Shown: piece by piece, positions 1 through 64,000 of the stretch | Layout of the letters: each line of letters begins with the position of its first letter | How positions within the stretch are numbered: the stretch's first letter is position 1 | DNA from: Fervidobacterium pennivorans DSM 9078 | Lineage (GTDB): Bacteria; Thermotogota; Thermotogae; Thermotogales; Fervidobacteriaceae | Reading direction: 5' to 3' | Length of the DNA: 64,000 bases | Assembly (NCBI RefSeq): GCF_000235405.2 | Contig: NC_017095.1 | Span: 124,001 to 188,000 of the forward strand | Notes under the pieces: model-generated | Databases searched by the model: none | What the model saw: the letters and a program-made list of their open reading frames with translations, nothing else | Told to the model about the DNA's origin: nothing | Position numbers and translations under genes: made by a program

Positions 1-1
1 A

Positions 2-244
2 CCATTGTTTGCGATTGCACTTGGCTATGTGACGAAAAAGTTAGATTCCTTATATTATGGCTCTATAGTTCGTTTTAGTAATAATGTGCTGGTGATAGAA
101 TTACTTTACCCTTTTTACATAGGATTCCTGTTTTTCATCCTTAGAGGGGATTTGCTCAGCTCATTAAGTTATACTATAGGTTTTTCGATACCAGTCTTTA
201 TTGAGGTTTTGTTGGAGCACATGCTATTCAAGTCCGTCTTGTAG
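2..244 (+). CDS. C-terminal end of a polytopic membrane protein, probably O-antigen/repeat-unit polymerase (partial)
   Basis: The reading frame is open from the left edge, so the gene begins outside the window. About 80 C-terminal residues remain. They are hydrophobic, with two likely membrane segments separated by a short loop containing FFILRGDL. A segment of this kind (tyrosine/phenylalanine-rich helix followed by an R-G-D loop near the C terminus) is common in Wzy-type oligosaccharide repeat-unit polymerases. The next gene, only 15 bp downstream, is a glycosyltransferase, and the whole region is a polysaccharide locus, which fits. The family assignment is an inference from a short tail; another membrane protein such as a flippase cannot be excluded. 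Confidence 0.5.
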   Translation, partial: PLFAIALGYVTKKLDSLYYGSIVRFSNNVLVIELLYPFYIGFLFFILRGDLLSSLSYTIGFSIPVFIEVLLEHMLFKSVL

Positions 245-259
245 AAGGAGGGAGAAAAC

Positions 260-1465
260 GTGAGAATCGTACACGTGTGCCTTACAGGTCCGTACACCGA
301 TGGGCTCGGGTACCAAGAAAATCTTTTGACAAAATACCACAAGAAACTCGGACACGAAGTCATTATAATAGCCAATGATTGCAGGTGGTCAAAATCGGGA
401 AAAATCGAATGTTCTAGTCTTGAAGAGACTTACATAAACGAGAATGGAATCCCAGTCTACAGATTGACGCCAGTGTTCGGAGCTTTTGGAAGGAGATTAG
501 GACTCTATCATGGCTTTCTTAAGCTTCTTAGAGAGCTTGATCCCGATGTGGTATTTTTTCACGGTCCTCAGTCTCTCGCCCTGTTAAAGGTCGTAAAGTA
601 CAAGAAGAGACATAAATCAGAAGTGGTTCTTCTGGTTGATAGCCATGCGGACTTCTGGAACAGTGCTAGGAATTTCATTTCTAAAAACATCCTGCACAAA
701 GGTCTGTGGCGAATAGTTGTCAAAACAGTGGAACCTTATGTCGAAAAGTTCTATTGTGTCGCTCCACAATGTTGCGATTTCTTAAGACAGGTGTATAGGA
801 TAGCCGACTCAAGGATCGAACTTTTGGTAATGGGCGCAGACGACGAAAAAATAATCTTGGACCAGGATAAGCGCGGAAAAATCAGAAAGCAAATTCGTGA
901 AAAACTTAAAATTAAGGAATCTGAGTTTCTGATAATTACTGGTGGCAAGATCGACAAGCAAAGACGCCAAACGCTTTCACTAATGAAAGTGGTAAGAAAC
1001 TTTCGAGAAGCCCCCCTGAAAATGGTAATCTTTGGTACTATTGCTGAAGAGCTAAGTGAAGAATTCATGAGCCTTCTTGATGCCGACAAGATTATATATC
1101 TTGGCTGGCTGAGCCAGGAGCAAATCTATGAGTACTTAATTGCATCGGATCTTGCAGTCTACCCAGGAAGTTTTTCTGTGTTATGGCAACATACGGTCGC
1201 CTTAGGCATTCCTTCAGTCTTTAAATACTTCCCTGGTCAAGAGTACCTCGATTTGGGAGGTAACTGCTTATTTCTATACGATGACTCTGAGGAAGAGATG
1301 TATAAAGTTCTCAAAAGGGTAGTAACGGATGAAACACTCTACGGAAGAATGAAGGAAGTTGCTCTTAAAGAGGGACACAAGGTCTTCACGTACGGCGAGA
1401 TTGCTAAAAAGTCCTTGGAACCAGTCAAGGCAACCTCTGTGATTCACAGTGCTAAACAATGGTAA
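260..1465 (+). CDS. Glycosyltransferase, GT4-like (GT-B fold)
   Basis: 401 residues. It starts at GTG 260, six bases after a strong AAGGAGGGA Shine-Dalgarno sequence. The N terminus (MRIVHVCLTGPYTDGLGYQE) has the beta-strand plus glycine-rich loop typical of GT-B glycosyltransferases. The C-terminal half carries the expected second Rossmann-like lobe (strand LIITGGKIDKQRR near residue 225, then IIYLGWLSQEQIYEYL) and the sugar-nucleotide-binding segment PGSFSVLWQHTVALGIPSV near residue 310. It probably transfers one sugar of the surface repeat unit on the cytoplasmic face. Donor and acceptor cannot be read from the sequence. A deleted insertion sequence follows it directly. Confidence 0.85.
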   Translation: MRIVHVCLTGPYTDGLGYQENLLTKYHKKLGHEVIIIANDCRWSKSGKIECSSLEETYINENGIPVYRLTPVFGAFGRRLGLYHGFLKLLRELDPDVVFFHGPQSLALLKVVKYKKRHKSEVVLLVDSHADFWNSARNFISKNILHKGLWRIVVKTVEPYVEKFYCVAPQCCDFLRQVYRIADSRIELLVMGADDEKIILDQDKRGKIRKQIREKLKIKESEFLIITGGKIDKQRRQTLSLMKVVRNFREAPLKMVIFGTIAEELSEEFMSLLDADKIIYLGWLSQEQIYEYLIASDLAVYPGSFSVLWQHTVALGIPSVFKYFPGQEYLDLGGNCLFLYDDSEEEMYKVLKRVVTDETLYGRMKEVALKEGHKVFTYGEIAKKSLEPVKATSVIHSAKQW

Positions 1466-1511
1466 GTAAGAAAGCAGAAAGCGGAATAGAATCATACACG
1501 ACAGTGCTGAG

Positions 1512-1897
1512 GGCAGTGTTGACTTGTAGTGATGAAAGAGTGTAATTGCGAGATGGTGCGATTGATATTACCGTTGTTGGTTTGCCAAAGATTCTTCACT
1601 ACACAAAGACCTTAGACTTACTACAAGAAGGACATATGGGATAAGGGAAAGGGAAGTTTTTGGGTTTGTGAGAATGGGAAAGTTTGAAAGAATGATGGCA
1701 GAGTTTGCAAAGGAATTGTTGGTTACCGTATTTGTCATGACCGTTTTTGTATAAGCTGGTGGAACCGCATTTGGGACAGGAGAGTGTTGAGTTGTTCATC
1801 ATGGGGAACCTGCTTTGTCAAGTTGTTTGGGGGGTGTCCCCTCTTTAAAGGATAATGCGGTTTTTGGAAAGTTTCAATACTTTTAGTTAACATTATC
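1512..1897. mobile_element. Internally deleted copy of the zinc-ribbon DDE insertion sequence (386 bp)
   Basis: Both ends match the intact element at 18,631-19,689. The left end reads GGCAGTGTTGACTTGTAGTG; the right end is the stretch around TTTCAATACTTTTAGTTAAC followed by ATTATC. About 670 bp of the interior is missing; the left-derived and right-derived parts join near 1,610. No matching 8-bp duplication is visible on the two flanks, so the copy is old or was formed by recombination. It lies between a glycosyltransferase and a polysaccharide deacetylase gene. Confidence 0.85.
1620..1802 (-). pseudogene. Transposase N-terminal remnant (zinc ribbon)
   Basis: This minus-strand fragment encodes the first zinc ribbon, CPKCGSTSLYKNGHDKYGNQ followed by FLCKLCHHSF, nearly identical to the start of the intact transposase at 18,638-19,588. 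It begins at the ATG pair near 1,802 and loses similarity after the PFPYPICPSC segment, where the internal deletion of the element begins. No catalytic domain remains, so it cannot be an active transposase. Confidence 0.85.
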
Positions 1898-1924
1898 TCC
1901 TTTTATGCAGGAGGTGGCAATTCT

Positions 1925-3328
1925 GTGGAAAAGTTAAAAATACTCGCACCGAGAAAGTACAAGCCTGAAATTGGATATATTTCAAGTGTTCTTTTCTTCG
2001 AGTTCTTAGGGCTGAATTTTGAGCTGTTGGAAGGCGAAGGTGATGAAATAGTAATTACTTTAAGTCATTCCAATAAGATACTGAAAATTAAAACTGTTTT
2101 GTTTTCTATTCCAGAAAAAGAATGGTGTAGCTTTGATAGTTTGCCTAAATTACCACTGGAACGATGGGATGTAAAAAGTGATTTGCCAGAAGCTGTGGTA
2201 TGTGATGACTATATACCTGTTATCTACGGTCAAAAGCTCCAGAATGGAAAATATATTCAACAAGATAACGAAGGTATAACTTTAGGATTAGACATATTTG
2301 GCTCGACATTTTTTATGCTAACACGCTATGAGGAATACGTAAACAAAGCAACTGACATGTATGGGCGTTTTCCAGCAAGTGAATCGTTAGCATTAAAAGA
2401 AGGATTTCTTCTGAGACCTATTGTCAATGAGTACGTTGAAATCCTTTGGGCCGTTATAAGAAGATTGTGGCCAGGTTTGAAAAGAAACGAGAGAACGTAC
2501 AGAGTAATACCAACTCATGATATAGACCGTCCGACAGTTGCTTATAAATTTCGTTGGAAAAGAGTTATTAGAGGATGCATTGGTGACATTGTAAAAAGGA
2601 AGAGTGTGAAGACCGTATTGAAAAGAGTTCTAGCAAAGCTTGGAAGATTAGAACTGGATCCTGCCTACACGTTTGACTTTATAACGAAGACAAGCGAAAA
2701 AAGGGGAGTTGTTTCCGAGTTTTATTTTATGACAGGTCATACAGACCCTAAGTTTGATACGTTTTACGATTTCGACAGCGAACATGTTGAAGAGGCATTG
2801 AAAATGATCTATGCGCGTGGTCATAGAATAGGTTTACATGCAAGCTTTGGTGCGTACAAAGATTTGAAGAAGTTAAAAATGGAATTTGAAAAGTTAATTT
2901 TGAAAATGAAAGAACTTGGAATTAAACAGAGTAGCATTGGAAACAGACAACATTACCTGAGGTTTGAAGTACCAACAACTTGGCGCATTCTGGACCAGGT
3001 GGGTGTTGATTATGATAGTACAATGACCTATGCTCAACATGTTGGTTTCAGAACAGGTACTTGCTACGAATATACGGTATATGATTTGGAACAAAGGGAA
3101 CCACTTAAGATAAAAGAAAGGCCACTAATGGTTATGGATGGTACATTATTTGCAGAAAATTACATGAACTTAGATTACGAGGATGCTTTGAACTATATCG
3201 AAATTTTGGCAAAACGTGTTAAAATGTTTAATGGTAACTTTGTTTTGTTATGGCACAATACGATGCTGTTAACAGATGGCCAAAAACGATTCTACGAAAA
3301 AGTGTTAGACACAATAACTACTGTGTGA
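1925..3328 (+). CDS. Polysaccharide deacetylase family protein
   Basis: 467 residues, starting at GTG 1925 behind GGAGGTGG. The N-terminal ~180 residues form a domain often found in front of surface-polysaccharide deacetylases (DUF7033-like). The NodB-homology domain begins around residue 195 with VIPTHDIDRP: the T-H-D-x-D motif holds the catalytic base and the first metal-binding Asp. Further on come a G-L-H-A-S-F-G segment (RIGLHASFGAYKD) supplying the His metal ligand region, and a late FVLLWHNT motif. The family removes N- or O-acetyl groups from polysaccharides or lipid-linked sugars. Lack of a signal peptide suggests action in the cytoplasm or on the membrane's inner face. Substrate unknown. 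Confidence 0.82.
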   Translation: MEKLKILAPRKYKPEIGYISSVLFFEFLGLNFELLEGEGDEIVITLSHSNKILKIKTVLFSIPEKEWCSFDSLPKLPLERWDVKSDLPEAVVCDDYIPVIYGQKLQNGKYIQQDNEGITLGLDIFGSTFFMLTRYEEYVNKATDMYGRFPASESLALKEGFLLRPIVNEYVEILWAVIRRLWPGLKRNERTYRVIPTHDIDRPTVAYKFRWKRVIRGCIGDIVKRKSVKTVLKRVLAKLGRLELDPAYTFDFITKTSEKRGVVSEFYFMTGHTDPKFDTFYDFDSEHVEEALKMIYARGHRIGLHASFGAYKDLKKLKMEFEKLILKMKELGIKQSSIGNRQHYLRFEVPTTWRILDQVGVDYDSTMTYAQHVGFRTGTCYEYTVYDLEQREPLKIKERPLMVMDGTLFAENYMNLDYEDALNYIEILAKRVKMFNGNFVLLWHNTMLLTDGQKRFYEKVLDTITTV

Positions 3329-3620
3329 TGGAAGCATTGTAAAAGGGTTGTAGCGATGAATGAAACCAGTAATGAAACTTTGAGTTGGAAAAAGCCTATA
3401 ACTTATGGAATTTTAGATTCATACTGATTGTTTTTGCTGTTAGCCAGTATTATTTGACTAGGAAAGCGGAAGAGTTTAAAGGAATCAGGAACAGGTGTGA
3501 CATGTTCTGCTATATTGAAAAGTGCTCTACCTTTGGTGGCAAAATTTCTGAAATGGTGTTTTGTGTATACAGACAGCTCCTTTTGTAAACGTGCGTTTAG
3601 TGTGTTCCATATTTAAATAG
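3329..3620. other. Gene-free stretch between deacetylase gene and solo IS end
   Basis: A 67-codon plus-strand reading frame starts here at 3,385, but it has no Shine-Dalgarno sequence, no recognisable motif and no relation to neighbouring genes. I consider the stretch non-coding or the residue of a destroyed gene. The following bases are the right end of an insertion sequence, so the stretch may have been reshaped by that element. Confidence 0.45.
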
Positions 3621-3666
3621 CACTGCGATTTTGGAAAGTTTCAATACCCTTTTAGGTAACACTATC
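3621..3666. repeat. Solo right end of the zinc-ribbon DDE insertion sequence
   Basis: The stretch around TTTTGGAAAGTTTCAATACC and ending GGTAACACTATC matches the right terminus of the elements at 1,897, 13,783 and 19,689 with a few substitutions. No left end is visible in the 300 bp upstream. As at the other copies, a gene begins just after it: the Shine-Dalgarno of the next glycosyltransferase gene follows within 10-17 bp. Confidence 0.8.
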
Positions 3667-3689
3667 GAAACTGCAAAGGAGGATTGCGA

Positions 3690-4613
3690 GTGAACAAAAT
3701 AGATTTGTCAATAATAATTCCGCATTACAACTCTCCCAAAACGTTACGTAAATTATTGGAGAGTATACCTGTCTTAGATAGCTTAGAGGTAATCGTCGTT
3801 GATGACAAAAGCGATAAATACACGGAAGAGCTCAGAGAAATAAGAAGCGACAAACGCTTCGAACACGTTTTGTTTCTAAGTAATGATACCGAAATAAAAG
3901 GGGCGGGAAAATGCAGAAATATAGGCCTAAGCCTTGCAAAAGGAAAATGGGTTTTATTTGCAGACTCCGATGATTTCTTTGTTGAAGGTTTTTACGACAT
4001 CGTTTCAAAGTATTTTGATACTGACTATGATGTTATCTTTTTCACACCTACTAGTGTGTATTTGGAAACAGGTGCTAAAGCTAAGAGACATCTAACTTAC
4101 GAGAAGTTAATCGATAATTTCCTCAACAAAGGCGAAGATTCTGAACTATTCCTGAGGTTTTATTTTAAGACCCCCACATCGAAGATAATTAATAGGCAGT
4201 TTTTGATAGAAAATGACATAAAATTTTCTGAGGTTATTGTATGTAATGATGATTTTTTCTCTGTAAAAGTCGGGCTTGCAATGAGGAAATTTACAGCAAC
4301 GAAAGAGACCATTTATTGCATAACAGATCATGAAAATTCACTATCCAAAAAGAAGGATAGAATGTATTTTTGGTGTTGTTTCAATGAGGTTTTAAAGATT
4401 AATGAGTACGCAAAAAATAAACTTTCACCGAGTGATTTTAAAAAGGTTGAAATTTGTGTAGTGGAACTCTTGTACGCAAGCTTAAGGAAATACTCTATCA
4501 GTTTGTCGGATGTACTAAAAGCGTACATGGAACTAAAAAAGCATAGGATGCCTTTTTTGTCAACACGCTTAGTCAAAATGTTTATTCAAAGATTCGTTCT
4601 AAAGCGCAAATAA
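3690..4613 (+). CDS. Glycosyltransferase family 2
   Basis: 307 residues. I chose GTG 3690 because AAAGGAGG ends six bases upstream; a TTG two codons earlier lies inside the Shine-Dalgarno spacing. The N terminus LSIIIPHYNSPKTLRKLLES is the hallmark GT2 nucleotide-binding start. VIVVDDKSDKYTEEL supplies the first Asp motif, and WVLFADSDDFF near residue 90 is the DxD metal/sugar-nucleotide site. The GT-A domain fills about 230 residues, followed by a helical tail with no clear membrane segment. It should add a sugar to the lipid-linked repeat unit on the cytoplasmic side. Sugar specificity unknown. Confidence 0.85.
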   Translation: MNKIDLSIIIPHYNSPKTLRKLLESIPVLDSLEVIVVDDKSDKYTEELREIRSDKRFEHVLFLSNDTEIKGAGKCRNIGLSLAKGKWVLFADSDDFFVEGFYDIVSKYFDTDYDVIFFTPTSVYLETGAKAKRHLTYEKLIDNFLNKGEDSELFLRFYFKTPTSKIINRQFLIENDIKFSEVIVCNDDFFSVKVGLAMRKFTATKETIYCITDHENSLSKKKDRMYFWCCFNEVLKINEYAKNKLSPSDFKKVEICVVELLYASLRKYSISLSDVLKAYMELKKHRMPFLSTRLVKMFIQRFVLKRK

Positions 4614-4694
4614 AGACTAAACACAGACTGGATTGCAAGAGTGCTTTACGAAATTTGATAAAGTAAGGCTTAGTTTGAGAATTAATAAGCCCAG

Positions 4695-5310
4695 ATGTCT
4701 GTAATCACTGTTCAAAATAGAAGCCTCTTTAAAAGTAAAGTCGAACAATTGGTAAGAAACTACTTTTCTAGAGTGCGTGTATTTTATTTATTGCTTATAC
4801 TGACTTCCCAAATGATGAGATGGAGAGGAAAAAGTTCTTTAACCAAAAGAGATAACGTGGAGTACAAAAGGGGAGATTAAGTTCATAGCTGTATTGCTTC
4901 GATAAGAGCTAAAGAACATTTAACGTGGATTTATTCGCGTTGTCAGAATTTAAGTGGGTAAACTGGAAGTACTCTATTACTGGAGATGGAGAAAAAAGAG
5001 AGTTTTAAAGGAGAAGTATCTGGGCATTGATAGTAAAGTAACATTCCATAGTATGAAACCAAGAGAAGAGACGTTATAACACATGCGGGAATCTGATGCT
5101 TTTCTCATGGTTAGCGCTTCGGAAACTTTTAGATTGGCTTATTTAGAGGATGTGGCAAAGGGAAATAGAGTGGTAAGCTCAAAAGGTCGGGGAATAGATG
5201 TGGGTAGTAGATAACGGTTGGAAATGAATTTCTGGCAAACAATTTCTGAACTGACAGAAAATTGCTGCAGAGAATTATTTGAGGAACATAAGATAGTTAA
5301 GATAGTTAGA
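4695..5310 (+). pseudogene. Decayed GT4 glycosyltransferase
   Basis: No long frame is open, yet pieces in different frames read as one GT4 protein. Pieces seen in order: MMRWRGKSSLTKRDNVEYKR near 4,815; SITGDGEKRE near 4,975 (a typical G-x-G strand of the second lobe); KEKYLGIDSKVTFHSMKPRE near 5,010-5,060; and ESDAFLMVSASETFRLAYLE followed by DVAKGNRVVSSKG near 5,090-5,185. The last piece is the EX7E-type donor-binding motif, normally S-x-E-T-F-G-L-x-x-x-E-A-M-A. Several frameshifts and in-frame stops separate the pieces. The gene is clearly dead and was probably once part of this polysaccharide operon. Confidence 0.8.
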
Positions 5311-5470
5311 TGTTTCCGGATACAAGTTTAGTACAACATTTTTAACTCTTACGCCGTAATAAAGATTAGTGTTCTAATGATAAGTATATAATAATAAGTA
5401 TATATAGATACAGGTACTTATACTTAGAAGATACGCTTCGAAGTGCTTTGAGCAGTGTTGAGGTGAGACC

Positions 5471-6538
5471 ATGTACGTCCATATCTTTAACAATACCAAT
5501 CACAAATTTTCAGAGCCCTTTTTCGATTTCATTGAGCGTAATTTTGACATACGTGAACATCTCTTTTTGATAGTAGGTGATTATTCGATAAACGAATATC
5601 GAGAAAGAGAAAATTTGGTTGTACTTCCGAATTTAAAGAAAGAGTTTGGAAGATTTCTCAAGATTTTGAAATCATCCAAAAAGATATTCTTACATCAGTT
5701 GTTCTTTTCTTTGAGAATCCTTCTTTTCCTTAACTTCCAAAGGAAAATTTTGGAAAAGACGTATTGGGTTTTGTGGGGAGGTGACTTGTATTTCTATATT
5801 CAAAACAGAGGTAACCTTGCTGTCAGACTAAAGGATTTCGTTCGAAAGAGGTTCATTAGAAACATAAGGGGCATAGTAACATTTGTAAGAGGTGACTATG
5901 AGTTAGTAAAGCAACATTACAAAACTAAAGCTAATTACTACTATGCATTTTATCCAAATCCAGTTGATTACAAATATTTAGATACTCTTTTAGAGACGGT
6001 AAATAAAGATAAAGGAAAAATAGTTGTTTTAGTTGGAAACTCCGCTGATCCATCTAACAAACATATTGAGGTATTCGAGAAATTAGAAAAATTCAAAGCC
6101 AACGGAATAAAGGTGATTTGCCCTCTTTCATATGGAGGAAAGGTGGAATATACTGAAAAGCTCATAAGAGAAGGAAGCAGAATTTTTGGAGAAAATTTTG
6201 AACCGTTAACAGACTTTTTAAAACCAGAAGAGTACGGAAAAATTCTGAAAGATGTTGATGTTGCGGTGTTCAATCATGATAGACAACAGGGGTTGGGAAA
6301 CATACTGGCGCTATTATACATAGGAAAAAAGGTCTATATAAAAAGCACGGTAACGACATGGAAAATGTTTGAGGAAAAAGGTGTAAAAGTTTTCGATACT
6401 TGCAACTTAGGGGAAGAGAATTTTGAATCCTTTTTTGGCATGAGTGATGAAGACAGAAAGCACAATCACGAGATTATAAAAAGCGAGTTCTCAGAAGAAA
6501 AATGCGTTTATTATTGGAAAAAGCTTTTCGAAGACTAA
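5471..6538 (+). CDS. GT56-type glycosyltransferase (WecF/RffT-like, 4-acetamido-4,6-dideoxyhexose transferase)
   Basis: 355 residues from ATG 5471, preceded by GAGGTGAG. An A/T-rich stretch with TATAAT-like hexamers (about 5,380-5,410) probably holds its promoter. The short N-terminal motif YVHIFNNTNHKFSEPFFDFI, the central YWVLWGGDLYFYI, and IVVLVGNSADPSNKH are the pattern I know from the GT56 family (Fuc4NAc transferase of enterobacterial common antigen, WecF), which transfers dTDP-Fuc4NAc to lipid-linked disaccharide. Directly downstream are rmlA, an aminotransferase, an acetyltransferase and rmlB, the enzymes needed to make such a dTDP-4-acetamido sugar. The context therefore supports the family call. 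Whether the sugar is galacto (Fuc4NAc) or gluco (Qui4NAc) depends on the aminotransferase. Confidence 0.82.
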   Translation: MYVHIFNNTNHKFSEPFFDFIERNFDIREHLFLIVGDYSINEYRERENLVVLPNLKKEFGRFLKILKSSKKIFLHQLFFSLRILLFLNFQRKILEKTYWVLWGGDLYFYIQNRGNLAVRLKDFVRKRFIRNIRGIVTFVRGDYELVKQHYKTKANYYYAFYPNPVDYKYLDTLLETVNKDKGKIVVLVGNSADPSNKHIEVFEKLEKFKANGIKVICPLSYGGKVEYTEKLIREGSRIFGENFEPLTDFLKPEEYGKILKDVDVAVFNHDRQQGLGNILALLYIGKKVYIKSTVTTWKMFEEKGVKVFDTCNLGEENFESFFGMSDEDRKHNHEIIKSEFSEEKCVYYWKKLFED

Positions 6539-6640
6539 AGTAGATTAATATTCTAAGCAGAAGGGCTAAACAAAGTGAAGACAAGAGCTCTTCAGCGCTT
6601 TCTAACTACCTAGTGAACCTTGTCAAACGAGGTGATTAGC

Positions 6641-7513
6641 ATGAAAGGCATAGTTCTCGCTGGTGGTTCAGGTACAAGGTTTTATCCAGCAACGATAGCT
6701 GTCAACAAACAACTGTTGCCTCTATACGATAAACCACTTATATACTATCCTCTGTCTGTTTTAATGCTCGCTGGCATCAGAGAAATTCTCGTTATTTCCA
6801 GCCCAGAATATTTGCCACTCTATCAAAAACTACTCGGAGATGGCTCTCATCTTGGTGTGCAGTTTGAATATCAAGTCCAGGCAAAACCAAGAGGGATAGC
6901 CGATGCGTTTATCGTTGGTGAAGAGTTCATAGCAAAAGACAATGTCTGCCTTGTGCTAGGAGATAATGTCTTTTTTGGGCAAGGTTTTTCTCCGATTTTG
7001 CAAGAAGCAGCTAAGCTAAAAGAAGGTGCGATAATCTTTGCTTATCCAGTGAAAAATCCAAGAGATTTTGGAGTTGTTGAGTTTGATGGAAATTTCAATG
7101 CGATAACCATAGAGGAAAAGCCAGAAAAGCCAAAGTCGAACTATGCAGTGCCTGGGTTGTATTTTTACGATAACAGAGTGGTTGAAATAGCCAAAAGTAT
7201 AAAGCCATCTTGGAGAGGAGAACTTGAGATTACAGATGTGAATAAAGAATATCTTAAGATGGGGAAATTAAAGGTAATACCGCTTGGTAGGGGTTTTGCA
7301 TGGCTTGATACAGGAACACCGGAAAGCTTTTTGGAAGCTGCGAATTTCGTCGCAACGATACAAAAACGCCAGGGATTTTACATCGCATGTTTGGAAGAGA
7401 TTGCTTACAGGATGGGGTTTATTTCAAAAGAACAACTATTAGAACTTGGCAAGAAGATGGAGAAAACAGAATACGGAAAATATTTGATTGAGATAGCTGG
7501 TGAGGAGAAATGA
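6641..7513 (+). CDS. rmlA: Glucose-1-phosphate thymidylyltransferase
   Basis: 290 residues, the usual RmlA length. I chose ATG 6641 because GAGGTGAT lies 7 bases upstream and the protein then begins [20 protein letters not shown]. That segment is the G-G-x-G-T-R-x-x-P nucleotide-binding loop (canonically GTRLYP; here F replaces L). [30 protein letters not shown] and [20 protein letters not shown] are further RmlA signatures. It joins glucose-1-phosphate and dTTP to give dTDP-glucose, the substrate for RmlB encoded four genes on. The stop overlaps the next start (ATGA), so translation is coupled. Confidence 0.95.
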
Positions 7514-8589
7514 TAAACGTAACCAGAAGCATGATGCCGGATTTTGAGAAATATCAAGAGAAAATCAAAAAGCTCTGGGAGACACGGTGGTTGACGAATA
7601 ATGGTGATTATTTGGTCGAACTTGAAAGGCGACTATCTGAAAGGTTTGACACTCAATGTGTGATAGTTTCAAATGGAACGCTTGCACTCTTGATAGCAAT
7701 TGAACTTTTTGATTTCCCGAAAGGTTCCGAGATAATCGTTACTCCGTTCACATTTGCAGCGACTGTTGAGGCGATAATCTGGCAAGGTTACAAACCGGTA
7801 TTTGCAGATATTGATCCAGAAACATTTAATATATCTCCAGAAGAGATAGAAAAGCGCATAACAGAGAAAACAGTTGCGATAATGCCTGTTCATGTGTTTG
7901 GTAATCCTTGCAACGTAGAGGAAATTCAGGATATTGCTGAAAAGCATAATCTAAGAGTAATCTACGATGCAGCACATTGTTTTGATGTTTTTTATGAAGG
8001 AAAGTCTGTATACAAATTTGGAGATATTTCAGTTGCAAGTTTTCATGCGACAAAAGTATTTCATACAATAGAAGGAGGGGCTATCTTTTCGGATAATTCA
8101 GAACTGATAGAAAAAGCCAGACGACTGAGAAACTTTGGATTTAACCAAAAAGTTGAAATTGTAGACGTCGGGATAAATGCAAAAATGAACGAATTTCAAG
8201 CAGCGATGGGGTTATTGAATCTTGAGATTGTCGATGAAGAAATCGAAAAGAGGAAAAGAGTCTTCGAAAAATACAGAGAGCTTCTCGGTGATGTAGTTGA
8301 TTACCAAAAGCTGAGTGAAAGACTCACCAAGTACAACTATATTTATATGCCTGTACTGTTTGCAGATGAGAAAACAAGAGATAATGTTTTTGAAGAACTC
8401 AGGGCTAATAGCTACAACACGAGGAAGTACTTCTATCCATCTTTAAATAGCATATTTTCAAGGCAGAGCTGTCCAAACTCAGAGAGTGTGTCATCGAGGA
8501 TATTGCACTTACCATTGTACGGCGACTTAGAGGACGAGCATATTGAGAATGTATGTATCATAATAAAGAGAATAGTAGGAGGGAAATGA
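7510..8589 (+). CDS. dTDP-4-keto-6-deoxyhexose aminotransferase, DegT/DnrJ/EryC1 family (VioA-like)
   Basis: 359 residues, overlapping rmlA by four bases. The fold-type I PLP signature is complete: [14 protein letters not shown] binds the cofactor phosphate, [11 protein letters not shown] holds the Asp contacting the PLP nitrogen, and [19 protein letters not shown] contains the Schiff-base Lys. The N-terminal WLTNNGDYL and the [11 protein letters not shown] block resemble VioA (which makes dTDP-4-amino-4,6-dideoxyglucose) more than RffA/WecE, where the lysine segment reads SFHETKNYTAGGEGG. That comparison is from memory. It should aminate dTDP-4-keto-6-deoxyglucose made by RmlB. The stereochemistry of the product remains open. 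Confidence 0.85.
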
Positions 8590-8591
8590 CA

Positions 8592-9167
8592 ATGTCGATC
8601 AAAACTTCCTTTTACACAAGAGAGGAACTCGAAGAGATAGGATTCTCCAAGATAGGGGAAAATGTGTTAATAAGTCGGAAAGCCTCGATATACACGCCGG
8701 AGCTTATAGAAATAGGTGATAACGTAAGAATCGACGACTTCTGCATTATTTCAGGTAAGATAAGGATTGGTAGCTATGTACATATAGCAGCTGGTTGCTA
8801 TCTTTTTGCGGGAGAATACGGGATAGAGATGGAAGATTTTTCTGGATTATCAAGTCGTGTGGTGATATATGCAGTGACTGATGACTATACAGGGAAATAC
8901 CTTACAAATCCGACTGTTCCAAGTGAATACAGAAATGTGATCGGTGGGAAAGTGCGCTTGGGTAAACACGTTATTGTTGGAACAGGTGCAACAATATTAC
9001 CAGGAGTAACAATAGGCGAAGGTGCAGCAATTGGTGCAATGAGTTTGGTTACTAAGGATATACAGCTTTGGAAGATAGCAGTAGGAATACCAGCAAAAGA
9101 GATTAAGGAAAGAGATAGGAGTCTTTTGCAACTTGAAGAGCAGCTGAAATCTGGTGGAGGGAAATGA
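8592..9167 (+). CDS. Hexapeptide-repeat (left-handed beta-helix) sugar N-acetyltransferase
   Basis: 191 residues from ATG 8592; an ATG six bases earlier sits too close to the GGAGGG ribosome site. Repeated I-x-I-G-x-x-V units such as IEIGDNVRIDDFCIISGKIR and GATILPGVTIGEGAAIGAMS build a trimeric left-handed beta-helix that binds acetyl-CoA. The DDYTGKYLTNPTVPSEYRNV insertion is seen in acetyltransferases of nucleotide-activated amino sugars. Lying between the aminotransferase and rmlB, it most likely acetylates the 4-amino group to give dTDP-4-acetamido-4,6-dideoxyhexose, donor for the GT56 enzyme upstream. It is not VioB by any feature I can see; only the general role is inferred. Confidence 0.82.
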   Translation: MSIKTSFYTREELEEIGFSKIGENVLISRKASIYTPELIEIGDNVRIDDFCIISGKIRIGSYVHIAAGCYLFAGEYGIEMEDFSGLSSRVVIYAVTDDYTGKYLTNPTVPSEYRNVIGGKVRLGKHVIVGTGATILPGVTIGEGAAIGAMSLVTKDIQLWKIAVGIPAKEIKERDRSLLQLEEQLKSGGGK

Positions 9168-9169
9168 TA

Positions 9170-10246
9170 ATGAAATACCTTATCACCGGTGGTGCAGGTT
9201 TTATTGGAACAAACTTCATATATTACATGCTCGAAAACCATCCTGAATATGAATACGTTTGCTTGGATAAGCTAACGTATGCAGGTAACTTGGCAAATTT
9301 GCAGAAAGCAATGGAGTATAAAAATTTTCGATTTGTCAAAGGTGATATTGCTGACAGAAAGTTCGTTTTTGATTTATTTGAGCAAGAGAGATTTGATGTA
9401 GTAGTGAACTTTGCAGCAGAATCACATGTGGACAGGTCGATAGAAACTCCTGATGTGTTCCTTGTCACAAATGTACTCGGTACTCAAGTTTTACTCGATG
9501 CGTCCAGAAAATTTGGTGTTAAGAGGTTCCATCAAATTTCCACAGATGAAGTGTACGGTGATTTGCCACTTGATAGACCTGAATTGAAGTTCAAAGAGAC
9601 AGATAACCTAAGGCCATCTTCGCCATATTCAGCATCAAAAGCATCAGCAGATTTGCTTACACTTGCTTATTACAGAACGTATGGACTACCTGTGACAATT
9701 TCAAGGTGTTCAAATAATTATGGACCGTATCAATTTCCTGAAAAGTTGATACCGCTGATGATAATCAATGCATTAAATGACAAAGAGCTTCCGGTATATG
9801 GGACAGGACAGAATGTAAGAGATTGGATATATGTGACAGACCACTGTGAGGCAGTGGATATAATCTTACAAAAGGGAAAGGAAGGGGAGATTTACAATAT
9901 TGGAGGAAATTGTGAGAAGAAGAACATAGATGTTGTTAGGACGATACTCGAGAAGCTGGGAAAACCTGAGAGTTTGATAAAGTTTGTGAAAGATAGGCCT
10001 GGACATGACTTAAGGTATGCGATGGACACAAGTAAGATGAAGGAAGAATTTGGTTGGGAGCCCAAAGTGAGTTTTGAAAAGGGAGTTGAAAAAACCATAG
10101 AGTGGTATCTGAATAATGAACAATGGTGGAAAGAAATAATCAATGGGGAATACTTAGAGTATTACAGAAGAATGTATAACGATAGACTGAAACAAGGTTA
10201 TACCCTTCCTAAGGAGGCCATAAATGAGCACGAGAAAATACTTTAA
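9170..10246 (+). CDS. rmlB: dTDP-glucose 4,6-dehydratase
   Basis: 358 residues. ATG 9170 is preferred over ATG 9164 because of spacing to GGAGGG. MKYLITGGAGFIGTNFIYYM carries the NAD-binding GGxGxxG motif. AAESHVDRSIETPDVFLVTN is the RmlB signature, and HQISTDEVYGDL holds the catalytic Thr-Asp-Glu. SPYSASKASADLLTLAY has the YxxxK pair (Tyr and Lys), and ISRCSNNYGPYQFPEKLIPL is also diagnostic. It converts dTDP-glucose to dTDP-4-keto-6-deoxyglucose for the aminotransferase two genes upstream. No rmlC or rmlD is present here, so dTDP-rhamnose is not the product of this cluster. Confidence 0.95.
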   Translation: MKYLITGGAGFIGTNFIYYMLENHPEYEYVCLDKLTYAGNLANLQKAMEYKNFRFVKGDIADRKFVFDLFEQERFDVVVNFAAESHVDRSIETPDVFLVTNVLGTQVLLDASRKFGVKRFHQISTDEVYGDLPLDRPELKFKETDNLRPSSPYSASKASADLLTLAYYRTYGLPVTISRCSNNYGPYQFPEKLIPLMIINALNDKELPVYGTGQNVRDWIYVTDHCEAVDIILQKGKEGEIYNIGGNCEKKNIDVVRTILEKLGKPESLIKFVKDRPGHDLRYAMDTSKMKEEFGWEPKVSFEKGVEKTIEWYLNNEQWWKEIINGEYLEYYRRMYNDRLKQGYTLPKEAINEHEKIL

Positions 10247-11654
10247 ATCTTTTCTTTCCTTTTCAATTGGCACGTGGTTGCGTGCGTTCATTTCTATTTT
10301 CACAACACCAATAATCACTTACTTGATAAATCCTGAAGAATTTGGTAAAAGTGCGATGTATGCAACAGCTTTTGGTGTAATTAACACAACTGTGCTTTTT
10401 GGAACCGACCAGGCTTTCGTAAGATTTTTTTATGACTACGAAGAAGACAGGAAAAATGAACTTCTTTGGTCATGTCTTTTGCCTTCTGTTTTTATTGCTA
10501 CTATTCTCTCGCTGTTTGTCTTAGTTCTGTCGGACAGAATCAGCGTAGTGTTGTATGGTCAGAGATATGATTTTATAAACCTCATACTCGTTGTAAATAT
10601 ATACCTGTCGTTGTTCCAAAGGTACAACCAATTGATAGTAAGGATGTTAAAGAAAGGGATGCTCTATTCTTTGATAGACATAGTTGCCGCCATTTCAACA
10701 ACAGTTTTTACGATAATCTTTGCACTGATCAGTCGCACATTTTACTCGGTAATTTTGGGAGGACTTGTTGGAACACTGCTTGCACTTTTAGTAGGTATTT
10801 CTCAAGGGAAGAGCTATTGGAGGGTAACGAAACCAAGGAAAGAAGAGTTAAAAGAAGTTCTTAAGTATAGCGCTCCATTTGTGCCAACCATGTTGTTGTT
10901 TTGGTTGTTTAGTTCAATAGATCGAATAAGCCTAAGGCAATATAGCACATTTGTGCAGATAGGAATTTACAGTGCGGCCTTCAAGGTTGTACAAGTACTA
11001 ACCTTAGTACAAAGTGGTTTTACCACATTCTGGGTACCAACAGCGTATGAAAGATACTCAAAGGATAATCAGGATACATCATTCTTTGTGAGAGCCAATG
11101 AAATGGTAAGTTTTGTTATGTTTTCGGTTGGTTTTCTTCTTTTGGGGTTTAAAGATATATTGTTTTTGTTGTTGGCAAAGTCATATAGAGAAAGTAGTAT
11201 GGTGTTTCCATTCTTAGCATTCTTGCCAATAATGTATTCTATTTCTGAAACAACGGTAGTGTGGATAAACTTTAAGAAAAAAAGTTATTGGCATGTGTTG
11301 ATAACGATGGTTTCCGCTTTAACAAACTACATCGGAAATACAGTATTAGTCCCGATTTACGGAGCCAGAGGTGCAGCAATATCAACCGGGGTATCGTATA
11401 TTGTATTTTTCTGGATGAGGACTTTAGTTGCGATGAAGTTGCATCCGAAAGCAGGATACAATTTGAAGAAAGTTACACTGGTAACTGTTTTGATGACAAC
11501 TGTTGCGTTAATTGAGACGTTTCAAAACAACGTTGCGGTGAATATGGTTTTGGGAACATTGGGGATAATAATTACGATAATTGTTTACAAAGAACCTTTT
11601 ACGCTAGTAAAAAAAGAGTTTTTGGATGTTCTAAAGGCGGGACTTTTGAGGTAA
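10224..11654 (+). CDS. wzx: Polysaccharide repeat-unit flippase, MOP/Wzx family
   Basis: 476 residues with about 12-14 hydrophobic segments. The start at ATG 10224 follows AAGGAGG and overlaps the end of rmlB by 23 bp. The N terminus SFSIGTWLRAFISIFTTPII and LINPEEFGKSAMYATAFGVI match the first two helices of the Wzx/RfbX branch, and ISTGVSYIVFF near the end fits helix 11-12. It should flip the undecaprenyl-linked unit assembled by the upstream glycosyltransferases to the outer face for Wzy-type polymerisation. The symbol follows function; there is no direct evidence of substrate. It is the last gene of the dTDP-sugar operon. Confidence 0.85.
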   Translation: MSTRKYFKSFLSFSIGTWLRAFISIFTTPIITYLINPEEFGKSAMYATAFGVINTTVLFGTDQAFVRFFYDYEEDRKNELLWSCLLPSVFIATILSLFVLVLSDRISVVLYGQRYDFINLILVVNIYLSLFQRYNQLIVRMLKKGMLYSLIDIVAAISTTVFTIIFALISRTFYSVILGGLVGTLLALLVGISQGKSYWRVTKPRKEELKEVLKYSAPFVPTMLLFWLFSSIDRISLRQYSTFVQIGIYSAAFKVVQVLTLVQSGFTTFWVPTAYERYSKDNQDTSFFVRANEMVSFVMFSVGFLLLGFKDILFLLLAKSYRESSMVFPFLAFLPIMYSISETTVVWINFKKKSYWHVLITMVSALTNYIGNTVLVPIYGARGAAISTGVSYIVFFWMRTLVAMKLHPKAGYNLKKVTLVTVLMTTVALIETFQNNVAVNMVLGTLGIIITIIVYKEPFTLVKKEFLDVLKAGLLR

Positions 11655-11769
11655 TCATATGAAGCCTGAGGTTAAACCAGGACTTCTGGAGATATTCTTT
11701 TGTAGGCAAACAGTTTGATTTTGCAAAGTTTTGGTATACCCCATGAATACAAAGACCACAAACAGCTCC

Positions 11770-12230
11770 TTACCACCCCATTCCAAGCACCCACATCGGG
11801 ATACAATTTCTAACAGGCAGGTCTATATCGTCTCGGATGGCAAAATCTGCCAGTTTTGGGTTTTTGTTTGCTCCTCCGATTTCCAAGCGAATCTCGTTGA
11901 AAATTAAATCTGCTTTTATTTCGTCTTTTTCAGCCAATAGTGTTCCACGATTTTTCAATGTGAAGACATTCTGTTTCTAAGGTTCTAAGGCATTGTAAAT
12001 AACAGGGTCAGCGAAGAATATCTTTGAACCTTTGGAGCTTGGCTTTTCAGCCGGTGATTTTAAGTAATTGTAATTAAACCGACTTGCGGCATTGCATAGA
12101 GAACTTGGTAGAGTTTTTGTTTGCTCATAGCCCAGTCTTTGCACATGGTCTCGACGTTAATGTTGACTATTGCTTTGACGGTTTTCAGTGAGTTTCCCAG
12201 CAAATCATACAAACATTTATGCATTTTCTA
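11770..12230 (-). pseudogene. Decayed ATP-binding protein, DUF4143-type C terminus
   Basis: The last ~60 codons are still open on the minus strand and read LIFNEIRLEIGGANKNPKLA, then FAIRDDIDLPVRNCIPMWVL. That is the usual end of the widespread AAA ATPase family with a C-terminal DUF4143 (restriction-endonuclease-like) domain. Upstream, in another frame near 12,000, KIFFADPVIYNAL matches the expected K-I-Y-F-x-D-x-x-L-x-x-A-L block. Stops and shifts separate the pieces, and the ATPase domain itself is gone. Such ATPases are common strays in Thermotogota genomes. Confidence 0.7.
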
Positions 12231-12470
12231 GGGAGGTTTTCTCTCAGTAAAATTTCCTTCCTACTGCTGGTTTGTAAATTGCCAGTCTGTAATTTGCCCA
12301 GACTTTCGTGATCCTAGATCGTTTTTACATTTCTCTTCTGAGCGATTTTCTTAGTATTTGCAAGTTGTCTTTGCTAGAAACACCTTTCCAAATTTTTAAT
12401 GTCATTATAGATTTTGCATAATAAAGCTAGAATAACATGATATAATATAATTATCCAGGAGGTGATAGTA

Positions 12471-12752
12471 ATGCATGAAATTGTACAGTCTTCCGCTATT
12501 ATTTCAAGTAGAGGTCAGGTGCAGATTCCAGCAAAAATACGAAAGGCAATAGGTGCCCAGACGGGAGATTTGGTCATCTTCCGTATGCTTGATGATGGAA
12601 CTATTCTGATGAAAATAGTGAAAAGGAAAAGACTTTCTGAGTTGTACGGCTCTTTAAAATCAGGTGTGAAGTTTTCAAGTTTGGAAGATGAGACAGAGAA
12701 CACCAAAAAGATGTGGACGGCTAAGAGGGAAAGTGAGAGGATGAAGAGATGA
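12471..12752 (+). CDS. SpoVT/AbrB-domain antitoxin, VapB-like
   Basis: 93 residues. ATG 12471 sits five bases after AGGAGGTGA. A TATAATATAAT stretch (about 12,440) can serve as -10. Residues 8-50 form the swapped-hairpin AbrB fold: AIISSRGQVQIPAKIRKAIG then GDLVIFRMLDDGTILMKIV. The basic C-terminal tail would wrap the partner toxin. The next gene, a PIN-domain toxin, overlaps its stop by four bases, giving the standard VapBC arrangement. In VapBC pairs the antitoxin binds its own promoter alone and with toxin, so autoregulation is expected but no operator was identified. Confidence 0.85.
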   Translation: MHEIVQSSAIISSRGQVQIPAKIRKAIGAQTGDLVIFRMLDDGTILMKIVKRKRLSELYGSLKSGVKFSSLEDETENTKKMWTAKRESERMKR

Positions 12753-13170
12753 AAAAATACTGGATTGATGCAAACATCATCCTAAGATACTTGCTCAACG
12801 ATAACGATGAATTGTCACCAAAAGCAAAGCATGTAATGGATATGGCGGATAAGGGAGAAATTACACTATTAGTATCTGTGATAACCATTGCTGAGGTTGT
12901 ATGGGTATTAGAATCGTTTTATGAAATTGCAAAATCCCAAATCGCAGATACTTTGTCGGTATTTGTGTCATCAAGAGGTATAGAATGTGAGGAAAGGGAC
13001 AACGTGCTCTTGGCTCTTGAGGGCTCAAGTCAAGGAACGTGGATTTTATTGACGCATACCTTGCGCAACATGCTCTAAGCTCAGATGCAGATGGAGTAAT
13101 AACTTTTGACAAGAAACATTTTGCAAGATTAGGCGTGAAAATATTTGAACCAGACGTTTTTCTAAAGTAG
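12749..13170 (+). pseudogene. PIN-domain toxin, VapC-like, interrupted by a frameshift
   Basis: The first frame runs from ATG 12749 to a stop at 13,076-13,078 and encodes the PIN N-terminal half: KKYWIDANIILRYLLNDND with the first acidic residue, then VSVITIAEVVWVLESFYEIA with the conserved Glu. Near 13,025-13,038 one base is missing. The continuation in the neighbouring frame reads VDFIDAYLAQHALSSDADGV, ITFDKKHFARLGVKIFEPD and a stop at 13,168. That tail supplies the third and fourth acidic residues (D-A-Y and T-F-D). The protein is therefore a complete VapC split by a single-base change. It could be a real inactivation or a sequencing error. Confidence 0.85.
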
Positions 13171-13443
13171 CATCGTTTCTGATAGTCAGAAAGCTCACTG
13201 GGGACGTCTGATATTGCTGTAGTTCCTACTAGCTGAAGGGCAATCGTTCTTGGTGTGTTTTTATTGGTTGTGTTGGCTTATTGAAATAATTCAATTCACT
13301 ATAGGGGATATTATTGTAAAAGAAAAAGTTATACACAAACGACAAGTTCTACGAAAATCTCGAATCTTATACTATCTCCCGGAAAAATGAAAAAGAATGA
13401 TGTGCTGATGATGAAAAAAATCGAGAAGTATTTCGGAAAAACA
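13171..13443. other. Gene-free stretch
   Basis: I see no convincing reading frame. Near 13,375-13,435 a short frame reads MKKNDVLMMKKIEKYFGKT, but it is not preceded by a ribosome site and ends in the insertion-sequence remnant. This may be the stump of a gene truncated by that element. Confidence 0.4.
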
Positions 13444-13783
13444 GATAGTGTTAACTTATAGTGATGAAAGAGTGTAAGTGTGAAAGAATGAGATTGATAT
13501 TACCATTGTGCGTTTTCCAAAGATTCTTCACTACACAAAAACCTCGAATATGTCTCGCTAAATTCTTCTTATTCTTCAGTCCTCGCTTGAGTCGGAAAAA
13601 GTCTTTCAGCAATGAAAACTTGGATTCACACATGTTTTTACCAAATGATACTGCTTGGCCAAGAAAGCATTGAGTTATTCATCTTGGGGGACCTGCTTTT
13701 GTCAAGAGTTGGTTGAGGGGTGTCCCCTCTTTAAAGGATAATGCGGTTTTTGGAAAGTTTCAATACTTTTAGTTAACATTATC
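13444..13783. mobile_element. Internally deleted copy of the zinc-ribbon DDE insertion sequence (340 bp)
   Basis: The left end GATAGTGTTAACTTATAGTG and the right end (TTTCAATACTTTTAGTTAAC plus ATTATC) match the intact copy at 18,631-19,689. It retains about 210 bp of the left part and 120 bp of the right, a different deletion from the copy at 1,512. Flanking octamers (GAAAAACA and AAGCACAG) differ, so no target duplication survives. Its right end abuts a tnpB fragment exactly, showing that it sat inside that gene. Confidence 0.87.
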
Positions 13784-14067
13784 AAGCACAGGTACTGGGG
13801 AGTGAAGTGAAACTTGTCCCAGAAGAATATACGAGCCCGATCTGCCCAGTATGTGGCGACAAGAATCATGCAGATGGTCGGAACTATGAATGCAAGAGTT
13901 GCGGATTTAGATATCACAGGGACGGAGTAGGCGCGATAAACATTTTGCAAAGGTATCTTGGAAAAAAATTCCAAGTAGTAGCGGGATTGGCACCCGTCAG
14001 AGGAGTGAGGTTTAAACCACACCTCTGTGGCCATGGAGTTAAAAACGCTCCATGGAAGGCAGCCTAA
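13784..14067 (+). pseudogene. 3' fragment of an IS200/IS605-type tnpB
   Basis: The fragment starts at the first base after the insertion-sequence remnant. It reads KHRYWGVK in one frame; then, after a missing G at about 13,806, it reads VKLVPEEYTSPICPVCG, YECKSCGFRYHRDGVGAINI and VVAGLAPVRGVRFKPHLCGH. This is the C terminus of TnpB: the CPxCG/CxxC zinc ribbon and the last RuvC motif around Asp in RDGVGAINI. The N-terminal OrfB and RuvC-I/II parts are absent from the window, so no nuclease can be made. The stop is at 14,065. Confidence 0.9.
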
Positions 14068-14078
14068 ATGAGCAGCTA

Positions 14079-14113
14079 AGAATCCCACCCCCTTTAGGGA
14101 ATTGGGAGTGTCA
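14079..14113 (+). repeat. Right-end hairpin of the IS605-type element (possible omega-RNA 3' scaffold)
   Basis: TCCCA (14,082-14,086) pairs with TGGGA (14,102-14,106), with inner CCC/GGG pairing, followed by GTGTCAA. In IS200/IS605 elements such a subterminal hairpin marks the right end cut by TnpA, and the same stretch forms the 3' scaffold of the omega-RNA whose guide is the flanking host DNA. The exact element boundary (about 14,113) is inferred from loss of tnpB-like sequence and resumption of a host reading frame. Confidence 0.6.
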
Positions 14114-14379
14114 AGTGAATATTGGCTCTTGATAAAAGGACGTCGAGAAGAGGTATTATGTTTCTTTGGTCTACCTTTCTTATGTTCAACAATGCCAGAA
14201 ATTAGAAAGTTTTTGATCCAAGTTTGAACACTATGCTCATAAACACCTAAGAGAAAAGCAACTGTACTTTTTGGAAGGTGTTCATCCAACAATGTTGTAA
14301 ATGACCAGTTCCATGCCTGAATTAAAATAGCCGACCAGGGATACCCCGGTCGGTTTTTTGGTATTTTCTGCTTAGTCAT
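14114..14379 (-). pseudogene. Helix-turn-helix protein gene cut by the IS605-type element
   Basis: About 88 codons from ATG 14379 (with GGAG five bases upstream on the minus strand) remain before the frame runs into the mobile-element right end. The protein contains a likely helix-turn-helix around HLPKSTVAFLLGVYEHSVQT followed by WIKNFLISGIVEHKKGRPKK, resembling the DNA-binding heads of transposases or phage regulators. It overlaps the stop of the preceding sigma-like gene by 8 bases, so the two were translationally coupled. What lay beyond residue 88 is lost from the window. Confidence 0.65.
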
Positions 14380-14809
14380 CTTCTCCATCAGAGTAAAATA
14401 GTTCATTGACTTCTGCCAACTCGTCAGGAGAGACGTAGTCAAAGCGAATGGGTGTGAATGGCAAGTGTGTGCATTTTGGGGGTTTTTTGCCGTACATCAT
14501 TATCGATACAACCTTGTTTCGTATGTACCAATTGAGAAATTGTTCTTCATCACCCCTTCCGTCAAATTCTTGTAAGCCTACCATGAGAATATACCAGATT
14601 GTTTGTTCAAGGTCTTCGTAAGAATAAAGGAAGGCTTTGTTGATACCCCAAAAGTAAGCAGTCCAACGACGGACAAGATGTTTGTAGCTAAGAACCTTAT
14701 TGTGCCATTGGTTGATGTCTTCCGAGCATTTTTCTGCCGGGAGTTTTTCTTCTGCTGCCCCATCCGCAAATTGTTTTTGAACGTGCTTTTGTTCGTTTTG
14801 TTGTTCCAT
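14372..14809 (-). CDS. Small sigma-region-2-like protein of unknown function
   Basis: 145 residues from ATG 14809 behind AAGGAGG. Residues about 40-100 (LVRRWTAYFWGINKAF, YSYEDLEQTIWYILMVGLQE, FLNWYIRNKVVSIM) resemble the helices of sigma-70 region 2: the E-D-L-x-Q motif, an F-D, then F-x-x-W. There is no region 4 in the same protein; the overlapping downstream HTH gene might have supplied DNA binding. The N-terminal 30 residues are charged and Gln-rich. The sigma relation is a visual impression only. It has its own strong promoter and palindromic operator, and is divergent from an ATPase gene. Confidence 0.55.
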   Translation of the reverse strand: MEQQNEQKHVQKQFADGAAEEKLPAEKCSEDINQWHNKVLSYKHLVRRWTAYFWGINKAFLYSYEDLEQTIWYILMVGLQEFDGRGDEEQFLNWYIRNKVVSIMMYGKKPPKCTHLPFTPIRFDYVSPDELAEVNELFYSDGEDD

Positions 14810-14860
14810 TGGAAAAACCTCCTTGCAGAGAGTTTTTTTGAGGATGGTTACCAGTGGGGG

Positions 14861-14884
14861 ATATGTATACTAATGTATACATAT
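14861..14884. promoter_or_regulatory. Perfect 10-4-10 palindrome, likely operator
   Basis: ATATGTATAC, spacer TAAT, then GTATACATAT. The arms are exact reverse complements. It touches the -10 box of the minus-strand promoter and covers its start site, so a dimeric repressor bound here would block the sigma-like gene. The regulator is not identified; the HTH protein once encoded next to that gene is a candidate. Confidence 0.75.
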
Positions 14885-14912
14885 AATACCAAAATTTAAG
14901 CCCCTGTGTCAA
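14883..14912 (-). promoter_or_regulatory. Near-consensus promoter of the sigma-like gene
   Basis: On the minus strand TTGACA (14,912-14,907) is followed after 18 bp by TATTAT (14,888-14,883). Transcription would start near 14,876, inside the 24-bp palindrome, about 65 bp before ATG 14809. Confidence 0.7.
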
Positions 14913-15030
14913 GGGGGATATGTTGCAAAATTATAAAACCACCCGTCAATTAGATGTATCTACCAATTTTGCACTATTTTTGGAAAATTTTTTGTCACAA
15001 GGATGGATACAACTAATTGGAGGTGGTTGT

Positions 15031-16149
15031 ATGGGGAGTTTTGTTAATCCGTTTAAGATTGGCAAGACGTACACTCCAGAGAATTTTATTGATAGAAAGG
15101 AAGAATATAGTTATTTGTGCAATGCAGTTGAGAGTGGGAACAATGTTGTGGTTGTTGGTCCACGAAGGTTTGGTAAAACTTGGTTGCTCCAAAAGTTCAT
15201 TGTTGAGAGTGGGTACCCTGTAATTTATCTTGATTTGTTTGGTTCTTTTTCATTGAAAGGTTTTGTGCAGAAGATGATGAAGCAGGCATACGAGTTGCTG
15301 AAAGGTAAAAACCCTATGAGCTTTGTGGGTAGGTATCTTAAGCATATTGCAAAGCATGTGAGTTTTTCTTTTGATGTTGGTGGGATTTCGTTTTCGATAG
15401 ATAACGATTTAAGCGATGAGGTACTCATTGAGCAGATGTATGAACTATTGGAAGGTGTGCAAAAAGATTTAAAGAAGAAGTTAGTTGTTGTGCTCGATGA
15501 GTTTCAGGCTTATAAATCTATTAATGAGAAGCTACCGGAAAGTTTGAGAAGTTTATACCAAACGCAAAAAGATGTAGTGTTTGTTTTCTCAGGTTCAATG
15601 AAGCACATGATTGAAGAGTTATTCTTTGAAGAGTCAGGGGTTTTGTATCATTCGTGTTTGCGAGTAGATATTGGAAAGATGCTTCCTGAAGATGAGAGTG
15701 TTGAGTATATCGTTGAAAAATTTAATAGCACTGGAAAAAAGATAACATTGGAGGATGCAAAGAGGATATATGGGCTCACGAAAGGACATCCATATTTTCT
15801 CCAACTTCTGTGCTATGAGCTATGGGATAAGGCAGGGGAGCTGATAAGCAAGGAAGAAATAGATGTTATTTTCGATGGCCTTTGTGAAAGGGAATCGTAT
15901 GGGTATGAGTTAATAATTGAAACGCTTGAATACAAATATTTAAAAAATGTGCTAAAATTAATTAGTGAGCAAACAGATGGTTATTTTAGTATTGCCAACC
16001 TTCAGAAATACAAAATCCCGAATGCCACTACGTTAAATAACTTGCTTAAGAAGCTTACCGAGCGTGGAATAATCGAAAAGTTCGGTAGGGGAAAATACCA
16101 AATAATTGATCCGTTGTTTGAAAGGTATGTGATGGTGAGAATGGAATGA
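15031..16149 (+). CDS. AAA+ ATPase, archaeal-type ATPase_2 family
   Basis: 372 residues. I chose ATG 15031 because GGAGGTGG lies five bases upstream; an in-frame TTG at 14,920 has no ribosome site. The opening FVNPFKIGKTYTPENFIDRK matches the usual family start. Walker A is VVVVGPRRFGKTWLLQKF (about residue 40), Walker B is KKLVVVLDEFQAY (about 150), and sensor-like VFVFSGSMKHMIEELFF follows. The last 80 residues form a winged-helix domain. These orphan STAND-like ATPases are frequent in thermophiles and have no settled function; many behave as genomic strays. It is unrelated in sequence to the ATPase at 46,112 beyond the general fold. Confidence 0.85.
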   Translation: MGSFVNPFKIGKTYTPENFIDRKEEYSYLCNAVESGNNVVVVGPRRFGKTWLLQKFIVESGYPVIYLDLFGSFSLKGFVQKMMKQAYELLKGKNPMSFVGRYLKHIAKHVSFSFDVGGISFSIDNDLSDEVLIEQMYELLEGVQKDLKKKLVVVLDEFQAYKSINEKLPESLRSLYQTQKDVVFVFSGSMKHMIEELFFEESGVLYHSCLRVDIGKMLPEDESVEYIVEKFNSTGKKITLEDAKRIYGLTKGHPYFLQLLCYELWDKAGELISKEEIDVIFDGLCERESYGYELIIETLEYKYLKNVLKLISEQTDGYFSIANLQKYKIPNATTLNNLLKKLTERGIIEKFGRGKYQIIDPLFERYVMVRME

Positions 16150-16444
16150 CAAAATTTTGCAGGTGCTTTATGAAAGTTTTACTGCTTACATATTTCTGCC
16201 CATATGTGAGTAACAGAGTTTGTGGTTGAAAAAGGGCCAAAGTTTGAAGGTAGAGTTGCCAAAAAAGTTGTTGATATGCTATTAAATGGATATGACGCAC
16301 CAATGATTTATTGAGAGGCTCAAATACTTGGGAGAATAATGTGGAGATGGAAAAAATTTACGAAGAAGTTGTCGCCAAAAGACTAAAGGGTTTCTGATAA
16401 ATGACCGATGGAAAATTTACAATCAATAGTTTGGAGGTGCCTTT
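16150..16444. other. Gene-free stretch with short broken frames
   Basis: Short pieces in two frames read KKVVDMLLNGYDAP and, after a stop, ERLKYLGENNVEMEKIYEEV. They look like the remains of one small helical protein, possibly the C terminus of a Rpn/PD-(D/E)XK-type nuclease, but this is weak. No promoter or terminator was recognised apart from the ribosome site of the next gene. Confidence 0.35.
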
Positions 16445-17524
16445 GTGAGAATAGGTATTGTTTTTGGTACAAGACCAGAGATTATTAAAGTTGCACCTGT
16501 ATATTTGAAAGCAAAGGAAATGGAAAAAGATGGCATTGAGGCTGATTTTATCTGCACTGGTCAGCACAGGGAAATGGTCGATATGATGAAGGGGATTTTC
16601 AACGTTGAAGCGGATATCGATATGAATATCATGACAGCAAATCAAACGCTCAATGAGGTGATGTATAAGGTCGTTCGTGGATTCGAGGAGTTGTTAAAAG
16701 AAAGGCACTATGATTGGATTTTTGTTCAGGGCGATACAACTACGGCAATGGCAGCAGCACTTGCTGCGTTCAATAGAGGTGTGAAAGTTGGGCATATTGA
16801 GGCAGGTCTTAGAAGTGGGGATTTGTACGACCCGTTCCCTGAAGAGATGAATAGGAGGGTTATCGATCAAGTTTCCGAGAAAATGTTTGCACCAACGCAG
16901 AGAGCTAAGGAGACGCTTTTAAAAGAAGGGTTTGATGAGAAAAGAATCATCGTTACAGGCAATACCGTAATCGATGCTCAGATGTACGTTGTAAATCATT
17001 TTGACCTTGAGAGCGTGAGAAAGAAGATAATAGACCATGAGAATTACTTTCTTGTGACTTTGCACAGAAGAGAGAACATAGGTCAACGAATGAGAAATAT
17101 ATTGAGGGCGTTAAGAAAATTCTCTGAAAAAGAGGGGATAGAAATCGTCTTTCCAGTGCACAAGAATCCAAAAGTTAGAGATATTGTATATACTGAATTA
17201 GATGGCTGTAAAAATGCGCATTTGATAGAACCCGTTGATTATGTGGAGCTCACCGCTTTGCTCAAAGATGCGAAGTTTGTTGCAACGGACAGCGGAGGAA
17301 TCCAAGAAGAGGCACCAACGTTTGGAAAGTTCGTCGTTGTGTGTAGAAAGACAACGGAAAGACCGGAGCTGATAGAGAGCGGATTCGGAATATTGGCAGG
17401 TACAGAAGAAGAAAGTGTATATGCTGCTTTAAACAGAGCGGTACGGTTTGTTCCAGGTACGTTGAAAAATCCATTTGGTGATGGATATGCATCTGAGAGG
17501 ATCCTAAGTTCAGTTCTGAGGTGA
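16445..17524 (+). CDS. wecB: UDP-N-acetylglucosamine 2-epimerase (non-hydrolysing)
   Basis: 359 residues from GTG 16445 with GGAGGTG upstream. The start RIGIVFGTRPEIIKVAPVYL, FVQGDTTTAMAAALAAFNRG, VGHIEAGLRSGDLYDPFPEE, VTLHRRENIG, and ATDSGGIQEEAPTFGKFVVV are the standard WecB/MnaA blocks; the H-E-A-G-L-R and T-D-S-G-G motifs bind UDP and the sugar. It interconverts UDP-GlcNAc and UDP-ManNAc. No ManNAc dehydrogenase (wecC) is present in the window, so whether ManNAc or ManNAcA enters the glycan cannot be said. A GT4 gene starts 5 bp after its stop. Confidence 0.93.
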   Translation: MRIGIVFGTRPEIIKVAPVYLKAKEMEKDGIEADFICTGQHREMVDMMKGIFNVEADIDMNIMTANQTLNEVMYKVVRGFEELLKERHYDWIFVQGDTTTAMAAALAAFNRGVKVGHIEAGLRSGDLYDPFPEEMNRRVIDQVSEKMFAPTQRAKETLLKEGFDEKRIIVTGNTVIDAQMYVVNHFDLESVRKKIIDHENYFLVTLHRRENIGQRMRNILRALRKFSEKEGIEIVFPVHKNPKVRDIVYTELDGCKNAHLIEPVDYVELTALLKDAKFVATDSGGIQEEAPTFGKFVVVCRKTTERPELIESGFGILAGTEEESVYAALNRAVRFVPGTLKNPFGDGYASERILSSVLR

Positions 17525-17528
17525 TTAT

Positions 17529-18617
17529 ATGAAAAAAGTTTTGATAATTGGTTATATGCACTCGAAATACGACAAGAGGGTTTACAGGACCGTTCAGGCA
17601 CTTTCAAAGTATGCAAAGGTGATTTATCAATATGTGGTGAAAGAAAAAGAGAGTGAATATGAAGAAGGAAATGTGCGCTATGTGCCTATTGAAAAGAAAA
17701 GTGAGCCTACGAAGAACATTTTAGCCAAACTTCAAAGGCGAAGAAAGTTTGATAAGCAGGTTGTTGATTTGATAAAGAATACCGATTTTGATGTTTTGTA
17801 CATGCATCATTTCTTACCATCGAAACCGATCGAGCCGTTTGAATATGCTAAGAGCATTGGAAAAAGAGTAGTATACGATATTCATGAATACCACCCAGAG
17901 AATTTCTTATTAACACTTTCTGGACCAGTTGGAAGGTTGAAAATTAATGTGGTGAGAAGATTATTTGAAAGGCAGATAGATTTGTCCGATAAATTGATAT
18001 TTGTTTCTCCAGAGCAGATGAGATATTCGCTGGGTGAAAGAAAGAAAGATGTTTTAGTCGTGCCAAACTATGCAAGTATAGCGGTCTGTAGTAGAGAGAA
18101 AAACAAGGAAATAGTTTTTGTTGGGAAGGTAGCAAGAGCTCTTGGTGATGAAGAACAAGCAATTAAAAAGCTTATTAACGAAGGATTTATTTTCAAAATA
18201 ATAGGCATGGAGTCGAACGTTTTCTCAAATATAGAGCATGTCTACACCGGTTTTCTGCCATACGATGAGATGATGAAAGAAATATCGAAAGCAGCATTTT
18301 CCTTGGTTTCATTTAAAACGATAGAAAGGGAAGACTACAAGAATGACTTGTGGTCTTTACCACACAAATTCTACGATTCGATAGCCGCAGGAACACCGGT
18401 AATTGTTAAGCAGAGTTTTGTGTCAATGAGTAAGATAGTTGAAGAATTGGGGATAGGTGTGGTGATAGAGCCGAAGGATGTTGAAGGTTCCGTGAAAAAG
18501 ATTTTAGATGCCTATAACAACTACGATAAACTTATTGAGAATGTTGAAAGACACAAGAATAAGTTTGTTTGGGATGAGACGAAAGAGAAAGAGTTTGTCG
18601 AATTTGTCCTTGGGTAA
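17529..18617 (+). CDS. Glycosyltransferase family 4
   Basis: 362 residues from ATG 17529, a few bases after the epimerase stop. The N-terminal KKVLIIGYMHSKYDKRVYRT and VVYDIHEYHPENFLL are seen in GT4 enzymes of capsule clusters. LIFVSPEQMRYSLGERKKDV starts the linker, and the donor lobe includes IVFVGKVARALGDEEQAIKK and the late SLPHKFYDSIAAGTPVIVKQ segment. In that segment the family's second Glu of EX7E is replaced by a K-F-Y-D-S-I-A-A-G-T-P variant, as in many capsular enzymes. Because it is coupled to wecB it may use UDP-ManNAc; that is an inference from neighbourhood alone. Confidence 0.85.
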   Translation: MKKVLIIGYMHSKYDKRVYRTVQALSKYAKVIYQYVVKEKESEYEEGNVRYVPIEKKSEPTKNILAKLQRRRKFDKQVVDLIKNTDFDVLYMHHFLPSKPIEPFEYAKSIGKRVVYDIHEYHPENFLLTLSGPVGRLKINVVRRLFERQIDLSDKLIFVSPEQMRYSLGERKKDVLVVPNYASIAVCSREKNKEIVFVGKVARALGDEEQAIKKLINEGFIFKIIGMESNVFSNIEHVYTGFLPYDEMMKEISKAAFSLVSFKTIEREDYKNDLWSLPHKFYDSIAAGTPVIVKQSFVSMSKIVEELGIGVVIEPKDVEGSVKKILDAYNNYDKLIENVERHKNKFVWDETKEKEFVEFVLG

Positions 18618-18622
18618 AAAAT

Positions 18623-18630
18623 AAACGTGA
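18623..18630. repeat. Target-site duplication, left copy (AAACGTGA)
   Basis: Identical to 19,690-19,697 on the other side of the insertion sequence. This proves that the element inserted here as a unit. It also defines both ends to the base. Confidence 0.88.
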
Positions 18631-19689
18631 GATAGTGTTAACTTGTAGTGATGAAAGAGTGTAATTGTGAAAGAATGCGATTGATATTGCCATTGTGCGT
18701 TTTCCAAAGATTCTTCACTACACAAAATCCTTGAATATATTTCGCTAAGTTCTTCGTATTCTTCAGCCCTCGCTTGAGTCGGAAAAAGTCTTTCAACAAT
18801 GAAAACTTAGATTCACATTGATTGTTTTTACCGAGCGGTACCACTACGTGATTGATATTTCTGAACAACAGCTTTACTGCACTTTCATATGCACCAAGTC
18901 CATCAGTAATAAGTTCAATGTTTCTAGGTTTTGAATTACCAAAGAACTTCTCGAGCAATACTTTGACTTGTCCCATATCACGATACTTTGAGACATGCCA
19001 ACAAAGAATTAAGTTAGTTTCGTGATCAACTAATAGCCAAACATAGTACTTTTGTTCTTTGAACACAAGAACAGTTTCATCAGCATGAACTGAGAAAACA
19101 TTTTCGATGGTAAATGTTGGAAAAAGTACAGAGAATAAAGTACACAATTTAATAACCCATTTGTATATGGTGACATGAGATACTTTGATATTAAGAGAAT
19201 GAGCAAGAGAGCGATAAGACATATTGTGTTTCATATACAAAACAAAAGCCTTTAAGACGAAAAAGATAGGGAAGCGGAAATATTTAAATTTCTCAGGAAT
19301 AAGGGTGACTGGTTCGGGGAGGTTAAAAGGTACTCTATCTTTGGTACGACAAGCTCTACAACGGAAGACAACGAAAGAGCGACGGACTTTGTAAATTTGC
19401 ATAGATTTACCACAAGAAGTGCATTTGGGATAAGGGAAAGGGAAGTTTTTGCGTTTTTGAGAATGGGAGAGTTTGAAAGAATGATGGCAGAGTTTGCAAA
19501 GGAATTGTTGGTTACCGTATTTGTCATGACCGTTTTTGTATAAGCTGGTGGAACCGCATTTTGGACAAGAGAGCGTTGAGTTGTTCATATCGGGATACCT
19601 CCTTTGTCGAGAGTTGGTTGGGGGGTGTCCCCTCTTTATAAGGATAATGCAGTTTTTGGAAAGTTTCAATACTTTTAGTTAACATTATC
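18631..19689. mobile_element. Intact insertion sequence, zinc-ribbon DDE type (1,059 bp)
   Basis: Imperfect inverted ends: left GATAGTGTTAACTTGTAGTG, and right (read on the minus strand) GATAATGTTAACTAAAAGTA. The first 12 bases differ at one position. The element is flanked by an identical octamer, AAACGTGA, at 18,623-18,630 and 19,690-19,697. It carries one transposase gene on the minus strand. An 8-bp duplication and ~1.06 kb size suit IS6/IS1595-like families; I do not assign the family firmly. It separates the GT4 gene from the second epimerase gene. Confidence 0.92.
18638..19588 (-). CDS. Transposase, DDE type with two N-terminal zinc ribbons
   Basis: 316 residues from ATG 19588, preceded on the minus strand by AAAGGAGGTATC. 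Zinc ribbon 1 is CPKCGSTSLYKNGHDKYGNQ ... CKLC; ribbon 2 is CTSCGKSMQIY ... CRAC. A helix-turn-helix follows (YRSLAHSLNIKVSHVTIYKW). The catalytic triad can be read as Asp in SVHADETVLVF, Asp in ELITDGLGAYESA, and Glu in NNQCESKFSLLKDFFR. The frame is intact to a stop inside the left inverted repeat, so the enzyme should be functional and could mobilise the two deleted copies in trans. Resembles IS6-like DDE domains of archaea and Thermotogota. Confidence 0.88.
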   Translation of the reverse strand: MNNSTLSCPKCGSTSLYKNGHDKYGNQQFLCKLCHHSFKLSHSQKRKNFPFPYPKCTSCGKSMQIYKVRRSFVVFRCRACRTKDRVPFNLPEPVTLIPEKFKYFRFPIFFVLKAFVLYMKHNMSYRSLAHSLNIKVSHVTIYKWVIKLCTLFSVLFPTFTIENVFSVHADETVLVFKEQKYYVWLLVDHETNLILCWHVSKYRDMGQVKVLLEKFFGNSKPRNIELITDGLGAYESAVKLLFRNINHVVVPLGKNNQCESKFSLLKDFFRLKRGLKNTKNLAKYIQGFCVVKNLWKTHNGNINRILSQLHSFITTS

Positions 19690-19697
19690 AAACGTGA
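19690..19697. repeat. Target-site duplication, right copy (AAACGTGA)
   Basis: Second copy of the octamer at 18,623-18,630. It lies just before the ribosome site GGGAGG of the second epimerase gene, so the insertion preserved that gene's start. Confidence 0.88.
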
Positions 19698-19713
19698 TTT
19701 GGGAGGTTATAGA

Positions 19714-20765
19714 ATGAAAGTTCTTTCCTTAGTCGGTGCAAGGCCACAGTTTATTAAGGAAGCGGTTTTACACAAGGAGTTTGAAAAGGCGGGAGTTCAA
19801 GAAGTTTTGGTTCATTCAGGACAGCATTATGACTTCAACATGAGTGATGTGTTTTTTGAAGTACTTGATATCCGTAAGCCCGATTATTATCTGAACGTAG
19901 GTTCAGGGTTACATGGCGAAATGACTGGAAAGATTATGATTGAATTTGAAAGGGCGTTCTTGAAGAAAAGCCAGATGTGATTGTTGTGTATGGTGATACC
20001 AATACCACACTCGCTGGTGCAATTGTTGGTGCAAAATTGAAGATTCCTGTAGCGCATGTTGAAGCAGGCTTGAGACAAGAGCCAAAGGATATGCCTGAAG
20101 AGATTAATAGGGTGCTTACAGATAGGGTTTCAAAGTATTTGTTCTGTCCGACCAAGCTTGCTGTTGAGAATTTGAAAAAGGAAGGAATCGTTGATGGTGT
20201 GTATTTTACTGGTGATGTAATGTACGATTTGTTTTTGATGATGGAGCCGACTTTTAAATACGATGTATTCGAGCTTTTAGGTCTTGAAGAAGAGAATTAT
20301 ATCGTTATGACCCTCCACAGAGATTTCAATGTGGATAACAAAGAGAAGTTTGAAAAGATTTTGAGCGAGGTTGCAAAAGTTGCAGAGCAGATTAAAGTTG
20401 TCTTCCCAGTCCATCCAAGAACCCGTAAGAGAATTTCTGAATTTGGTTTGGATGGGTATTTGAAAAATGTTACAGTAATCGACCCAATCGATTATTTGAA
20501 CCTTATGGGCTTGGTGAAGAAATCTTGGAAGGTTATTACCGACAGTGGTGGGTTACAGAAAGAAGCGTATTTTGCAGGCAAACGAGCTGTTGTTGTAATG
20601 CCGGATACAAGCTGGCGAGAGCTTGTTGAGAGTGAGTGGAACATCTTAGCAGATGGTGAAGGAATTTACGATGCTGTGTTTTCTTCTCAAGAAAGGCCAT
20701 ATCCAACAGGGCTGTATGGAAATGGCGATGCAGGCAACAGGATAGTGGAGATTTTGAAGCAGTAG
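19714..20765 (+). pseudogene. UDP-sugar 2-epimerase (WecB/WbpI-like) with a one-base frameshift
   Basis: The first part, from ATG 19714 to about 19,950, reads KVLSLVGARPQFIKEAVLHK, VLVHSGQHYDFNMSDVFFEV and KPDYYLNVGSGLHGEMTGKI. The second part, in the frame ending at 20,765, reads LEEKPDVIVVYGDTNTTLAG, HVEAGLRQEPKDMPEEINRV and VITDSGGLQKEAYFAGKRAV. A single missing G at about 19,953 (GCGTTCTT where GCGGTTCTT is expected) shifts the frame and causes a stop at 19,978. Otherwise the gene is complete. The P-Q-F-I-K and K-P-D-Y-x-L-x-V-G-S-G blocks set it apart from the classical wecB at 16,445 and resemble WbpI-type epimerases. A 3' piece of a close paralogue lies at 32,113. Confidence 0.88.
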
Positions 20766-20847
20766 TGACCTGCGTGTTTGAAGATATTCCCTTGACTCTA
20801 AGACTAAACAGAATATCTCCGTTGTGCAAGAAGCACGACGCAATTAC

Positions 20848-20880
20848 AAGCCCTCATCATGATTTGGTGGGGGCTTTTGT
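20848..20880 (+). terminator. Rho-independent terminator of the polysaccharide locus
   Basis: AAGCCCTCATCA (20,848-20,859) pairs over 12 positions, with two G-T pairs, with TGGTGGGGGCTT (20,865-20,876), followed by TTGTT. It ends the transcript coming from the epimerase gene. Confidence 0.8.
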
Positions 20881-21136
20881 TATCTTGGTTCATTTCCAAA
20901 GTTCAACATACGATTGCCACTCCTACTATACCTGAAAAATTCCATGTCAACACACGTGCAGAATTTTACTAAGAAATTTGATAGTTTTGTGGAATCCTAA
21001 GCTAAATGTAAACTTTACCTATGATAGAAATTTTGTTAGCTTTGCGAAATTTCAAGAGAATTTCCATAAATGAAAGGAAGCAAAAGAAATGTTTAGATTG
21101 ACGAAGATAACCGTCGCTATTTGTAACTCATGACTC

Positions 21137-21166
21137 TTGGAAAATGGAACGTATGAGTGATATGAT
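21137..21166 (+). promoter_or_regulatory. Promoter of the sugar-acid operon
   Basis: TTGGAA (21,137-21,142), an 18-bp spacer and TATGAT (21,161-21,166). Start expected near 21,173, some 65 bp before the first gene. The roughly 250 bp between the terminator and this promoter show nothing recognisable. Confidence 0.6.
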
Positions 21167-21178
21167 ACGTAACGAAAC

Positions 21179-21189
21179 TGGTAAGACCA
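21179..21189. promoter_or_regulatory. FadR-type GntR operator TGGTAAGACCA
   Basis: TGGT-N3-ACCA is the core recognised by FadR-subfamily GntR regulators (E. coli FadR sites share TGGTNNNACCA). It lies just downstream of the predicted start site, where binding would block transcription. The third gene of the operon encodes a regulator of exactly this subfamily. Confidence 0.7.
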
Positions 21190-21238
21190 CTATACCATCA
21201 TACCTTGTATATCTAGTCAATCTATGGAGGTGTCTCGT

Positions 21239-22258
21239 GTGAAGAGCAAAGTTGCAATTGTCAATTCAAGCAGTTTCGGAAAGTATTTCCCTGAGCATGT
21301 TGAAATACTTCAACAAAAGTTTGACGTTCAGAGGTTCGATTTACCACCGAAATTGAGTGGTAGAGAGTTGGCAGATGTTCTTAAAGGTTTTAAATACATA
21401 ATTGCAAGTACAACACCTTTCTTTGATAGCGTGTTTTTTGATAATGTCGAAGGTTTGGTACTGATATCAAGACACGGCCTTGGGTATGACAACATCGATG
21501 TAGGTAAAGCGACGGAGAAGGGAGTTATAGTAACCAAGGTTCGTGGAGGTGCTGAACGCGAGGCGGTTGCAGAACATGCGATAGCCCTTTGTATGTCAGT
21601 TTTGAGGAAAGTTCCTCAGTCGTATAGCAAGGTGTTGCAATCAAAGTGGTCGGAACGACAAAAGTTCTTCGGAATTGAGTTGAAAGGTAAGACAGTGGGA
21701 ATAATTGGATTTGGGAATATTGGAAGCCGTGTTGCAGAAATCGTGCACTTTGGTTTCAATGCAGATGTTGTTGTATATGACCCATTTGTGGCTGAAGAAA
21801 ATATGAGTTACGTTAATGCAAGAAAGGTAGAACTTAACGAGCTCGTTAAATTGTCCGATGTAATATTCATCTGCGCGAAGTACACAAAGGAAAATTACCA
21901 TATTCTGTCTACAAACGAATTCGAGATGATGAAAGAAGGCGTGTACATAGTAAATACTTCGAGAGGGGAACTAATTGATCAAGAAGCGCTTATTCAAGCG
22001 TTAGAATCCGGCAAGGTTGCTGGTGTAGGGCTCGACGTTGTTGAGGGTGAGCCGATAAACGGGGAGCATCCTCTTTTGAGATTTGATAATGTCGTGGTCA
22101 CACCTCATATTGCGGCGTACACTTTTGAAAGTATAAAGGCTATGGGTGACAAAGTGGTCAGTGACGTTCTTCGAGCTGAAGAAAGAATAATACCGGAGGA
22201 AGTAGTGAATGTTGCAGTAATAAAGAAACTGGAGGAAGAAGGATGGAAAAAGATTTGA
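21239..22258 (+). CDS. D-isomer 2-hydroxyacid dehydrogenase (possible 2-ketogluconate/glyoxylate reductase)
   Basis: 339 residues. GTG 21239 is preferred because GGAGG ends nine bases before it; ATG 21224 lies on the ribosome site itself. The NAD(P)-binding loop is KGKTVGIIGFGNIGSRVAEI (about residue 145). The catalytic set follows the family: Arg in VNTSRGELIDQEALIQALES, Glu in GVGLDVVEGEPI, and His in VVVTPHIAAYT. Reading with its neighbours (FGGY kinases, 6-phosphogluconate dehydrogenase, TctABC), reduction of a keto-sugar acid such as 2-ketogluconate is plausible. Phosphoglycerate or hydroxypyruvate reduction is also possible on family grounds. Its end overlaps the next gene by 16 bp. Confidence 0.85.
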   Translation: MKSKVAIVNSSSFGKYFPEHVEILQQKFDVQRFDLPPKLSGRELADVLKGFKYIIASTTPFFDSVFFDNVEGLVLISRHGLGYDNIDVGKATEKGVIVTKVRGGAEREAVAEHAIALCMSVLRKVPQSYSKVLQSKWSERQKFFGIELKGKTVGIIGFGNIGSRVAEIVHFGFNADVVVYDPFVAEENMSYVNARKVELNELVKLSDVIFICAKYTKENYHILSTNEFEMMKEGVYIVNTSRGELIDQEALIQALESGKVAGVGLDVVEGEPINGEHPLLRFDNVVVTPHIAAYTFESIKAMGDKVVSDVLRAEERIIPEEVVNVAVIKKLEEEGWKKI

Positions 22259-23703
22259 TTCTTGCTGTGGACGTTGGAACGACTTACTTGAAAGCGGGAT
22301 TGGTTGATGCAGAAGGTAATATCCTGAGGTCTTGTAGAAACAAGATTAGGATGGATGTTGACCCGTCCGGAAAAGCTGAGCATAATGTTAAAGACCTCTC
22401 AAGACTTTTGCAGAAAACGATGAAGAAAGTAGTTGATGGATTTGAAAAGCGTGTAGCCGCTATTGTTCCATCCACATATATCTTTGGTTTGATGTTGCTT
22501 GATTCGAATAATGTTCCGCATTCGAATATGATTACCTTAGCAGATACACGAATCAGAGAAGTTATGTGCGACTTTAAGGGCTATTTCGATAGAGACTTCA
22601 TTTACTCAAGAACAGGTATGCCTCCAACGTTTCATACCGCGCTTGCAAAGGTTTTTTGGAGCCTAAGGAGGCTTCAAATTGAGGATCTAAGGAAAGTGAA
22701 GTTCGTGTCGTGTAAGGATTACATCGTTCTTCTTTTGACCTCCAAGCTTGCGACTGAACCAAGTACGGCTTCGTCAACAGGGTACTTCAATACGTTTACC
22801 TTGGACTGGGATGATGATATTTTAAGCTTTTTGGGAATAAGTAGAAATAACCTGCCTGAGATACTTTCACCTTACACGGTGATTCCGTTGAAAAAGGAAA
22901 TTTCTGACTATCTCGGGTTGCCAAGAGATGTTGGAGTGGTAATGGGTTTGTACGACGGTGGAGCTGTAGCTCTTGCTAGTGGTGTTTTTGGGAATAAAAG
23001 AAGAGCTGTAGTAAACCTCGGAACCACAGGGATGGTTCGAGTTATCTCAGAGCGGCCTTTCATATCTTCCACCCCCATGCTTAAGACTCAGACTTTGTAT
23101 CTGTGCAACGGTAGGTGGTTCCCTGGAGGTTCCGTGAATAACGCAGGTTCTGTAATTGAATGGCTGAGGAAAGTTTTAAGGATAAACCTTGATAAATTTC
23201 GTTCACATGAAGTTAAACCGGTCAAAGGATTGCTATTCCATCCTTATATAACTGGTGAGAGGGGACTGGAGTTCGGTAGCGAAGCAAAAGGGATGATTCA
23301 AGGGCTTGAATATAAGATTTCTGCTGAAGATATACTCACAGCAGCTTTGGAAGGTATTTCATTCACGTTGCGAATGATGGTAGAACCCCTTATAGAAAAA
23401 GGCATTGGTTTTGAGAGAGTGACTGTGTCTGGTGGAGGAACAAAGTTGAAGCAATGGCTTTACATACTTGCGAATGTTCTTAAGAAGGAAGTTGAGGTCT
23501 CACGGTTTGAAGAACCCGCTCTCGTTGGATCTACGATGTTGGGAGGTGTTTCATTAGGCTGGTTTGATTCGTTGAATGACGCTACAAATCATATTGTTAA
23601 GGAAGGAATGATCGTGACACCGGACCAAGAGTTAGTTGAAACGTACGATGAGAAGTTTGATGCTTTTTTGGGTTCTCTTAAACGTATGTACATTGAAAAG
23701 TGA
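22243..23703 (+). CDS. FGGY-family carbohydrate kinase (gluconokinase/xylulokinase-like), first copy
   Basis: 486 residues. The phosphate-1 loop is ILAVDVGTTYLKAGLVDAEG. The central ATPase part holds GVVMGLYDGGAVALASGVFG with the catalytic Asp, and AVVNLGTTGMVRVIS. The C-terminal adenosine loop is VTVSGGGTKLKQWLYILANV. Length and motif order match FGGY kinases. In this setting it most likely phosphorylates a sugar acid such as gluconate, but the acidic-sugar specificity is not readable from motifs. A second, clearly different FGGY kinase lies 1.4 kb downstream in the same operon, suggesting either two substrates or a heteromeric role. Confidence 0.87.
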   Translation: MEKDLILAVDVGTTYLKAGLVDAEGNILRSCRNKIRMDVDPSGKAEHNVKDLSRLLQKTMKKVVDGFEKRVAAIVPSTYIFGLMLLDSNNVPHSNMITLADTRIREVMCDFKGYFDRDFIYSRTGMPPTFHTALAKVFWSLRRLQIEDLRKVKFVSCKDYIVLLLTSKLATEPSTASSTGYFNTFTLDWDDDILSFLGISRNNLPEILSPYTVIPLKKEISDYLGLPRDVGVVMGLYDGGAVALASGVFGNKRRAVVNLGTTGMVRVISERPFISSTPMLKTQTLYLCNGRWFPGGSVNNAGSVIEWLRKVLRINLDKFRSHEVKPVKGLLFHPYITGERGLEFGSEAKGMIQGLEYKISAEDILTAALEGISFTLRMMVEPLIEKGIGFERVTVSGGGTKLKQWLYILANVLKKEVEVSRFEEPALVGSTMLGGVSLGWFDSLNDATNHIVKEGMIVTPDQELVETYDEKFDAFLGSLKRMYIEK

Positions 23704-23715
23704 GGGGTGAACTCC

Positions 23716-24471
23716 TTGTTTGAGGAGATTGATAAGACCCAAACCTCCGAAAAGATTGTTGAGGAAATCGTTAAATTAATATCGAGTGGCAAACTTAAAC
23801 CGGGACAGGCGTTACCACCGGAGCGAGAGTTGGCTTCACGACTGGGTGTCAGTCGAGTGGCCTTAAGAGAAGCGATAACGTCTCTTGCAATGCTGGGAAT
23901 TGTTGAGAAGCGCTGGGGGAAGGGTAATTTTATCTCGGAACAGCTGAATTTGTCAATTGTTCAGAGGTTTACGAAACATTTAATAATTTCAAAGCAACTG
24001 GAAATATTTGAGGTTATGGAGGCAAGACTTGCAATTGAAAGTGAGTTGGCTGCTTTCGCTGCCCTTAGACGAACTGAAGAAGATATCGAAAGGATTCAAA
24101 AGGCGCTTGACAAATACTTGAACACAAGTCGAAAGAGCATCAAGAGAGTTGAGTATGACAAGGAGCTTCATTTTGCAATTGCGAAGGCCGCTAAAAACAG
24201 TATTCTGGAAAGCCTCCAGAATGCCGTGATGAATAAGGCTTTTGAGGTTATTAAGATCACGACGAAGGTAGGTATTGCGTACAAAAATACGGAAGAAGAA
24301 CACAAGAGAATTGTTACCGCGATCATCAGTGGGAATCCCGAATTGTCGAGAATAGAAATGACCAAACATTTATTGATGGCAACGGAAAGGGTTTTCTCCT
24401 CAGAGAAAGTTTTGGATAAAGCGGTTTCTGAAAGATTACAGTGCTTAATAAAAGGTTTACTAACGAAGTAG
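23716..24471 (+). CDS. GntR-family transcriptional regulator, FadR subfamily
   Basis: 251 residues from TTG 23716, six bases after GAGGGGTGA; the earlier GTG 23707 overlaps that ribosome site. The winged helix reads LKPGQALPPERELASRLGVS then RVALREAITSLAMLGIVEKR and WGKGNFI, the textbook GntR head. The C-terminal ~160 residues are the all-helical FCD domain, with EVMEARLAIESELAAFAALR and the metal-ligand region EYDKELHFAIAKAAKNSILE. FadR-subfamily members controlling sugar-acid genes (UxuR, ExuR, GntR-like) respond to aldonates or uronates. The operator at 21,179 fits this subfamily, so autoregulated repression of the operon is the simplest model. Confidence 0.9.
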   Translation: MFEEIDKTQTSEKIVEEIVKLISSGKLKPGQALPPERELASRLGVSRVALREAITSLAMLGIVEKRWGKGNFISEQLNLSIVQRFTKHLIISKQLEIFEVMEARLAIESELAAFAALRRTEEDIERIQKALDKYLNTSRKSIKRVEYDKELHFAIAKAAKNSILESLQNAVMNKAFEVIKITTKVGIAYKNTEEEHKRIVTAIISGNPELSRIEMTKHLLMATERVFSSEKVLDKAVSERLQCLIKGLLTK

Positions 24472-24484
24472 GAGGGATTTTAGG

Positions 24485-25105
24485 ATGCACAAAGACGAAG
24501 TAGCTGCTTTGATCGAAAAGGAACGGTTTATAGCAATTTTGCGTACCAGCAGTACGGAAGATGCAGTAGAAAAAGGTGTTACCCTGAGCGAAGAAGGTGT
24601 CAAGTTGATTGAAGTAACCTTTACAGTTCCAAACGCAACGGAGGTCATAAAAGAACTTAAAGAAAGGTGTCCGGATGCTGTTATAGGCGCTGGTACCGTC
24701 ATTAATTTGGACATGTGTGTTGAAGCGCTGGAAGCCGGTGCTGAATACATAATCTCACCAAACTTTGATCCGGAAGTTTCAAAGTTTTGTGCAGAGAGAG
24801 ATATTTGCTACATTCCCGGAGTTATGACACCAACTGAAATTGTGAATGCCTATCTGGCTGGTAACACTATTCTCAAGCTTTTTCCTGGAGATATTCTAGG
24901 ACCAGCGTTCATCAAGGCTATGAAGGGGCCATTCCCGAACGTGAATTTTATTGTCACAGGCGGAGTTTCACCAGACAACGTTTTAGAGTGGCTCAAAACA
25001 GGTGCCTTTGGTGTTGGTATGGGTGGTTCTCTGGTAAGTGGATCAAAAGAAGAGGTCAGGGAAAGAATTAGGAATGTATTGAAGAAGATAAGGGAACTTT
25101 CTTAA
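24485..25105 (+). CDS. eda: 2-keto-3-deoxy-6-phosphogluconate/4-hydroxy-2-oxoglutarate aldolase
   Basis: 206 residues from ATG 24485, with GGAGGGATT upstream. FIAILRTSSTEDAVEKGVTL corresponds to the normal A-I-V-R start. GVKLIEVTFTVPNATEVIKE carries the catalytic Glu. VIGAGTVINLDMCVEALEAG and FLAGNT-like NAYLAGNTILKLFPGDILGP include the Schiff-base Lys (K-L-F-P). IVTGGVSPDNVLEWLKTGA binds phosphate. It splits KDPG to pyruvate and glyceraldehyde-3-phosphate. No 6-phosphogluconate dehydratase (edd) is in the operon, so the KDPG must come from phosphorylated 2-keto-3-deoxygluconate or from genes elsewhere. Confidence 0.93.
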   Translation: MHKDEVAALIEKERFIAILRTSSTEDAVEKGVTLSEEGVKLIEVTFTVPNATEVIKELKERCPDAVIGAGTVINLDMCVEALEAGAEYIISPNFDPEVSKFCAERDICYIPGVMTPTEIVNAYLAGNTILKLFPGDILGPAFIKAMKGPFPNVNFIVTGGVSPDNVLEWLKTGAFGVGMGGSLVSGSKEEVRERIRNVLKKIRELS

Positions 25106-25138
25106 TGTACTTCAATTTATGGACGGTGGTGTTGTGGG

Positions 25139-26689
25139 GTGAAGCGTTACTATATTGGAGTAGACGTTGGAACTTCGAGTACTAAGGCTGTTGTCTTCGA
25201 TGAAGAGGCACTTGAAGTTAGGTACAAAGCTGTTGAGAACTACGCGTATAGTTTCGATGAAAAGATCGGCATTACTATAAGACCGAAAGATATTGAAGCG
25301 GCTCTGGAAAGATGTCTAAGAGATGCAGCGAATTTCTTGAGAGAGCTTTCTTCGGATAGGAAAGAAATATATTTGGTCGTAGATACTATGTTGCACTCGT
25401 TACTTTTCTTAGACAGCGATATGAAACCTGTTGCCAACATCATCCCATGGACCAATGATTTGGGAACAACAGAAGCGATCAAAATCCTCAAGAACGAATC
25501 GGTAGCGACGCTCTTACATAGCAGAACAGGTTGTCCTGTTGCGCCAACGTATCCATTCTACAAGTTAATATGGTTTTCAAAAAATGAGCAAGATTTTCTG
25601 AAACAAGTGACTAAGATTGCGTCTGTGAAGGACTATATAATCCATCTCCTTACGGATTCACATTTCGTTGATAAATCAATCGCAAGTGGTTCGGGCTGCT
25701 ACGATATTAGAGCTGATAGATGGGCAGATGACTTGCTGAGAGATTTTGCTAAGGTTGATTCATCAAAATTTCCAAGTGCAGTTTCAGGAAATACGGTGCT
25801 AAAACCCAGTAAATTCTTGACGAGCTTATTCGATGAAAAAAATTTCGATCTAAGGGTCATTGTTGGAACCTCTGATGGAGCTGCATCGAGTATGGGGACA
25901 ACGTTCGGCGATAGTAGTTTGATTACGATATCGATGGGAACAAGTGCTGCGATCAGAAGAATCACCAGTAAGATCCCTGATGTTGAAGATATGCCTGGGT
26001 TTGGCCCGTGGTGCTATATATTCGATGATAACAACTATATAGTCGGAAGCGCTACAAATAATTGCGGCAATGTTTTGAACTGGTGGAAAGATAACTATCT
26101 GAAGTCAAGTGATTACACTCCATACGAACAGACTCTTAACCGGATTTTGAACGATGAAGCAAGGATTCAAAAACCTAATAACTATAGGGTACTTTTTAAG
26201 CCAACTGTTTTTGGAATGCGCTCGATCAGGTGGATACCGTATCAGAAAGGAGAGTTTTATAATTTATCACCACATACAAGTGTTGATGACTTAACAGCCG
26301 CAGTTATCGAAGGGTTGGTGTTTAAGTTTAGAAGAGCCGTCAATGTGGTCGAGGAAGTCACACGCAAACTATTAGGAGACGTTACTGGATTTGTGGCTTC
26401 AGGAGGGTTGTTGGAAATACCGGGGTTCGGGAACTTGCTCTCAACCGTATTGAACCGAGGCATTTTTTACAGGAGTAATAGGTACGACGCTGTGCTTGGA
26501 ACCGTTCTTTTTGCTCTAAGATTAGTCAACAAAGCCCAGTTCGAAAAGTTTGTGAATACCAACAAGGAAACGAAAATCATATCGCCGACATTGAAATTTG
26601 TGGGCTTTTACGAAGGTCTGTATCAAGCATGGACTGAAAAAATAGAGGAAAGTGAAAAGCGCACTCTTGATGAAATTCTAAAGAGCTAA
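25139..26689 (+). CDS. FGGY-family carbohydrate kinase (gluconokinase-like), second copy
   Basis: 516 residues from GTG 25139. It starts KRYYIGVDVGTSSTKAVVFD and contains VIVGTSDGAASSMGTTFG with the catalytic Asp. TISMGTSAAIRRIT and a late GFVASGGLLEIPGFGNLLST complete the FGGY ATPase core. The sequence VPWTND-like NIIPWTNDLGTTEAIKIL resembles gluconate kinases of the GntK/XylB branch. It shares only general motifs with the kinase at 22,243, so the pair is not a recent duplication. Likely role: phosphorylation of gluconate to 6-phosphogluconate, the substrate of the dehydrogenase at the end of the operon. This is inferred from context. Confidence 0.86.
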   Translation: MKRYYIGVDVGTSSTKAVVFDEEALEVRYKAVENYAYSFDEKIGITIRPKDIEAALERCLRDAANFLRELSSDRKEIYLVVDTMLHSLLFLDSDMKPVANIIPWTNDLGTTEAIKILKNESVATLLHSRTGCPVAPTYPFYKLIWFSKNEQDFLKQVTKIASVKDYIIHLLTDSHFVDKSIASGSGCYDIRADRWADDLLRDFAKVDSSKFPSAVSGNTVLKPSKFLTSLFDEKNFDLRVIVGTSDGAASSMGTTFGDSSLITISMGTSAAIRRITSKIPDVEDMPGFGPWCYIFDDNNYIVGSATNNCGNVLNWWKDNYLKSSDYTPYEQTLNRILNDEARIQKPNNYRVLFKPTVFGMRSIRWIPYQKGEFYNLSPHTSVDDLTAAVIEGLVFKFRRAVNVVEEVTRKLLGDVTGFVASGGLLEIPGFGNLLSTVLNRGIFYRSNRYDAVLGTVLFALRLVNKAQFEKFVNTNKETKIISPTLKFVGFYEGLYQAWTEKIEESEKRTLDEILKS

Positions 26690-26707
26690 ACCTTTGGGGG
26701 TGTTATT

Positions 26708-28222
26708 GTGGAGGCTTTCTTGAAAACGTTCCAGGTAGGTATACCCATAGTGTTAAACCCGCAAAATCTTTTAATAATAGTTATTGGTACAGTCTGGGGG
26801 CTGATATTTGGTGCGGTCCCAGGGCTCACAGCAACGATGGGTGTCGCTTTGGCGTTGCCCCTAACGTATGGTCTAAATCCATATAGCGCATTGGCTCTGT
26901 TAAGTGCAATTTACGTTGGCGCTATATCGGGTGGATTTATCTCAGCGGGGTTGATAAATATTCCGGGAACTCCTTCATCTATTGCAACAACATTTGATGC
27001 TCATCCCATGGTGAAAAAAGGACAGGCACCACTTGCGATGGGAATTTCTCTTATGAGTTCGTTGTTCGGTGGGCTCATAGCGGTATTCGCGATGATAATA
27101 GCTACCTATTCATTGGCCCAAGTGGCCTTGAAGTTCGGCCCGTTTGAGTATTTCGCACTTGGTATCCTCGCATTTGCTGGTTGTATTGGAATGTTTGAAG
27201 GGGGAATAGTGAAGAATACCCTCTCAATACTTCTCGGACTTCTTATTGCTACAGTCGGAGCAGACCCACTAACAGGTGTTAAGAGGTTAACGTTTGGAAT
27301 TGAGAATCTTATTGCAGGAATAGATATTCTGCCACTTCTAATAGGATTGTTTGGTTTGAGTGAAGTATTTGTAGCCATAGAGCAGCGCTCGAAGTTTGTT
27401 GTTCCGCCAGAAACTAAAAAGATGAGAATGGGTTTCAAGGTGGTCCTTGAGTCGACGAAACTGATATTCAGCCAGCCGATTAATTTCATCAGGTCGTTGA
27501 TTATCGGTTTTATTATAGGGGTGTTTCCAGGCGTTGGTGGGGCAACCTCCAGCGTTATAGCTTATGGACTTGCCAAATCGTATTCCAAACATCCGGAAAA
27601 GTTCGGAACGGGAATCCCAGATGGTGTAATAGCTTCTGAAACCGCCAACAACGCTACCATCGCCGGAGCACTGGTTCCTCTGTTGTCGCTCGGAATACCT
27701 GGTGATTCAGTCACTGCGATGATGATTGGAGGGTTTATGATACACGGAATGATCCCGGGACCGATGCTGTTTGCGGAGCATGCTGACAGTGTTTATACAG
27801 TGTTCGCATCTCAGATCCTTGCTAACATAACGATGGTTGTACTTGGGCTCGTACTGATGCGATTTATTATATCTGCCTTAAGCGTCAAGTCATATTTCCT
27901 CTACCCGGTTATAACCATCGCGATGGTTGTTGGTGCTTATGGACTCTACAACAGGGTCTTTGACATCTGGGTAGCACTCTTCTTTGGGTTTGTTGGGTAC
28001 GTCTTAAGGAAAGCAAACTTTCCTCTTGTACCTCTTATAACTGCTTTCATACTCGGTCCTATTGTTGAAAAAGGGCTCAGACAAGCTCTCGCATTGTCAG
28101 AGGGTAGTTTAATGCCACTGTTCACAAGACCTATTTCGCTAACTCTAATAATACTTGCGGTATTTCTCTTTGTTCTTGGGCTATACATCAACGCGCGCGT
28201 TGCAAAGAAACAAAGTGCTTAA
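26708..28222 (+). CDS. tctA: Tripartite tricarboxylate transporter, large membrane subunit
   Basis: 504 residues from GTG 26708 after GGGGGTGTT. About 11-12 membrane segments. TctA signatures: GAVPGLTATMGVALALPLTY near residue 36, GLINIPGTPSSIATTFDAHP near 85, and a second repeat GVFPGVGGATSSVIAYGLAK near 275, with LVPLLSLGIPGDSVTAMMIG. It forms the ion-driven permease with TctB and is fed by a periplasmic TctC protein. TTT systems carry citrate and also many other organic and sugar acids. Being in the sugar-acid operon points to an aldonate as substrate. Gene order tctA-tctC-tctB is complete. Confidence 0.93.
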   Translation: MEAFLKTFQVGIPIVLNPQNLLIIVIGTVWGLIFGAVPGLTATMGVALALPLTYGLNPYSALALLSAIYVGAISGGFISAGLINIPGTPSSIATTFDAHPMVKKGQAPLAMGISLMSSLFGGLIAVFAMIIATYSLAQVALKFGPFEYFALGILAFAGCIGMFEGGIVKNTLSILLGLLIATVGADPLTGVKRLTFGIENLIAGIDILPLLIGLFGLSEVFVAIEQRSKFVVPPETKKMRMGFKVVLESTKLIFSQPINFIRSLIIGFIIGVFPGVGGATSSVIAYGLAKSYSKHPEKFGTGIPDGVIASETANNATIAGALVPLLSLGIPGDSVTAMMIGGFMIHGMIPGPMLFAEHADSVYTVFASQILANITMVVLGLVLMRFIISALSVKSYFLYPVITIAMVVGAYGLYNRVFDIWVALFFGFVGYVLRKANFPLVPLITAFILGPIVEKGLRQALALSEGSLMPLFTRPISLTLIILAVFLFVLGLYINARVAKKQSA

Positions 28223-28254
28223 ACTTATCCTTATACCAGGAGGTGTGGTGTGTT

Positions 28255-29208
28255 ATGACAAGAAGGTTAGTGTTTTTGGTTCTTAGCGTTTTGCTGACAT
28301 TACTTCTGGTCACACTTAGCTTCGCCGCTTATCCGGAAAGACCGGTAACTGTTGTTGTTCCGTATTCAGCAGGTGGTGCAAGTGATATAACAGCAAGGCT
28401 CATAGCAGAGTTTTGGAAGAAGTACACTGGCAAAGAAATGATAGTAACCAATGTTGTCGGAGCAGAAGGAGCGGTTGCAGCCAGACAAGTGCTTCAGACA
28501 AAACCAGATGGTTATACCGTACTTTGGTACCACCAGGCCGTATTGGGAAACTACTACCTTGGCGTAGCGGATATAAAGTGGACGAACTTTACACCGGCGT
28601 GTATCGTAACAAAGACCTCGAGAATAACTGCGGCACGGGCAGATGCTCCCTGGAATAATTTGAAAGAAGCTATTGAAGATGCAAAGAAAAATCCGAAGAA
28701 GTACGTGTACGGAGCCGGTGCAGGTGGAATAGCTTATTTGGAATACGCTCCGATCGAGATGGCAGCTCCAGGTGCATTCAGAGTGGTTCCTAACGAGGGT
28801 GGAGATGCGCAAAGAATTGCTGCCTTACTTGGTGGCCACGTCGATATTGTTCCATTAGCTCTTGTCTCAGCCGTTCAGTATATCAAGAACGGGCAAATCA
28901 AGGTTTTGGCTGTGCACGATGATCAACCAGACCCGTTCATACCCAATGCGCCAACGGCAGCTTCTCAGGGACTTAGGAGTCTGAAATTCCCGATGACAAA
29001 CACGTTTTTCTTCCCTCCAAGAACTCCGGCTAACATAGTGAACGAGTTCAACAAGATTATTGAAAAGATAGTAGCCGACTCAGAATTTCAAAAGAAGTTG
29101 GCCGAAGTTGCATACGCAGTCCCGTTCTTTAAGACTGGAAACGATCTGTTGAATTTCTGGAGAGAACAGGAAGCAGTTTACATGAAAGCAGCTCAAGTAG
29201 TTAAATGA
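28255..29208 (+). CDS. tctC: Tripartite tricarboxylate transporter, extracytoplasmic binding protein
   Basis: 317 residues from ATG 28255, nine bases after AGGAGGTG. A signal peptide is clear: basic MTRR, hydrophobic LVFLVLSVLLTLLLVTLSFA, and cleavage around AFA/AY. The mature protein starts YPERPVTVVVPYSAGGASDI, the classic Bug/TctC ligand-binding start (the P-Y-x-x-G-G-x-x-D motif contacts a carboxylate). GYTVLWYHQAVLGNYYLG and LGGHVDIVPLALVSAVQYIK are other conserved blocks. It captures the acid substrate in the periplasm for TctAB. Which acid cannot be read directly. Confidence 0.92.
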   Translation: MTRRLVFLVLSVLLTLLLVTLSFAAYPERPVTVVVPYSAGGASDITARLIAEFWKKYTGKEMIVTNVVGAEGAVAARQVLQTKPDGYTVLWYHQAVLGNYYLGVADIKWTNFTPACIVTKTSRITAARADAPWNNLKEAIEDAKKNPKKYVYGAGAGGIAYLEYAPIEMAAPGAFRVVPNEGGDAQRIAALLGGHVDIVPLALVSAVQYIKNGQIKVLAVHDDQPDPFIPNAPTAASQGLRSLKFPMTNTFFFPPRTPANIVNEFNKIIEKIVADSEFQKKLAEVAYAVPFFKTGNDLLNFWREQEAVYMKAAQVVK

Positions 29209-29276
29209 GAAATACAACAGTGGGGGGCAACGTGCCCCTCACATATTCAAACTAAGAGCTGGGGAGGAATCATCAT

Positions 29277-29774
29277 ATGAAAAAATTGACTAACATACTA
29301 AAGAACCTAATATTCCCAATAATATTTATCGTTGTATCGATAGTAAGCTATATACAAGCTGCATTAATTCGAACCCTTCGATTTGGCGGCTCACTCGGTG
29401 GAGATTTCTTTCCAAAACTGATTTCTCTACTTACATTACTGTTCTCCATTTTGTGGCTGGTAATGGAAATCCGAAGTCTGAAGAAGAAGTCTCAGGTTGC
29501 AGAATCTTCAAATGATGCAGGTCATAATGTTGGATTTCGCAATTCTCTACTGTTTTTGATAATCTTCGCTGCTGCGGTATGGCTCATGAAATACGTGGGT
29601 TTCCTGCTTTCCGCGTTCTTGATAGTTTTCTTTAACTACATTTTCTTGAAAGATGAGATGAAATTGAAAGATCTGCCGTTAGCTATCGCATATACGGCGG
29701 TTGTTTCTTTTGGAATCTGGTATCTCTTTGAGAAAGTCTTTGAATTGGTTTTTCCGAGAGGCATTTTCTGGTAA
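29277..29774 (+). CDS. tctB: Tripartite tricarboxylate transporter, small membrane subunit
   Basis: 165 residues from ATG 29277 with GGGGAGGAATC upstream. Four hydrophobic segments: residues about 10-28, 42-58, 85-104, and 112-160 in two parts. The loop LGGDFFPKLISLLTLLFSIL has the G-x-x-x-F-P motif after the first helix that marks TctB. It completes the TctABC set. Sequence conservation in this subunit is always low, so the call rests on topology, motif and neighbours. Confidence 0.87.
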   Translation: MKKLTNILKNLIFPIIFIVVSIVSYIQAALIRTLRFGGSLGGDFFPKLISLLTLLFSILWLVMEIRSLKKKSQVAESSNDAGHNVGFRNSLLFLIIFAAAVWLMKYVGFLLSAFLIVFFNYIFLKDEMKLKDLPLAIAYTAVVSFGIWYLFEKVFELVFPRGIFW

Positions 29775-29820
29775 GTTGGGTTGTTCTAAATTCTTTAAAA
29801 TGATTTAGAGGGTGATAGAT

Positions 29821-31245
29821 GTGGACGGAAAGAGTGACGTTGGAATAATTGGGCTTGGTACCATGGGTAAGAATTTATCACTCAATTTTGCACAGAAAGG
29901 TTTACGTGTTAGTGTTTACGACAAAGAATACGGAGTAACTAAGCAGTTCTTATCAAGCATTCCTTTCTCCTATAGCATTCGAGGCTTCCAAGGTATCGAT
30001 GCTCTTGTTGAATCTCTCAGTAGACCAAGGGTGATTATCTTACTCATCACGGCTGGGAATCCGGTAGATGAGGTCATTAATTCGCTTATTCCATTTCTGG
30101 AAGTAGGAGATATAGTAATAGACTCCGGAAATTCGCACTTTAAAGACACCGAAAGACGCTATAGGTTCCTCGCTGAAAAAGGCTTCCGCTTTTTAGGGAT
30201 GGGCATTTCCGGTGGTTCTGAAGGAGCTTTAAAAGGGCCCTCTCTGATGCCCGGTGGGGATTATCAAGCGTATAAACAGGTCGAAGAAATGCTGAAGAAA
30301 ATCGCAGCTAAGAGTAGATATGGTGAGTGTGTGAATTACATGGGTGAGCGCTCAGCAGGGCACTTTGTTAAAATGGTGCACAATGGCATTGAATATGGGA
30401 TAATAGCTGGCATCTCTGAAGTTTATCAAGTAATGCGTGAAGTCTTATTGCTACGAACAGATGAAATCGCAACTATTTTTGAAGAATGGAACGAGTTGCT
30501 GTTTGATTCATTTCTGCTCAGGGTTGCAAGTATCGTCTTGAGACAGGTCGACGAACTTACAGGTGCTCCTTTTATAGATGTGATCCTTGACGTTGCAGAG
30601 CAGAAGGGGACAGGTCTGTGGTTTACTCAAACTGCGTTAGAGCTAGGAATTCCTGCAATCACGATAGCAGCTTCAGTGAACAGCAGAATGATTTCAGTGT
30701 TCAAAGAACTTAGAATGAGGATTTCTAAGAACTCTCAAATAAAGAGGCGTTCACTGGAACAGGAAAGTTTAGGTTTAGACTTGATAAGTTTACTCAAGGA
30801 TGCCCTTATGTTTGTTAACTACATTGCTTTTAGTGAGGGACTGTGGTTGTTAACGCGAGCCTCGAATGAATTTGGCTACAACGTCCAGTTAGATAATGTG
30901 TTAAAAGTTTGGAGAAAAGGAAGTATCCTCGAGTCAAGTTTCATAGATTACTTACTGTTGGAAGATCTTGGAGGTTTGGGATGCTTAATTGAGAAAGAGA
31001 ATATCATAAAGAATTTGAACCTTTTGTACGAAAATGTTATCCAGGTTAGCAGTATAGCCAAAAGATACAATATCCCAATTCCTGTTATTGATTCCGCTAT
31101 TAATTTCTATCTCTCTATTGTTTCTGAAAAGCTGCCTGCAAATCTTGTTCAGGCGATAAGGGATTGGTTTGGTTATCATGGGTTTTACAGGGTCGATAAG
31201 CCGAATCAAGTATTCCACTTTGAAAAAGGAGAAGCTGATAGCTAA
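29821..31245 (+). CDS. gnd: 6-phosphogluconate dehydrogenase (decarboxylating)
   Basis: 474 residues from GTG 29821; AGAGGGTGA gives proper spacing, better than GTG 29812. NADP-binding loop: VGIIGLGTMGKNLSLNFAQK. Active site: FLGMGISGGSEGALKGPSLM then PGG, and SAGHFVKMVHNGIEYGIIAG with the catalytic Lys and the His-Asn-Gly-Ile-Glu-Tyr substrate clamp. The end LPANLVQAIRDWFGYHGFYR is the usual tail. It oxidises 6-phosphogluconate to ribulose-5-phosphate and CO2, providing an outlet for gluconate phosphorylated by the operon kinases. Compared with most family members, the middle part (residues 300-400) is divergent. Confidence 0.92.
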   Translation: MDGKSDVGIIGLGTMGKNLSLNFAQKGLRVSVYDKEYGVTKQFLSSIPFSYSIRGFQGIDALVESLSRPRVIILLITAGNPVDEVINSLIPFLEVGDIVIDSGNSHFKDTERRYRFLAEKGFRFLGMGISGGSEGALKGPSLMPGGDYQAYKQVEEMLKKIAAKSRYGECVNYMGERSAGHFVKMVHNGIEYGIIAGISEVYQVMREVLLLRTDEIATIFEEWNELLFDSFLLRVASIVLRQVDELTGAPFIDVILDVAEQKGTGLWFTQTALELGIPAITIAASVNSRMISVFKELRMRISKNSQIKRRSLEQESLGLDLISLLKDALMFVNYIAFSEGLWLLTRASNEFGYNVQLDNVLKVWRKGSILESSFIDYLLLEDLGGLGCLIEKENIIKNLNLLYENVIQVSSIAKRYNIPIPVIDSAINFYLSIVSEKLPANLVQAIRDWFGYHGFYRVDKPNQVFHFEKGEADS

Positions 31246-31315
31246 ACACATAACTTCAAGAAATTCACGGCTGCCCTTCCTTAAGGATAAAATAGTTTCT
31301 TACGTCTCGTATCTG

Positions 31316-31352
31316 GTCTTTCACTCTTAAATCAGGGAGTGGAAGACTTTTT
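31316..31352 (+). terminator. Terminator of the sugar-acid operon
   Basis: GTCTTTCACTC (31,316-31,326) pairs with GAGTGGAAGAC (31,337-31,347), then TTTTTG. Stem of 11 pairs with one G-T, loop of 10 bases. The next ~170 bp up to the broken GT2 gene show nothing I recognise. Confidence 0.78.
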
Positions 31353-31521
31353 GTTTTCGTTTAAAAAGAGTCAAAAGTCAAATTTGTGAAACCGTTGCTA
31401 TGGATTTAATGATTATTTTCATCAAATTGACTTTGATTCGGACAGATAAGAACTCTGCTAACACAACTACCATTGGAACTTTTATAATAACTAAGATATA
31501 TGGATAGAAAACATTTTTAGA

Positions 31522-32110
31522 TTATGCCTTTTTGACAAGTCCAACAAGTGAACCTGTCCCGTACGATATGTGCAAAATTAGGAATGAAGTTAACGTATAG
31601 AAAAATATGCTATTGTCGTTGTGTTTGGTGCTTACAGATGCTGAGAATATGGTAACCATTGCTAAGTAAAGTGAAAGAGAAACCAAGCCAAGTAGTTTAA
31701 AGAAAGTTGGGATGACCGGAATTGAGAGGGTTACAGCCAAAATGAGTAGATAAATGACAAAAAACAAAGGAATTAAGTGCCTTAGCTTGTATGCTTTTTT
31801 CACGTACTTTCGGCTGTGGGTAACCCAAAATCCGTTTGAAAAGTTGTTTTGCCAAAGTCCTTTGAATGTGTCTCTGGCAAAGTAGTACGCTCTTGCTTGC
31901 GGAACAAGCATGATTTTATATCCTGCATCTTTGAGCCTTATGTTGAATTCTATATCCTGATTTCTTATCAATCTTTTATCGAACAGTCCGACCTTTTCAA
32001 AGATTTCTTTTTTGTAAATTCCATAAGCTACCGTGTCGACGTATTCATTCTTCTGAGCGCCTGTTCTGTACTTTGCGCCACCAACTCCGAATGGATGTTT
32101 CAATACCTCA
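31522..32110 (-). pseudogene. 3' part of a GT2 glycosyltransferase gene, truncated at a recombination joint
   Basis: About 196 C-terminal codons remain. SEVLKHPFGVGGAKYRTGAQ, YVDTVAYGIYKKEIFEKVGL, RLIRNQDIEFNIRLKDAGYK and the membrane-rich tail LRHLIPLFFVIYLLILAVTL are closely similar to the intact GT2 at 33,795-34,805. The N-terminal catalytic half with the DxD motif is missing: similarity stops at about 32,111, where an epimerase fragment on the opposite strand begins. No start codon with a ribosome site exists for the remnant. It is one side of a chimeric junction. Confidence 0.88.
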
Positions 32111-32112
32111 GC

Positions 32113-32766
32113 GTGCTCACAGATAGAGTTTCTAAGTACCTGTTCTGTCCGACTAAACTGGCTGTTGAGAATTTGAAAAAAGAAGGTATAGAGCAAGGAG
32201 TTTATTTTGTCGGAGATGTGATGTACGATTTGTTTTTGATGATGGAGCCTATGTTTAAATACGATGTGTTCGAACTTCTTGGTCTTGAGGAAGAAAATTA
32301 TATTGTTATGACCCTCCACAGAGATTTTAATGTGGATAACAAAGAAAAGTTTGAAAAGATTTTGAGCGAAGTCTCAAAAGTTGCGGAGAAGATAAAGGTT
32401 GTTTTCCCAGTTCATCCAAGAACACGTAAAAGAATTTCTGAATTCGGGTTGGATAGGTATTTGAAAAACATTATTGTAATCGAACCGATTGATTATTTAA
32501 ACTTAATGGGCTTGGTGGAGAAATCTTGGAAGGTTATTACCGACAGTGGTGGGTTACAGAAAGAGGCGTATTTTGCAGGTAAACGGGCTGTTGTTGTAAT
32601 GCCGGATACAAGCTGGCGAGAGCTTGTTGAGAGTGAGTGGAACATCTTAGCAGATGGTGAAGGGATTTACGATGCGGTGTTTTCTTCTCAAGAAAGGCCA
32701 TATCCAACAGGGCTGTATGGAAATGGCGATGCAGGGAAGAGGATGGTTGAGATTTTAACTAAGTAA
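32113..32766 (+). pseudogene. 3' part of a WecB/WbpI-like epimerase gene, truncated at the same joint
   Basis: From VLTDRVSKYLFCPTKLAVEN onward the 218 codons are almost the same as the second half of the frameshifted gene at 19,714-20,765, including VITDSGGLQKEAYFAGKRAV and PTGLYGNGDAGKRMVEIL. The N-terminal 120 or so residues, with the G-A-R-P-Q-F-I-K nucleotide site, are absent. The joint with the GT2 fragment lies within two or three bases of 32,111. It cannot make a working epimerase. Confidence 0.9.
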
Positions 32767-32784
32767 TATGAATTAAACTTAACA

Positions 32785-32815
32785 AATAGCTGCCATATAG
32801 GCAGCTATTGTTTTT
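32785..32815. terminator. Bidirectional terminator hairpin
   Basis: AATAGCTGCC (32,785-32,794) and GGCAGCTATT (32,800-32,809) are exact complements around a 5-base loop, followed by GTTTTT. It sits between the epimerase fragment (plus) and the LCP gene (minus), whose last codons overlap its T run. Confidence 0.85.
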
Positions 32816-33767
32816 ATCTTTCCAAGAACTCATGCAGTGCTTGTTTGTTTTTTTCTATATCAGTAATGAATATCCACTGTTTTATTCCATCAATTGTTGC
32901 ATACCCTTCTCTATACGAACCAGAGACGGGAAGTCTGGTGTGCTCGAGCGTGTATTTTGAGTAGTTTTTCGTGGCAAGAGAAACAATTTCGTTACGTGTT
33001 AAGTTTGTTTCTATATATGGGAGCACCATATCAATTATGCGCAATTTTGTTCCAAGTGATGCATTTTTCACTTTTTCAAAAACTTTTTCGAAGACTCTCT
33101 GCTGTCGCTGGACTCTTTCGTAATCACCATTGCCTACATATCTTATTCTTGCATACGCGAGAGCTTGCCTGCCATTGAGACGTTGCAAGCCAGGATATTT
33201 TACTTCCGGCACATCTCCGCCTATCAGGTTTCTTACTTCCCTCATGTTTATGTTAATATGTTCCACTTCGTAGTCTTTGACATCTATCTCAACCCCACCA
33301 ACAGCATCAATTATTTTTTCAAAACCGCGGAAGTCTACAGTTACGTATTTTGTTAGAGCAAGTTCAAAGTTTGTATTCAGTGTTGAAAGTGCAAGCTTTG
33401 GACCTCCTAGTTCATAGGCGCTGTTAATCTTTCGTTTACCGTAACCAGGAACATCAACGTAAAGGTCCCTCATTATCGAGGCAAGTTTTATCTTTTGCAT
33501 AGAATGGTCAATAAGAAGAATCATAATCGTATCGCTTCGGGAGCTTTCACCTTCGTGGCGTGCATCTAAACCAAACAATGCAACTGCAAACTTCGAGGAG
33601 TTTGCAGTTGTAGATTGGTTATTATAGGCATTTACGTCCTCTAGACTGAATTCTGTGGTGAAAAGAATCTTCGAAAGCTTTGTCTCAAAGTATAGCCAGA
33701 CAATCAAGCCTGTAATCGCTACCGTTAGTAAAATTGCAAGCAAAGGCTTTAAGAAAGCTGATACCAA
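32814..33767 (-). CDS. LytR-CpsA-Psr (LCP) family glycopolymer ligase
   Basis: 317 residues from TTG 33767, with GGAGG seven bases upstream on the minus strand. One N-terminal membrane anchor (FLKPLLAILLTVAITGLIVW) precedes an extracytoplasmic LCP domain. KFAVALFGLDARHEGESSRS and DTIMILLIDHSMQKIKLASI hold the conserved Asp/Arg cluster that binds the pyrophosphate-polyprenyl group; SIMRDLYVDVPGYGKRKINS and YARIRYVGNGDYERVQRQQR are further core motifs. LCP enzymes transfer polyprenyl-linked glycans to peptidoglycan or protein outside the cell. Thermotogota have no teichoic acids, so this one presumably attaches the surface glycan made by this locus. Confidence 0.9.
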   Translation of the reverse strand: MVSAFLKPLLAILLTVAITGLIVWLYFETKLSKILFTTEFSLEDVNAYNNQSTTANSSKFAVALFGLDARHEGESSRSDTIMILLIDHSMQKIKLASIMRDLYVDVPGYGKRKINSAYELGGPKLALSTLNTNFELALTKYVTVDFRGFEKIIDAVGGVEIDVKDYEVEHININMREVRNLIGGDVPEVKYPGLQRLNGRQALAYARIRYVGNGDYERVQRQQRVFEKVFEKVKNASLGTKLRIIDMVLPYIETNLTRNEIVSLATKNYSKYTLEHTRLPVSGSYREGYATIDGIKQWIFITDIEKNKQALHEFLER

Positions 33768-33794
33768 GTTCTGTCCTCCATCTTTTATAGATTA

Positions 33795-34805
33795 TTACAT
33801 TACTTTTCTGAATAATCCAAAAATTGAACCTATTCCGTATGATGTGTGCAAAGTTAGGAACGTAATCAATGAGTAGAAAAATAGTTTGAAGTTTCTGTGT
33901 TTGTGGGCTATCTTCAATGAGAATGTTGTAACAAGTGTCAGATAAAGCAAAAAGGGTATTACACAGAGCAATTTAAGAAATGTTGGAATTATAGGGATGA
34001 ACCATGTTATTAAGAGAGTAAGTAAATACACCACAAAAAACAAAGGTATCAAATGGCGCAATCTGTAGGCTCTTTTCACATATTTTGAACTGTGTGTCAC
34101 CCAAAATCCGTTTGAGTAGTTGTTTTCCCAAAGTTTTTTGAATGTGTCTCTTGCATAGTAATATGATTTTGCCTGAGGAACGAGCACAATCTTATAGCCT
34201 GCGCGTTTTAAACGTAAGTTGAATTCGATATCTTGGTTTCTTATCAGCCGTTCGTCAAATAGTCCTATGTTTTCGAAAATTTCTTTTTTGTATATTCCAT
34301 ACGCAACGGTATCGACATACTCGTTGTCTTCTACACCTGTTCTATACTTTGCCCCACCAATACCGAATGGATGCTTTAATACTTCACTTATTGCTATCGC
34401 TTTTGGATTATGAGCTCTTGGGAGTGTTTCCATTAATCCTCCAGCAACATCACAGAGGTTTGACTCGATGGCTTCAACGCAGGCAGATATATAGTTCTCT
34501 GAGTAAGTTGCATGCCCACTTGCTATCATTATATACTTCCCAGAAGCGTTTTGTATACCGATGTTCAAGCCAGCAGGTGTGTGCTTTTTAGGATTTTGGA
34601 GTATCTTTATTTTTGTGGGATATTTTGAGACATATTCTTCGAGAATTTTCTTTGTATTGTCAGTGCTCATACCATCTACCACGATGATTTCGATGGCCTT
34701 GTAATCGTTGTTGAGTAAGCTTTCGAGTGTTTTTGAAATGGTCTTTTCTTCGTTGTAAACAGGGATAATTATCGAGATTTTGTTTTGAGAATTGATATCA
34801 AACAT
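33795..34805 (-). CDS. Glycosyltransferase family 2 with C-terminal membrane segments
   Basis: 336 residues from ATG 34805; the minus strand carries GGAGGAATTC just before it, so the longer upstream frame is not used. KISIIIPVYNEEKTISKTLE is the nucleotide-binding start and EIIVVDGMSTDNTKKILEEY follows. QNASGKYIMIASGHATY takes the DxD position with an altered S-G-H, a known variant in ExoA-like GT2 enzymes. Residues about 230-336 contain two to three membrane segments (LRHLIPLFFVVYLLTLLITW). ExoA-like enzymes add sugars to lipid-linked succinoglycan-type units. A truncated close relative lies at 31,522-32,110. Confidence 0.87.
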   Translation of the reverse strand: MFDINSQNKISIIIPVYNEEKTISKTLESLLNNDYKAIEIIVVDGMSTDNTKKILEEYVSKYPTKIKILQNPKKHTPAGLNIGIQNASGKYIMIASGHATYSENYISACVEAIESNLCDVAGGLMETLPRAHNPKAIAISEVLKHPFGIGGAKYRTGVEDNEYVDTVAYGIYKKEIFENIGLFDERLIRNQDIEFNLRLKRAGYKIVLVPQAKSYYYARDTFKKLWENNYSNGFWVTHSSKYVKRAYRLRHLIPLFFVVYLLTLLITWFIPIIPTFLKLLCVIPFLLYLTLVTTFSLKIAHKHRNFKLFFYSLITFLTLHTSYGIGSIFGLFRKVM

Positions 34806-35010
34806 GTGAATTCCTCCATATGTTTTTTTAGAATTGTTCCATTTGAAAGTATATCGCATTTGATTGTGTTTTCAACTACAAAAGGAGGTAAACGGCAAGA
34901 ATAAGTGAGAAGGTAGCAAATGTAGTGCAGTCAAAACTAGGGGATTGCGTTGCTGGGTTGTTTGAAGGATGTATGGTGGAATTTTAAGAAGACACTGGTG
35001 GTTTTCGATT

Positions 35011-35133
35011 TTAATTAGATGGGAAACAATCGTCTCGAATTTCGGCAATTTTTCCTTCGACGAATCTCTTAATGCGCTGAATCTCATCCAAAATGTTTTG
35101 TAAGAATAATTTAACGTCCCGTTTTTTAGACAT
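35011..35133 (-). pseudogene. HepT-like toxin fragment
   Basis: ATG 35133 opens a 40-codon frame: MSKKRDVKLFLQNILDEIQR then IKRFVEGKIAEIRDDCFPSN and stop. The D-V-x-L-F-L-x-x-I-L-x-x-I start is typical of HepT (DUF86) RNases. The rest of a normal ~110-residue HepT, including the R-N-x-x-x-H catalytic motif, is absent, so it is a dead remnant. The MNT-type partner gene lies just upstream on the same strand. A second copy of the hepT start, with a 32-bp repeat, intervenes. The ~200 bp between this fragment and the GT2 gene hold nothing clear. Confidence 0.7.
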
Positions 35134-35220
35134 ATTTTGCTTCCTCCAAAATCAAAAAATCCCATCCTGGAATTGTTTGTGGAGAACAGTTTTTTAGACA
35201 TATTTTGCTTCCTCCAAAAT
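35121..35220. repeat. 32-bp exact direct repeat at the mntA-hepT junction
   Basis: Positions 35,121-35,152 and 35,189-35,220 are identical, 68 bp apart. Both contain the reverse complement of the hepT start (ATGTCTAAAAAAC) and a TTTTGGAGGAAGC ribosome site region. The repeat looks like a short duplication that split the toxin gene from its antitoxin. Confidence 0.85.
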
Positions 35221-35490
35221 GTATGGTTTTAGTCGCGGTTTTATAGCAGATTTGATAACAAGGTCGACGGTTTTTCCGAAAAGTTCTTCAAGGTAGAATT
35301 TTAGGTCCATGTAGTTATCGAATGTTTTATAGCCTTCTTTAAATTGAACCAAAATGTCGATGTCACTCTCTTCGTTCTCCTCACCTCTCGCGTACGAGCC
35401 AAAGAGTGCAATTTCTTCTACGCCAAAATTTTGGACAAGGTATTGTTTTTGTTCAGTCAGTATTTTGAGAATATCTTCTTGCCTTTTCAT
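35194..35490 (-). CDS. MNT-domain nucleotidyltransferase, MntA-like antitoxin
   Basis: 98 residues from ATG 35490 (GGTGGTGGTGT upstream on the minus strand). A TATAAT hexamer at 35,524-35,529 (minus) may be its -10. The minimal nucleotidyltransferase signature is complete: ALFGSYARGEENEESDIDIL, i.e. GSxxRG-x(8)-D-x-D, with the third acidic residue in KTVDLVIKSAIK. In MntA-HepT pairs this enzyme AMPylates and silences the HepT RNase. Here hepT is broken, leaving an orphan antitoxin. Its stop overlaps the first copy of the hepT start codon (ATGTCTAA). Confidence 0.85.
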   Translation of the reverse strand: MKRQEDILKILTEQKQYLVQNFGVEEIALFGSYARGEENEESDIDILVQFKEGYKTFDNYMDLKFYLEELFGKTVDLVIKSAIKPRLKPYILEEAKYV

Positions 35491-35660
35491 ATACACCACC
35501 ACCGAGCAGAGTATTCAAAAATTATTATACCATACCCCCGCATTTAATGAGAGGCAATATATTTACATCAGGCATAGAAACTTTTATCCAATCCAGTTAA
35601 CGATTTCATATATCAATGGTAAAATCTACAATGAGAGACAAATAGATAAGGGGTGGTTAG

Positions 35661-36284
35661 ATGGTTGAGAGTAAAGAGATAGATACTTTAGTTTTTGACC
35701 TTGGCAGAGTATTAATACACTGGGACCCGTATGGGTATATGGTTGAGGAGTTTGGCGAAGAGATTGCTAAGCGACTGGCTGAGAGAGTCTTCAGTGTCCC
35801 GGAATGGAATTTGATGGACAAAGGTGATATATCCGAGTCACAGCTTTGGAAGATGATGGAGGAAAGATACCCGGAAGATGCACGGTACATTCACCATATG
35901 AAGAATGTGGTATTGAATTTGCTTAAGCCGATAGAGGAGAACACAAGGTTGTTGCCTATTCTGAAGACTCATGGGCATCGCCTGTGTGTGCTTTCGAATT
36001 TCAGCTACAAGGCATTTGAGTATGTGTACAATACGTTCGATTTTTTCAAGTATTTCGATTGCATGGTCATCTCAAGCCATGTTAAAAAGATAAAGCCCAA
36101 TGAAGATATTTTCTATGAATTAATGGAACGTTGCGGTGTGAAACCATCAAGTTCTTTGTTTATTGACGATAGGGCGGATAATATTGAAACAGCGAAGAGA
36201 TTGGGTTTCTATGTTATTCATCTTGTTGAACATTGGAAGTTGAAAGAAGCGTTGGAGAAGATGCTTGGAATTAAGTTTGAATAA
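35661..36284 (+). CDS. HAD-superfamily phosphatase, subfamily IA (YihX-like)
   Basis: 207 residues from ATG 35661 after GGGGTGG. Motif I is LVFDLGRVLIHWDP, the D-x-G-x-V form found in YihX-like sugar-phosphate phosphatases. Motif II is LCVLSNFS, motif III is the Lys in VKKIKPNEDIFYEL, and motif IV is SLFIDDRADNIETAKRLG. The helical cap lies between residues 20 and 85. YihX acts on alpha-glucose-1-phosphate; the substrate here is unknown. It ends just ahead of the mannose-1-phosphate guanylyltransferase gene, so it may share its transcript. Confidence 0.87.
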   Translation: MVESKEIDTLVFDLGRVLIHWDPYGYMVEEFGEEIAKRLAERVFSVPEWNLMDKGDISESQLWKMMEERYPEDARYIHHMKNVVLNLLKPIEENTRLLPILKTHGHRLCVLSNFSYKAFEYVYNTFDFFKYFDCMVISSHVKKIKPNEDIFYELMERCGVKPSSSLFIDDRADNIETAKRLGFYVIHLVEHWKLKEALEKMLGIKFE

Positions 36285-36315
36285 GAGACTAGGAGTGTTC
36301 AGGAGGAGAGATAGT

Positions 36316-37380
36316 ATGGCTGAAACTAAGGACTTTGCATTAATTATGGCTGGTGGAAAAGGTGAACGATTTTGGCCACTTTCAACAGATGAAAGACCAA
36401 AACAGTTTTTGAATTTGTTCAGTGACAAGACGATGATACAGCTCACCGTTGAAAGACTTGAGGGACTTGTTCCGATTAATCATACGTTTGTTGTTACAGG
36501 CAAGCAGTATGTAGAAATCACAAGTGAACAGTTGGCAGGGTTGCCAAGGGAGAATATAATTGTTGAGCCGATGGGGAGAAATACAGCACCAGCAATCGCA
36601 TTATCGGCTTTCTATATCAAAAAACATTTTGGCAGTGCTAACCTTGTGGTTCTACCAGCGGATCATCTTGTAAAGGACGTTGAAGGGTTTAGGAAGGCTT
36701 TGAAGAGTGCTTTGGATTTTATCAAGAAAAATAAAGATGCCGTCGTTACTCTTGGAATAAAGCCAGATAGACCTGAGACAGGATATGGGTATATTAAATT
36801 CGTGAGGGAGAATGAAGATGTTAAATACAACGAAACGGTATTGAGAGTTCAAAGATTTGTTGAAAAGCCAGCATATGAGGTAGCACTCAAATACTTAGAA
36901 GAGGGCAATTACCTGTGGAATGCTGGGATATTCATTTGGAATGTTGATACGATAATCGAGACAACAAGAAAATTTCTACCAAAGACTTACGAAATTCTCA
37001 ATAAGTTATTTGAATTGCCTGAGAATTCATACGAGCAGGCTTTGAAAGAACTCTATCCACAGGTTGATAATATCTCCGTTGACTATGGGATAATGGAGCA
37101 TTACGATAGGATTTATGTTATCCCTTCGGCATTTGGGTGGGACGATGTGGGAAGTTGGACAAGTGTTGAAAGGCACAGTGAGAAAGACGAGATGGGAAAT
37201 GTGTTGGCGAGTAATGTGTATTATTTCAAGAGTAAGGGAAATATAGTCAAAACGAACAAGAAGACGATTCTGAACGATGTTGAGGATTTGATAGTGATTG
37301 AGACGGATGAGTATATAGTGATTTCGAGTAAGAAATCGGCGCAGGGGATTAAGGATATAAAGAAGGAAGTAGGTAAGTAA
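36316..37380 (+). CDS. manC: Mannose-1-phosphate guanylyltransferase
   Basis: 354 residues. ATG 36316 has AGGAGGAGA seven bases upstream; the longer frame overlapping the HAD gene is unlikely. Start: DFALIMAGGKGERFWPLSTD (G-G-x-G-x-R-x-W-P-L-S loop). Then ERPKQFLNLF, VEPMGRNTAPAIALSAFYIK, VVLPADHLV, and VQRFVEKPAYEVALKYLEEG with the F-V-E-K-P motif. It makes GDP-mannose from mannose-1-phosphate and GTP. The C-terminal isomerase domain of bifunctional ManC is absent (short, GT-only form as in Thermotoga). No phosphomannomutase lies in the window. Confidence 0.93.
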   Translation: MAETKDFALIMAGGKGERFWPLSTDERPKQFLNLFSDKTMIQLTVERLEGLVPINHTFVVTGKQYVEITSEQLAGLPRENIIVEPMGRNTAPAIALSAFYIKKHFGSANLVVLPADHLVKDVEGFRKALKSALDFIKKNKDAVVTLGIKPDRPETGYGYIKFVRENEDVKYNETVLRVQRFVEKPAYEVALKYLEEGNYLWNAGIFIWNVDTIIETTRKFLPKTYEILNKLFELPENSYEQALKELYPQVDNISVDYGIMEHYDRIYVIPSAFGWDDVGSWTSVERHSEKDEMGNVLASNVYYFKSKGNIVKTNKKTILNDVEDLIVIETDEYIVISSKKSAQGIKDIKKEVGK

Positions 37381-37412
37381 GGTTGAAAAAATGGGGGAAG
37401 GGGGTGAGTTTG

Positions 37413-38330
37413 ATGGGACACAAGTATTTTGTTTCTTCAAAGAATAAAGTTTTTGCGTTTAGTAGTGATATGAAGCCTGCTTTGGTTATCGAAAATGGAG
37501 ATGAAGTTGTCTTTGAAACGATGGATTGTTTTTCAAACCAGATAAGGACAGCAGAAGATAGGTTGGAGCATCTCAATTGGTCGGAAGTTAACCCTGCAAC
37601 GGGTCCTGTTTTCTTGGAAGGAGCGAAGCCTGGGGATGCATTGGTAGTTAAGATACTCGATGTCGAAGTTGCAAATCAAGGTGTTATGATTGCTGGAAAA
37701 GGACTCGGACCTCTTGGAGAAAAGTTTGAAAGTTTTTATACAAAGATTGTGAAAATAGAAAACGGTTGTGCGATTTTTAATAATTTGGAATTGCCTATTG
37801 ACCCAATGATAGGTGTGATTGGAGTAGCACCGAAAGAAGGAAGTGTAAATTGTGGTACTCCAGGACCCCATGGAGGGAATTTGGATACAAGGTGTATAAA
37901 GAAAGGGACAAAGGTGATTTTGCCGGTTTTTGTCGAAGGTGGTCTGCTTGCTTTGGGTGATTTACACGCGCTCATGGGGGATGGGGAAGTTTGTGGAACG
38001 GGGATAGAAGTTGCTGGGAAGGTTACGGCAAGAATTTTTGTCAAAAAGGGCTTGGAGCTCAGGAATCCGATGGTAATTTCTGAAGGTAGTTTGTTAACTT
38101 TAGCTTCTGCAAGAACATTGGATGAAGCGATGAAATCAGCCGTGAGTGATATGGCGGAGTTTGTACTAAGATATGCTAACATTAGCCTTGAAGAATTGAC
38201 GATGTTGTTTAGCATCGTTGGACATGCTGAGATTTCACAAGTTGTAGACCCACTTGTAACGGTAAGGTTTAGGATGCCACTGGATGTTCTTGAAAAGTTG
38301 GGGTTTCCGAAAGATACTATTGGATATTAG
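37413..38330 (+). CDS. Acetamidase/formamidase family protein
   Basis: 305 residues from ATG 37413; GGGGGTGA ends five bases upstream. Conserved blocks: ETMDCFSNQIRTAED, NPATGPVFLEGAKPGDALVV, GVIGVAPKEGSVNCGTPGPH then GGNLDTR, and LPVFVEGGLLALGDLHALMG followed by DGEVCGTGIEV. The D-T-R/G-D-x-H-A-x-x-G-D-G-E residues bind the metals. The family hydrolyses short amides to acid and ammonia; a homologue is common in Thermotoga. It is small compared with fungal acetamidases but normal for this bacterial branch. Its place among sugar genes gives no clue to the substrate. Confidence 0.9.
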   Translation: MGHKYFVSSKNKVFAFSSDMKPALVIENGDEVVFETMDCFSNQIRTAEDRLEHLNWSEVNPATGPVFLEGAKPGDALVVKILDVEVANQGVMIAGKGLGPLGEKFESFYTKIVKIENGCAIFNNLELPIDPMIGVIGVAPKEGSVNCGTPGPHGGNLDTRCIKKGTKVILPVFVEGGLLALGDLHALMGDGEVCGTGIEVAGKVTARIFVKKGLELRNPMVISEGSLLTLASARTLDEAMKSAVSDMAEFVLRYANISLEELTMLFSIVGHAEISQVVDPLVTVRFRMPLDVLEKLGFPKDTIGY

Positions 38331-38351
38331 AACGGAAAAGGAGGAATGAAA

Positions 38352-39101
38352 ATGATTTCTGAAACTGCAAAGATAGGTATTAATGTGAGACTTGGTGAAA
38401 ATGTTGTTATCGAAGATAATGTTGTGATTGGTGATAATGTTGTGATTGGTCACAATGTTGTTATCAGGAAAGACACGGTGATTGGTGAAGGGTGCGTTAT
38501 AGGTGATAACACGGTGCTTGGAAAAAAGCCGTTTAAAGCTTCAGCATCTGCGACGACTGATGAGAAAGAGCTTCCTCCACTTGTGCTTGGGAAATACGTA
38601 ACGATTGGTGCAAATTGTGTGATTTACAGAGGAGCAGTTTTGCATGATTTTGTGTTCGTTGGAGACCTTGCAAGTATACGAGAGGACGTGGAGATTGGGG
38701 AATATACAATAGTTGGTAGGGGAGTAGCAGTTGAGAATAAAACAAAGATAGGAAAGTATGTGAAGATAGAAACAAATGCTTATATTACTGCTATATCGAC
38801 AATAGAAGATTATTGTTTCATAGCCCCGAATGTGACGTTTACAAACGACAATTTCTTGGGACGAACTGAGGAAAGGAAAAAGTATTTTAAAGGACCAACT
38901 TTGAAAAAAGGTGCACGTATCGGTGCTAGTTCGACGATACTTCCTGGAATAGTGATTGCCGAAGACACGCTCATTGCTGCCGGTTCGGTCGTCACGAAAG
39001 ACACAAACCCAAGAAAGATTTACATGGGCGTTCCTGCAAGAGAATATAAAGATGTACCTCCAGAACAGTTGTTGGAGAATCAATTGTATTACAAAGGCTG
39101 A
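38352..39101 (+). CDS. Hexapeptide-repeat acyltransferase (WbpD-like)
   Basis: 249 residues from ATG 38352; ATG 38346 touches the AAAAGGAGGA site. A long left-handed beta-helix starts with ENVVIEDNVVIGDNVVIGHN and continues to ASSTILPGIVIAEDTLIAAG. The FIAPNVTFTNDNFLGRTEER block with N-D, and VVTKDTNPRKIYMGVPAREY, resemble WbpD/WlbB enzymes that N-acetylate UDP-3-amino sugar acids. Pathway partners (wbpA, wbpB, wbpE) are absent from the window, so specificity is open. Its 3' end overlaps the convergent rbsK gene by 13 bp. Confidence 0.82.
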   Translation: MISETAKIGINVRLGENVVIEDNVVIGDNVVIGHNVVIRKDTVIGEGCVIGDNTVLGKKPFKASASATTDEKELPPLVLGKYVTIGANCVIYRGAVLHDFVFVGDLASIREDVEIGEYTIVGRGVAVENKTKIGKYVKIETNAYITAISTIEDYCFIAPNVTFTNDNFLGRTEERKKYFKGPTLKKGARIGASSTILPGIVIAEDTLIAAGSVVTKDTNPRKIYMGVPAREYKDVPPEQLLENQLYYKG

Positions 39102-40006
39102 ATACCTTTTAAAAACTCTTCAACTTCAATCCTTTTGGGAATTGATGGCTGAGCACCTTTTCTTGTAACAGAGATAGCCGCACATATATTGGCGTATCTT
39201 ATAGCCTCGGCTAAGTCTTTACCTTCACTCAAGGCTACTGCAAGAGCTCCATTAAAGACATCGCCAGCTGCTGTTGTGTCGACAGCTGTGACTTTTATTG
39301 TTGGAATGTTGAAGAGTCTGTTGGAATCTACATACGTTGCTCCCTTATCCCCCAGTTTAACTATCATAGCCTTCAAACCTAATTTGTTGAATTTTTCGAA
39401 AGAATCTTCTATTGAAACAAAATTGTCAAAAAACGTTTTGCTAAGTGCGTTAAGTTCTTCCTCATTTGGTGTAAGAAAGTCGACATATCTAAAAATCTCG
39501 GGCCTGATATCTTGAGCTGGTGCGGGGTCAAAAATAACTATTTTGCTTGCTTCTTTAAACATAGCACAAGCGTAGAGTGTTGTTTCGAAAGGTATCTCGT
39601 TCTGTACAAGTAAGATATTAGCTTTGAGCAGCTCCTCTTTCGAATCTAATACCATTTCTTGAGTTAAACAAGCATTCGCACCTGGATAGATTATTATTCT
39701 ATTCTCTCCCGAGAGGCAAACTTCGATAAAAGCCATACCTGTCGAGATACCACTGACAACTCTGTATCCGTGAATATTCTCGCGTTCGTAGTTTTCAGTC
39801 AATATTTTTCCGTATTGATCATCACCTACGGCGGTGAGAAAATACACGGGTTTCTCAGATAGGCGGGCAATAGCAACTGCTTGGTTGGCTCCTTTTCCAC
39901 CAGGAAAATACTCAAGTTTAGTTATTCTCTGAGTCTCTCCGGGATTTGTGAAATGTTCCACTGTGAGCACGATATCTATGTTTGAGCTTCCAACGATAGC
40001 AATCAT
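39089..40006 (-). CDS. rbsK: Ribokinase
   Basis: 305 residues from ATG 40006, overlapping the rbsR stop. PfkB fold: AIVGSSNIDIVLTVEHFTNP, FPGGKGANQAVAIARLSEKP with the double-Gly substrate motif, and VTAVDTTAAGDVFNGALAVA with the anion hole and catalytic Asp. It phosphorylates ribose delivered by RbsABC to ribose-5-phosphate. It is the last gene of the rbs operon. Confidence 0.94.
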   Translation of the reverse strand: MIAIVGSSNIDIVLTVEHFTNPGETQRITKLEYFPGGKGANQAVAIARLSEKPVYFLTAVGDDQYGKILTENYERENIHGYRVVSGISTGMAFIEVCLSGENRIIIYPGANACLTQEMVLDSKEELLKANILLVQNEIPFETTLYACAMFKEASKIVIFDPAPAQDIRPEIFRYVDFLTPNEEELNALSKTFFDNFVSIEDSFEKFNKLGLKAMIVKLGDKGATYVDSNRLFNIPTIKVTAVDTTAAGDVFNGALAVALSEGKDLAEAIRYANICAAISVTRKGAQPSIPKRIEVEEFLKGIQPL

Positions 40007-41001
40007 ATTTTTGTCCTCCTTGTTGATTCTCGGACTACAAGTTCCGGATCTAGGATAATTCCTTCGGCTGTTGATAACTGCTCTTTTATCATAAGTAATA
40101 AGAGTTCGGAAGCTTTTTGACCCATCTCGTACATCGGCTGGCGTACAGTTGTTAAGGCGGGTTTATAGTGCTTGCTGAAGGGTATATCATCGAAACCTGT
40201 TACACTAATTTGTTCAGGGACATGTATCCCTTTCTCTTCCAAAGCGTCTATAACTCCAAAGGCTATCAAGTCATTTCCACACAGAATTGCGTCGAATTCT
40301 AATATATCATCGAACTGCGAAGCAAAGTTGTAACCTGCTCTATATGAAAATCCTGTGAAATAGTGTTCATGTTTGTATTTACCTGATTTCATTCTTTCCA
40401 TAAACGCTACGTGACGTTGTTTTGCGCTGAAGGTATTCTTATCACCGTTGACAAACAAAAAGCTCTCGTGACCGTTTTCAATAAGATGGTCGAGCAGTAA
40501 GTTTATACCTTTTTTGTTGTCAACGATAACGTAAGAGGAGTTAACACCCCGTATGATTCTGTCCAAGAAGACAACTTTTAGTCCCTGCTCAATTTTACGG
40601 AGTAATTTTGGATTAGAGTCTCCAGAACCTGTGAACAGTAATCCATCTATGTGTTTGGAGAGAAGGACATCGAGTAGGTGGTTTTCTTCGTTTTTGTCTT
40701 GATCGGAGCTTCCGAAAATAAGAGTGTAGCCGTGTTTTCTTAAATAATCTTCTGCACCACGAACGATGTGTGCAAAGAATGGGTTTGTTATGTCTGGAAG
40801 TATGAAACCAATAGTTTTTGTTGCGCCATTCCTCAAACTCCGAGCTATACTACTGGGAGAGTACCCCAGTTCTTGTACGGCTTTGATAACTTTTTCCGTT
40901 AATTCCTTTGAGACTGGTGCGGAGCCTGTTAAAACTCTCGATACTGTCGAGATAGAAACTCCTGAGAGTTTAGCAACATCTTTGATACTTACTTTTTTCA
41001 T
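40003..41001 (-). CDS. rbsR: LacI-family repressor of the ribose operon
   Basis: 332 residues from ATG 41001. HTH: VSIKDVAKLSGVSISTVSRV, with the LacI hinge PSSIARSLRN. The sugar-binding domain starts KTIGFILPDITNPFFAHIVR and includes DAILCGNDLIAFGVIDALEE and ISVTGFDDIPFSKHYKPALT. It should bind the GAAAACGTTTTC operators in front of rbsD and release them on binding ribose or a derivative. It is placed between rbsB and rbsK, so it is itself under operon control; a stem-loop precedes it. Confidence 0.93.
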   Translation of the reverse strand: MKKVSIKDVAKLSGVSISTVSRVLTGSAPVSKELTEKVIKAVQELGYSPSSIARSLRNGATKTIGFILPDITNPFFAHIVRGAEDYLRKHGYTLIFGSSDQDKNEENHLLDVLLSKHIDGLLFTGSGDSNPKLLRKIEQGLKVVFLDRIIRGVNSSYVIVDNKKGINLLLDHLIENGHESFLFVNGDKNTFSAKQRHVAFMERMKSGKYKHEHYFTGFSYRAGYNFASQFDDILEFDAILCGNDLIAFGVIDALEEKGIHVPEQISVTGFDDIPFSKHYKPALTTVRQPMYEMGQKASELLLLMIKEQLSTAEGIILDPELVVRESTRRTKI

Positions 41002-41022
41002 GCCGTTCCTCCTTTTGAAATG

Positions 41023-41043
41023 CCCAGGGGATTACCCCCTGGG
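41023..41043 (-). promoter_or_regulatory. Intergenic stem-loop between rbsB and rbsR
   Basis: CCCAGGGG (41,023-41,030) pairs exactly with CCCCTGGG (41,036-41,043) around ATTAC. There is no T run after it on the minus strand, so it is more likely an mRNA stabiliser or partial terminator that keeps rbsB expression above rbsR-rbsK than a full terminator. Confidence 0.7.
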
Positions 41044-41070
41044 TGACAGAATATTGCTCATGTTTATATT

Positions 41071-41952
41071 TTACTTCCCTTTTGTCACAAGCTCAAGTTC
41101 CACTGGAATAAATATTGTCTTTTGCTTTAAGTATTCGTATGCTTTTTGAACAGCGAGCTGACCCATGAGGTAAGGTTGCTGTGCCACTGTAGCTGCCATT
41201 TCGCCTTTTTTCACTGCTTCGAGAGCATCTGGAATTGCATCGAAACCTACCACCATTATCTTTCCAAGTTTCTTGGCAGCTCTAATAGCTTCAATTGCAC
41301 CAAGTGCCATCTCATCGTTCTGCGCAAAAACGGCGTCAATATCAGGGTATGCCTGAAGGATATTCTCCATGACTCTCATACCTTCTGCTCTATTGAAATT
41401 TGCGACTTGTTCTGCAACAAGCTGGATCCCTGGGTATTTTTTGAGCTCGGTTTTAAACCCAAGTCCGCGGTCACGAGCAGCTGAAGTTCCTGGAATTCCA
41501 ACAAGCATGACAACCTTTCCTTTGCCTTTGAGTTGTTCTGCTATGAATCTTGCTGCCATGGCTCCACCTGCCACATTGTCAGACGCTATGTGAACTACAA
41601 CTTGTCCACCAGCTGCAGCGCGGTCAACCGTGATAACAGGAATCTTTGCTTTGTTCGCAGCTTCAATTGCCGGCACTATTGCGGCACTGTCTGTTGGGTT
41701 AATTATTATTAGGTCAACTTTTTTCTGAATCAAGTCCTCAATGTCGTTGAGTTGTTTTGCCGGCTTGTCTTGTGCATCAACAACAAGTAAAGTTATTCCG
41801 AGTTCTTTTGCAGCTGCAAGAGCTCCATCTCTAAGTGTTACAAAGAACGGGTTGTTAAGTGTTGACAACGAGAGACCTACCCTGAAGCTGAAAGCTGAGA
41901 CTACCAAAAGCAACACCGCAAGAACCACCACTAACCTTTTCATACCGTTCAC
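41071..41952 (-). CDS. rbsB: Ribose ABC transporter, substrate-binding protein
   Basis: 293 residues from ATG 41952. Signal peptide: MKRLVVVLAVLLLVVSAFS, cleaved near FSF. The mature part reads RVGLSLSTLNNPFFVTLRDG, DLIIINPTDSAAIVPAIEAA, VVHIASDNVAGGAMAARFIA and AVFAQNDEMALGAIEAIRAA, all as in RbsB; the Asp, Arg and Asn residues in these blocks contact ribopyranose. It acts in the periplasm. Confidence 0.95.
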   Translation of the reverse strand: MNGMKRLVVVLAVLLLVVSAFSFRVGLSLSTLNNPFFVTLRDGALAAAKELGITLLVVDAQDKPAKQLNDIEDLIQKKVDLIIINPTDSAAIVPAIEAANKAKIPVITVDRAAAGGQVVVHIASDNVAGGAMAARFIAEQLKGKGKVVMLVGIPGTSAARDRGLGFKTELKKYPGIQLVAEQVANFNRAEGMRVMENILQAYPDIDAVFAQNDEMALGAIEAIRAAKKLGKIMVVGFDAIPDALEAVKKGEMAATVAQQPYLMGQLAVQKAYEYLKQKTIFIPVELELVTKGK

Positions 41953-41966
41953 CTCCCAAAAGTGTG

Positions 41967-42896
41967 TTACCCTTCACGTTCGATCAACACAGCCGTCAAA
42001 ATAACGATGCCTTTGACTGCATCTTGGTAAAATGGGGAAACATTTAGTATGTTCATGCCGTTGTTTAATATACCCATAATGAGAGCACCGAAAAAGGTGC
42101 CCAGTACCGTTCCTTTGCCGCCCGATAAGCTTGCTCCACCTAGAACAACCGCGGCGATGGCATCAAGCTCGTATCCAACACCGAAAGTTGGTTGTGCACT
42201 GTTCAACCTTGAAGTGAGAATTACTGCGCTTACTGCTGTCAGTATGCCACTTAGAACGTAAAAACTGATTTTGTAAAGATCCACTTTCACACCACTTAAC
42301 CTAGAGGCCAGTTCGTTACCACCAATTGAGTACGCGTAGAGTCCGAACTTTGTGAAGCGAGTTAGATAGCTCATGAGAGCGAGTAAGGAAAACATTATTA
42401 TTACGGGAACGGGAATACCCAAAACATCGCCGGCACCGATAAAACGGAAAGACGAAGGGAACCCTGTAATCGGCATTCCTTCCATATATGCAAGGGTTAA
42501 ACTCCTAGCAATAGCCATAGTAGCGAGTGTCACAATAAAAGGTTGGAGTTTTCCCTTCGCTATGAGTAAACCGTTGAAGAACCCAAAAGCCGCCCCCACC
42601 AAAAGAGCAGCCAAAATGCCAACGAATATCGAGTTACTTTTTGCAATGATTGAAGCAAGAACGGCAGCAGATAGTGCAAAGACAGAGCCGACTGACAGAT
42701 CGATTCCTCCGGAAATTATCACAACCGTCATGCCAAAAGCGATAATTGCCTGCATAGAGACTTGTCGAAGAACGTTAACGAAATTCGACAACGTAAAAAA
42801 TCTGTCTGATAAAAGACTGAAGAGTATTACGACACCTAAAAGTCCTACTATAGCAGGATACTCTCTAACCTTAGCAAGCAATCTTTTCGAGTTCAT
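41967..42896 (-). CDS. rbsC: Ribose ABC transporter, permease
   Basis: 309 residues from ATG 42896, overlapping the rbsA stop by one base. Eight to ten membrane segments. AIIAFGMTVVIISGGIDLSV is the family hallmark with the E-x-D-like G-G-I-D-L-S-V-G segment, and AIAAVVLGGASLSGGKGTVL is the second. It pairs with RbsA (two nucleotide-binding domains in one chain) to import ribose. Confidence 0.95.
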   Translation of the reverse strand: MNSKRLLAKVREYPAIVGLLGVVILFSLLSDRFFTLSNFVNVLRQVSMQAIIAFGMTVVIISGGIDLSVGSVFALSAAVLASIIAKSNSIFVGILAALLVGAAFGFFNGLLIAKGKLQPFIVTLATMAIARSLTLAYMEGMPITGFPSSFRFIGAGDVLGIPVPVIIMFSLLALMSYLTRFTKFGLYAYSIGGNELASRLSGVKVDLYKISFYVLSGILTAVSAVILTSRLNSAQPTFGVGYELDAIAAVVLGGASLSGGKGTVLGTFFGALIMGILNNGMNILNVSPFYQDAVKGIVILTAVLIEREG

Positions 42897-44374
42897 TAGT
42901 CGTCAACCCCCGTTGCAAGTTTTAAAATCTTTTCCTCTGACAATTCGTGACGTTCGAGTATACCCATTGAGCGACCTCGGTGCATGACAAGGACCCTGTC
43001 GCACAAACCGAGTATTTCTGGAAGTTCTGAAGAGATAAATATAACTCCGACACCTTCATTGGCAAGCTTGTTCACGATGTTATAAACCTCAACTTTTGTT
43101 GCAACGTCGATACCTCTTGTTGGTTCGACCAGCATTACTAACTGAGGAGTTTTTCTGAGAACTTTGGCCAAAACAACCTTTTGTTGATTACCACCTGATA
43201 GCGTTTTGACCTTCTGGAACATGCTGCTAACTTTAATAGAATATTTCCTAATCTCTTCAAAAGCCATAGCCTTGGCTTTTTTCCATGAAATGTGTAGACC
43301 CTTTGAGACTTCATCGGCATTTTGAAGAACGATATTTCTCATGAGATCTAGTTCGAGCACTAACCCCATCTTTTTCCTGTCTTCCGGGACCAATGCGATC
43401 CCGTGCTTAAGCATATTTTTTGACGGTTCAAGCTCAGTATTATTCAGTACCATTCTTGACCAGGTCGCTGGTAAGTTTCCGAAAATCCCCAACGCGATTT
43501 CAGATTTTCCGGATCCAACAAGCCCTGCTATACCGAATATCTCTCCCTTTCGAACTTCGAAAGTTACGTTTTTTACAAAATTGCTTACCGAAAGATTCTC
43601 CACTATAAATATAGTTTCATTCTTAGGTTGATTGAACTTGGGATACATTTCCTCGATTTTCCTACCAACCATCATCCTTATAAGTTCTTCTCTGCTAACT
43701 TCGTTTATACGCTTGGTCCCAATGAGTTCGCCATCTCTAAGGACTGTAACTCGGTCTGCTATTTGATAAATCTCTTCCAGCCTGTGGGATATGAATATTA
43801 CCGAAACGCCTTTGTTTTTTAGGTTTTTGATGATTTCAAATAGTCTTTCAGCCTCGTATTCAGTGATTGTTGCAGTTGGTTCATCCATTATTATTATGCG
43901 AGCGTTTAAAAACAGAGCTTTTGCAATAGATACCAGCTGTTTTTCGGATGTATTAAGATTCTTGACTTTTTCGTCTGGTCTTATATTGAATTTCAGGCTC
44001 TCGAGAAGATTTTTGATAACTTCGAACGCTTTTCTTTTAGAGAATCGAAACCCTTTGACGTTTCCAACAAAAATATTCTCTGCAACGGTTAATTCCTCAA
44101 AAAGGTTCAGTTCCTGGTGTATTGTGGAGATGCCGTTGGAAATAGCTTCGGTCGGATCTTTGAAGTTAACTTTGTTACCGAGGTAGTAAATTTCCCCACT
44201 ATCTGCTTTATGAACACCGCTTATTATCTTTATAAGCGTACTTTTACCAGCACCATTCTCACCGACAAGCGCAAGAACTTCTTTTTCGTAAAGGTCTAGG
44301 CTGACATTTTTCAGTGCTTGCGCCCCAGGAAATGATTTACTGATATTCTTTACTTCAAGTACCTTTTCAGGCAT
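42896..44374 (-). CDS. rbsA: Ribose ABC transporter, ATP-binding protein
   Basis: 492 residues from ATG 44374, directly after rbsD. Two ABC modules. The first has Walker A ALVGENGAGKSTLIKIISGV, signature LNTSEKQLVSIAKALF (L-N-T-S-E in place of L-S-G-G-Q), and Walker B IIMDEPTA. The second has a degenerate Walker A GLVGSGKSEIALGIFG, signature LSGGNQQKVVLAKVL and VMLVEPTRGIDVATK in the Walker B region (Glu in place of Asp). This split between a good and a degenerate site is normal for RbsA/XylG. Confidence 0.95.
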   Translation of the reverse strand: MPEKVLEVKNISKSFPGAQALKNVSLDLYEKEVLALVGENGAGKSTLIKIISGVHKADSGEIYYLGNKVNFKDPTEAISNGISTIHQELNLFEELTVAENIFVGNVKGFRFSKRKAFEVIKNLLESLKFNIRPDEKVKNLNTSEKQLVSIAKALFLNARIIIMDEPTATITEYEAERLFEIIKNLKNKGVSVIFISHRLEEIYQIADRVTVLRDGELIGTKRINEVSREELIRMMVGRKIEEMYPKFNQPKNETIFIVENLSVSNFVKNVTFEVRKGEIFGIAGLVGSGKSEIALGIFGNLPATWSRMVLNNTELEPSKNMLKHGIALVPEDRKKMGLVLELDLMRNIVLQNADEVSKGLHISWKKAKAMAFEEIRKYSIKVSSMFQKVKTLSGGNQQKVVLAKVLRKTPQLVMLVEPTRGIDVATKVEVYNIVNKLANEGVGVIFISSELPEILGLCDRVLVMHRGRSMGILERHELSEEKILKLATGVDD

Positions 44375-44761
44375 TTAGAAGATCACCCCAGCCACAAGTA
44401 TTGCGTTGGAATAAGGTGTTGTATCCCCTGTTCGAATAACCGCTTTACACTTTTTCGCCAACTCTTTCAACTCCTCATGTGAGATCTTTTTAAGCTCAGC
44501 TGATGGCAATTTTTTTTGAATCTCATCAATAAAAATTTCTGATGACTCGGTAGCAATAATGCATTGCTCAACTTCTAGTTCCTTAAGAACAACCTCAAGA
44601 ACATCTGAAAACCTTGGTTTTCCGTAGTCTAAAACTATATCTATCTTCTCAACGGCATCAGGAATTGGAAACCCCAAATCCACAATTGCTAACATGTCTT
44701 TATGACCCATCGAGGCAACAACTTTTGCGATCTGTGAGTTGAAAATGCCCTGCTTTTTCAA
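44375..44761 (-). CDS. rbsD: D-ribose pyranase
   Basis: 128 residues, the family length, if TTG 44761 is used; AAGGAGGTGG lies just upstream on the minus strand, while ATG 44800 has no ribosome site. GIFNSQIAKVVASMGHKDML contains the catalytic His (G-H-x-D), followed by AIVDLGFPIPDAVEKID; RTGDTTPYSNAILVAGVIF is the usual C-terminal end with the conserved Tyr-Asn. It interconverts beta-pyranose and beta-furanose forms so that RbsK receives ribofuranose. First gene of the operon. Confidence 0.92.
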   Translation of the reverse strand: MKKQGIFNSQIAKVVASMGHKDMLAIVDLGFPIPDAVEKIDIVLDYGKPRFSDVLEVVLKELEVEQCIIATESSEIFIDEIQKKLPSAELKKISHEELKELAKKCKAVIRTGDTTPYSNAILVAGVIF

Positions 44762-44810
44762 CTTATCCACCTCCTTCGTTAAGATGAGAAAATGAATCAC
44801 TACGTTTATG

Positions 44811-44853
44811 CTGAAACGTTTACTCTTTTGAAAACGTTTTCGAAAACGTTTTC
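44811..44853. promoter_or_regulatory. LacI-type operators of the rbs operon
   Basis: Two exact 12-bp palindromes GAAAACGTTTTC follow one another at 44,830-44,841 and 44,842-44,853. A weaker site, CTGAAACGTTTAC, is at 44,811-44,823. The central C-G pair flanked by A/T arms is the general LacI-family pattern, so RbsR is the likely ligand. They lie just downstream of the -10 box, covering the start site. Confidence 0.82.
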
Positions 44854-44859
44854 AGATAA

Positions 44860-44888
44860 ATCATACCACGAACATAGATTCTTACCAA
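44860..44888 (-). promoter_or_regulatory. Promoter of the rbs operon
   Basis: On the minus strand TTGGTA (44,888-44,883), a 17-bp spacer and TATGAT (44,865-44,860). The start would fall near 44,853, inside the operators, about 90 bp before the rbsD start. Confidence 0.7.
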
Positions 44889-44999
44889 ATGTAGAAAGAG
44901 CAAGAAAAAAATCCTATGAAGAAGAAATGATAAGAGTTCCGACTATTAATCTTTTTTGCGGAAAAATATGACACTATCTGCAAAATCTTGAGAAACAGT

Positions 45000-45027
45000 T
45001 TGATTTAGTAGTGTTTGTTGATATAAT
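45000..45027 (+). promoter_or_regulatory. Promoter of the radical SAM gene
   Basis: TTGATT (45,000-45,005), 16 bp, then TATAAT (45,022-45,027). The start near 45,034 argues that translation begins at GTG 45053 and not at an in-frame GTG at 45,011. Confidence 0.6.
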
Positions 45028-45052
45028 TATCACAAGGGAGTGTGGAAATTTC

Positions 45053-45955
45053 GTGGCATCTTACCAGGAAAAACTTTTCAACGACTCATTATCAACCTTA
45101 GCCAAAGACCTGATGGAACATCTTGAGAGATGTGACCTTTGCCCTCACCAGTGTGGGGTTAATAGGTTCGAGGGCAAAGTTGGTTTTTGCCGTGCCACAG
45201 CAGATATTGAAATAGCAAGCTATGGACCACATTTTGGGGAAGAGTCTGTTTTGGTTGGTTTTGGTGGTTCTGGAACGATATTTTTTACTCACTGCAATAT
45301 GGGGTGTGTTTTTTGCCAGAATTATCACATCAGTCAGCTTGGTGAGGGGAGAAAGGTTAGCATTGAAGAACTTGCCGGGATTATGCTTACTCTCCAAAAG
45401 ATGGGGTGTCACAACATCAATTTAGTCACACCTACACATTATATCCCCCAGATTGTCTCTGCGCTTGTGATTGCAGCAAAGAGTGGGTTAAGAATTCCAT
45501 TAGTCTACAATTGCGGCGGGTATGAACGCAAAGAGATAATAGCTCTACTTGATGGGATCGTCGATATATACATGCCCGATTTTAAATACGGAGATGATGA
45601 AAAAGCATTGCGATATTCTAAGGTTCCGAACTATACAAAATATGCAAAAGAAGCAGTTATTGAAATGCAACGTCAGGTTGGAGACTTGGTTGTGGATGAC
45701 AATGGAATAGCCCTTAGAGGATTGATAATCAGACATTTGGTGATGCCAAATAATGTGGCAGATAGCAAGAAGGTGCTTGAGTTTATTGCAAAAGAGGTAT
45801 CTGGTAAGGCGTATGTAAATGTAATGGCACAGTACTATCCTACCTTTAAAGCACATCAATTTCCGGAGATTGCAAGAAGAATAACGATGGGAGAATACAA
45901 AGAAGTGCTCAAATTTGCAAGGCAAATCAGCCCAGGATTCAGATTTGCTGAATGA
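45053..45955 (+). CDS. Radical SAM protein, PflA-related
   Basis: 300 residues from GTG 45053, chosen because the -10 TATAAT lies after the earlier GTG. An N-terminal four-Cys cluster, RCDLCPHQCGVNRFEGKVGF then C, precedes the radical SAM motif FFTHCNMGCVFCQNYHIS (C-x3-C-x2-C, about residue 82-89). That order is typical of the pyruvate-formate-lyase-activating-enzyme-like group (annotated PflX/YgiQ-like). MPDFKYGDDEKALRYSKVPN and RHLVMPNNVADSKKVL are the late blocks. It probably makes a glycyl radical or does another radical chemistry on an unidentified partner; no glycyl-radical enzyme gene is next to it. Confidence 0.86.
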   Translation: MASYQEKLFNDSLSTLAKDLMEHLERCDLCPHQCGVNRFEGKVGFCRATADIEIASYGPHFGEESVLVGFGGSGTIFFTHCNMGCVFCQNYHISQLGEGRKVSIEELAGIMLTLQKMGCHNINLVTPTHYIPQIVSALVIAAKSGLRIPLVYNCGGYERKEIIALLDGIVDIYMPDFKYGDDEKALRYSKVPNYTKYAKEAVIEMQRQVGDLVVDDNGIALRGLIIRHLVMPNNVADSKKVLEFIAKEVSGKAYVNVMAQYYPTFKAHQFPEIARRITMGEYKEVLKFARQISPGFRFAE

Positions 45956-45990
45956 AGGGTGGAATGTGCGGAAATTGTTTATCCATGATG

Positions 45991-46037
45991 TGTCGACCCT
46001 GTCCGACGTTTGTCGAGCTTGTCGACGGTGTCGAGCG
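45991..46037. repeat. TGTCGA repeat, left copy (47 bp)
   Basis: Five direct units based on TGTCGA plus three bases, with the second unit extended (TGTCCGACGTT). The copy at 47,277-47,323 has the same unit lengths (9-11-9-9-9) and agrees at 39 of 47 positions. The two copies bracket the ATPase gene. It lies between the radical SAM stop and the ATPase ribosome site. Confidence 0.85.
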
Positions 46038-46111
46038 AAAAAATGTTGGCTTGCGTGGTATAATTGGTTTGAAAAGTATTTTGACGGTCGAAAATGTGTA
46101 GAGGTGAAATT

Positions 46112-47272
46112 ATGGATGACAAGGGTATTTCTGTTCTTATTCCTCTTTTAACGGATAAGCCTTTGAGAGAATCAGATTCAGATTGGTTAGTTAATAGGCA
46201 AGAGGAGATAAGTTATCTCAATAATATTACAGCTCACTTGCCTTTTGGAATACTTGGTGTGGCTGGTGAGACTGGTATTGGAAAAACAACGGTACTCAAT
46301 TTTGTGAAACCATCGCACGTATATGTTCAAACTGTCAATATTTCTCTCCGAGAGACTATGGAAAGTATTCTCTACGATTTGCTTTATTCATTAGCCTCAA
46401 AGTTGGAACACGACAATGATGTTGGTGAGGTTGCAAGAGAGTGCAAGGACTGGATTACTGAAGAGGTAGCGACTCTGAAGGGATTTTCATTGGGCTTTTC
46501 GATGCTTGGCAACACGGAAGCTAAATTTGAAAAGTCCAGAGCCCCGCGATTTAATTTCTTTGCCGCTCGCGAACGGCTCGGGTTGTTAATTGAAGAAACG
46601 GTGAATGCAAAGAGAAAATTCTTGCTGATAGTTGACGAACTGGACAAGGAAAAGAAAGAAGATGTGTTGAGAGTTATTGATGCATTGAAAACGCAGCTTC
46701 TTATCGAGAACTTAGTTGTTGTGTTCTCATTACCGTTTGCCATATACAGAGAATATGTATCTGATAGGATGCGCTGGAACGAAGCGGGGAATCTGGAGAA
46801 TGTTTTTAAAGACATCGTGTTTTTAGAACCTTTGAAAGCCTTGGATATCAAAGAAATGTTGGTCAAAAGATTAGATAGATACTTGGACTTCGTTGAGCAC
46901 GATGTGCTTGAGGTCGCTGCTGACTTTTCAGACGGAAATCCAAGAGATGCGCTATGGATATTATACAAAAGTGTGTACGACAACATACATGAGGATAAGC
47001 TTAGAAAGGTACATTTGTTAAATACAATCAATAAGGTTGTTAAAGAGTATATCTCAACGGGTGTTAGCTTAACTGAAAATCAGAAGAAAGCAGTTAAATT
47101 GTTGGGGGATTATTTTGGTCCAAAGGAAGGAATTTTGGAAATTCTCCAAAAGAATGGTTTCAAAAGAACAACAGCATATTCGGTTTTTGAACAGTTAGTT
47201 GAAAAAAGATTTTTGATAGTCAGAGATGGTAATTACAAAATCTCTGGGAAGTTCAAATTTGTTGATTTCTAA
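46112..47272 (+). CDS. P-loop ATPase of the AAA/STAND type with C-terminal winged helix
   Basis: 386 residues from ATG 46112 (GAGGTGAAAT upstream). Walker A: GILGVAGETGIGKTTVLNFV (about residue 55); Walker B: RKFLLIVDELDKEKKEDVLR (about 175), a D-E-L-D form. LVVVFSLPFAIYREYVSDRM holds a sensor-1-like strand, and SDGNPRDALWILYKSVYDN an Orc1/Cdc6-like sensor-2 block with R. The C-terminal 70 residues read as a winged helix (GILEILQKNGFKRTTAYSVF). The architecture recalls Orc1/Cdc6-related ATPases but no replication context exists. Bracketed by 47-bp repeats, it could be a mobile cargo gene; its function is unknown. Confidence 0.8.
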   Translation: MDDKGISVLIPLLTDKPLRESDSDWLVNRQEEISYLNNITAHLPFGILGVAGETGIGKTTVLNFVKPSHVYVQTVNISLRETMESILYDLLYSLASKLEHDNDVGEVARECKDWITEEVATLKGFSLGFSMLGNTEAKFEKSRAPRFNFFAARERLGLLIEETVNAKRKFLLIVDELDKEKKEDVLRVIDALKTQLLIENLVVVFSLPFAIYREYVSDRMRWNEAGNLENVFKDIVFLEPLKALDIKEMLVKRLDRYLDFVEHDVLEVAADFSDGNPRDALWILYKSVYDNIHEDKLRKVHLLNTINKVVKEYISTGVSLTENQKKAVKLLGDYFGPKEGILEILQKNGFKRTTAYSVFEQLVEKRFLIVRDGNYKISGKFKFVDF

Positions 47273-47276
47273 AAAC

Positions 47277-47323
47277 TGTCGAGCCTGTCCAATGTGTGTC
47301 GAGTGTGTCGACGATGTCGAGCA
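47277..47323. repeat. TGTCGA repeat, right copy (47 bp)
   Basis: Same architecture as 45,991-46,037, in the same orientation, starting four bases after the ATPase stop codon. Because the TCGA core is self-complementary, the units can pair with each other as well as form direct repeats. Confidence 0.85.
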
Positions 47324-47354
47324 GATGGCTTGTTTTGGGAAGGGGAACGCGTGG

Positions 47355-48443
47355 ATGGAAGAAAGGTTTCGAATGTTTGTTCTTATTGTTTGGGTACTGC
47401 TATGTAGTATGATTTTCGCAAAAGTCTATCAAGTTTACTCAGTTGATGATATCGAGAAGGCTATAGCTACAGATATATTGAATTACGAGCAGGCAACGGT
47501 GCTTAGAGCAAAAGGGATTAACAATGCTTCAATGCTCAAGGTAATAGGTACGATAATAGAAAGCCTTCCGGAAAAGCTGTTTATTGAGCGTTGGGAGGCA
47601 AAATCACTTGAGCAGGAAGGCACAGTTGAAACAACGATTACGTATATCTATACAGAAACGGTAGCGCAGCGAAAAGTGGTTGATGAGTTCATATCCAAAA
47701 ATCTACCTGTTATTGTTGGCAATGCGAAGAGTGATTTAGAGAAGGTTTTTGCAATTAACGAATGGATAAAGGCATATATCACGTACGATGAGTCTTACTC
47801 GCACAAGAGCGTCTATGAGACTTTGAAAGATAGAACCGGGGTTTGTCAAGGATATGCACTTTTGTTCTACAAGCTTGCAAAAGGAGCGGGGCTCAGCGTT
47901 TACCTTGTAAGTGGGCAGGCGAAACCTGCTGAAGCATCGGCTGATAAATTGCAACCACATGCTTGGAATATAGTAAAAGTTGAAGATAGTTGGTATTACA
48001 TAGACACCACTTGGAACGATAGTACTGGCACTAATGCGTACTTTCTTTTTGGTAAAAACCAAGCACGCTATTCTCACTATCCTACAACAAAAGTTCCGGC
48101 TGCCGTTTCAACAAAGAGCTATGCAGAGAAACTCTACGAGGAGATAGTCGCCGGAAATAGCCGGTCGCTCAATTTGTTTAATTCATTGTATGGGAATTTG
48201 ATAGAAAAGTACGATGATTTTGTGATATACCTAACGAATGTTCTGAAAAATAGGAACAGTAAACCTGAAGTAAAGTTCGTGTCATCTGCAAGTTTTGTGA
48301 CAAGATACTTGTCGAGGGCTATGCAAGAAGCCATGTTCAAATTAAATCTAACAAGTGTAAGTTACGATTACTCGCATCTGTATCTTTTTACTTTTGAAGG
48401 AAAGGACTTTTTTATATGGACGCTAAGTTTTAGTCGCAAGTGA
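47355..48443 (+). CDS. Secreted transglutaminase-like (papain-fold) protein
   Basis: 362 residues from ATG 47355. A signal peptide (MFVLIVWVLLCSMIFA) leads to export. The transglutaminase core is clear: Cys in RTGVCQGYALLFYKLAKGAG (about residue 168), His in LQPHAWNIVKVEDSWYYI, and Asp in IDTTWNDSTGTNAYFLFG. The C-terminal 100 residues have no known motif. Bacterial proteins with this core act as proteases, peptide-processing or crosslinking enzymes at the cell surface. The stop overlaps the GTG where the next frame opens, suggesting coupling with the metallopeptidase gene. Confidence 0.87.
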   Translation: MEERFRMFVLIVWVLLCSMIFAKVYQVYSVDDIEKAIATDILNYEQATVLRAKGINNASMLKVIGTIIESLPEKLFIERWEAKSLEQEGTVETTITYIYTETVAQRKVVDEFISKNLPVIVGNAKSDLEKVFAINEWIKAYITYDESYSHKSVYETLKDRTGVCQGYALLFYKLAKGAGLSVYLVSGQAKPAEASADKLQPHAWNIVKVEDSWYYIDTTWNDSTGTNAYFLFGKNQARYSHYPTTKVPAAVSTKSYAEKLYEEIVAGNSRSLNLFNSLYGNLIEKYDDFVIYLTNVLKNRNSKPEVKFVSSASFVTRYLSRAMQEAMFKLNLTSVSYDYSHLYLFTFEGKDFFIWTLSFSRK

Positions 48444-48484
48444 ACGAAACTGACTTTATTTTGAATTTTTTAGGAGGAAAAAGG

Positions 48485-49216
48485 TTGAAGAAGCAAAATT
48501 CTGAGGTTGTAGTTTATACAATCGATGGTTTTGAATTTAAAATCGAAAAGAGCAAACGATGTTTGAAGAAAGTCTCTCTGAGGATTGATGTAGATGGGCG
48601 TGTCGTTTTGACATTTCCTTGGAGAGTTAGCGAAAAAGATGCGCTCCGATTTGTGAAAGATAATCTGCAAAAAATTAAGCCATCGGTTCAAAGGTTAAGC
48701 GAGCAACGTATGTCTATTGGCAACGACACTTTACTTTACTTTGGTGTGCCAAGAAAAATCGTCGTTGATAATTCTGTGCTCGTGCCTTTTAGCTACGACA
48801 CTGACCATTTTGTACTAAACCCAAAGTATGCAGATGATGTGAATATACTTGCTCGGCGGTGGTTGATTAAGAAGGCTGAGGATTACTTACCAAAAAGGCT
48901 GACGGAACTTGCACAAAAACTTGGTGTGAGATACAAGAAGGTCCAGGTTAAGGATGTAAAATCGCGTTGGGGGAGTTGCTCTTCAAAAGGGACTATCTCG
49001 TTGAATTGGAGGTTGATAATGGCACCTTCTGAAGTGATAGACTATGTGTTAATCCATGAACTTGCACATATTGTCCATCCGAACCACAGTAAGTATTTTT
49101 GGAAGTATGTTGCAACGTTTTGCCCGGATTACAAGTTGCACAAAAGTTGGTTAAGGAAAAATGGGCAACACCTATTTAATTGGAGTGTTAAACTTGCAGG
49201 TGTGAAAGATTCTTGA
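48485..49216 (+). CDS. YgjP-like zinc metallopeptidase (WLM/DUF45)
   Basis: 243 residues if TTG 48485 is the start (AGGAGG eight bases upstream); a GTG at 48,440, overlapping the previous stop, is the alternative. N-terminal ~90 residues form a beta-rich domain (KKVSLRIDVDGRVVLTFPWR). The peptidase part contains KSRWGSCSSKGTISLNWRLI and the zinc site VIDYVLIHELAHIVHPNHSK: HExxH plus the third ligand His in H-x4-FW. There is no signal peptide, so it is cytoplasmic. Family members are poorly characterised; the YgjP name carries no proven substrate. Confidence 0.88.
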   Translation: MKKQNSEVVVYTIDGFEFKIEKSKRCLKKVSLRIDVDGRVVLTFPWRVSEKDALRFVKDNLQKIKPSVQRLSEQRMSIGNDTLLYFGVPRKIVVDNSVLVPFSYDTDHFVLNPKYADDVNILARRWLIKKAEDYLPKRLTELAQKLGVRYKKVQVKDVKSRWGSCSSKGTISLNWRLIMAPSEVIDYVLIHELAHIVHPNHSKYFWKYVATFCPDYKLHKSWLRKNGQHLFNWSVKLAGVKDS

Positions 49217-49241
49217 CACGTAATAAAGTGTATGGTAAAAT
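49213..49241 (+). promoter_or_regulatory. tRNA promoter
   Basis: TTGACA (49,213-49,218), exactly 17 bp, then TAAAAT (49,236-49,241). A near-perfect promoter that overlaps the stop of the metallopeptidase gene. Start expected near 49,248, 19 bp before the first tRNA. Confidence 0.8.
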
Positions 49242-49266
49242 CATACCGCTGTTTGAGAATATGTGT

Positions 49267-49342
49267 GGCGGCGTAGCTCAGTGGCTAGAGCAGATGATTC
49301 ATAATCATCGTGTCGAGGGTTCGAGTCCCTCCGCCGCCACCA
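49267..49342 (+). tRNA. tRNA with CAU anticodon (Met elongator or Ile2)
   Basis: 76 nt including encoded CCA. Acceptor GGCGGCG pairs with CGCCGCC; D stem GCTC/GAGC; anticodon loop TTCATAA; T arm GAGGG-TTCGAGT-CCCTC. The first base pairs with position 72, so it is not an initiator. CAU may mean elongator Met or, after lysidine modification, Ile. The D-loop and loop sequence look somewhat closer to Ile2 from memory; I leave it open. Confidence 0.93.
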
Positions 49343-49371
49343 GATTTTTTAATTATAAACAAGCTATGCGA

Positions 49372-49447
49372 GCCAGCGTAGCTCAACCGGTAGAGCGACG
49401 CATTCGTAATGCGCAGGTTGAGGGTTCGAGTCCCTCCGCTGGCTCCA
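49372..49447 (+). tRNA. tRNA-Thr (CGU anticodon)
   Basis: 76 nt, ending TCCA. Acceptor GCCAGCG/CGCTGGC, D stem GCTC/GAGC, anticodon loop TTCGTAA (CGT at 49,405-49,407), T arm GAGGG-TTCGAGT-CCCTC, identical to that of the tRNA 29 bp upstream. Both lie on one transcript. Confidence 0.95.
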
Positions 49448-49474
49448 AAAATGAAAAAAGAGAAACTCAAGGGT

Positions 49475-49502
49475 GGACTCCATGGGGAGTCCTTATTTTT
49501 TT
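49475..49502 (+). terminator. Terminator of the tRNA transcript
   Basis: GGACTCC (49,475-49,481), loop ATGG, GGAGTCC (49,486-49,492), then TTATTTTTTT. Perfect 7-bp stem with a long T run. Confidence 0.92.
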
Positions 49503-49573
49503 GCATTTTGAGTGTATAATATTTTCGAAGAAGCGAAAAGCTTATGTGACTGGAAGGAAGAGGTGTTAAAAGT

Positions 49574-50890
49574 ATGGAAAAGGTTGGATTTGTTGATGTT
49601 GTCGATTTTTATGTAAAAGCCGGTAATGGCGGTAATGGTGCTGCTACGTTTAGACGAGAAAAATATGTCCCGTTCGGTGGTCCGGACGGCGGAGATGGTG
49701 GAGATGGTGGGTATGTCTTTTTGGTTGCAGACCCAACTATCTCCACACTCTATCCGTTGACCGAAAAGAGAAAGTATTTCGCTGAGAACGGAGAAAATGG
49801 TCGCAGAAAGAAGATGCATGGTAGGAATGGAAAAGATTTAATTTTGAGGGTCCCTGTTGGCACTATCGTGCGTGACTATGATACGGGTGAGATTATTGCA
49901 GACCTTGATGAGCCTGGCAAATATTGCTGTGTTGCACGCGGTGGAAAAGGAGGAAGAGGTAATACACATTTTAAATCCTCGACAAACCAAGCACCAAAGC
50001 TTGCTGAAAAAGGTGCACCTGGCGAGGAGAGACACATATTGTTGGAACTAAAATTACTTGCGGATGCGGGGTTGGTTGGTTATCCAAATGTTGGTAAGAG
50101 CTCGATAATCTCGCGTATCAGTAATTCCAAACCAAAGATAGCAAATTATCACTTCACAACGCTTGTTCCGAACCTCGGAGTCGTTGTCGTTGAAAAGCCA
50201 GAAAATTCGTTTGTGATAGCCGATATCCCGGGACTTATCAAAGGGGCAAGTCAAGGGAAAGGGCTTGGAAATGTTTTTCTAAGGCATGTGGAGCGTTGTA
50301 ATTTGATTGTGCACGTTGTAGATATCGCTGGTAGTGAAGGAAGAGACCCTGTCCAGGATTATTACGACATACGCGCGGAACTGGAATTCTTCAGCCCAGA
50401 GCTTGCAAGCAAAGAAGAAATTGTTGTCGGGAATAAGGTGGATTTACTTACACAAGAAGAATTGCAGGCTAACATCGAAAGGTTCAAAAAAGAAACAGGA
50501 AAAGATGTCTTGCCCATATCTGCGGTGACAGGTTACAACCTCGATGCATTGAAATACGCTATCTGGGAGCGTATAAAGGAAAGTAGAAAGTTGCTCGCGG
50601 AGAAGATTGATATTGACAAAATCGAGTTTGTAAAGCCAGAGCCTGTGAAGATTCTGTTGCCTGAGAAGGTCGATATAACTATAACTAAGAACGATAAAGG
50701 TGAATTCGAGGTGCATAGTGAGTACATCTCGACGTATTTAGAGAAATACAAGAAGGAAGCAAAATACATGCTTGAGGATATTCTTGAAATCCTTGAAAAG
50801 AACGGCCTTGATGAAAAATTGAGGAAGGCTGGTGCGAAGGATGGAGATACTGTATGGATTGAAGGAGTTGAATTCACTTACAAAGAATGA
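49574..50890 (+). CDS. obgE: GTPase Obg/CgtA
   Basis: 438 residues from ATG 49574; AAGAGGTG lies upstream and a TATAAT at 49,515-49,520 may be its -10. The N-terminal Obg fold has its Gly-rich turns ([33 protein letters not shown]). The G domain starts near residue 160: [20 protein letters not shown] (G1), [17 protein letters not shown] (G3) and GNKVD (G4). The last 80 residues are the OCT domain found in part of the family. Obg binds the 50S subunit and links ribosome assembly to growth and stress signals. Confidence 0.96.
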
Positions 50891-51497
50891 TACTGCAGTT
50901 GTCTTTGGTAGTTCGTTCAATCCACCACACGTTGGGCACGTTGTGATTTTGAATTACGCACTGAATTATTTCGATGCGGATTTTTACATTGTCCCAACAA
51001 ATGTGCCACCTCACAAAAAGCTGGCAGTCCCATTTGAAAAGCGTTTCGATTGGGCAGTGAAAACATACAAAGTTTTCTCAGACACTAATAAAGCAATATT
51101 CATCACCGACATGGAAAGGCATATAGAAGGTGTAAACTATGCAATCCACAACGTTGAGTATTTTCTAAAATACTACAAGAAAGTGATACTTCTTGTTGGA
51201 GAAGATGCGCTTGGAAATATCGAAAGATGGTATAGATACGACGAATTGCTCAATAAATCAACACTTGCGGTTTATCCAAGAACACGTGATGGGAGCCTTT
51301 ACAAACGTGGACGTGAGGTGCTTGGGAAACTCTACAATAGGGTGCTGGAATTGAACTTCCCGATTGTTGAGGTTTCCTCTTCGGAGATTAGAAGGTTTGT
51401 CCGGGAAGGAAAGACGATAACGGGTTTGGTACCAAAAGAGATAGAGGATGAAGTTATAGGGACTTACAAGTATGTTGAAGAAGGGGAAAGATGGTAG
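50841..51497 (+). CDS. nadD: Nicotinate-nucleotide adenylyltransferase
   Basis: 218 residues if ATG 50841 is used, giving a 50-bp overlap with obgE; TTG 50868 is a shorter option. The nucleotidyltransferase loop is [20 protein letters not shown] (HxGH), the middle has [20 protein letters not shown], and the late [14 protein letters not shown] is the I-S-S-T-x-I-R motif. It adenylates nicotinate mononucleotide in NAD synthesis. Obg-NadD adjacency is common in bacteria. Confidence 0.93.
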
Positions 51498-52424
51498 ATG
51501 GGAACTAAGAACAATTTTCTTCCAGGAACCGTTGGATTGGCTCCCATGGCAGGAGTTACGGATTATCCGTTTAGAAAGATATGTTTTGAGCAGGGCGCAA
51601 AATTTGCATTTACTGAAATGATAAGTGCAAAGAGTGTGCTTTTGAATATCGCCGTAAATGAAAAATATTTTCCAAGAACAGATGAGAAAAATTTAGTCGG
51701 TGTACAGCTTTTTGGTTCGGACCCGTTTGAATTAGCACAAGCGGCAGCCTTAGTTGAAGAGAGAGGTCTTTGGGTTGATTTGAACGCGGGTTGTCCAGTG
51801 GCAAAGGTTGTGAAAAGAGGTGCTGGTAGTGCGTTGCTCAAGGATATTGATTTGTTGAAAAAGATTGTCCGTGAGATGAGAAGAGTTGTCAATAAGCTCA
51901 GTGTAAAAACCAGGATAGGTTGGGAAAAGAATGAGTTTGAGAAAATCTACGATGCACTTGTGAGTGAGGGTGTCGATATTATTTTCGTGCATGGTAGAAC
52001 GGCAAAGCAGATGTACTCCGGGAAAGCAAAGTGGGATATCTACAATCCCGGAGCTGTTCCGCTTTACATAAGCGGGGATATATATTCGAAGGAGGATATA
52101 AAGCAGGCAATGGAGTTGTCAGGTGCGGATGGTGTAATTGTCGCAAGAGGTGCAATCGGCAATCCGTGGATATTTTCAGAAAATCAAAATCCCCCGTCGA
52201 TAGATGATAAGCTCAGGGTTGTCTTACAACACATAGATTTGCTGACCGGGGAATACGGTAAACATGGGGTAATAGAGTTCAGAAAATTTGTAGCAGGCTA
52301 TACCAAAGATATGCCACATGCAAGGGAATTCAGAAATAAAGTTATGAAGATTACGGATGTTAACAATTTGAAGCAAGCGTTCGTTGAGTATTTTACAAAT
52401 ATATCTAAACACAAACATTCATAG
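51498..52424 (+). CDS. dus: tRNA-dihydrouridine synthase
   Basis: 308 residues; ATG 51498 follows the nadD stop without a gap. FMN-binding TIM barrel: GLAPMAGVTDYPFRKICFEQ, FTEMISAKSV, LNAGCPVAKVVKRGAGSALL with the catalytic Cys, KTRIGW, IFVHGRTAKQMYSGKAKWDI, and SGADGVIVARGAIGNPWIF. It reduces uridines in the tRNA D loop. Which subfamily (DusA, B or C) is uncertain; the sequence is closest to the DusB-like bacterial group. Confidence 0.94.
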   Translation: MGTKNNFLPGTVGLAPMAGVTDYPFRKICFEQGAKFAFTEMISAKSVLLNIAVNEKYFPRTDEKNLVGVQLFGSDPFELAQAAALVEERGLWVDLNAGCPVAKVVKRGAGSALLKDIDLLKKIVREMRRVVNKLSVKTRIGWEKNEFEKIYDALVSEGVDIIFVHGRTAKQMYSGKAKWDIYNPGAVPLYISGDIYSKEDIKQAMELSGADGVIVARGAIGNPWIFSENQNPPSIDDKLRVVLQHIDLLTGEYGKHGVIEFRKFVAGYTKDMPHAREFRNKVMKITDVNNLKQAFVEYFTNISKHKHS

Positions 52425-52459
52425 GTTTAGAATTTTTTTGAAAGGGGCATGGGACGAAG

Positions 52460-53086
52460 ATGGCGTGCATCTATCTTGTTCGACATGGCAGCACAGAATG
52501 GAACGAGCGTCAATTGTGGCAAGGTGTTGTGGATACAGAACTTTCTGAAAAGGGACGCATGCAAGCAAAAGCAATCGCGTGGTTTTTAAAAGGGAAAGAA
52601 ATATCAAAGATTTTCTCGAGTCCTATGAGACGTGCATTTGAGACAGCAAGGATAATAGCGCAAGAAATAGGTTATAAAAAGGATATAGTAACAGATTTTA
52701 GGTTGCGTGAATGTGAAATCAGGCTTTGGAATGGGAAGAACTTTGAGCAGGTGCTTTCAGACCATCATGACGCGTTCAATGAATGGAGAACGAATTTGTT
52801 TTCTAACGTTGAGGGGGCAGAATCGTTAGGAAGCGTTCAAGAAAGAATGTACAACTTTTTACAAGAAATTGTTGTTCACTATCCGAACGAAAATGTTATA
52901 ATTGTTTCGCATGCGATAGCACTCAGGATGTTGATTGCCAAGGTGTTAGGTTTGATGCCTCCGGCACATTTGAATTTCGGTTTGGACAACGCATCTTTGA
53001 GTTGCTTGGTTGCTAAGGATGGGAACCTTAGGGTAAAGTTTTTGAATGTGACGAGTGAGGATTTTCCGCTTCTCTCTCAATTTTAA
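52460..53086 (+). CDS. Histidine phosphatase family protein (phosphoglycerate mutase-like)
   Basis: 208 residues from ATG 52460. The R-H-G motif is YLVRHGSTEWNERQLWQGVV, FSSPMRRAFETARIIAQEIG carries the second Arg, and NVIIVSHAIALRMLIAKVLG the second His. Size and motifs fit the GpmB/CobC branch: broad phosphatases or cofactor-dependent mutases. The true substrate cannot be read. Confidence 0.88.
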   Translation: MACIYLVRHGSTEWNERQLWQGVVDTELSEKGRMQAKAIAWFLKGKEISKIFSSPMRRAFETARIIAQEIGYKKDIVTDFRLRECEIRLWNGKNFEQVLSDHHDAFNEWRTNLFSNVEGAESLGSVQERMYNFLQEIVVHYPNENVIIVSHAIALRMLIAKVLGLMPPAHLNFGLDNASLSCLVAKDGNLRVKFLNVTSEDFPLLSQF

Positions 53087-53102
53087 AAAAGGGGGATAAT
53101 CG

Positions 53103-53318
53103 ATGAAGCTTGTTTTAATTATCCTTGGTTTTTTATTTCTTGCATACATTGCAGTAAAGGTTTTACCACTTAAGTTAAGATACGCAAATATATTCTTTGC
53201 TCTCAGTTTGATTTTCCACATATTTGCAGCGTTTACATGGTCGTACGGGTTTATCATTTTTTCGTTTGTACTGATAATAGTATTTTTCTTGATACTCCTT
53301 TACTTGTTTGGTTTCTAA
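53103..53318 (+). CDS. Small membrane protein of unknown function
   Basis: 71 residues, ATG 53103 after GGGGGAT. Almost all hydrophobic: three membrane segments at about 3-20, 27-48 and 50-70, with a short basic loop (LPLKLRY). I do not recognise it. It lies between the phosphatase and potA genes, in the same direction, and may be part of either transcript. Confidence 0.65.
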   Translation: MKLVLIILGFLFLAYIAVKVLPLKLRYANIFFALSLIFHIFAAFTWSYGFIIFSFVLIIVFFLILLYLFGF

Positions 53319-53349
53319 ATAAAAGTCCGGTTATGGGAGTGATGAGAAG

Positions 53350-54465
53350 TTGCCTGGCAGCAGTGTCAGTATTGTTAATGTGGATAAATACTTTGGCGAT
53401 TTCCACGTGCTGAAAAATATAAACCTTGAAATCAAGGAGAATGAGTTTTTCTCACTTCTGGGACCTTCCGGCTGTGGAAAGACTACGCTTTTACGTATCA
53501 TTGCAGGACTTGAAGATGTTGATGATGGTGATGTGCTTCTTGATGGTAAGAGTATCCTTCACCTTCCCCCGAACAAAAGACCGGTCAACACGATCTTCCA
53601 AAACTATGCACTTTTTCCTCACTTAAATGTTTACGAAAATATCGCTTTCCCGCTAAGAATTAAAAAGCTTTCCGAGAGTGAAATAAAAGAAAAGGTTGAA
53701 TGGTTACTTTCGCTCACTCGGCTTGAAGAACATGCGAAGAAAAAACCTGCACAACTTTCGGGTGGGCAAAAGCAGAGGGTGTCTCTTGCAAGGGCACTTG
53801 CGAATGAACCGAAGGTGCTTTTGCTTGATGAACCAGTGAGCGCACTTGATGCGAAGTTAAGACAAGAGCTGTTGATAGAACTGGATAATTTGCACGACAA
53901 AGTGGGTATTACATTTATATATGTCACGCACGACCAGGCAGAAGCTATAAGCGTTTCGGACCACGTGGCGGTTATGAACAACGGAGAGGTTGTCCAATAC
54001 GGCACTCCGTACGAAATATACGAGAGCCCAGCTGATGCCTTTGTTGCAACGTTCATCGGTGAGAGCAACTTGATGAAGGGAACGGTGAAGAAGTTAATCT
54101 CAGAGACCTACGTGCTTGTGGAATTCCCCACGTTGGGTGAAATCGTTTGTTACCGTGACAAGCCCGTTGAAGTCAATGATGATGTTTTGGTGACACTGAG
54201 ACCAGAGAAAATCAGGATAACCCACTCCAAACCTCAGCTACCTGAGGATTCTTTCACAAACATCTTGCACGGTGTCGTGGATGAAACGATATATATGGGT
54301 TATCAAACAAAGTATTTTGTAAGAACGGATGGTGGGTATATCCTCAGGGTCTACAAACAGCACGCAAGTTACCTGCTCGATGAGAAGATTATCCAGTGGA
54401 AAGATGAAGTGTTCCTCTACTGGAACCCTGATGACAGCTTCATCGTGGAGGTTGACAAAGGGTGA
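53350..54465 (+). CDS. potA: Spermidine/putrescine-type ABC transporter, ATP-binding protein
   Basis: 371 residues from TTG 53350 (GGGAGTGATGAGAAG upstream). Walker A LLGPSGCGKTTLLRIIAGLE, Q loop IFQNYALFPHLNVYENIAFP, signature QLSGGQKQRVSLARALANEP, Walker B VLLLDEPVSALDAKLRQELL, and switch YVTHDQAEAISVSDHVAVMN. The last ~120 residues are the regulatory TOBE domain. Overlaps potB by four bases. Confidence 0.93.
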   Translation: MPGSSVSIVNVDKYFGDFHVLKNINLEIKENEFFSLLGPSGCGKTTLLRIIAGLEDVDDGDVLLDGKSILHLPPNKRPVNTIFQNYALFPHLNVYENIAFPLRIKKLSESEIKEKVEWLLSLTRLEEHAKKKPAQLSGGQKQRVSLARALANEPKVLLLDEPVSALDAKLRQELLIELDNLHDKVGITFIYVTHDQAEAISVSDHVAVMNNGEVVQYGTPYEIYESPADAFVATFIGESNLMKGTVKKLISETYVLVEFPTLGEIVCYRDKPVEVNDDVLVTLRPEKIRITHSKPQLPEDSFTNILHGVVDETIYMGYQTKYFVRTDGGYILRVYKQHASYLLDEKIIQWKDEVFLYWNPDDSFIVEVDKG

Positions 54466-55319
54466 GTAGGAAAAAGCATATAAGACCGTTAAGCAGAGGT
54501 TATGAAAGCTACGGGCTTGTTTATTTGCTTTGGCTCGCAGTGTTTTTCTTAATCCCTGTGATAGTAATTCTTACGTACAGTTTCTTCGAAAGGGATTACC
54601 AAGGTGGAGTAATTTTCAAGTTCTCCCTGCAGGGTTACAAAGATATTCTCAATCCGAACTACGTTGCGGTGTTTTTGAGAACTATTTTCATTTCGCTTGT
54701 TTCTTCTGTTGTTTCCATAATTCTCGCTATTCCTGTGGCTTACTACATTGCGTTCAGTAGGTGGAAAAACATCCTCTTGCTCCTGGTGATAGTGCCATTT
54801 TGGACGAATTCGTTGATAAGGATTTACGCATGGATATTTATCCTTGGAAATAACGGTCTTGTTAACCAGTTTTTGATAAAAATGGGGTTCACGGAGTCTT
54901 ATGTTCAGTTTATCTACAACAACTTCGCTGTTGTGCTTGTGCTTGTTTATACGTATCTACCGTTTGCCATCTTGCCACTTTATTCGGCAATAGAAAGGCT
55001 CGAGAAGAACATCTTTGAAGCGGCGATGGATTTGGGTTGCACAAAAAGGCAGGTATTTTTCAGGGTTTTGCTACCGAACATAAGGCAAGGGATAATCTCG
55101 GCTTTTGTGTTTGTTTTTATACCTGCGATAGGTACTTACGCGGTACCGGAATTGGTAGGTGGAAAGAACTCAAGGTTGATTGGTAACGAAATTGCAAGGC
55201 TTCTAACTACGGCAAGGAATTGGCCCGCCGCAGCGGCTATATCCTCCGTTTTGCTTGCGATTACGATAATTGCAGTGATTGTCTTTATGTTTGGTGGTGA
55301 GAAACGTGAAGCCAGGTAA
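54462..55319 (+). CDS. potB: Spermidine/putrescine-type ABC transporter, permease
   Basis: 285 residues from GTG 54462. Six membrane segments. The EAA loop is AAMDLGCTKRQVFFRVLLPN, which docks to PotA. VVLTYSF-like IVILTYSFFERDYQGG near the start and YIAFSRWKNILLLLVIVPFW fit PotB. Its end overlaps the potC frame. Confidence 0.92.
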   Translation: MSRKKHIRPLSRGYESYGLVYLLWLAVFFLIPVIVILTYSFFERDYQGGVIFKFSLQGYKDILNPNYVAVFLRTIFISLVSSVVSIILAIPVAYYIAFSRWKNILLLLVIVPFWTNSLIRIYAWIFILGNNGLVNQFLIKMGFTESYVQFIYNNFAVVLVLVYTYLPFAILPLYSAIERLEKNIFEAAMDLGCTKRQVFFRVLLPNIRQGIISAFVFVFIPAIGTYAVPELVGGKNSRLIGNEIARLLTTARNWPAAAAISSVLLAITIIAVIVFMFGGEKREAR

Positions 55320-56076
55320 ATTTGCATTTACAATGATTCTGATTGTGCTACTCTTTTTCTACATCCCCATATTTATCGTTGTACTCTTTTCGTTCAATTC
55401 TTCGAAATCTCCTGTATGGACAGGTTTCAGTTTGAAATGGTACGAAAAGCTTTTCACATCATCTGCCCACATCTGGCGAACGTTTATGAACTCCATTATC
55501 GTTGGTATCAGTTCAAGCTTCGTAAGTGTTATTTTGGGGACGTTCGGTGCGGTTGCTATGTATATGGGGGCTAAAAAATTCAAAAAACTCATGTGGACAA
55601 CGACGTATATTCCCTTTATCATCCCAGACATCATTATCGGTGTATCTTTGCTAATCTTTTTCACAACGATACACCTTAGGCTCAGTTTGCTTACGATATT
55701 CATAGCGCATGTGACGTTCTCTATTCCTTACACGATGATGATTATCCTCACAAGGCTCCAAGACTTCGATAAGTCTATAATCGAAGCGGCATACGACTTG
55801 GGTGCCACAAGGCCTATCGCACTTTGGAAAGTGATTATACCGATAGCGCTCCCCGGGATTGTTGCCGCGTTCTTCATGGCGTTTACCCTTTCAATAGATG
55901 ATTTTGTCATCACATTCTTCGTTGCAGGACCAAGCTCGACAACCTTGCCGTTGCAGATATTCTCTATGGTAAGATTTGGCATTTCTCCGGTGATTAATGC
56001 GATTTCTACCCTTTTGCTCGTTGGAACGATTTTCATAAGTATTTTGCTTAGAAAGTATGTGCGTTATATAATATAA
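55306..56076 (+). CDS. potC: Spermidine/putrescine-type ABC transporter, permease
   Basis: 256 residues. I chose GTG 55306 because GGTGGTGA lies 5-8 bases before it; several earlier in-frame starts have no ribosome site. Five to six membrane segments; start VVLFSFNSSKSPVWTGFSLK WY-type pattern, and EAA loop AAYDLGATRPIALWKVIIPI. The substrate-binding protein gene potD, which usually follows, is missing: a nucleoside phosphorylase gene begins 60 bp downstream. Confidence 0.92.
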   Translation: MKPGKFAFTMILIVLLFFYIPIFIVVLFSFNSSKSPVWTGFSLKWYEKLFTSSAHIWRTFMNSIIVGISSSFVSVILGTFGAVAMYMGAKKFKKLMWTTTYIPFIIPDIIIGVSLLIFFTTIHLRLSLLTIFIAHVTFSIPYTMMIILTRLQDFDKSIIEAAYDLGATRPIALWKVIIPIALPGIVAAFFMAFTLSIDDFVITFFVAGPSSTTLPLQIFSMVRFGISPVINAISTLLLVGTIFISILLRKYVRYII

Positions 56077-56135
56077 ATTGGTTCACAGGATGTAAACTCT
56101 CAAAAGTTTTGAAAACGGAAACGGAGGTGTGAGGG

Positions 56136-56969
56136 ATGGTTCAGGATATCAAAACATACGTTGAAAGGGTTAAAAAAGCTGCAGAGTTTATCAAGTCCAA
56201 GATTACGGAAACTCCTGAGGTTTGTATAGTGCTAGGTTCTGGTCTCCATGGAATTGCCGAAATTGTTGAAAACCCGATTAGAATACCTTACAAAGAAATT
56301 CCCGAGTTTCCGGTTTCAACAGCTCCAGGTCACAAAGGAGAATTGATTTTTGGAAAGATTTCAGGAAAATATGTGGCACTTATGAACGGAAGGTTCCACT
56401 ATTACGAAGGTTACCACATGAGGGATGTTACGTTCGGTGTGAGGGTCATGCAAGAACTTGGCGTTAAATACTTGTTCTTAACGAACGCAGCAGGTGGGCT
56501 TAACCCTGATTTTGAAGTAGGAAGACCAATGATTATCAGTGACCATATCAATATGATGGGTGACAATCCACTTATCGGACCAAACGTAGAAGAATGGGGT
56601 CCGAGATTCCCAGATATGTCTAATGCTTACGACAAAGAACTCAGGGCAATTGCGAAAAAGGTTGCTGAAGAACTCAACATCCCAGTTTACGAAGGTGTTT
56701 ATGTTGCCGTTGCAGGTCCAAATTTCGAAACCCCTGCTGAATTGAGAATGCTCAGATGGATGGGGGCAGATGCAGTTGGTATGTCTACGGTTCCAGAAGT
56801 CATCGCGGCAGCTCACAGGGGAACAAAAGTGCTCGCTATCTCGGCGATAACTGACAGAGCTGTCCCGGATGATTTGAAACCGCTCACAGCAGAAGAAGTC
56901 CTTGAAGTTGCACACAGAACAGGACAACTGATTGCAAAGATTATGATAAAAGTGTTGGAAAGAATCTAA
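56136..56969 (+). CDS. punA: Purine nucleoside phosphorylase, type I (trimeric)
   Basis: 277 residues from ATG 56136 with GGAGGTGTG upstream. VCIVLGSGLHGIAEIVENPI holds the phosphate-binding Gly-Ser-Gly-Leu, then STAPGHKGELIFGKISGKYV, FHYYEGYHM, FLTNAAGGLNPDFEVGRPMI with the Ala-Ala-Gly-Gly, and the base-binding AVAGPNFETPAELRMLRWMG followed by ADAVGMSTVPEVIAA. It splits inosine and guanosine with phosphate. Confidence 0.95.
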   Translation: MVQDIKTYVERVKKAAEFIKSKITETPEVCIVLGSGLHGIAEIVENPIRIPYKEIPEFPVSTAPGHKGELIFGKISGKYVALMNGRFHYYEGYHMRDVTFGVRVMQELGVKYLFLTNAAGGLNPDFEVGRPMIISDHINMMGDNPLIGPNVEEWGPRFPDMSNAYDKELRAIAKKVAEELNIPVYEGVYVAVAGPNFETPAELRMLRWMGADAVGMSTVPEVIAAAHRGTKVLAISAITDRAVPDDLKPLTAEEVLEVAHRTGQLIAKIMIKVLERI

Positions 56970-57003
56970 CCTTTAAACTGCGGCGATAATGCTGGTGAAA
57001 AGT

Positions 57004-59292
57004 ATGTCTATTCGAACTAGACTTCTTTTGTTGGCGATATTACTGGTATCGGTTCCACTAACAATCTCTGTTCTCTTCACCGTAATAAATCTATCAAGAG
57101 AGAGTGCACGAATTGAGAACGAGGTTAAACAGCAATTGGGTGACCCAAAGGTCATTTTCAAAGATTTCTTTGAGACTTTCTCAAAACAGCTGGAAGAACA
57201 CATCAGTGCATACAACGAAAAGCTGGTTTCCGCTGTTGAGAAGCAGAAGGAAAGCGTTCAGAAAGCATTTGAAGAAGTATACCTTGGGGCGCTTGAAAAA
57301 GAGGCAAACTCTATAAAAAATGTGGTTGAGAACCTCATAAAGGACAAAGTGAGTACAATAGAGAATCTTTCAAAGGTGGCTGCTGCTTCAAAAGATGTGG
57401 TGAATGCAGCAGCCGAAAAGAATTTAGGCTTGGCTGAGAAAAGAAGCCTACTACTCAACTATGTGGAACGTGCGTTGTTTGATTACATCTCGCTCTGGAC
57501 GATAGAGGATTCTGAGCCAAGGTTGAAGATAAGGCCATTTGTAAACCTTGGGTCGAAATACCTTGTTGAATACGCTTATTCACTTGCACCCGGTGTGGAC
57601 GCAACTGCATATAAAGACCTTGAATTTGCAAATGAACTCACTGAAAGAACAAAGAAAATTCTGGACTCGCCTTCTGCTTATTCAGAATCGTTCGTATTTA
57701 AAGGTAATAAGGGAATATACTTTATTGCTATTAACCCTGTCATGCACCCGCAGTTGGGAAATACAGTCACAGGTTTTATAATAGCGGCGGGAAGACTTGC
57801 AGATAACTTTTTGGACGATATCAAAAGGCTTACGAATGCTGATTTGACAATATACATCGATGGAAGAGCTTATGCAACGACAAAAGTGGATGAAACTGGA
57901 GAAAGAACACTGAATGCTACAGAGCCTGCGGAAGAGAAATACATGTTCAAAGTAGGTGATGAAGAGTACCTTGCAATTAAGAGCGATTTGAACGTAGCTG
58001 GTGAGTCTTTGGGTAAGCTCGAGGTTGCCATCAAAAAAGAAACAGTGAATGCACAAATTGAGATACCACAACCAGAAAAGTTCCAGATGCCGGAGATTAA
58101 GATGCCTGAAATAAATGTAAGTGTTGATTTGAACCTGACAAGGTTAGTTGTAATTAATCTGATTGTTGGAATGGTTATTCTTGCGATTGCGCTCGTTGTT
58201 TCGGTACCTATGATCAACAGCATTTCAAAAGAGATTGTCAGGTCTTCCGAGATTATTGAACGATTCTCAAACGGCGAGCTCGTATCGTTTGATGTAAAGA
58301 CGTTTGGTGAATTTGAAAGAGTTATCAACTCGCTGAAACGACTTTCCGAAAACCTACGTGATTATGCTGAGGATATGAAGGAAAGCTCCAAGGAGTTGAC
58401 AAGTGAAATTGCGCAAGTAACAATGATAAAGGATACTCTGGAAAACTCCGTCTCGAGGTTCAGCGAGTTCGTTGATAGGTACATAACTGAGGTTGAGGAT
58501 GTCAAGTCAAAAATCATGATGCTTCAGCAAACAGTGGAGTCATCTATGGAAAGTAACGAAAATCTGTCGCAGCAACTTTCGGAATTGTTGAAAGATATAG
58601 AAAGTGCGCAAGCAGAGATTTTGAAAAATGTAGCATTGATAGAAGATATGAACGAGTCGGTCAATGCGAACGTAGAGGTTTTCGAGAAGTTTAGCACCGC
58701 CGTTAGAAAAACGATAGAAAAGTTCGCATCTATCAAGGAGTCTATTGCAAAAATCCAGAACGTTGCGTCGCAAACGAACCTGCTTGCTTTGAACGCAGCG
58801 ATTGAAGCAGCAAGAGCAGGAGAAGCCGGTAGAGGATTTGCTGTTGTTGCCGACGAGGTTATGAAACTGTCCGTGGAGATCAATAATCTTTCCAAAAACC
58901 TTGTTAGAGAAGTTGACACATACACAAATGACCTCAAGGAACTCGACCAGCTCTATGAAACTTCTGGTGAGAAGTTCAGAAAACTACAGCAAGCAAAAGA
59001 AGAATTTTCAACGAATTACTACACGGTTATTGAAAAGGTTCAAAACATCGGTGTTCTAAGCGCTCAGGTAGGTATTCAGATACAAGAAAACAACACTACG
59101 TTCTCGCAAATAGAGTCATTGATGGATGATGTATCAAGTTCGGTTATGTCATCTTCAGAACAACTGCAGCGATTCAATAAAGAGTTCAAGCAGATTACGA
59201 GGGTGTTTGAGCAGTTGAGTGAAAGTACAGGAAAGTTGAAAGAGATAGCAAAGAAGATGGAGAATATCTCGGAATGGTTCAAGGTAGGCTAG
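57004..59292 (+). CDS. Methyl-accepting chemotaxis protein
   Basis: 762 residues from ATG 57004 (GGTGAAAAGT upstream; ATG 56989 is an alternative). First membrane segment residues ~6-28 ([20 protein letters not shown]); a large periplasmic domain of ~350 residues with a coiled-coil-like first part ([20 protein letters not shown]); second membrane segment [20 protein letters not shown]; then HAMP-like region and signalling domain. The hairpin tip reads [20 protein letters not shown], followed by [20 protein letters not shown]. It senses an unknown extracellular cue and controls CheA. flhA and flhF lie 2 kb downstream. Confidence 0.93.
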
Positions 59293-59316
59293 TAAAGACA
59301 TTTTGGAAAGATAGAG

Positions 59317-59341
59317 GGTGGCTCGAAAGAGCCACCTTTTT
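59317..59341 (+). terminator. Terminator after the chemoreceptor gene
   Basis: GGTGGCTC (59,317-59,324), loop GAAA, GAGCCACC (59,329-59,336), then TTTTT. Perfect 8-bp stem. Confidence 0.93.
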
Positions 59342-59411
59342 CGTGAATATGTTTCATGGTATAATTGAAAATAGATTTTTCTATTGTGATACTTTGACAG
59401 GAGAGTGTAAA

Positions 59412-60800
59412 ATGGTAGAGATGGAAAGAGTGGAAGAGCTCAAGATGCTAGAAAATGACGGTAATACTCGTGATACGATTGTTGCAATCGCAACACCGCC
59501 GGGTGTAGGAGCTATCGGTATTGTAAGAGCTTCTGGACCTCATTCTTGGCGAATTTTGGAGGAATGTGTGCGAAAGGATATTGGTACTGAAAGGAAAGTT
59601 AGATACGGTAACTTCTACGATAGTGATGGAAATATTATAGATGAGGTGCTCTTTGTCGGGTTCAAGGCGCCTAGAAGTTACACAGGGGAAGATATGGTGG
59701 AAGTCTACTGCCACGGAGGGATACTTGTAACTCAAAAGATTTTGGAAGAGTTCATAAAAAAAGGGGCAAGGCTTGCTAGGAACGGAGAATTTACAAGAAG
59801 AGCGTTTCTGAATGGAAAGATAGACCTAATCAAAGCGGAAGCAATTTTGCAAATAATAGAAGCAAAGAGTGAAGAGAGTTTGAAATTGGCTATCGATAAC
59901 TTGAAGGGTAAGTTGTCTGGAGAAGTATCGGCAATAAGAAAGATGCTGATAGATGTACTTTCGAAGATAGAGGTAACGATAGACTACGGGGACGATATTG
60001 AAATCCCTAGAGAAGAGATTGTTCGTGATATTGAGAACGCCGTTCAGTTCTTGTCAGAAAAACTAGCGCATGCGGATAAGGGAATTCATATCACCACAGG
60101 GGTCACACTTGCTATTGTTGGAAAGCCAAACGTGGGCAAAAGCACACTATTGAACAGGTTGCTTGTGGAAGATAGGGCGATTGTTACGGATATCCCTGGC
60201 ACAACGAGAGATGTTATAAAGGGTGAAATCAAGATTCGTGGTATACATTTCGTTATATCCGACACAGCAGGGATAAGGGAAACGGAAGATGTGGTTGAAA
60301 AGATAGGAATCGAAAGGGCGATACGGGAAGCGAGTCAAGCTGATGTTGTGCTGTTTTTACTTGATGCAACTACAGGATTTACAAAAGAAGATGAGTATAT
60401 TTTGAATATCATAAAGGATAGCAACTTTATAGCAGTTTGGAACAAGACCGATATCGGGAATAAATTCTCGAAAGTTTCAAAAGATGGGGATGATGTTTAT
60501 ATTAGTGCTTCCACAGGCAAAGGGTTGAGAACTCTGGAGAATAAAATCATCGAACGTGCAAGACCTTTGATAGAGGATGGTCAATTGTCCCATGTGACCA
60601 CAAGAAGACAACTCGAGCATTTGAAAATAGTCTATCAGCATTTGAAAAAAGCTTTGAAATCGCTCAGTGGTGGGTATCCGGTAGATATCGTCTCAATCGA
60701 TATTCAAAACGCGCTATCTGAGCTTGATAAACTTCTTGGAACGAATTTCACAGATGACTTGTTGGATAATATCTTTGCTAACTTCTGTGTTGGAAAATAA
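59412..60800 (+). CDS. mnmE: tRNA U34 modification GTPase
   Basis: 462 residues. ATG 59412 lies six bases after AGGAGAG and after a TATAAT at 59,360-59,365; the longer frame that overlaps the chemoreceptor gene spans a terminator and is rejected. DTIVAIATPPGVGAIGIVRA and the tetrahydrofolate-binding N-domain (APRSYTGEDMVEVYCHGG) come first; the G domain has LAIVGKPNVGKSTLLNRLLV, TDIPGTTRDVIKGEIKIRG and SDTAGIRETED; the C-terminal FCVGK is the reactive Cys. With MnmG it modifies wobble uridine 34. Confidence 0.95.
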   Translation: MVEMERVEELKMLENDGNTRDTIVAIATPPGVGAIGIVRASGPHSWRILEECVRKDIGTERKVRYGNFYDSDGNIIDEVLFVGFKAPRSYTGEDMVEVYCHGGILVTQKILEEFIKKGARLARNGEFTRRAFLNGKIDLIKAEAILQIIEAKSEESLKLAIDNLKGKLSGEVSAIRKMLIDVLSKIEVTIDYGDDIEIPREEIVRDIENAVQFLSEKLAHADKGIHITTGVTLAIVGKPNVGKSTLLNRLLVEDRAIVTDIPGTTRDVIKGEIKIRGIHFVISDTAGIRETEDVVEKIGIERAIREASQADVVLFLLDATTGFTKEDEYILNIIKDSNFIAVWNKTDIGNKFSKVSKDGDDVYISASTGKGLRTLENKIIERARPLIEDGQLSHVTTRRQLEHLKIVYQHLKKALKSLSGGYPVDIVSIDIQNALSELDKLLGTNFTDDLLDNIFANFCVGK

Positions 60801-60806
60801 AAGGTT

Positions 60807-60833
60807 AAAAAAAAGCGGGCCTTTTTCGCCCGC
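60807..60833 (-). terminator. GC-rich hairpin with A-run, terminator-like on the minus strand
   Basis: GCGGGC (60,815-60,820) and GCCCGC (60,828-60,833) pair. An eight-base A run precedes it, giving T8 after the stem on the minus strand; on the plus strand there is no T tail after the stem. It could act as a terminator of minus-strand transcription or as the 3' end of mnmE mRNA. No minus-strand gene is near. Confidence 0.5.
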
Positions 60834-61154
60834 ATAAAGCCGTGGGGGGTGTATCTCAAGGGGGATAGGGGGTTCTCTGAGTAAAGTGTACCATAGGTTG
60901 AATTAGTTTGTGTTAAATTATTAGTCACTTTAAGTATAATATTGCAGAACAAACTTGTTACAGAATACTTTCGAAAATCGAATTTCTTTTTCTCGTCCTC
61001 TATTATATTTGACCACGGAAATTTGAAATCGTTCAAAGGATTTTTGGAAATTTTTAGAAAATTTAAAATACGGCTTGGATAAACAAAGTTTTAAGCTTTA
61101 AGCTTTAATTTAGAAGGAAACAGCCGGAAGCTCTCGATTAATAGAGGTGATAAG
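60834..61154. other. Intergenic stretch before flhA
   Basis: A/T-rich with many stops in all frames. A possible promoter for flhA lies somewhere here (TATTAT and TATAAT-like hexamers around 60,915-60,945) but none is convincing. No RNA fold or repeat was recognised; AAGCTTTAAGCTTTAA near 61,095 is a small direct repeat. The flhA ribosome site AGGTGA is at its end. Confidence 0.5.
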
Positions 61155-63215
61155 GTGAAAGCAGATGTTGCAGTAGCGTTGCTTATTGTTGCCATTGTGC
61201 TTTTGATGATAATACCGATTCCCGATTTTTTGCTGGATTTTTTCCAATTACTTAATATATCAATATCTTTAGTTATTCTCTTCTCAACAATGTACATCAC
61301 CCATGCACTTGAGCTTGCTTCTTTTCCAACATTGCTATTGATTGTGACGATATTCCGGTTGGCTTTGAATGTCGCTTCAACAAGGGCTATCTTGCTGGAA
61401 GGTCCGAAGTTTCAGGGAAAGGTTATCCAAACGTTCGGTAATTTTGTCGTTGGTGGAAATTATGTTGTTGGTATCGTTGTGTTTTTGATACTTGTGATAA
61501 TTCAGTTTATTGTTATCACACGTGGTTCTGAGAGGATTGCTGAAGTTGCTGCAAGGTTCACGCTCGATGCTATGCCGGGAAAACAGATGAGTGTTGATGC
61601 GGATTTGAACGCTGGATTGATAACGGAAGAAGAAGCGAGAAGACGCAGAGAAGAAATAAGACGCGAAGCGGATTTTTACGGTGCGATGGACGGTGCCTCG
61701 AAATTTGTCCGAGGAGATGCGATAGCGAGTATAATTATAACGTTAGTTAATAGCATTGGTGGTATAATAATTGGTGTGTTAATGCACAGGTTAGGGTTCG
61801 GAGAGGCGGCGAGAACGTTTTTGCTTTACACGGTTGGAGATGGACTGGTATCGCAGATACCTGCGCTGATGGTATCGACTGCTACCGGTATTATTGTTTC
61901 AAGAAGCGCTACGAAAGATAATCTTGGAGCAGAGCTGATAAAAGAGCTTTCCGGTGAGAAGAAAGTCATCGTACTCACAGGCGTTGTGATTATACTTCTT
62001 GGATTGTTTACCCCGCTTCCAACGTTCACAAGCTTGCTCATAGGTGGCATGTTTTTGGTCGTTGGAATCATGATAAGAGAAGAAGTACAGCCACAAGTGC
62101 AACCGGGTGTAGCAGGTGCTCCAGGCGTAGCAGGTGGACCACCAAGTGGTGTGCCCACAGGTCCTGTACTTTCAACTCCTGAGGAAGTGGCAGAGGTATT
62201 GCAGGCGGATACTGTTGAAATAAACATCGGATACGGGCTTTTGCCGTTGGCTGACTTATCTCAAGGCGGGGATATGCTAGAACGTTTGACGATGATACGT
62301 AGGCAACTTGCTCAAGAATTAGGTCTTGTTCTTTCACCTATAAGGGTCAGGGATAGCGTCTTACTAAAGCCAAACGAATACGCGATCTATATACGTGGTG
62401 CAGAAGTTGCAAGGTATGAGCTCTTTCCAAACAGGTTGCTTGCAATAAACCCAGGTTTCATTACCGAACGCATACCGGGTATAGAGGTCAAAGAACCGGC
62501 TTTTGGGTTGCAAGCGTTTTGGATAGATGAGTCTAAGAAAGAGGAAGCAATTCAGAAAGGTTACACGGTCGTTGACCCACCAACGGTCTTCGCCACGCAC
62601 GTAACTGAAATCCTACGAAAGTATGCACCTGAATTACTTGGCAATAGAGAATTCCAGCTTCTTGTCGATGGTTTGAGGAACAAATTTGATAGACTGGTGG
62701 ACGATGTCTTTAATGTTGTGAAGCCCACGGTAGTAAAAAAGGTTTTACAAGAGTTGCTGCGCGAAGGTGTGTCGATAAGGAATTTGCCATTCATTTTTGA
62801 ACTTATTCTTGACAACGCTGAAAAGGCTAGGGATGTTGAAAGTTTAGTGGAATACGTAAGAAGGGGACTGAAGAGGCAGATTGCAAGCAAGCTGATGAGC
62901 CAAGACAAGCAAATTCATGCAGTTGCGCTCGATAGTGAATTAGAGAGAATTCTTACCGAATCGATTTCGGAAAGCGATGAAGGTAGATATCTAAGTGTCA
63001 ACCCACAAATTATGAGGGAAATTATAGAGAAGATTTCCCAGGAATTGGAACAACTCATGAGGAAAGGTTATTCACCAATTCTCGTAGTCTCTGGTGCTAT
63101 TCGCCCTTACCTTGCAAGAATGGTGCTCAGGTTCATACCAGGTATTACGGTTATAGCATTTGAAGAGGTTCCTGAGGATGTTAACCTTTCAATCGAGGGT
63201 GTGGTGAGGGTATGA
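61155..63215 (+). CDS. flhA: Flagellar type III export apparatus protein FlhA
   Basis: 686 residues from GTG 61155 (AGGTGA upstream). About eight membrane segments in the first 330 residues. The FHIPEP-family signature is RGSERIAEVAARFTLDAMPG followed by KQMSVDADLNAG near residue 125-150. The linker has a Pro/Gly-rich stretch (around GVAGAPGVAGGPPSG, residue ~316) longer than in many FlhA proteins. The C-terminal cytoplasmic domain binds export chaperones. Its stop overlaps the flhF start (ATGA). Confidence 0.95.
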   Translation: MKADVAVALLIVAIVLLMIIPIPDFLLDFFQLLNISISLVILFSTMYITHALELASFPTLLLIVTIFRLALNVASTRAILLEGPKFQGKVIQTFGNFVVGGNYVVGIVVFLILVIIQFIVITRGSERIAEVAARFTLDAMPGKQMSVDADLNAGLITEEEARRRREEIRREADFYGAMDGASKFVRGDAIASIIITLVNSIGGIIIGVLMHRLGFGEAARTFLLYTVGDGLVSQIPALMVSTATGIIVSRSATKDNLGAELIKELSGEKKVIVLTGVVIILLGLFTPLPTFTSLLIGGMFLVVGIMIREEVQPQVQPGVAGAPGVAGGPPSGVPTGPVLSTPEEVAEVLQADTVEINIGYGLLPLADLSQGGDMLERLTMIRRQLAQELGLVLSPIRVRDSVLLKPNEYAIYIRGAEVARYELFPNRLLAINPGFITERIPGIEVKEPAFGLQAFWIDESKKEEAIQKGYTVVDPPTVFATHVTEILRKYAPELLGNREFQLLVDGLRNKFDRLVDDVFNVVKPTVVKKVLQELLREGVSIRNLPFIFELILDNAEKARDVESLVEYVRRGLKRQIASKLMSQDKQIHAVALDSELERILTESISESDEGRYLSVNPQIMREIIEKISQELEQLMRKGYSPILVVSGAIRPYLARMVLRFIPGITVIAFEEVPEDVNLSIEGVVRV

Positions 63216-64000
63216 TTGTAAAAAAGTATCTGGTGACTGACATCAAAGAAGCTTTCGAAAAGATAAGAGTCGAGCTGGGAAAAGATGCGGTTATATTAAG
63301 CACACGAAAGGTAAAAAAAGGCGGTTTCCTTGGGATAGGCGCCAAGACTTATCTTGAAGTAACGGCAGCAGTTGAGGAAAAGAAAGTGCCACAGACCGAG
63401 GAGAAGGGGCAGATTTACAAACTTCAGGAGATACTCTCTAAAACAAAACAACCACAGCAATCTTCAGAAGATTTGACTGAGCTTAAGAGAATGATGATGG
63501 AATTGAAATCGATGGTCGCAACACAAAGGGCGAACGAACCACAGTGGGTGCAAGATTTGAGAAAAGCATTAGAAAAGCAAGATATCGACGACGAGATTGC
63601 AGAAAAGGTTATAGAGTATGCCAGAGTTAAGTATCAGGAACTCGATTTCAGCAACGAAAACACTAGGCTAATACTTTCTGAAATGTTTCTTCCTTTTTTA
63701 AACACATCCGTGCCTGATGTAAAAGGAAAGGTTCTTTTTGTTGGGCCGACAGGTGTTGGTAAAACCACCACTTTAGCAAAATTGGCTGCGAAATTGAAGC
63801 TCAATGACCACAAACGTGTAGGGATTATTACACTTGACACTTACAGAATAGCCGCAGTTGACCAGTTAAAGACGTACGCGATGCTTCTGGATGTACCTAT
63901 CAGAGTGGCTTACACACCAAAGGAGGCAAAGTTAGAGGTTGAGGCGCTATCTGACTACGATGTTATCCTCATCGATTCAGCAGGTAGGAGTCAGAAAAAC
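63212..64000 (+). CDS. flhF: Flagellar GTPase FlhF (5' part, runs off the window)
   Basis: 263 codons are present from ATG 63212, coupled to flhA by ATGA. N-terminal part: KKYLVTDIKEAFEKIRVELG, then KDAVILSTRKVKKGGFLG, a family hallmark. A Gln/Lys-rich linker follows. The SRP-type GTPase domain starts VLFVGPTGVGKTTTLAKLAA (G1, near residue 180), TLDTYRIAAVDQLKTYAMLL and IDSAGRS at the right edge. FlhF places the flagellum and helps recruit FliF. The G4 region lies outside the window. Confidence 0.95.
   Translation, partial: MIVKKYLVTDIKEAFEKIRVELGKDAVILSTRKVKKGGFLGIGAKTYLEVTAAVEEKKVPQTEEKGQIYKLQEILSKTKQPQQSSEDLTELKRMMMELKSMVATQRANEPQWVQDLRKALEKQDIDDEIAEKVIEYARVKYQELDFSNENTRLILSEMFLPFLNTSVPDVKGKVLFVGPTGVGKTTTLAKLAAKLKLNDHKRVGIITLDTYRIAAVDQLKTYAMLLDVPIRVAYTPKEAKLEVEALSDYDVILIDSAGRSQKN

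Follow-up and report, generated by a model that had tools for sequence, protein, structure and literature searches.

An operon of Fervidobacterium pennivorans joining two unlike FGGY kinases, a KDPG aldolase and 6-phosphogluconate dehydrogenase

From where does a KDPG aldolase (Eda) receive its KDPG in a sugar-acid operon that holds no dehydratase gene, and what do the two FGGY kinases of the same operon phosphorylate? The locus lies in the window, the 64,000-nucleotide stretch of the Fervidobacterium pennivorans DSM 9078 genome analysed here. The genes listed for it in the preliminary description are all found there, intact, on the same strand and closely packed, together with a GntR/FCD regulator at 23707-24471 that had been left out of the reasoning. 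The resulting nine-gene operon (window 21224-31245, forward strand) has the order DH, K1, GntR/FCD, Eda, K2, TctA-TctC-TctB, Gnd.

21137-21166, +: promoter-like site TTGGAA-18-TATGAT with TG before the -10 box (extended -10); consensus match only
21179-21197, +: predicted GntR operator TGGTAAGACCACTATACCA, just 3' of the -10 box; motif match
21224-22258, +: DH, D-2-hydroxyacid dehydrogenase (PGDH/GhrB/2-ketogluconate-reductase-like); profile matches, Arg-Glu-His motifs and GxGNIG
22243-23703, +: K1, FGGY kinase; profile matches, tree, loop residues, gene context
23707-24471, +: GntR-family FCD regulator; profile matches, orthologs in genomes G067 and G064
24485-25105, +: Eda, KDPG/KHG aldolase; TIGR01182, similarity to 1vlw
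25139-26689, +: K2, FGGY kinase; profile matches, tree, loop residues, gene context
26708-28222, +: TctA, large membrane subunit of a tripartite tricarboxylate transporter; PF01970, 476 bits
28243-29208, +: TctC, periplasmic binding protein; PF03401
29277-29774, +: TctB, small membrane subunit; PF07331
29812-31245, +: Gnd, decarboxylating 6-phosphogluconate dehydrogenase; TIGR00873, SGG and KGTG motifs
31315-31348, +: terminator-like hairpin after Gnd, 14 pairs and a T tail; consensus match only

The start of K1 (22243) precedes the end of DH (22258), an overlap that is also seen in G067 and G057, and the transporter set is complete, with all three subunits matched. The G+C content of the operon is mostly 42-44%, against about 37-40% in the surroundings. 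Position 21137, at which the preliminary description lets the locus begin, falls on the -35 box of the best promoter-like match 5' of the operon; promoter-like and hairpin-type consensus matches are no commoner in this region than in shuffles. The operon is real and coherent, a new combination of known enzyme families.

Missing dehydratases and the source of KDPG

The two exit enzymes, each single-copy in the host genome, are recognised with confidence: Eda passes the NCBIfam eda model TIGR01182 (202.5 bits, cut-off 156.05) and scores 239 bits against the Thermotoga maritima KDPG aldolase 1vlw, while Gnd passes TIGR00873 (479.4 bits, cut-off 426.7) with its substrate-site motifs SGG and KGTG aligned. 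The genome of this member of the Thermotogota is a single contig of 2,166,381 bases, 99.95% complete, and in it we find no ILVD_EDD (PF00920) protein, the Entner-Doudoroff enzyme Edd included, with a search that was positive in 14/14 control genomes; an edd gene co-regulated elsewhere, one of the circumstances named beforehand as refuting the preliminary interpretation, is thereby excluded. UxuA likewise has no match in the genome. The one strong MR_MLE protein was considered as a hidden dehydratase and ruled out, being orthologous to a dipeptide epimerase of T. maritima (487 bits to 2zad/3deq); its presence in 9/9 members of the genus, with or without Eda, weakens that reading further. The claim that the operon goes without a dehydratase thus extends to the whole genome for the families covered, ILVD_EDD, UxuA and MR_MLE.

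KDG (2-keto-3-deoxygluconate) utilisation by a PfkB-family KdgK finds no enzyme here either. With a T. maritima-type query chosen by its position in kdgA-kdgK-uxuB-uxuA, no genome of the host's family (0/20) has a match to Thermotoga KdgK at E 1e-30, whereas an ortholog is present in 30/40 Eda-bearing Thermotogota genomes. The host has five PfkB proteins: a ribokinase-like protein in a ribose operon of the same window, two of the 1-PFK type, a fructokinase-like protein (170 bits to 3hj6 vs 33 bits to 2afb, the structure of a 2-keto-3-deoxygluconate kinase) and a second ribokinase-like one. The two ambiguous members of this set, whose nearest structures are a fructokinase and a ribokinase, are unlikely KDG kinases. 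In the absence of both Edd and a PfkB KdgK ortholog, any KDPG must come from another kinase, and with a single Eda that has no known KDPG source, a kinase of its own operon is the obvious candidate.

Inheritance follows the same lines. Within the host's family, Eda, full-length Gnd, K1 and K2 form an all-or-none set, present in 3/20 genomes, and the operon illustrates how a family otherwise without the full-length form gains a full-length 6-phosphogluconate dehydrogenase as a catabolic enzyme. Among 103 Thermotogota genomes, those with K1 all have full-length Gnd (13/13) while five of the 13 lack Eda, and those with K2 all have Eda (13/13) and nearly all Gnd (12/13); these counts are not independent and are inflated by shared ancestry, since the genomes fall in few clades.

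Two separate clades of FGGY kinases

K1 and K2 are two-domain FGGY proteins with both Pfam domains above cut-off and the catalytic Asp, aligned with XylB D233, retained. As the preliminary description had it, they are unlike each other: they share 24% identity and, in a tree of 54 FGGY proteins, each forms a 100/100 clade (K1 with 8 rows, K2 with 9) outside both the Firmicute GntK clade (98/94) and the Thermotoga GntK group, in a tree whose deep order is unsettled and in which several reference rows stand on long branches. The substrate loop, with Met-His in XylB, reads (M/F)HS and WAD in gluconokinases; K2 has LH(S/T) and PW, thereby retaining the gluconokinase His and Trp, and K1 has FG and TL, having lost both. 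The predicted K2 model (pLDDT 86) finds its closest solved structure, in fold and in sequence, in 3gbt, deposited as a gluconate kinase, a match that informs on fold and not on specificity; the predicted K1 model is of middling confidence. A single-sequence search with K2 across the genome contigs gave no match, and an alignment scan with two short patterns retrieved from outside the Thermotogota, among the matches listed, only canonical GntK-like proteins at <=28% identity, which hints weakly that K2 is confined to this phylum.

The best equivalog models for the two kinases are gluconokinase and xylulokinase, as a conventional gluconate operon would have it, with one kinase for gluconate, one for a pentulose, and KDPG formed by a 6-phosphogluconate dehydratase of another fold. 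Neither protein reaches either cut-off, the scores against the gluconokinase model TIGR01314 (cut-off 648.55) being 208.6 for K1 and 180.3 for K2, although this cut-off is strict, as the T. maritima-type GntK itself scores just 369.6. The operon also lacks a pentose isomerase, and none of the dehydratase families searched (ILVD_EDD, UxuA, MR_MLE) is represented, so that we regard this as the least probable of the explanations weighed here. The earlier suggestion that one FGGY kinase has an unusual substrate gains from the phylogeny, the altered substrate-loop residues and the gene context, and stays short of proof.

Gene context of the kinases and a two-route reading

Gene order in relatives ties K1 to DH and Gnd. 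The order SDR-Gnd-DH-K1 recurs in five genomes (G035, G036, G037, G049, G052); in one of them, G049, the SDR scores 385.9 bits against the D-mannonate oxidoreductase model (cut-off 281), whose reaction is that of fructuronate reductase. G057 carries DH-K1 by itself. K1 keeps company with DH and Gnd even where a genome has no Eda, and a reductase that forms mannonate is often its neighbour; the trio DH-K1-Gnd therefore probably leads from a hexonate to ribulose-5-phosphate. Our best guess is that K1 phosphorylates a hexonate for the benefit of Gnd, be it mannonate, gluconate or 2-ketogluconate, and that DH, which among other structures matches the 'probable 2-ketogluconate reductase' 9m0t (158 bits), likely acts on C2 of a hexonate or hexonate 6-phosphate. 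(2-Keto)gluconate, the substrate first proposed, is therefore one option, and mannonate is equally indicated by the fructuronate reductases that adjoin DH-K1-Gnd in relatives.

The context of K2 is more divided. In G064, an ortholog of the window's regulator (47% identical) is followed by two genes of the DHDPS family, which score best, though below cut-off, against the KDPG/KDPGal aldolase model, and then by a K2 of the window's subclade (100/99); this genome carries a PfkB KdgK besides K2. Another K2 subclade is found with TRAP-SDR-RpiR-DH genes in further Thermotogota that also have KdgK, and may have a different function. In G067 the operon reads DH-K1-GntR-Eda-TRAP(P,Q,M)-SDR-UxuB-K2-TctA-TctC-TctB-Gnd, with a regulator 72% identical to that of the window.

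A common operator links these arrangements. The sequence TGGTNAGNCCANNATACCA occurs in the window at 21179-21197, 5' of DH in G067 and G068, and 5' of the aldolase-K2 genes in G064, and a second G067 operator, with the same 19 bases as the window site, lies directly 5' of K2. No second site of the window comes within two mismatches (shuffle mean 0.05), and the operator was not found in the remaining 229/238 loci scanned. The shared operator thus connects the regulator with each half of the operon, which we would expect to be GntR-controlled, presumably by repression.

Taken together, these observations point to a reading that we hold tentatively, as plausible but short of probable: a GntR-repressed operon for sugar-acid uptake and catabolism by two routes, in which K2 is the KDG kinase that serves Eda. 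TctABC would import one or more hexonates or ketohexonates. K1 would phosphorylate C6 of a hexonate (mannonate, 2-ketogluconate or gluconate), and DH would alter C2 by way of a 2-keto compound, as a 2-keto(-6-phospho)gluconate reductase or by providing the redox step in a C2 epimerisation, such that the two together lead to 6-phosphogluconate, which Gnd would convert to ribulose-5-phosphate. K2, as an FGGY-type KDG kinase, would supply KDPG to Eda; no dehydratase would be required, because the two routes begin from different acids. The analysis shows which genes are present and intact, that Edd, UxuA and KdgK orthologs are missing, that the genes are inherited together and that the operator is shared; the substrates, the transport of sugar acids and the direction of regulation are inferred. 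In favour of the reading stand the absence of ILVD_EDD, UxuA and KdgK, the constant company of K1 with Gnd and of K2 with Eda, and, for K2, its relative in G064, which adjoins KDPG/KDPGal-aldolase-like genes and shares with the window the operator and an ortholog of the GntR regulator. The two-route proposal of the preliminary description is partly borne out: both exits fit the gene content, and fit it better in a genome without an Edd link or a PfkB KdgK ortholog, while the substrates are putative.

The strongest competing reading, which we consider possible though less probable, is that both kinases feed Gnd: K2 would be a diverged gluconokinase, K1 with DH would handle 2-ketogluconate or mannonate, and Eda would draw its KDPG from some other unrecognised kinase or cleave 4-hydroxy-2-oxoglutarate. 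Its best argument is the unit K2-TctACB-Gnd under its own operator in G067, to which the LH/PW loop of K2, its nearest structure 3gbt and the presence of Gnd in 12/13 K2 genomes can be added. The same G067 unit, the loop His and Trp, 3gbt and the KdgK of G064 count against K2 as a KDG kinase, and transport of KDG by TctABC would be a supposition, the TctA that adjoins Eda in other Thermotogota being just 38-41% identical to the window's. Yet under this alternative Eda, inherited in the family only with this operon, is left without a KDPG source, the K2 relative of G064 adjoins aldolases rather than Gnd, and K2 falls outside the sampled gluconokinase groups. The roles could also be exchanged, with K1 as the KDG kinase and K2 as the gluconokinase, which would agree with the loss of the substrate-loop His and Trp in K1 and with the division of the G067 operon into a first unit DH-K1-GntR-Eda and a second K2-Tct-Gnd; K1 orthologs in the Gnd operons of the Eda-less genomes G037, G048, G049, G051 and G052, albeit only 32-38% identical, make this quite unlikely. 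K2 as the 2-keto-3-deoxygluconate kinase feeding Eda remains our best guess from sequence and context, and an FGGY kinase acting on KDG has more support than any other single reading, though not much more than the gluconokinase alternative.

The operon was probably acquired. DH, K1, GntR and Eda match those of G068, which belongs to another species, at every base, yet upstream of them identity falls to 74%, a pattern that suggests recent exchange. G068 also carries an IS element, placed between K2 and TctA and flanked by an 8-base target duplication (GCTAAACC).

Comparison with known systems

The closest counterpart is the T. maritima UxaR locus, gnd-uxaR-uxaE-uxaD-gntE-gntK (PMC3750489), in which the activity of GntE, a LarA-type epimerase, has been demonstrated (PMC7583248). 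Both loci hold a GntR-type regulator, a reductase, an FGGY kinase and a homologous Gnd and, on the reading proposed here, a C2-epimerising step, for a path from mannonate or gluconate to ribulose-5-phosphate. In the present operon (21224-31245), which has no gene for a LarA-type GntE, DH-K1 takes the place of GntE-GntK, K1 belongs to a different FGGY clade, and Eda, K2 and TctABC are added. The FGGY gluconokinase GntK (PMC3245297, 3gbt) shares with the two kinases the fold and the catalytic Asp, and with K2 the LH/PW loop, whereas K1 and K2 fall below the TIGR01314 cut-off in clades of their own and K1 lacks the loop His and Trp.

In extracts of Lactobacillus suebicus, mannonate is converted to 6-phosphomannonate and on to 6-phosphogluconate, two steps whose genes were unassigned in 2020 (PMC6978723). 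The course from mannonate through 6-phosphogluconate to ribulose-5-phosphate would be shared, a likeness drawn here from gene context, and by this analogy DH and K1 may represent the genes for such a route. A Lentilactobacillus diolivorans locus (L215) brings UxuB and UxaC together with a homolog of DH (44%) and a kinase of the FGGY family, but that kinase is of the GntK type and not K1. Chemically, an equally good analogy is a 2-ketogluconate route in which phosphorylation precedes reduction, such as that of the kgu genes of Pseudomonas, kguE-kguK-kguT-kguD (PMC11678583): there too a kinase and a 2-keto-6-phosphogluconate reductase lead to 6-phosphogluconate, but with the single-gene transporter KguT and Edd/Eda, where the window has TctABC, an FGGY kinase and Gnd without Edd.

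On the side of Eda, the operon resembles KDG utilisation systems built on a PfkB-type kdgK and eda, such as kdgA-kdgK-uxuB-uxuA of T. maritima, with the same type of Eda, and the Vibrio alginate loci, which hold a TTT transporter, GntR, KdgK and Eda (PMC13390454) and share with it the combination of TTT transporter, GntR and Eda; it departs from them in that an FGGY kinase, and no PfkB KdgK, adjoins Eda. If K2 phosphorylates KDG, it would add a function to the nine listed for the FGGY family (PMC3245297) and represent a second family of KDG kinase. If DH and K1 convert mannonate to 6-phosphogluconate, they would be testable candidates for the two activities left without genes in 2020 (PMC6978723); the route to which these belong renders galacturonate fermentation redox-neutral as far as ribulose-5-phosphate, with relevance for pectin conversion. 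That both hold at once, K2 founding an FGGY KDG kinase that replaces the PfkB KdgK and DH-K1 forming a mannonate kinase with an NAD-dependent 2-epimerase, we consider rather unlikely; the operon nevertheless offers candidate genes for reactions that are still without known ones.

Identity between two species and repeats flanking the operon

The DNA carrying the genes of the D-2-hydroxyacid dehydrogenase (DH), the FGGY kinase K1, GntR and the KDPG/KHG aldolase (Eda) (window 21224-25105) shows 0 nucleotide differences from L045, the corresponding locus of G068, a different species-level genome with the same operon, and the DNA neighbouring these four genes is about 74% identical between the same two genomes. 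A segment of a UDP-GlcNAc 2-epimerase-like gene occurs as a direct repeat on either side of the operon (window 20109-20755 and 32110-32756; 647 bp, 89% identical); its first copy is divided between two frames (19699-19980 and 19977-20765) and its second is truncated. Window 31745-32110 is a partial copy of the glycosyltransferase-like gene at 33795-34859 (about 369 bp, 77% identical).

Transposase copies

Window 18638-19669, (-): transposase gene
L106:4967-5998 and L045:10786-11799: similar transposase copies

Copies similar to the window transposase are found at other places in its own genome; in the G068 operon, one sits between the second FGGY kinase gene, K2, and TctA, with an 8-base target duplication.

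Comparable operons elsewhere

The link between Tct transporter genes and Eda recurs across related genera: Eda directly adjoins TctC-TctB-TctA genes at L137, L139, L140, L150 and L156, as well as at L138, L141 and L151, where a kinase gene also adjoins Eda. At L138, the one examined among these last three, this kinase belongs to the ROK family. In Lentilactobacillus diolivorans, one locus is a candidate hexuronate-to-pentose-phosphate operon.

L215:4736-11530: UxuB-UxaC-(341-aa ORF)-DH-FGGY kinase operon, Lentilactobacillus diolivorans
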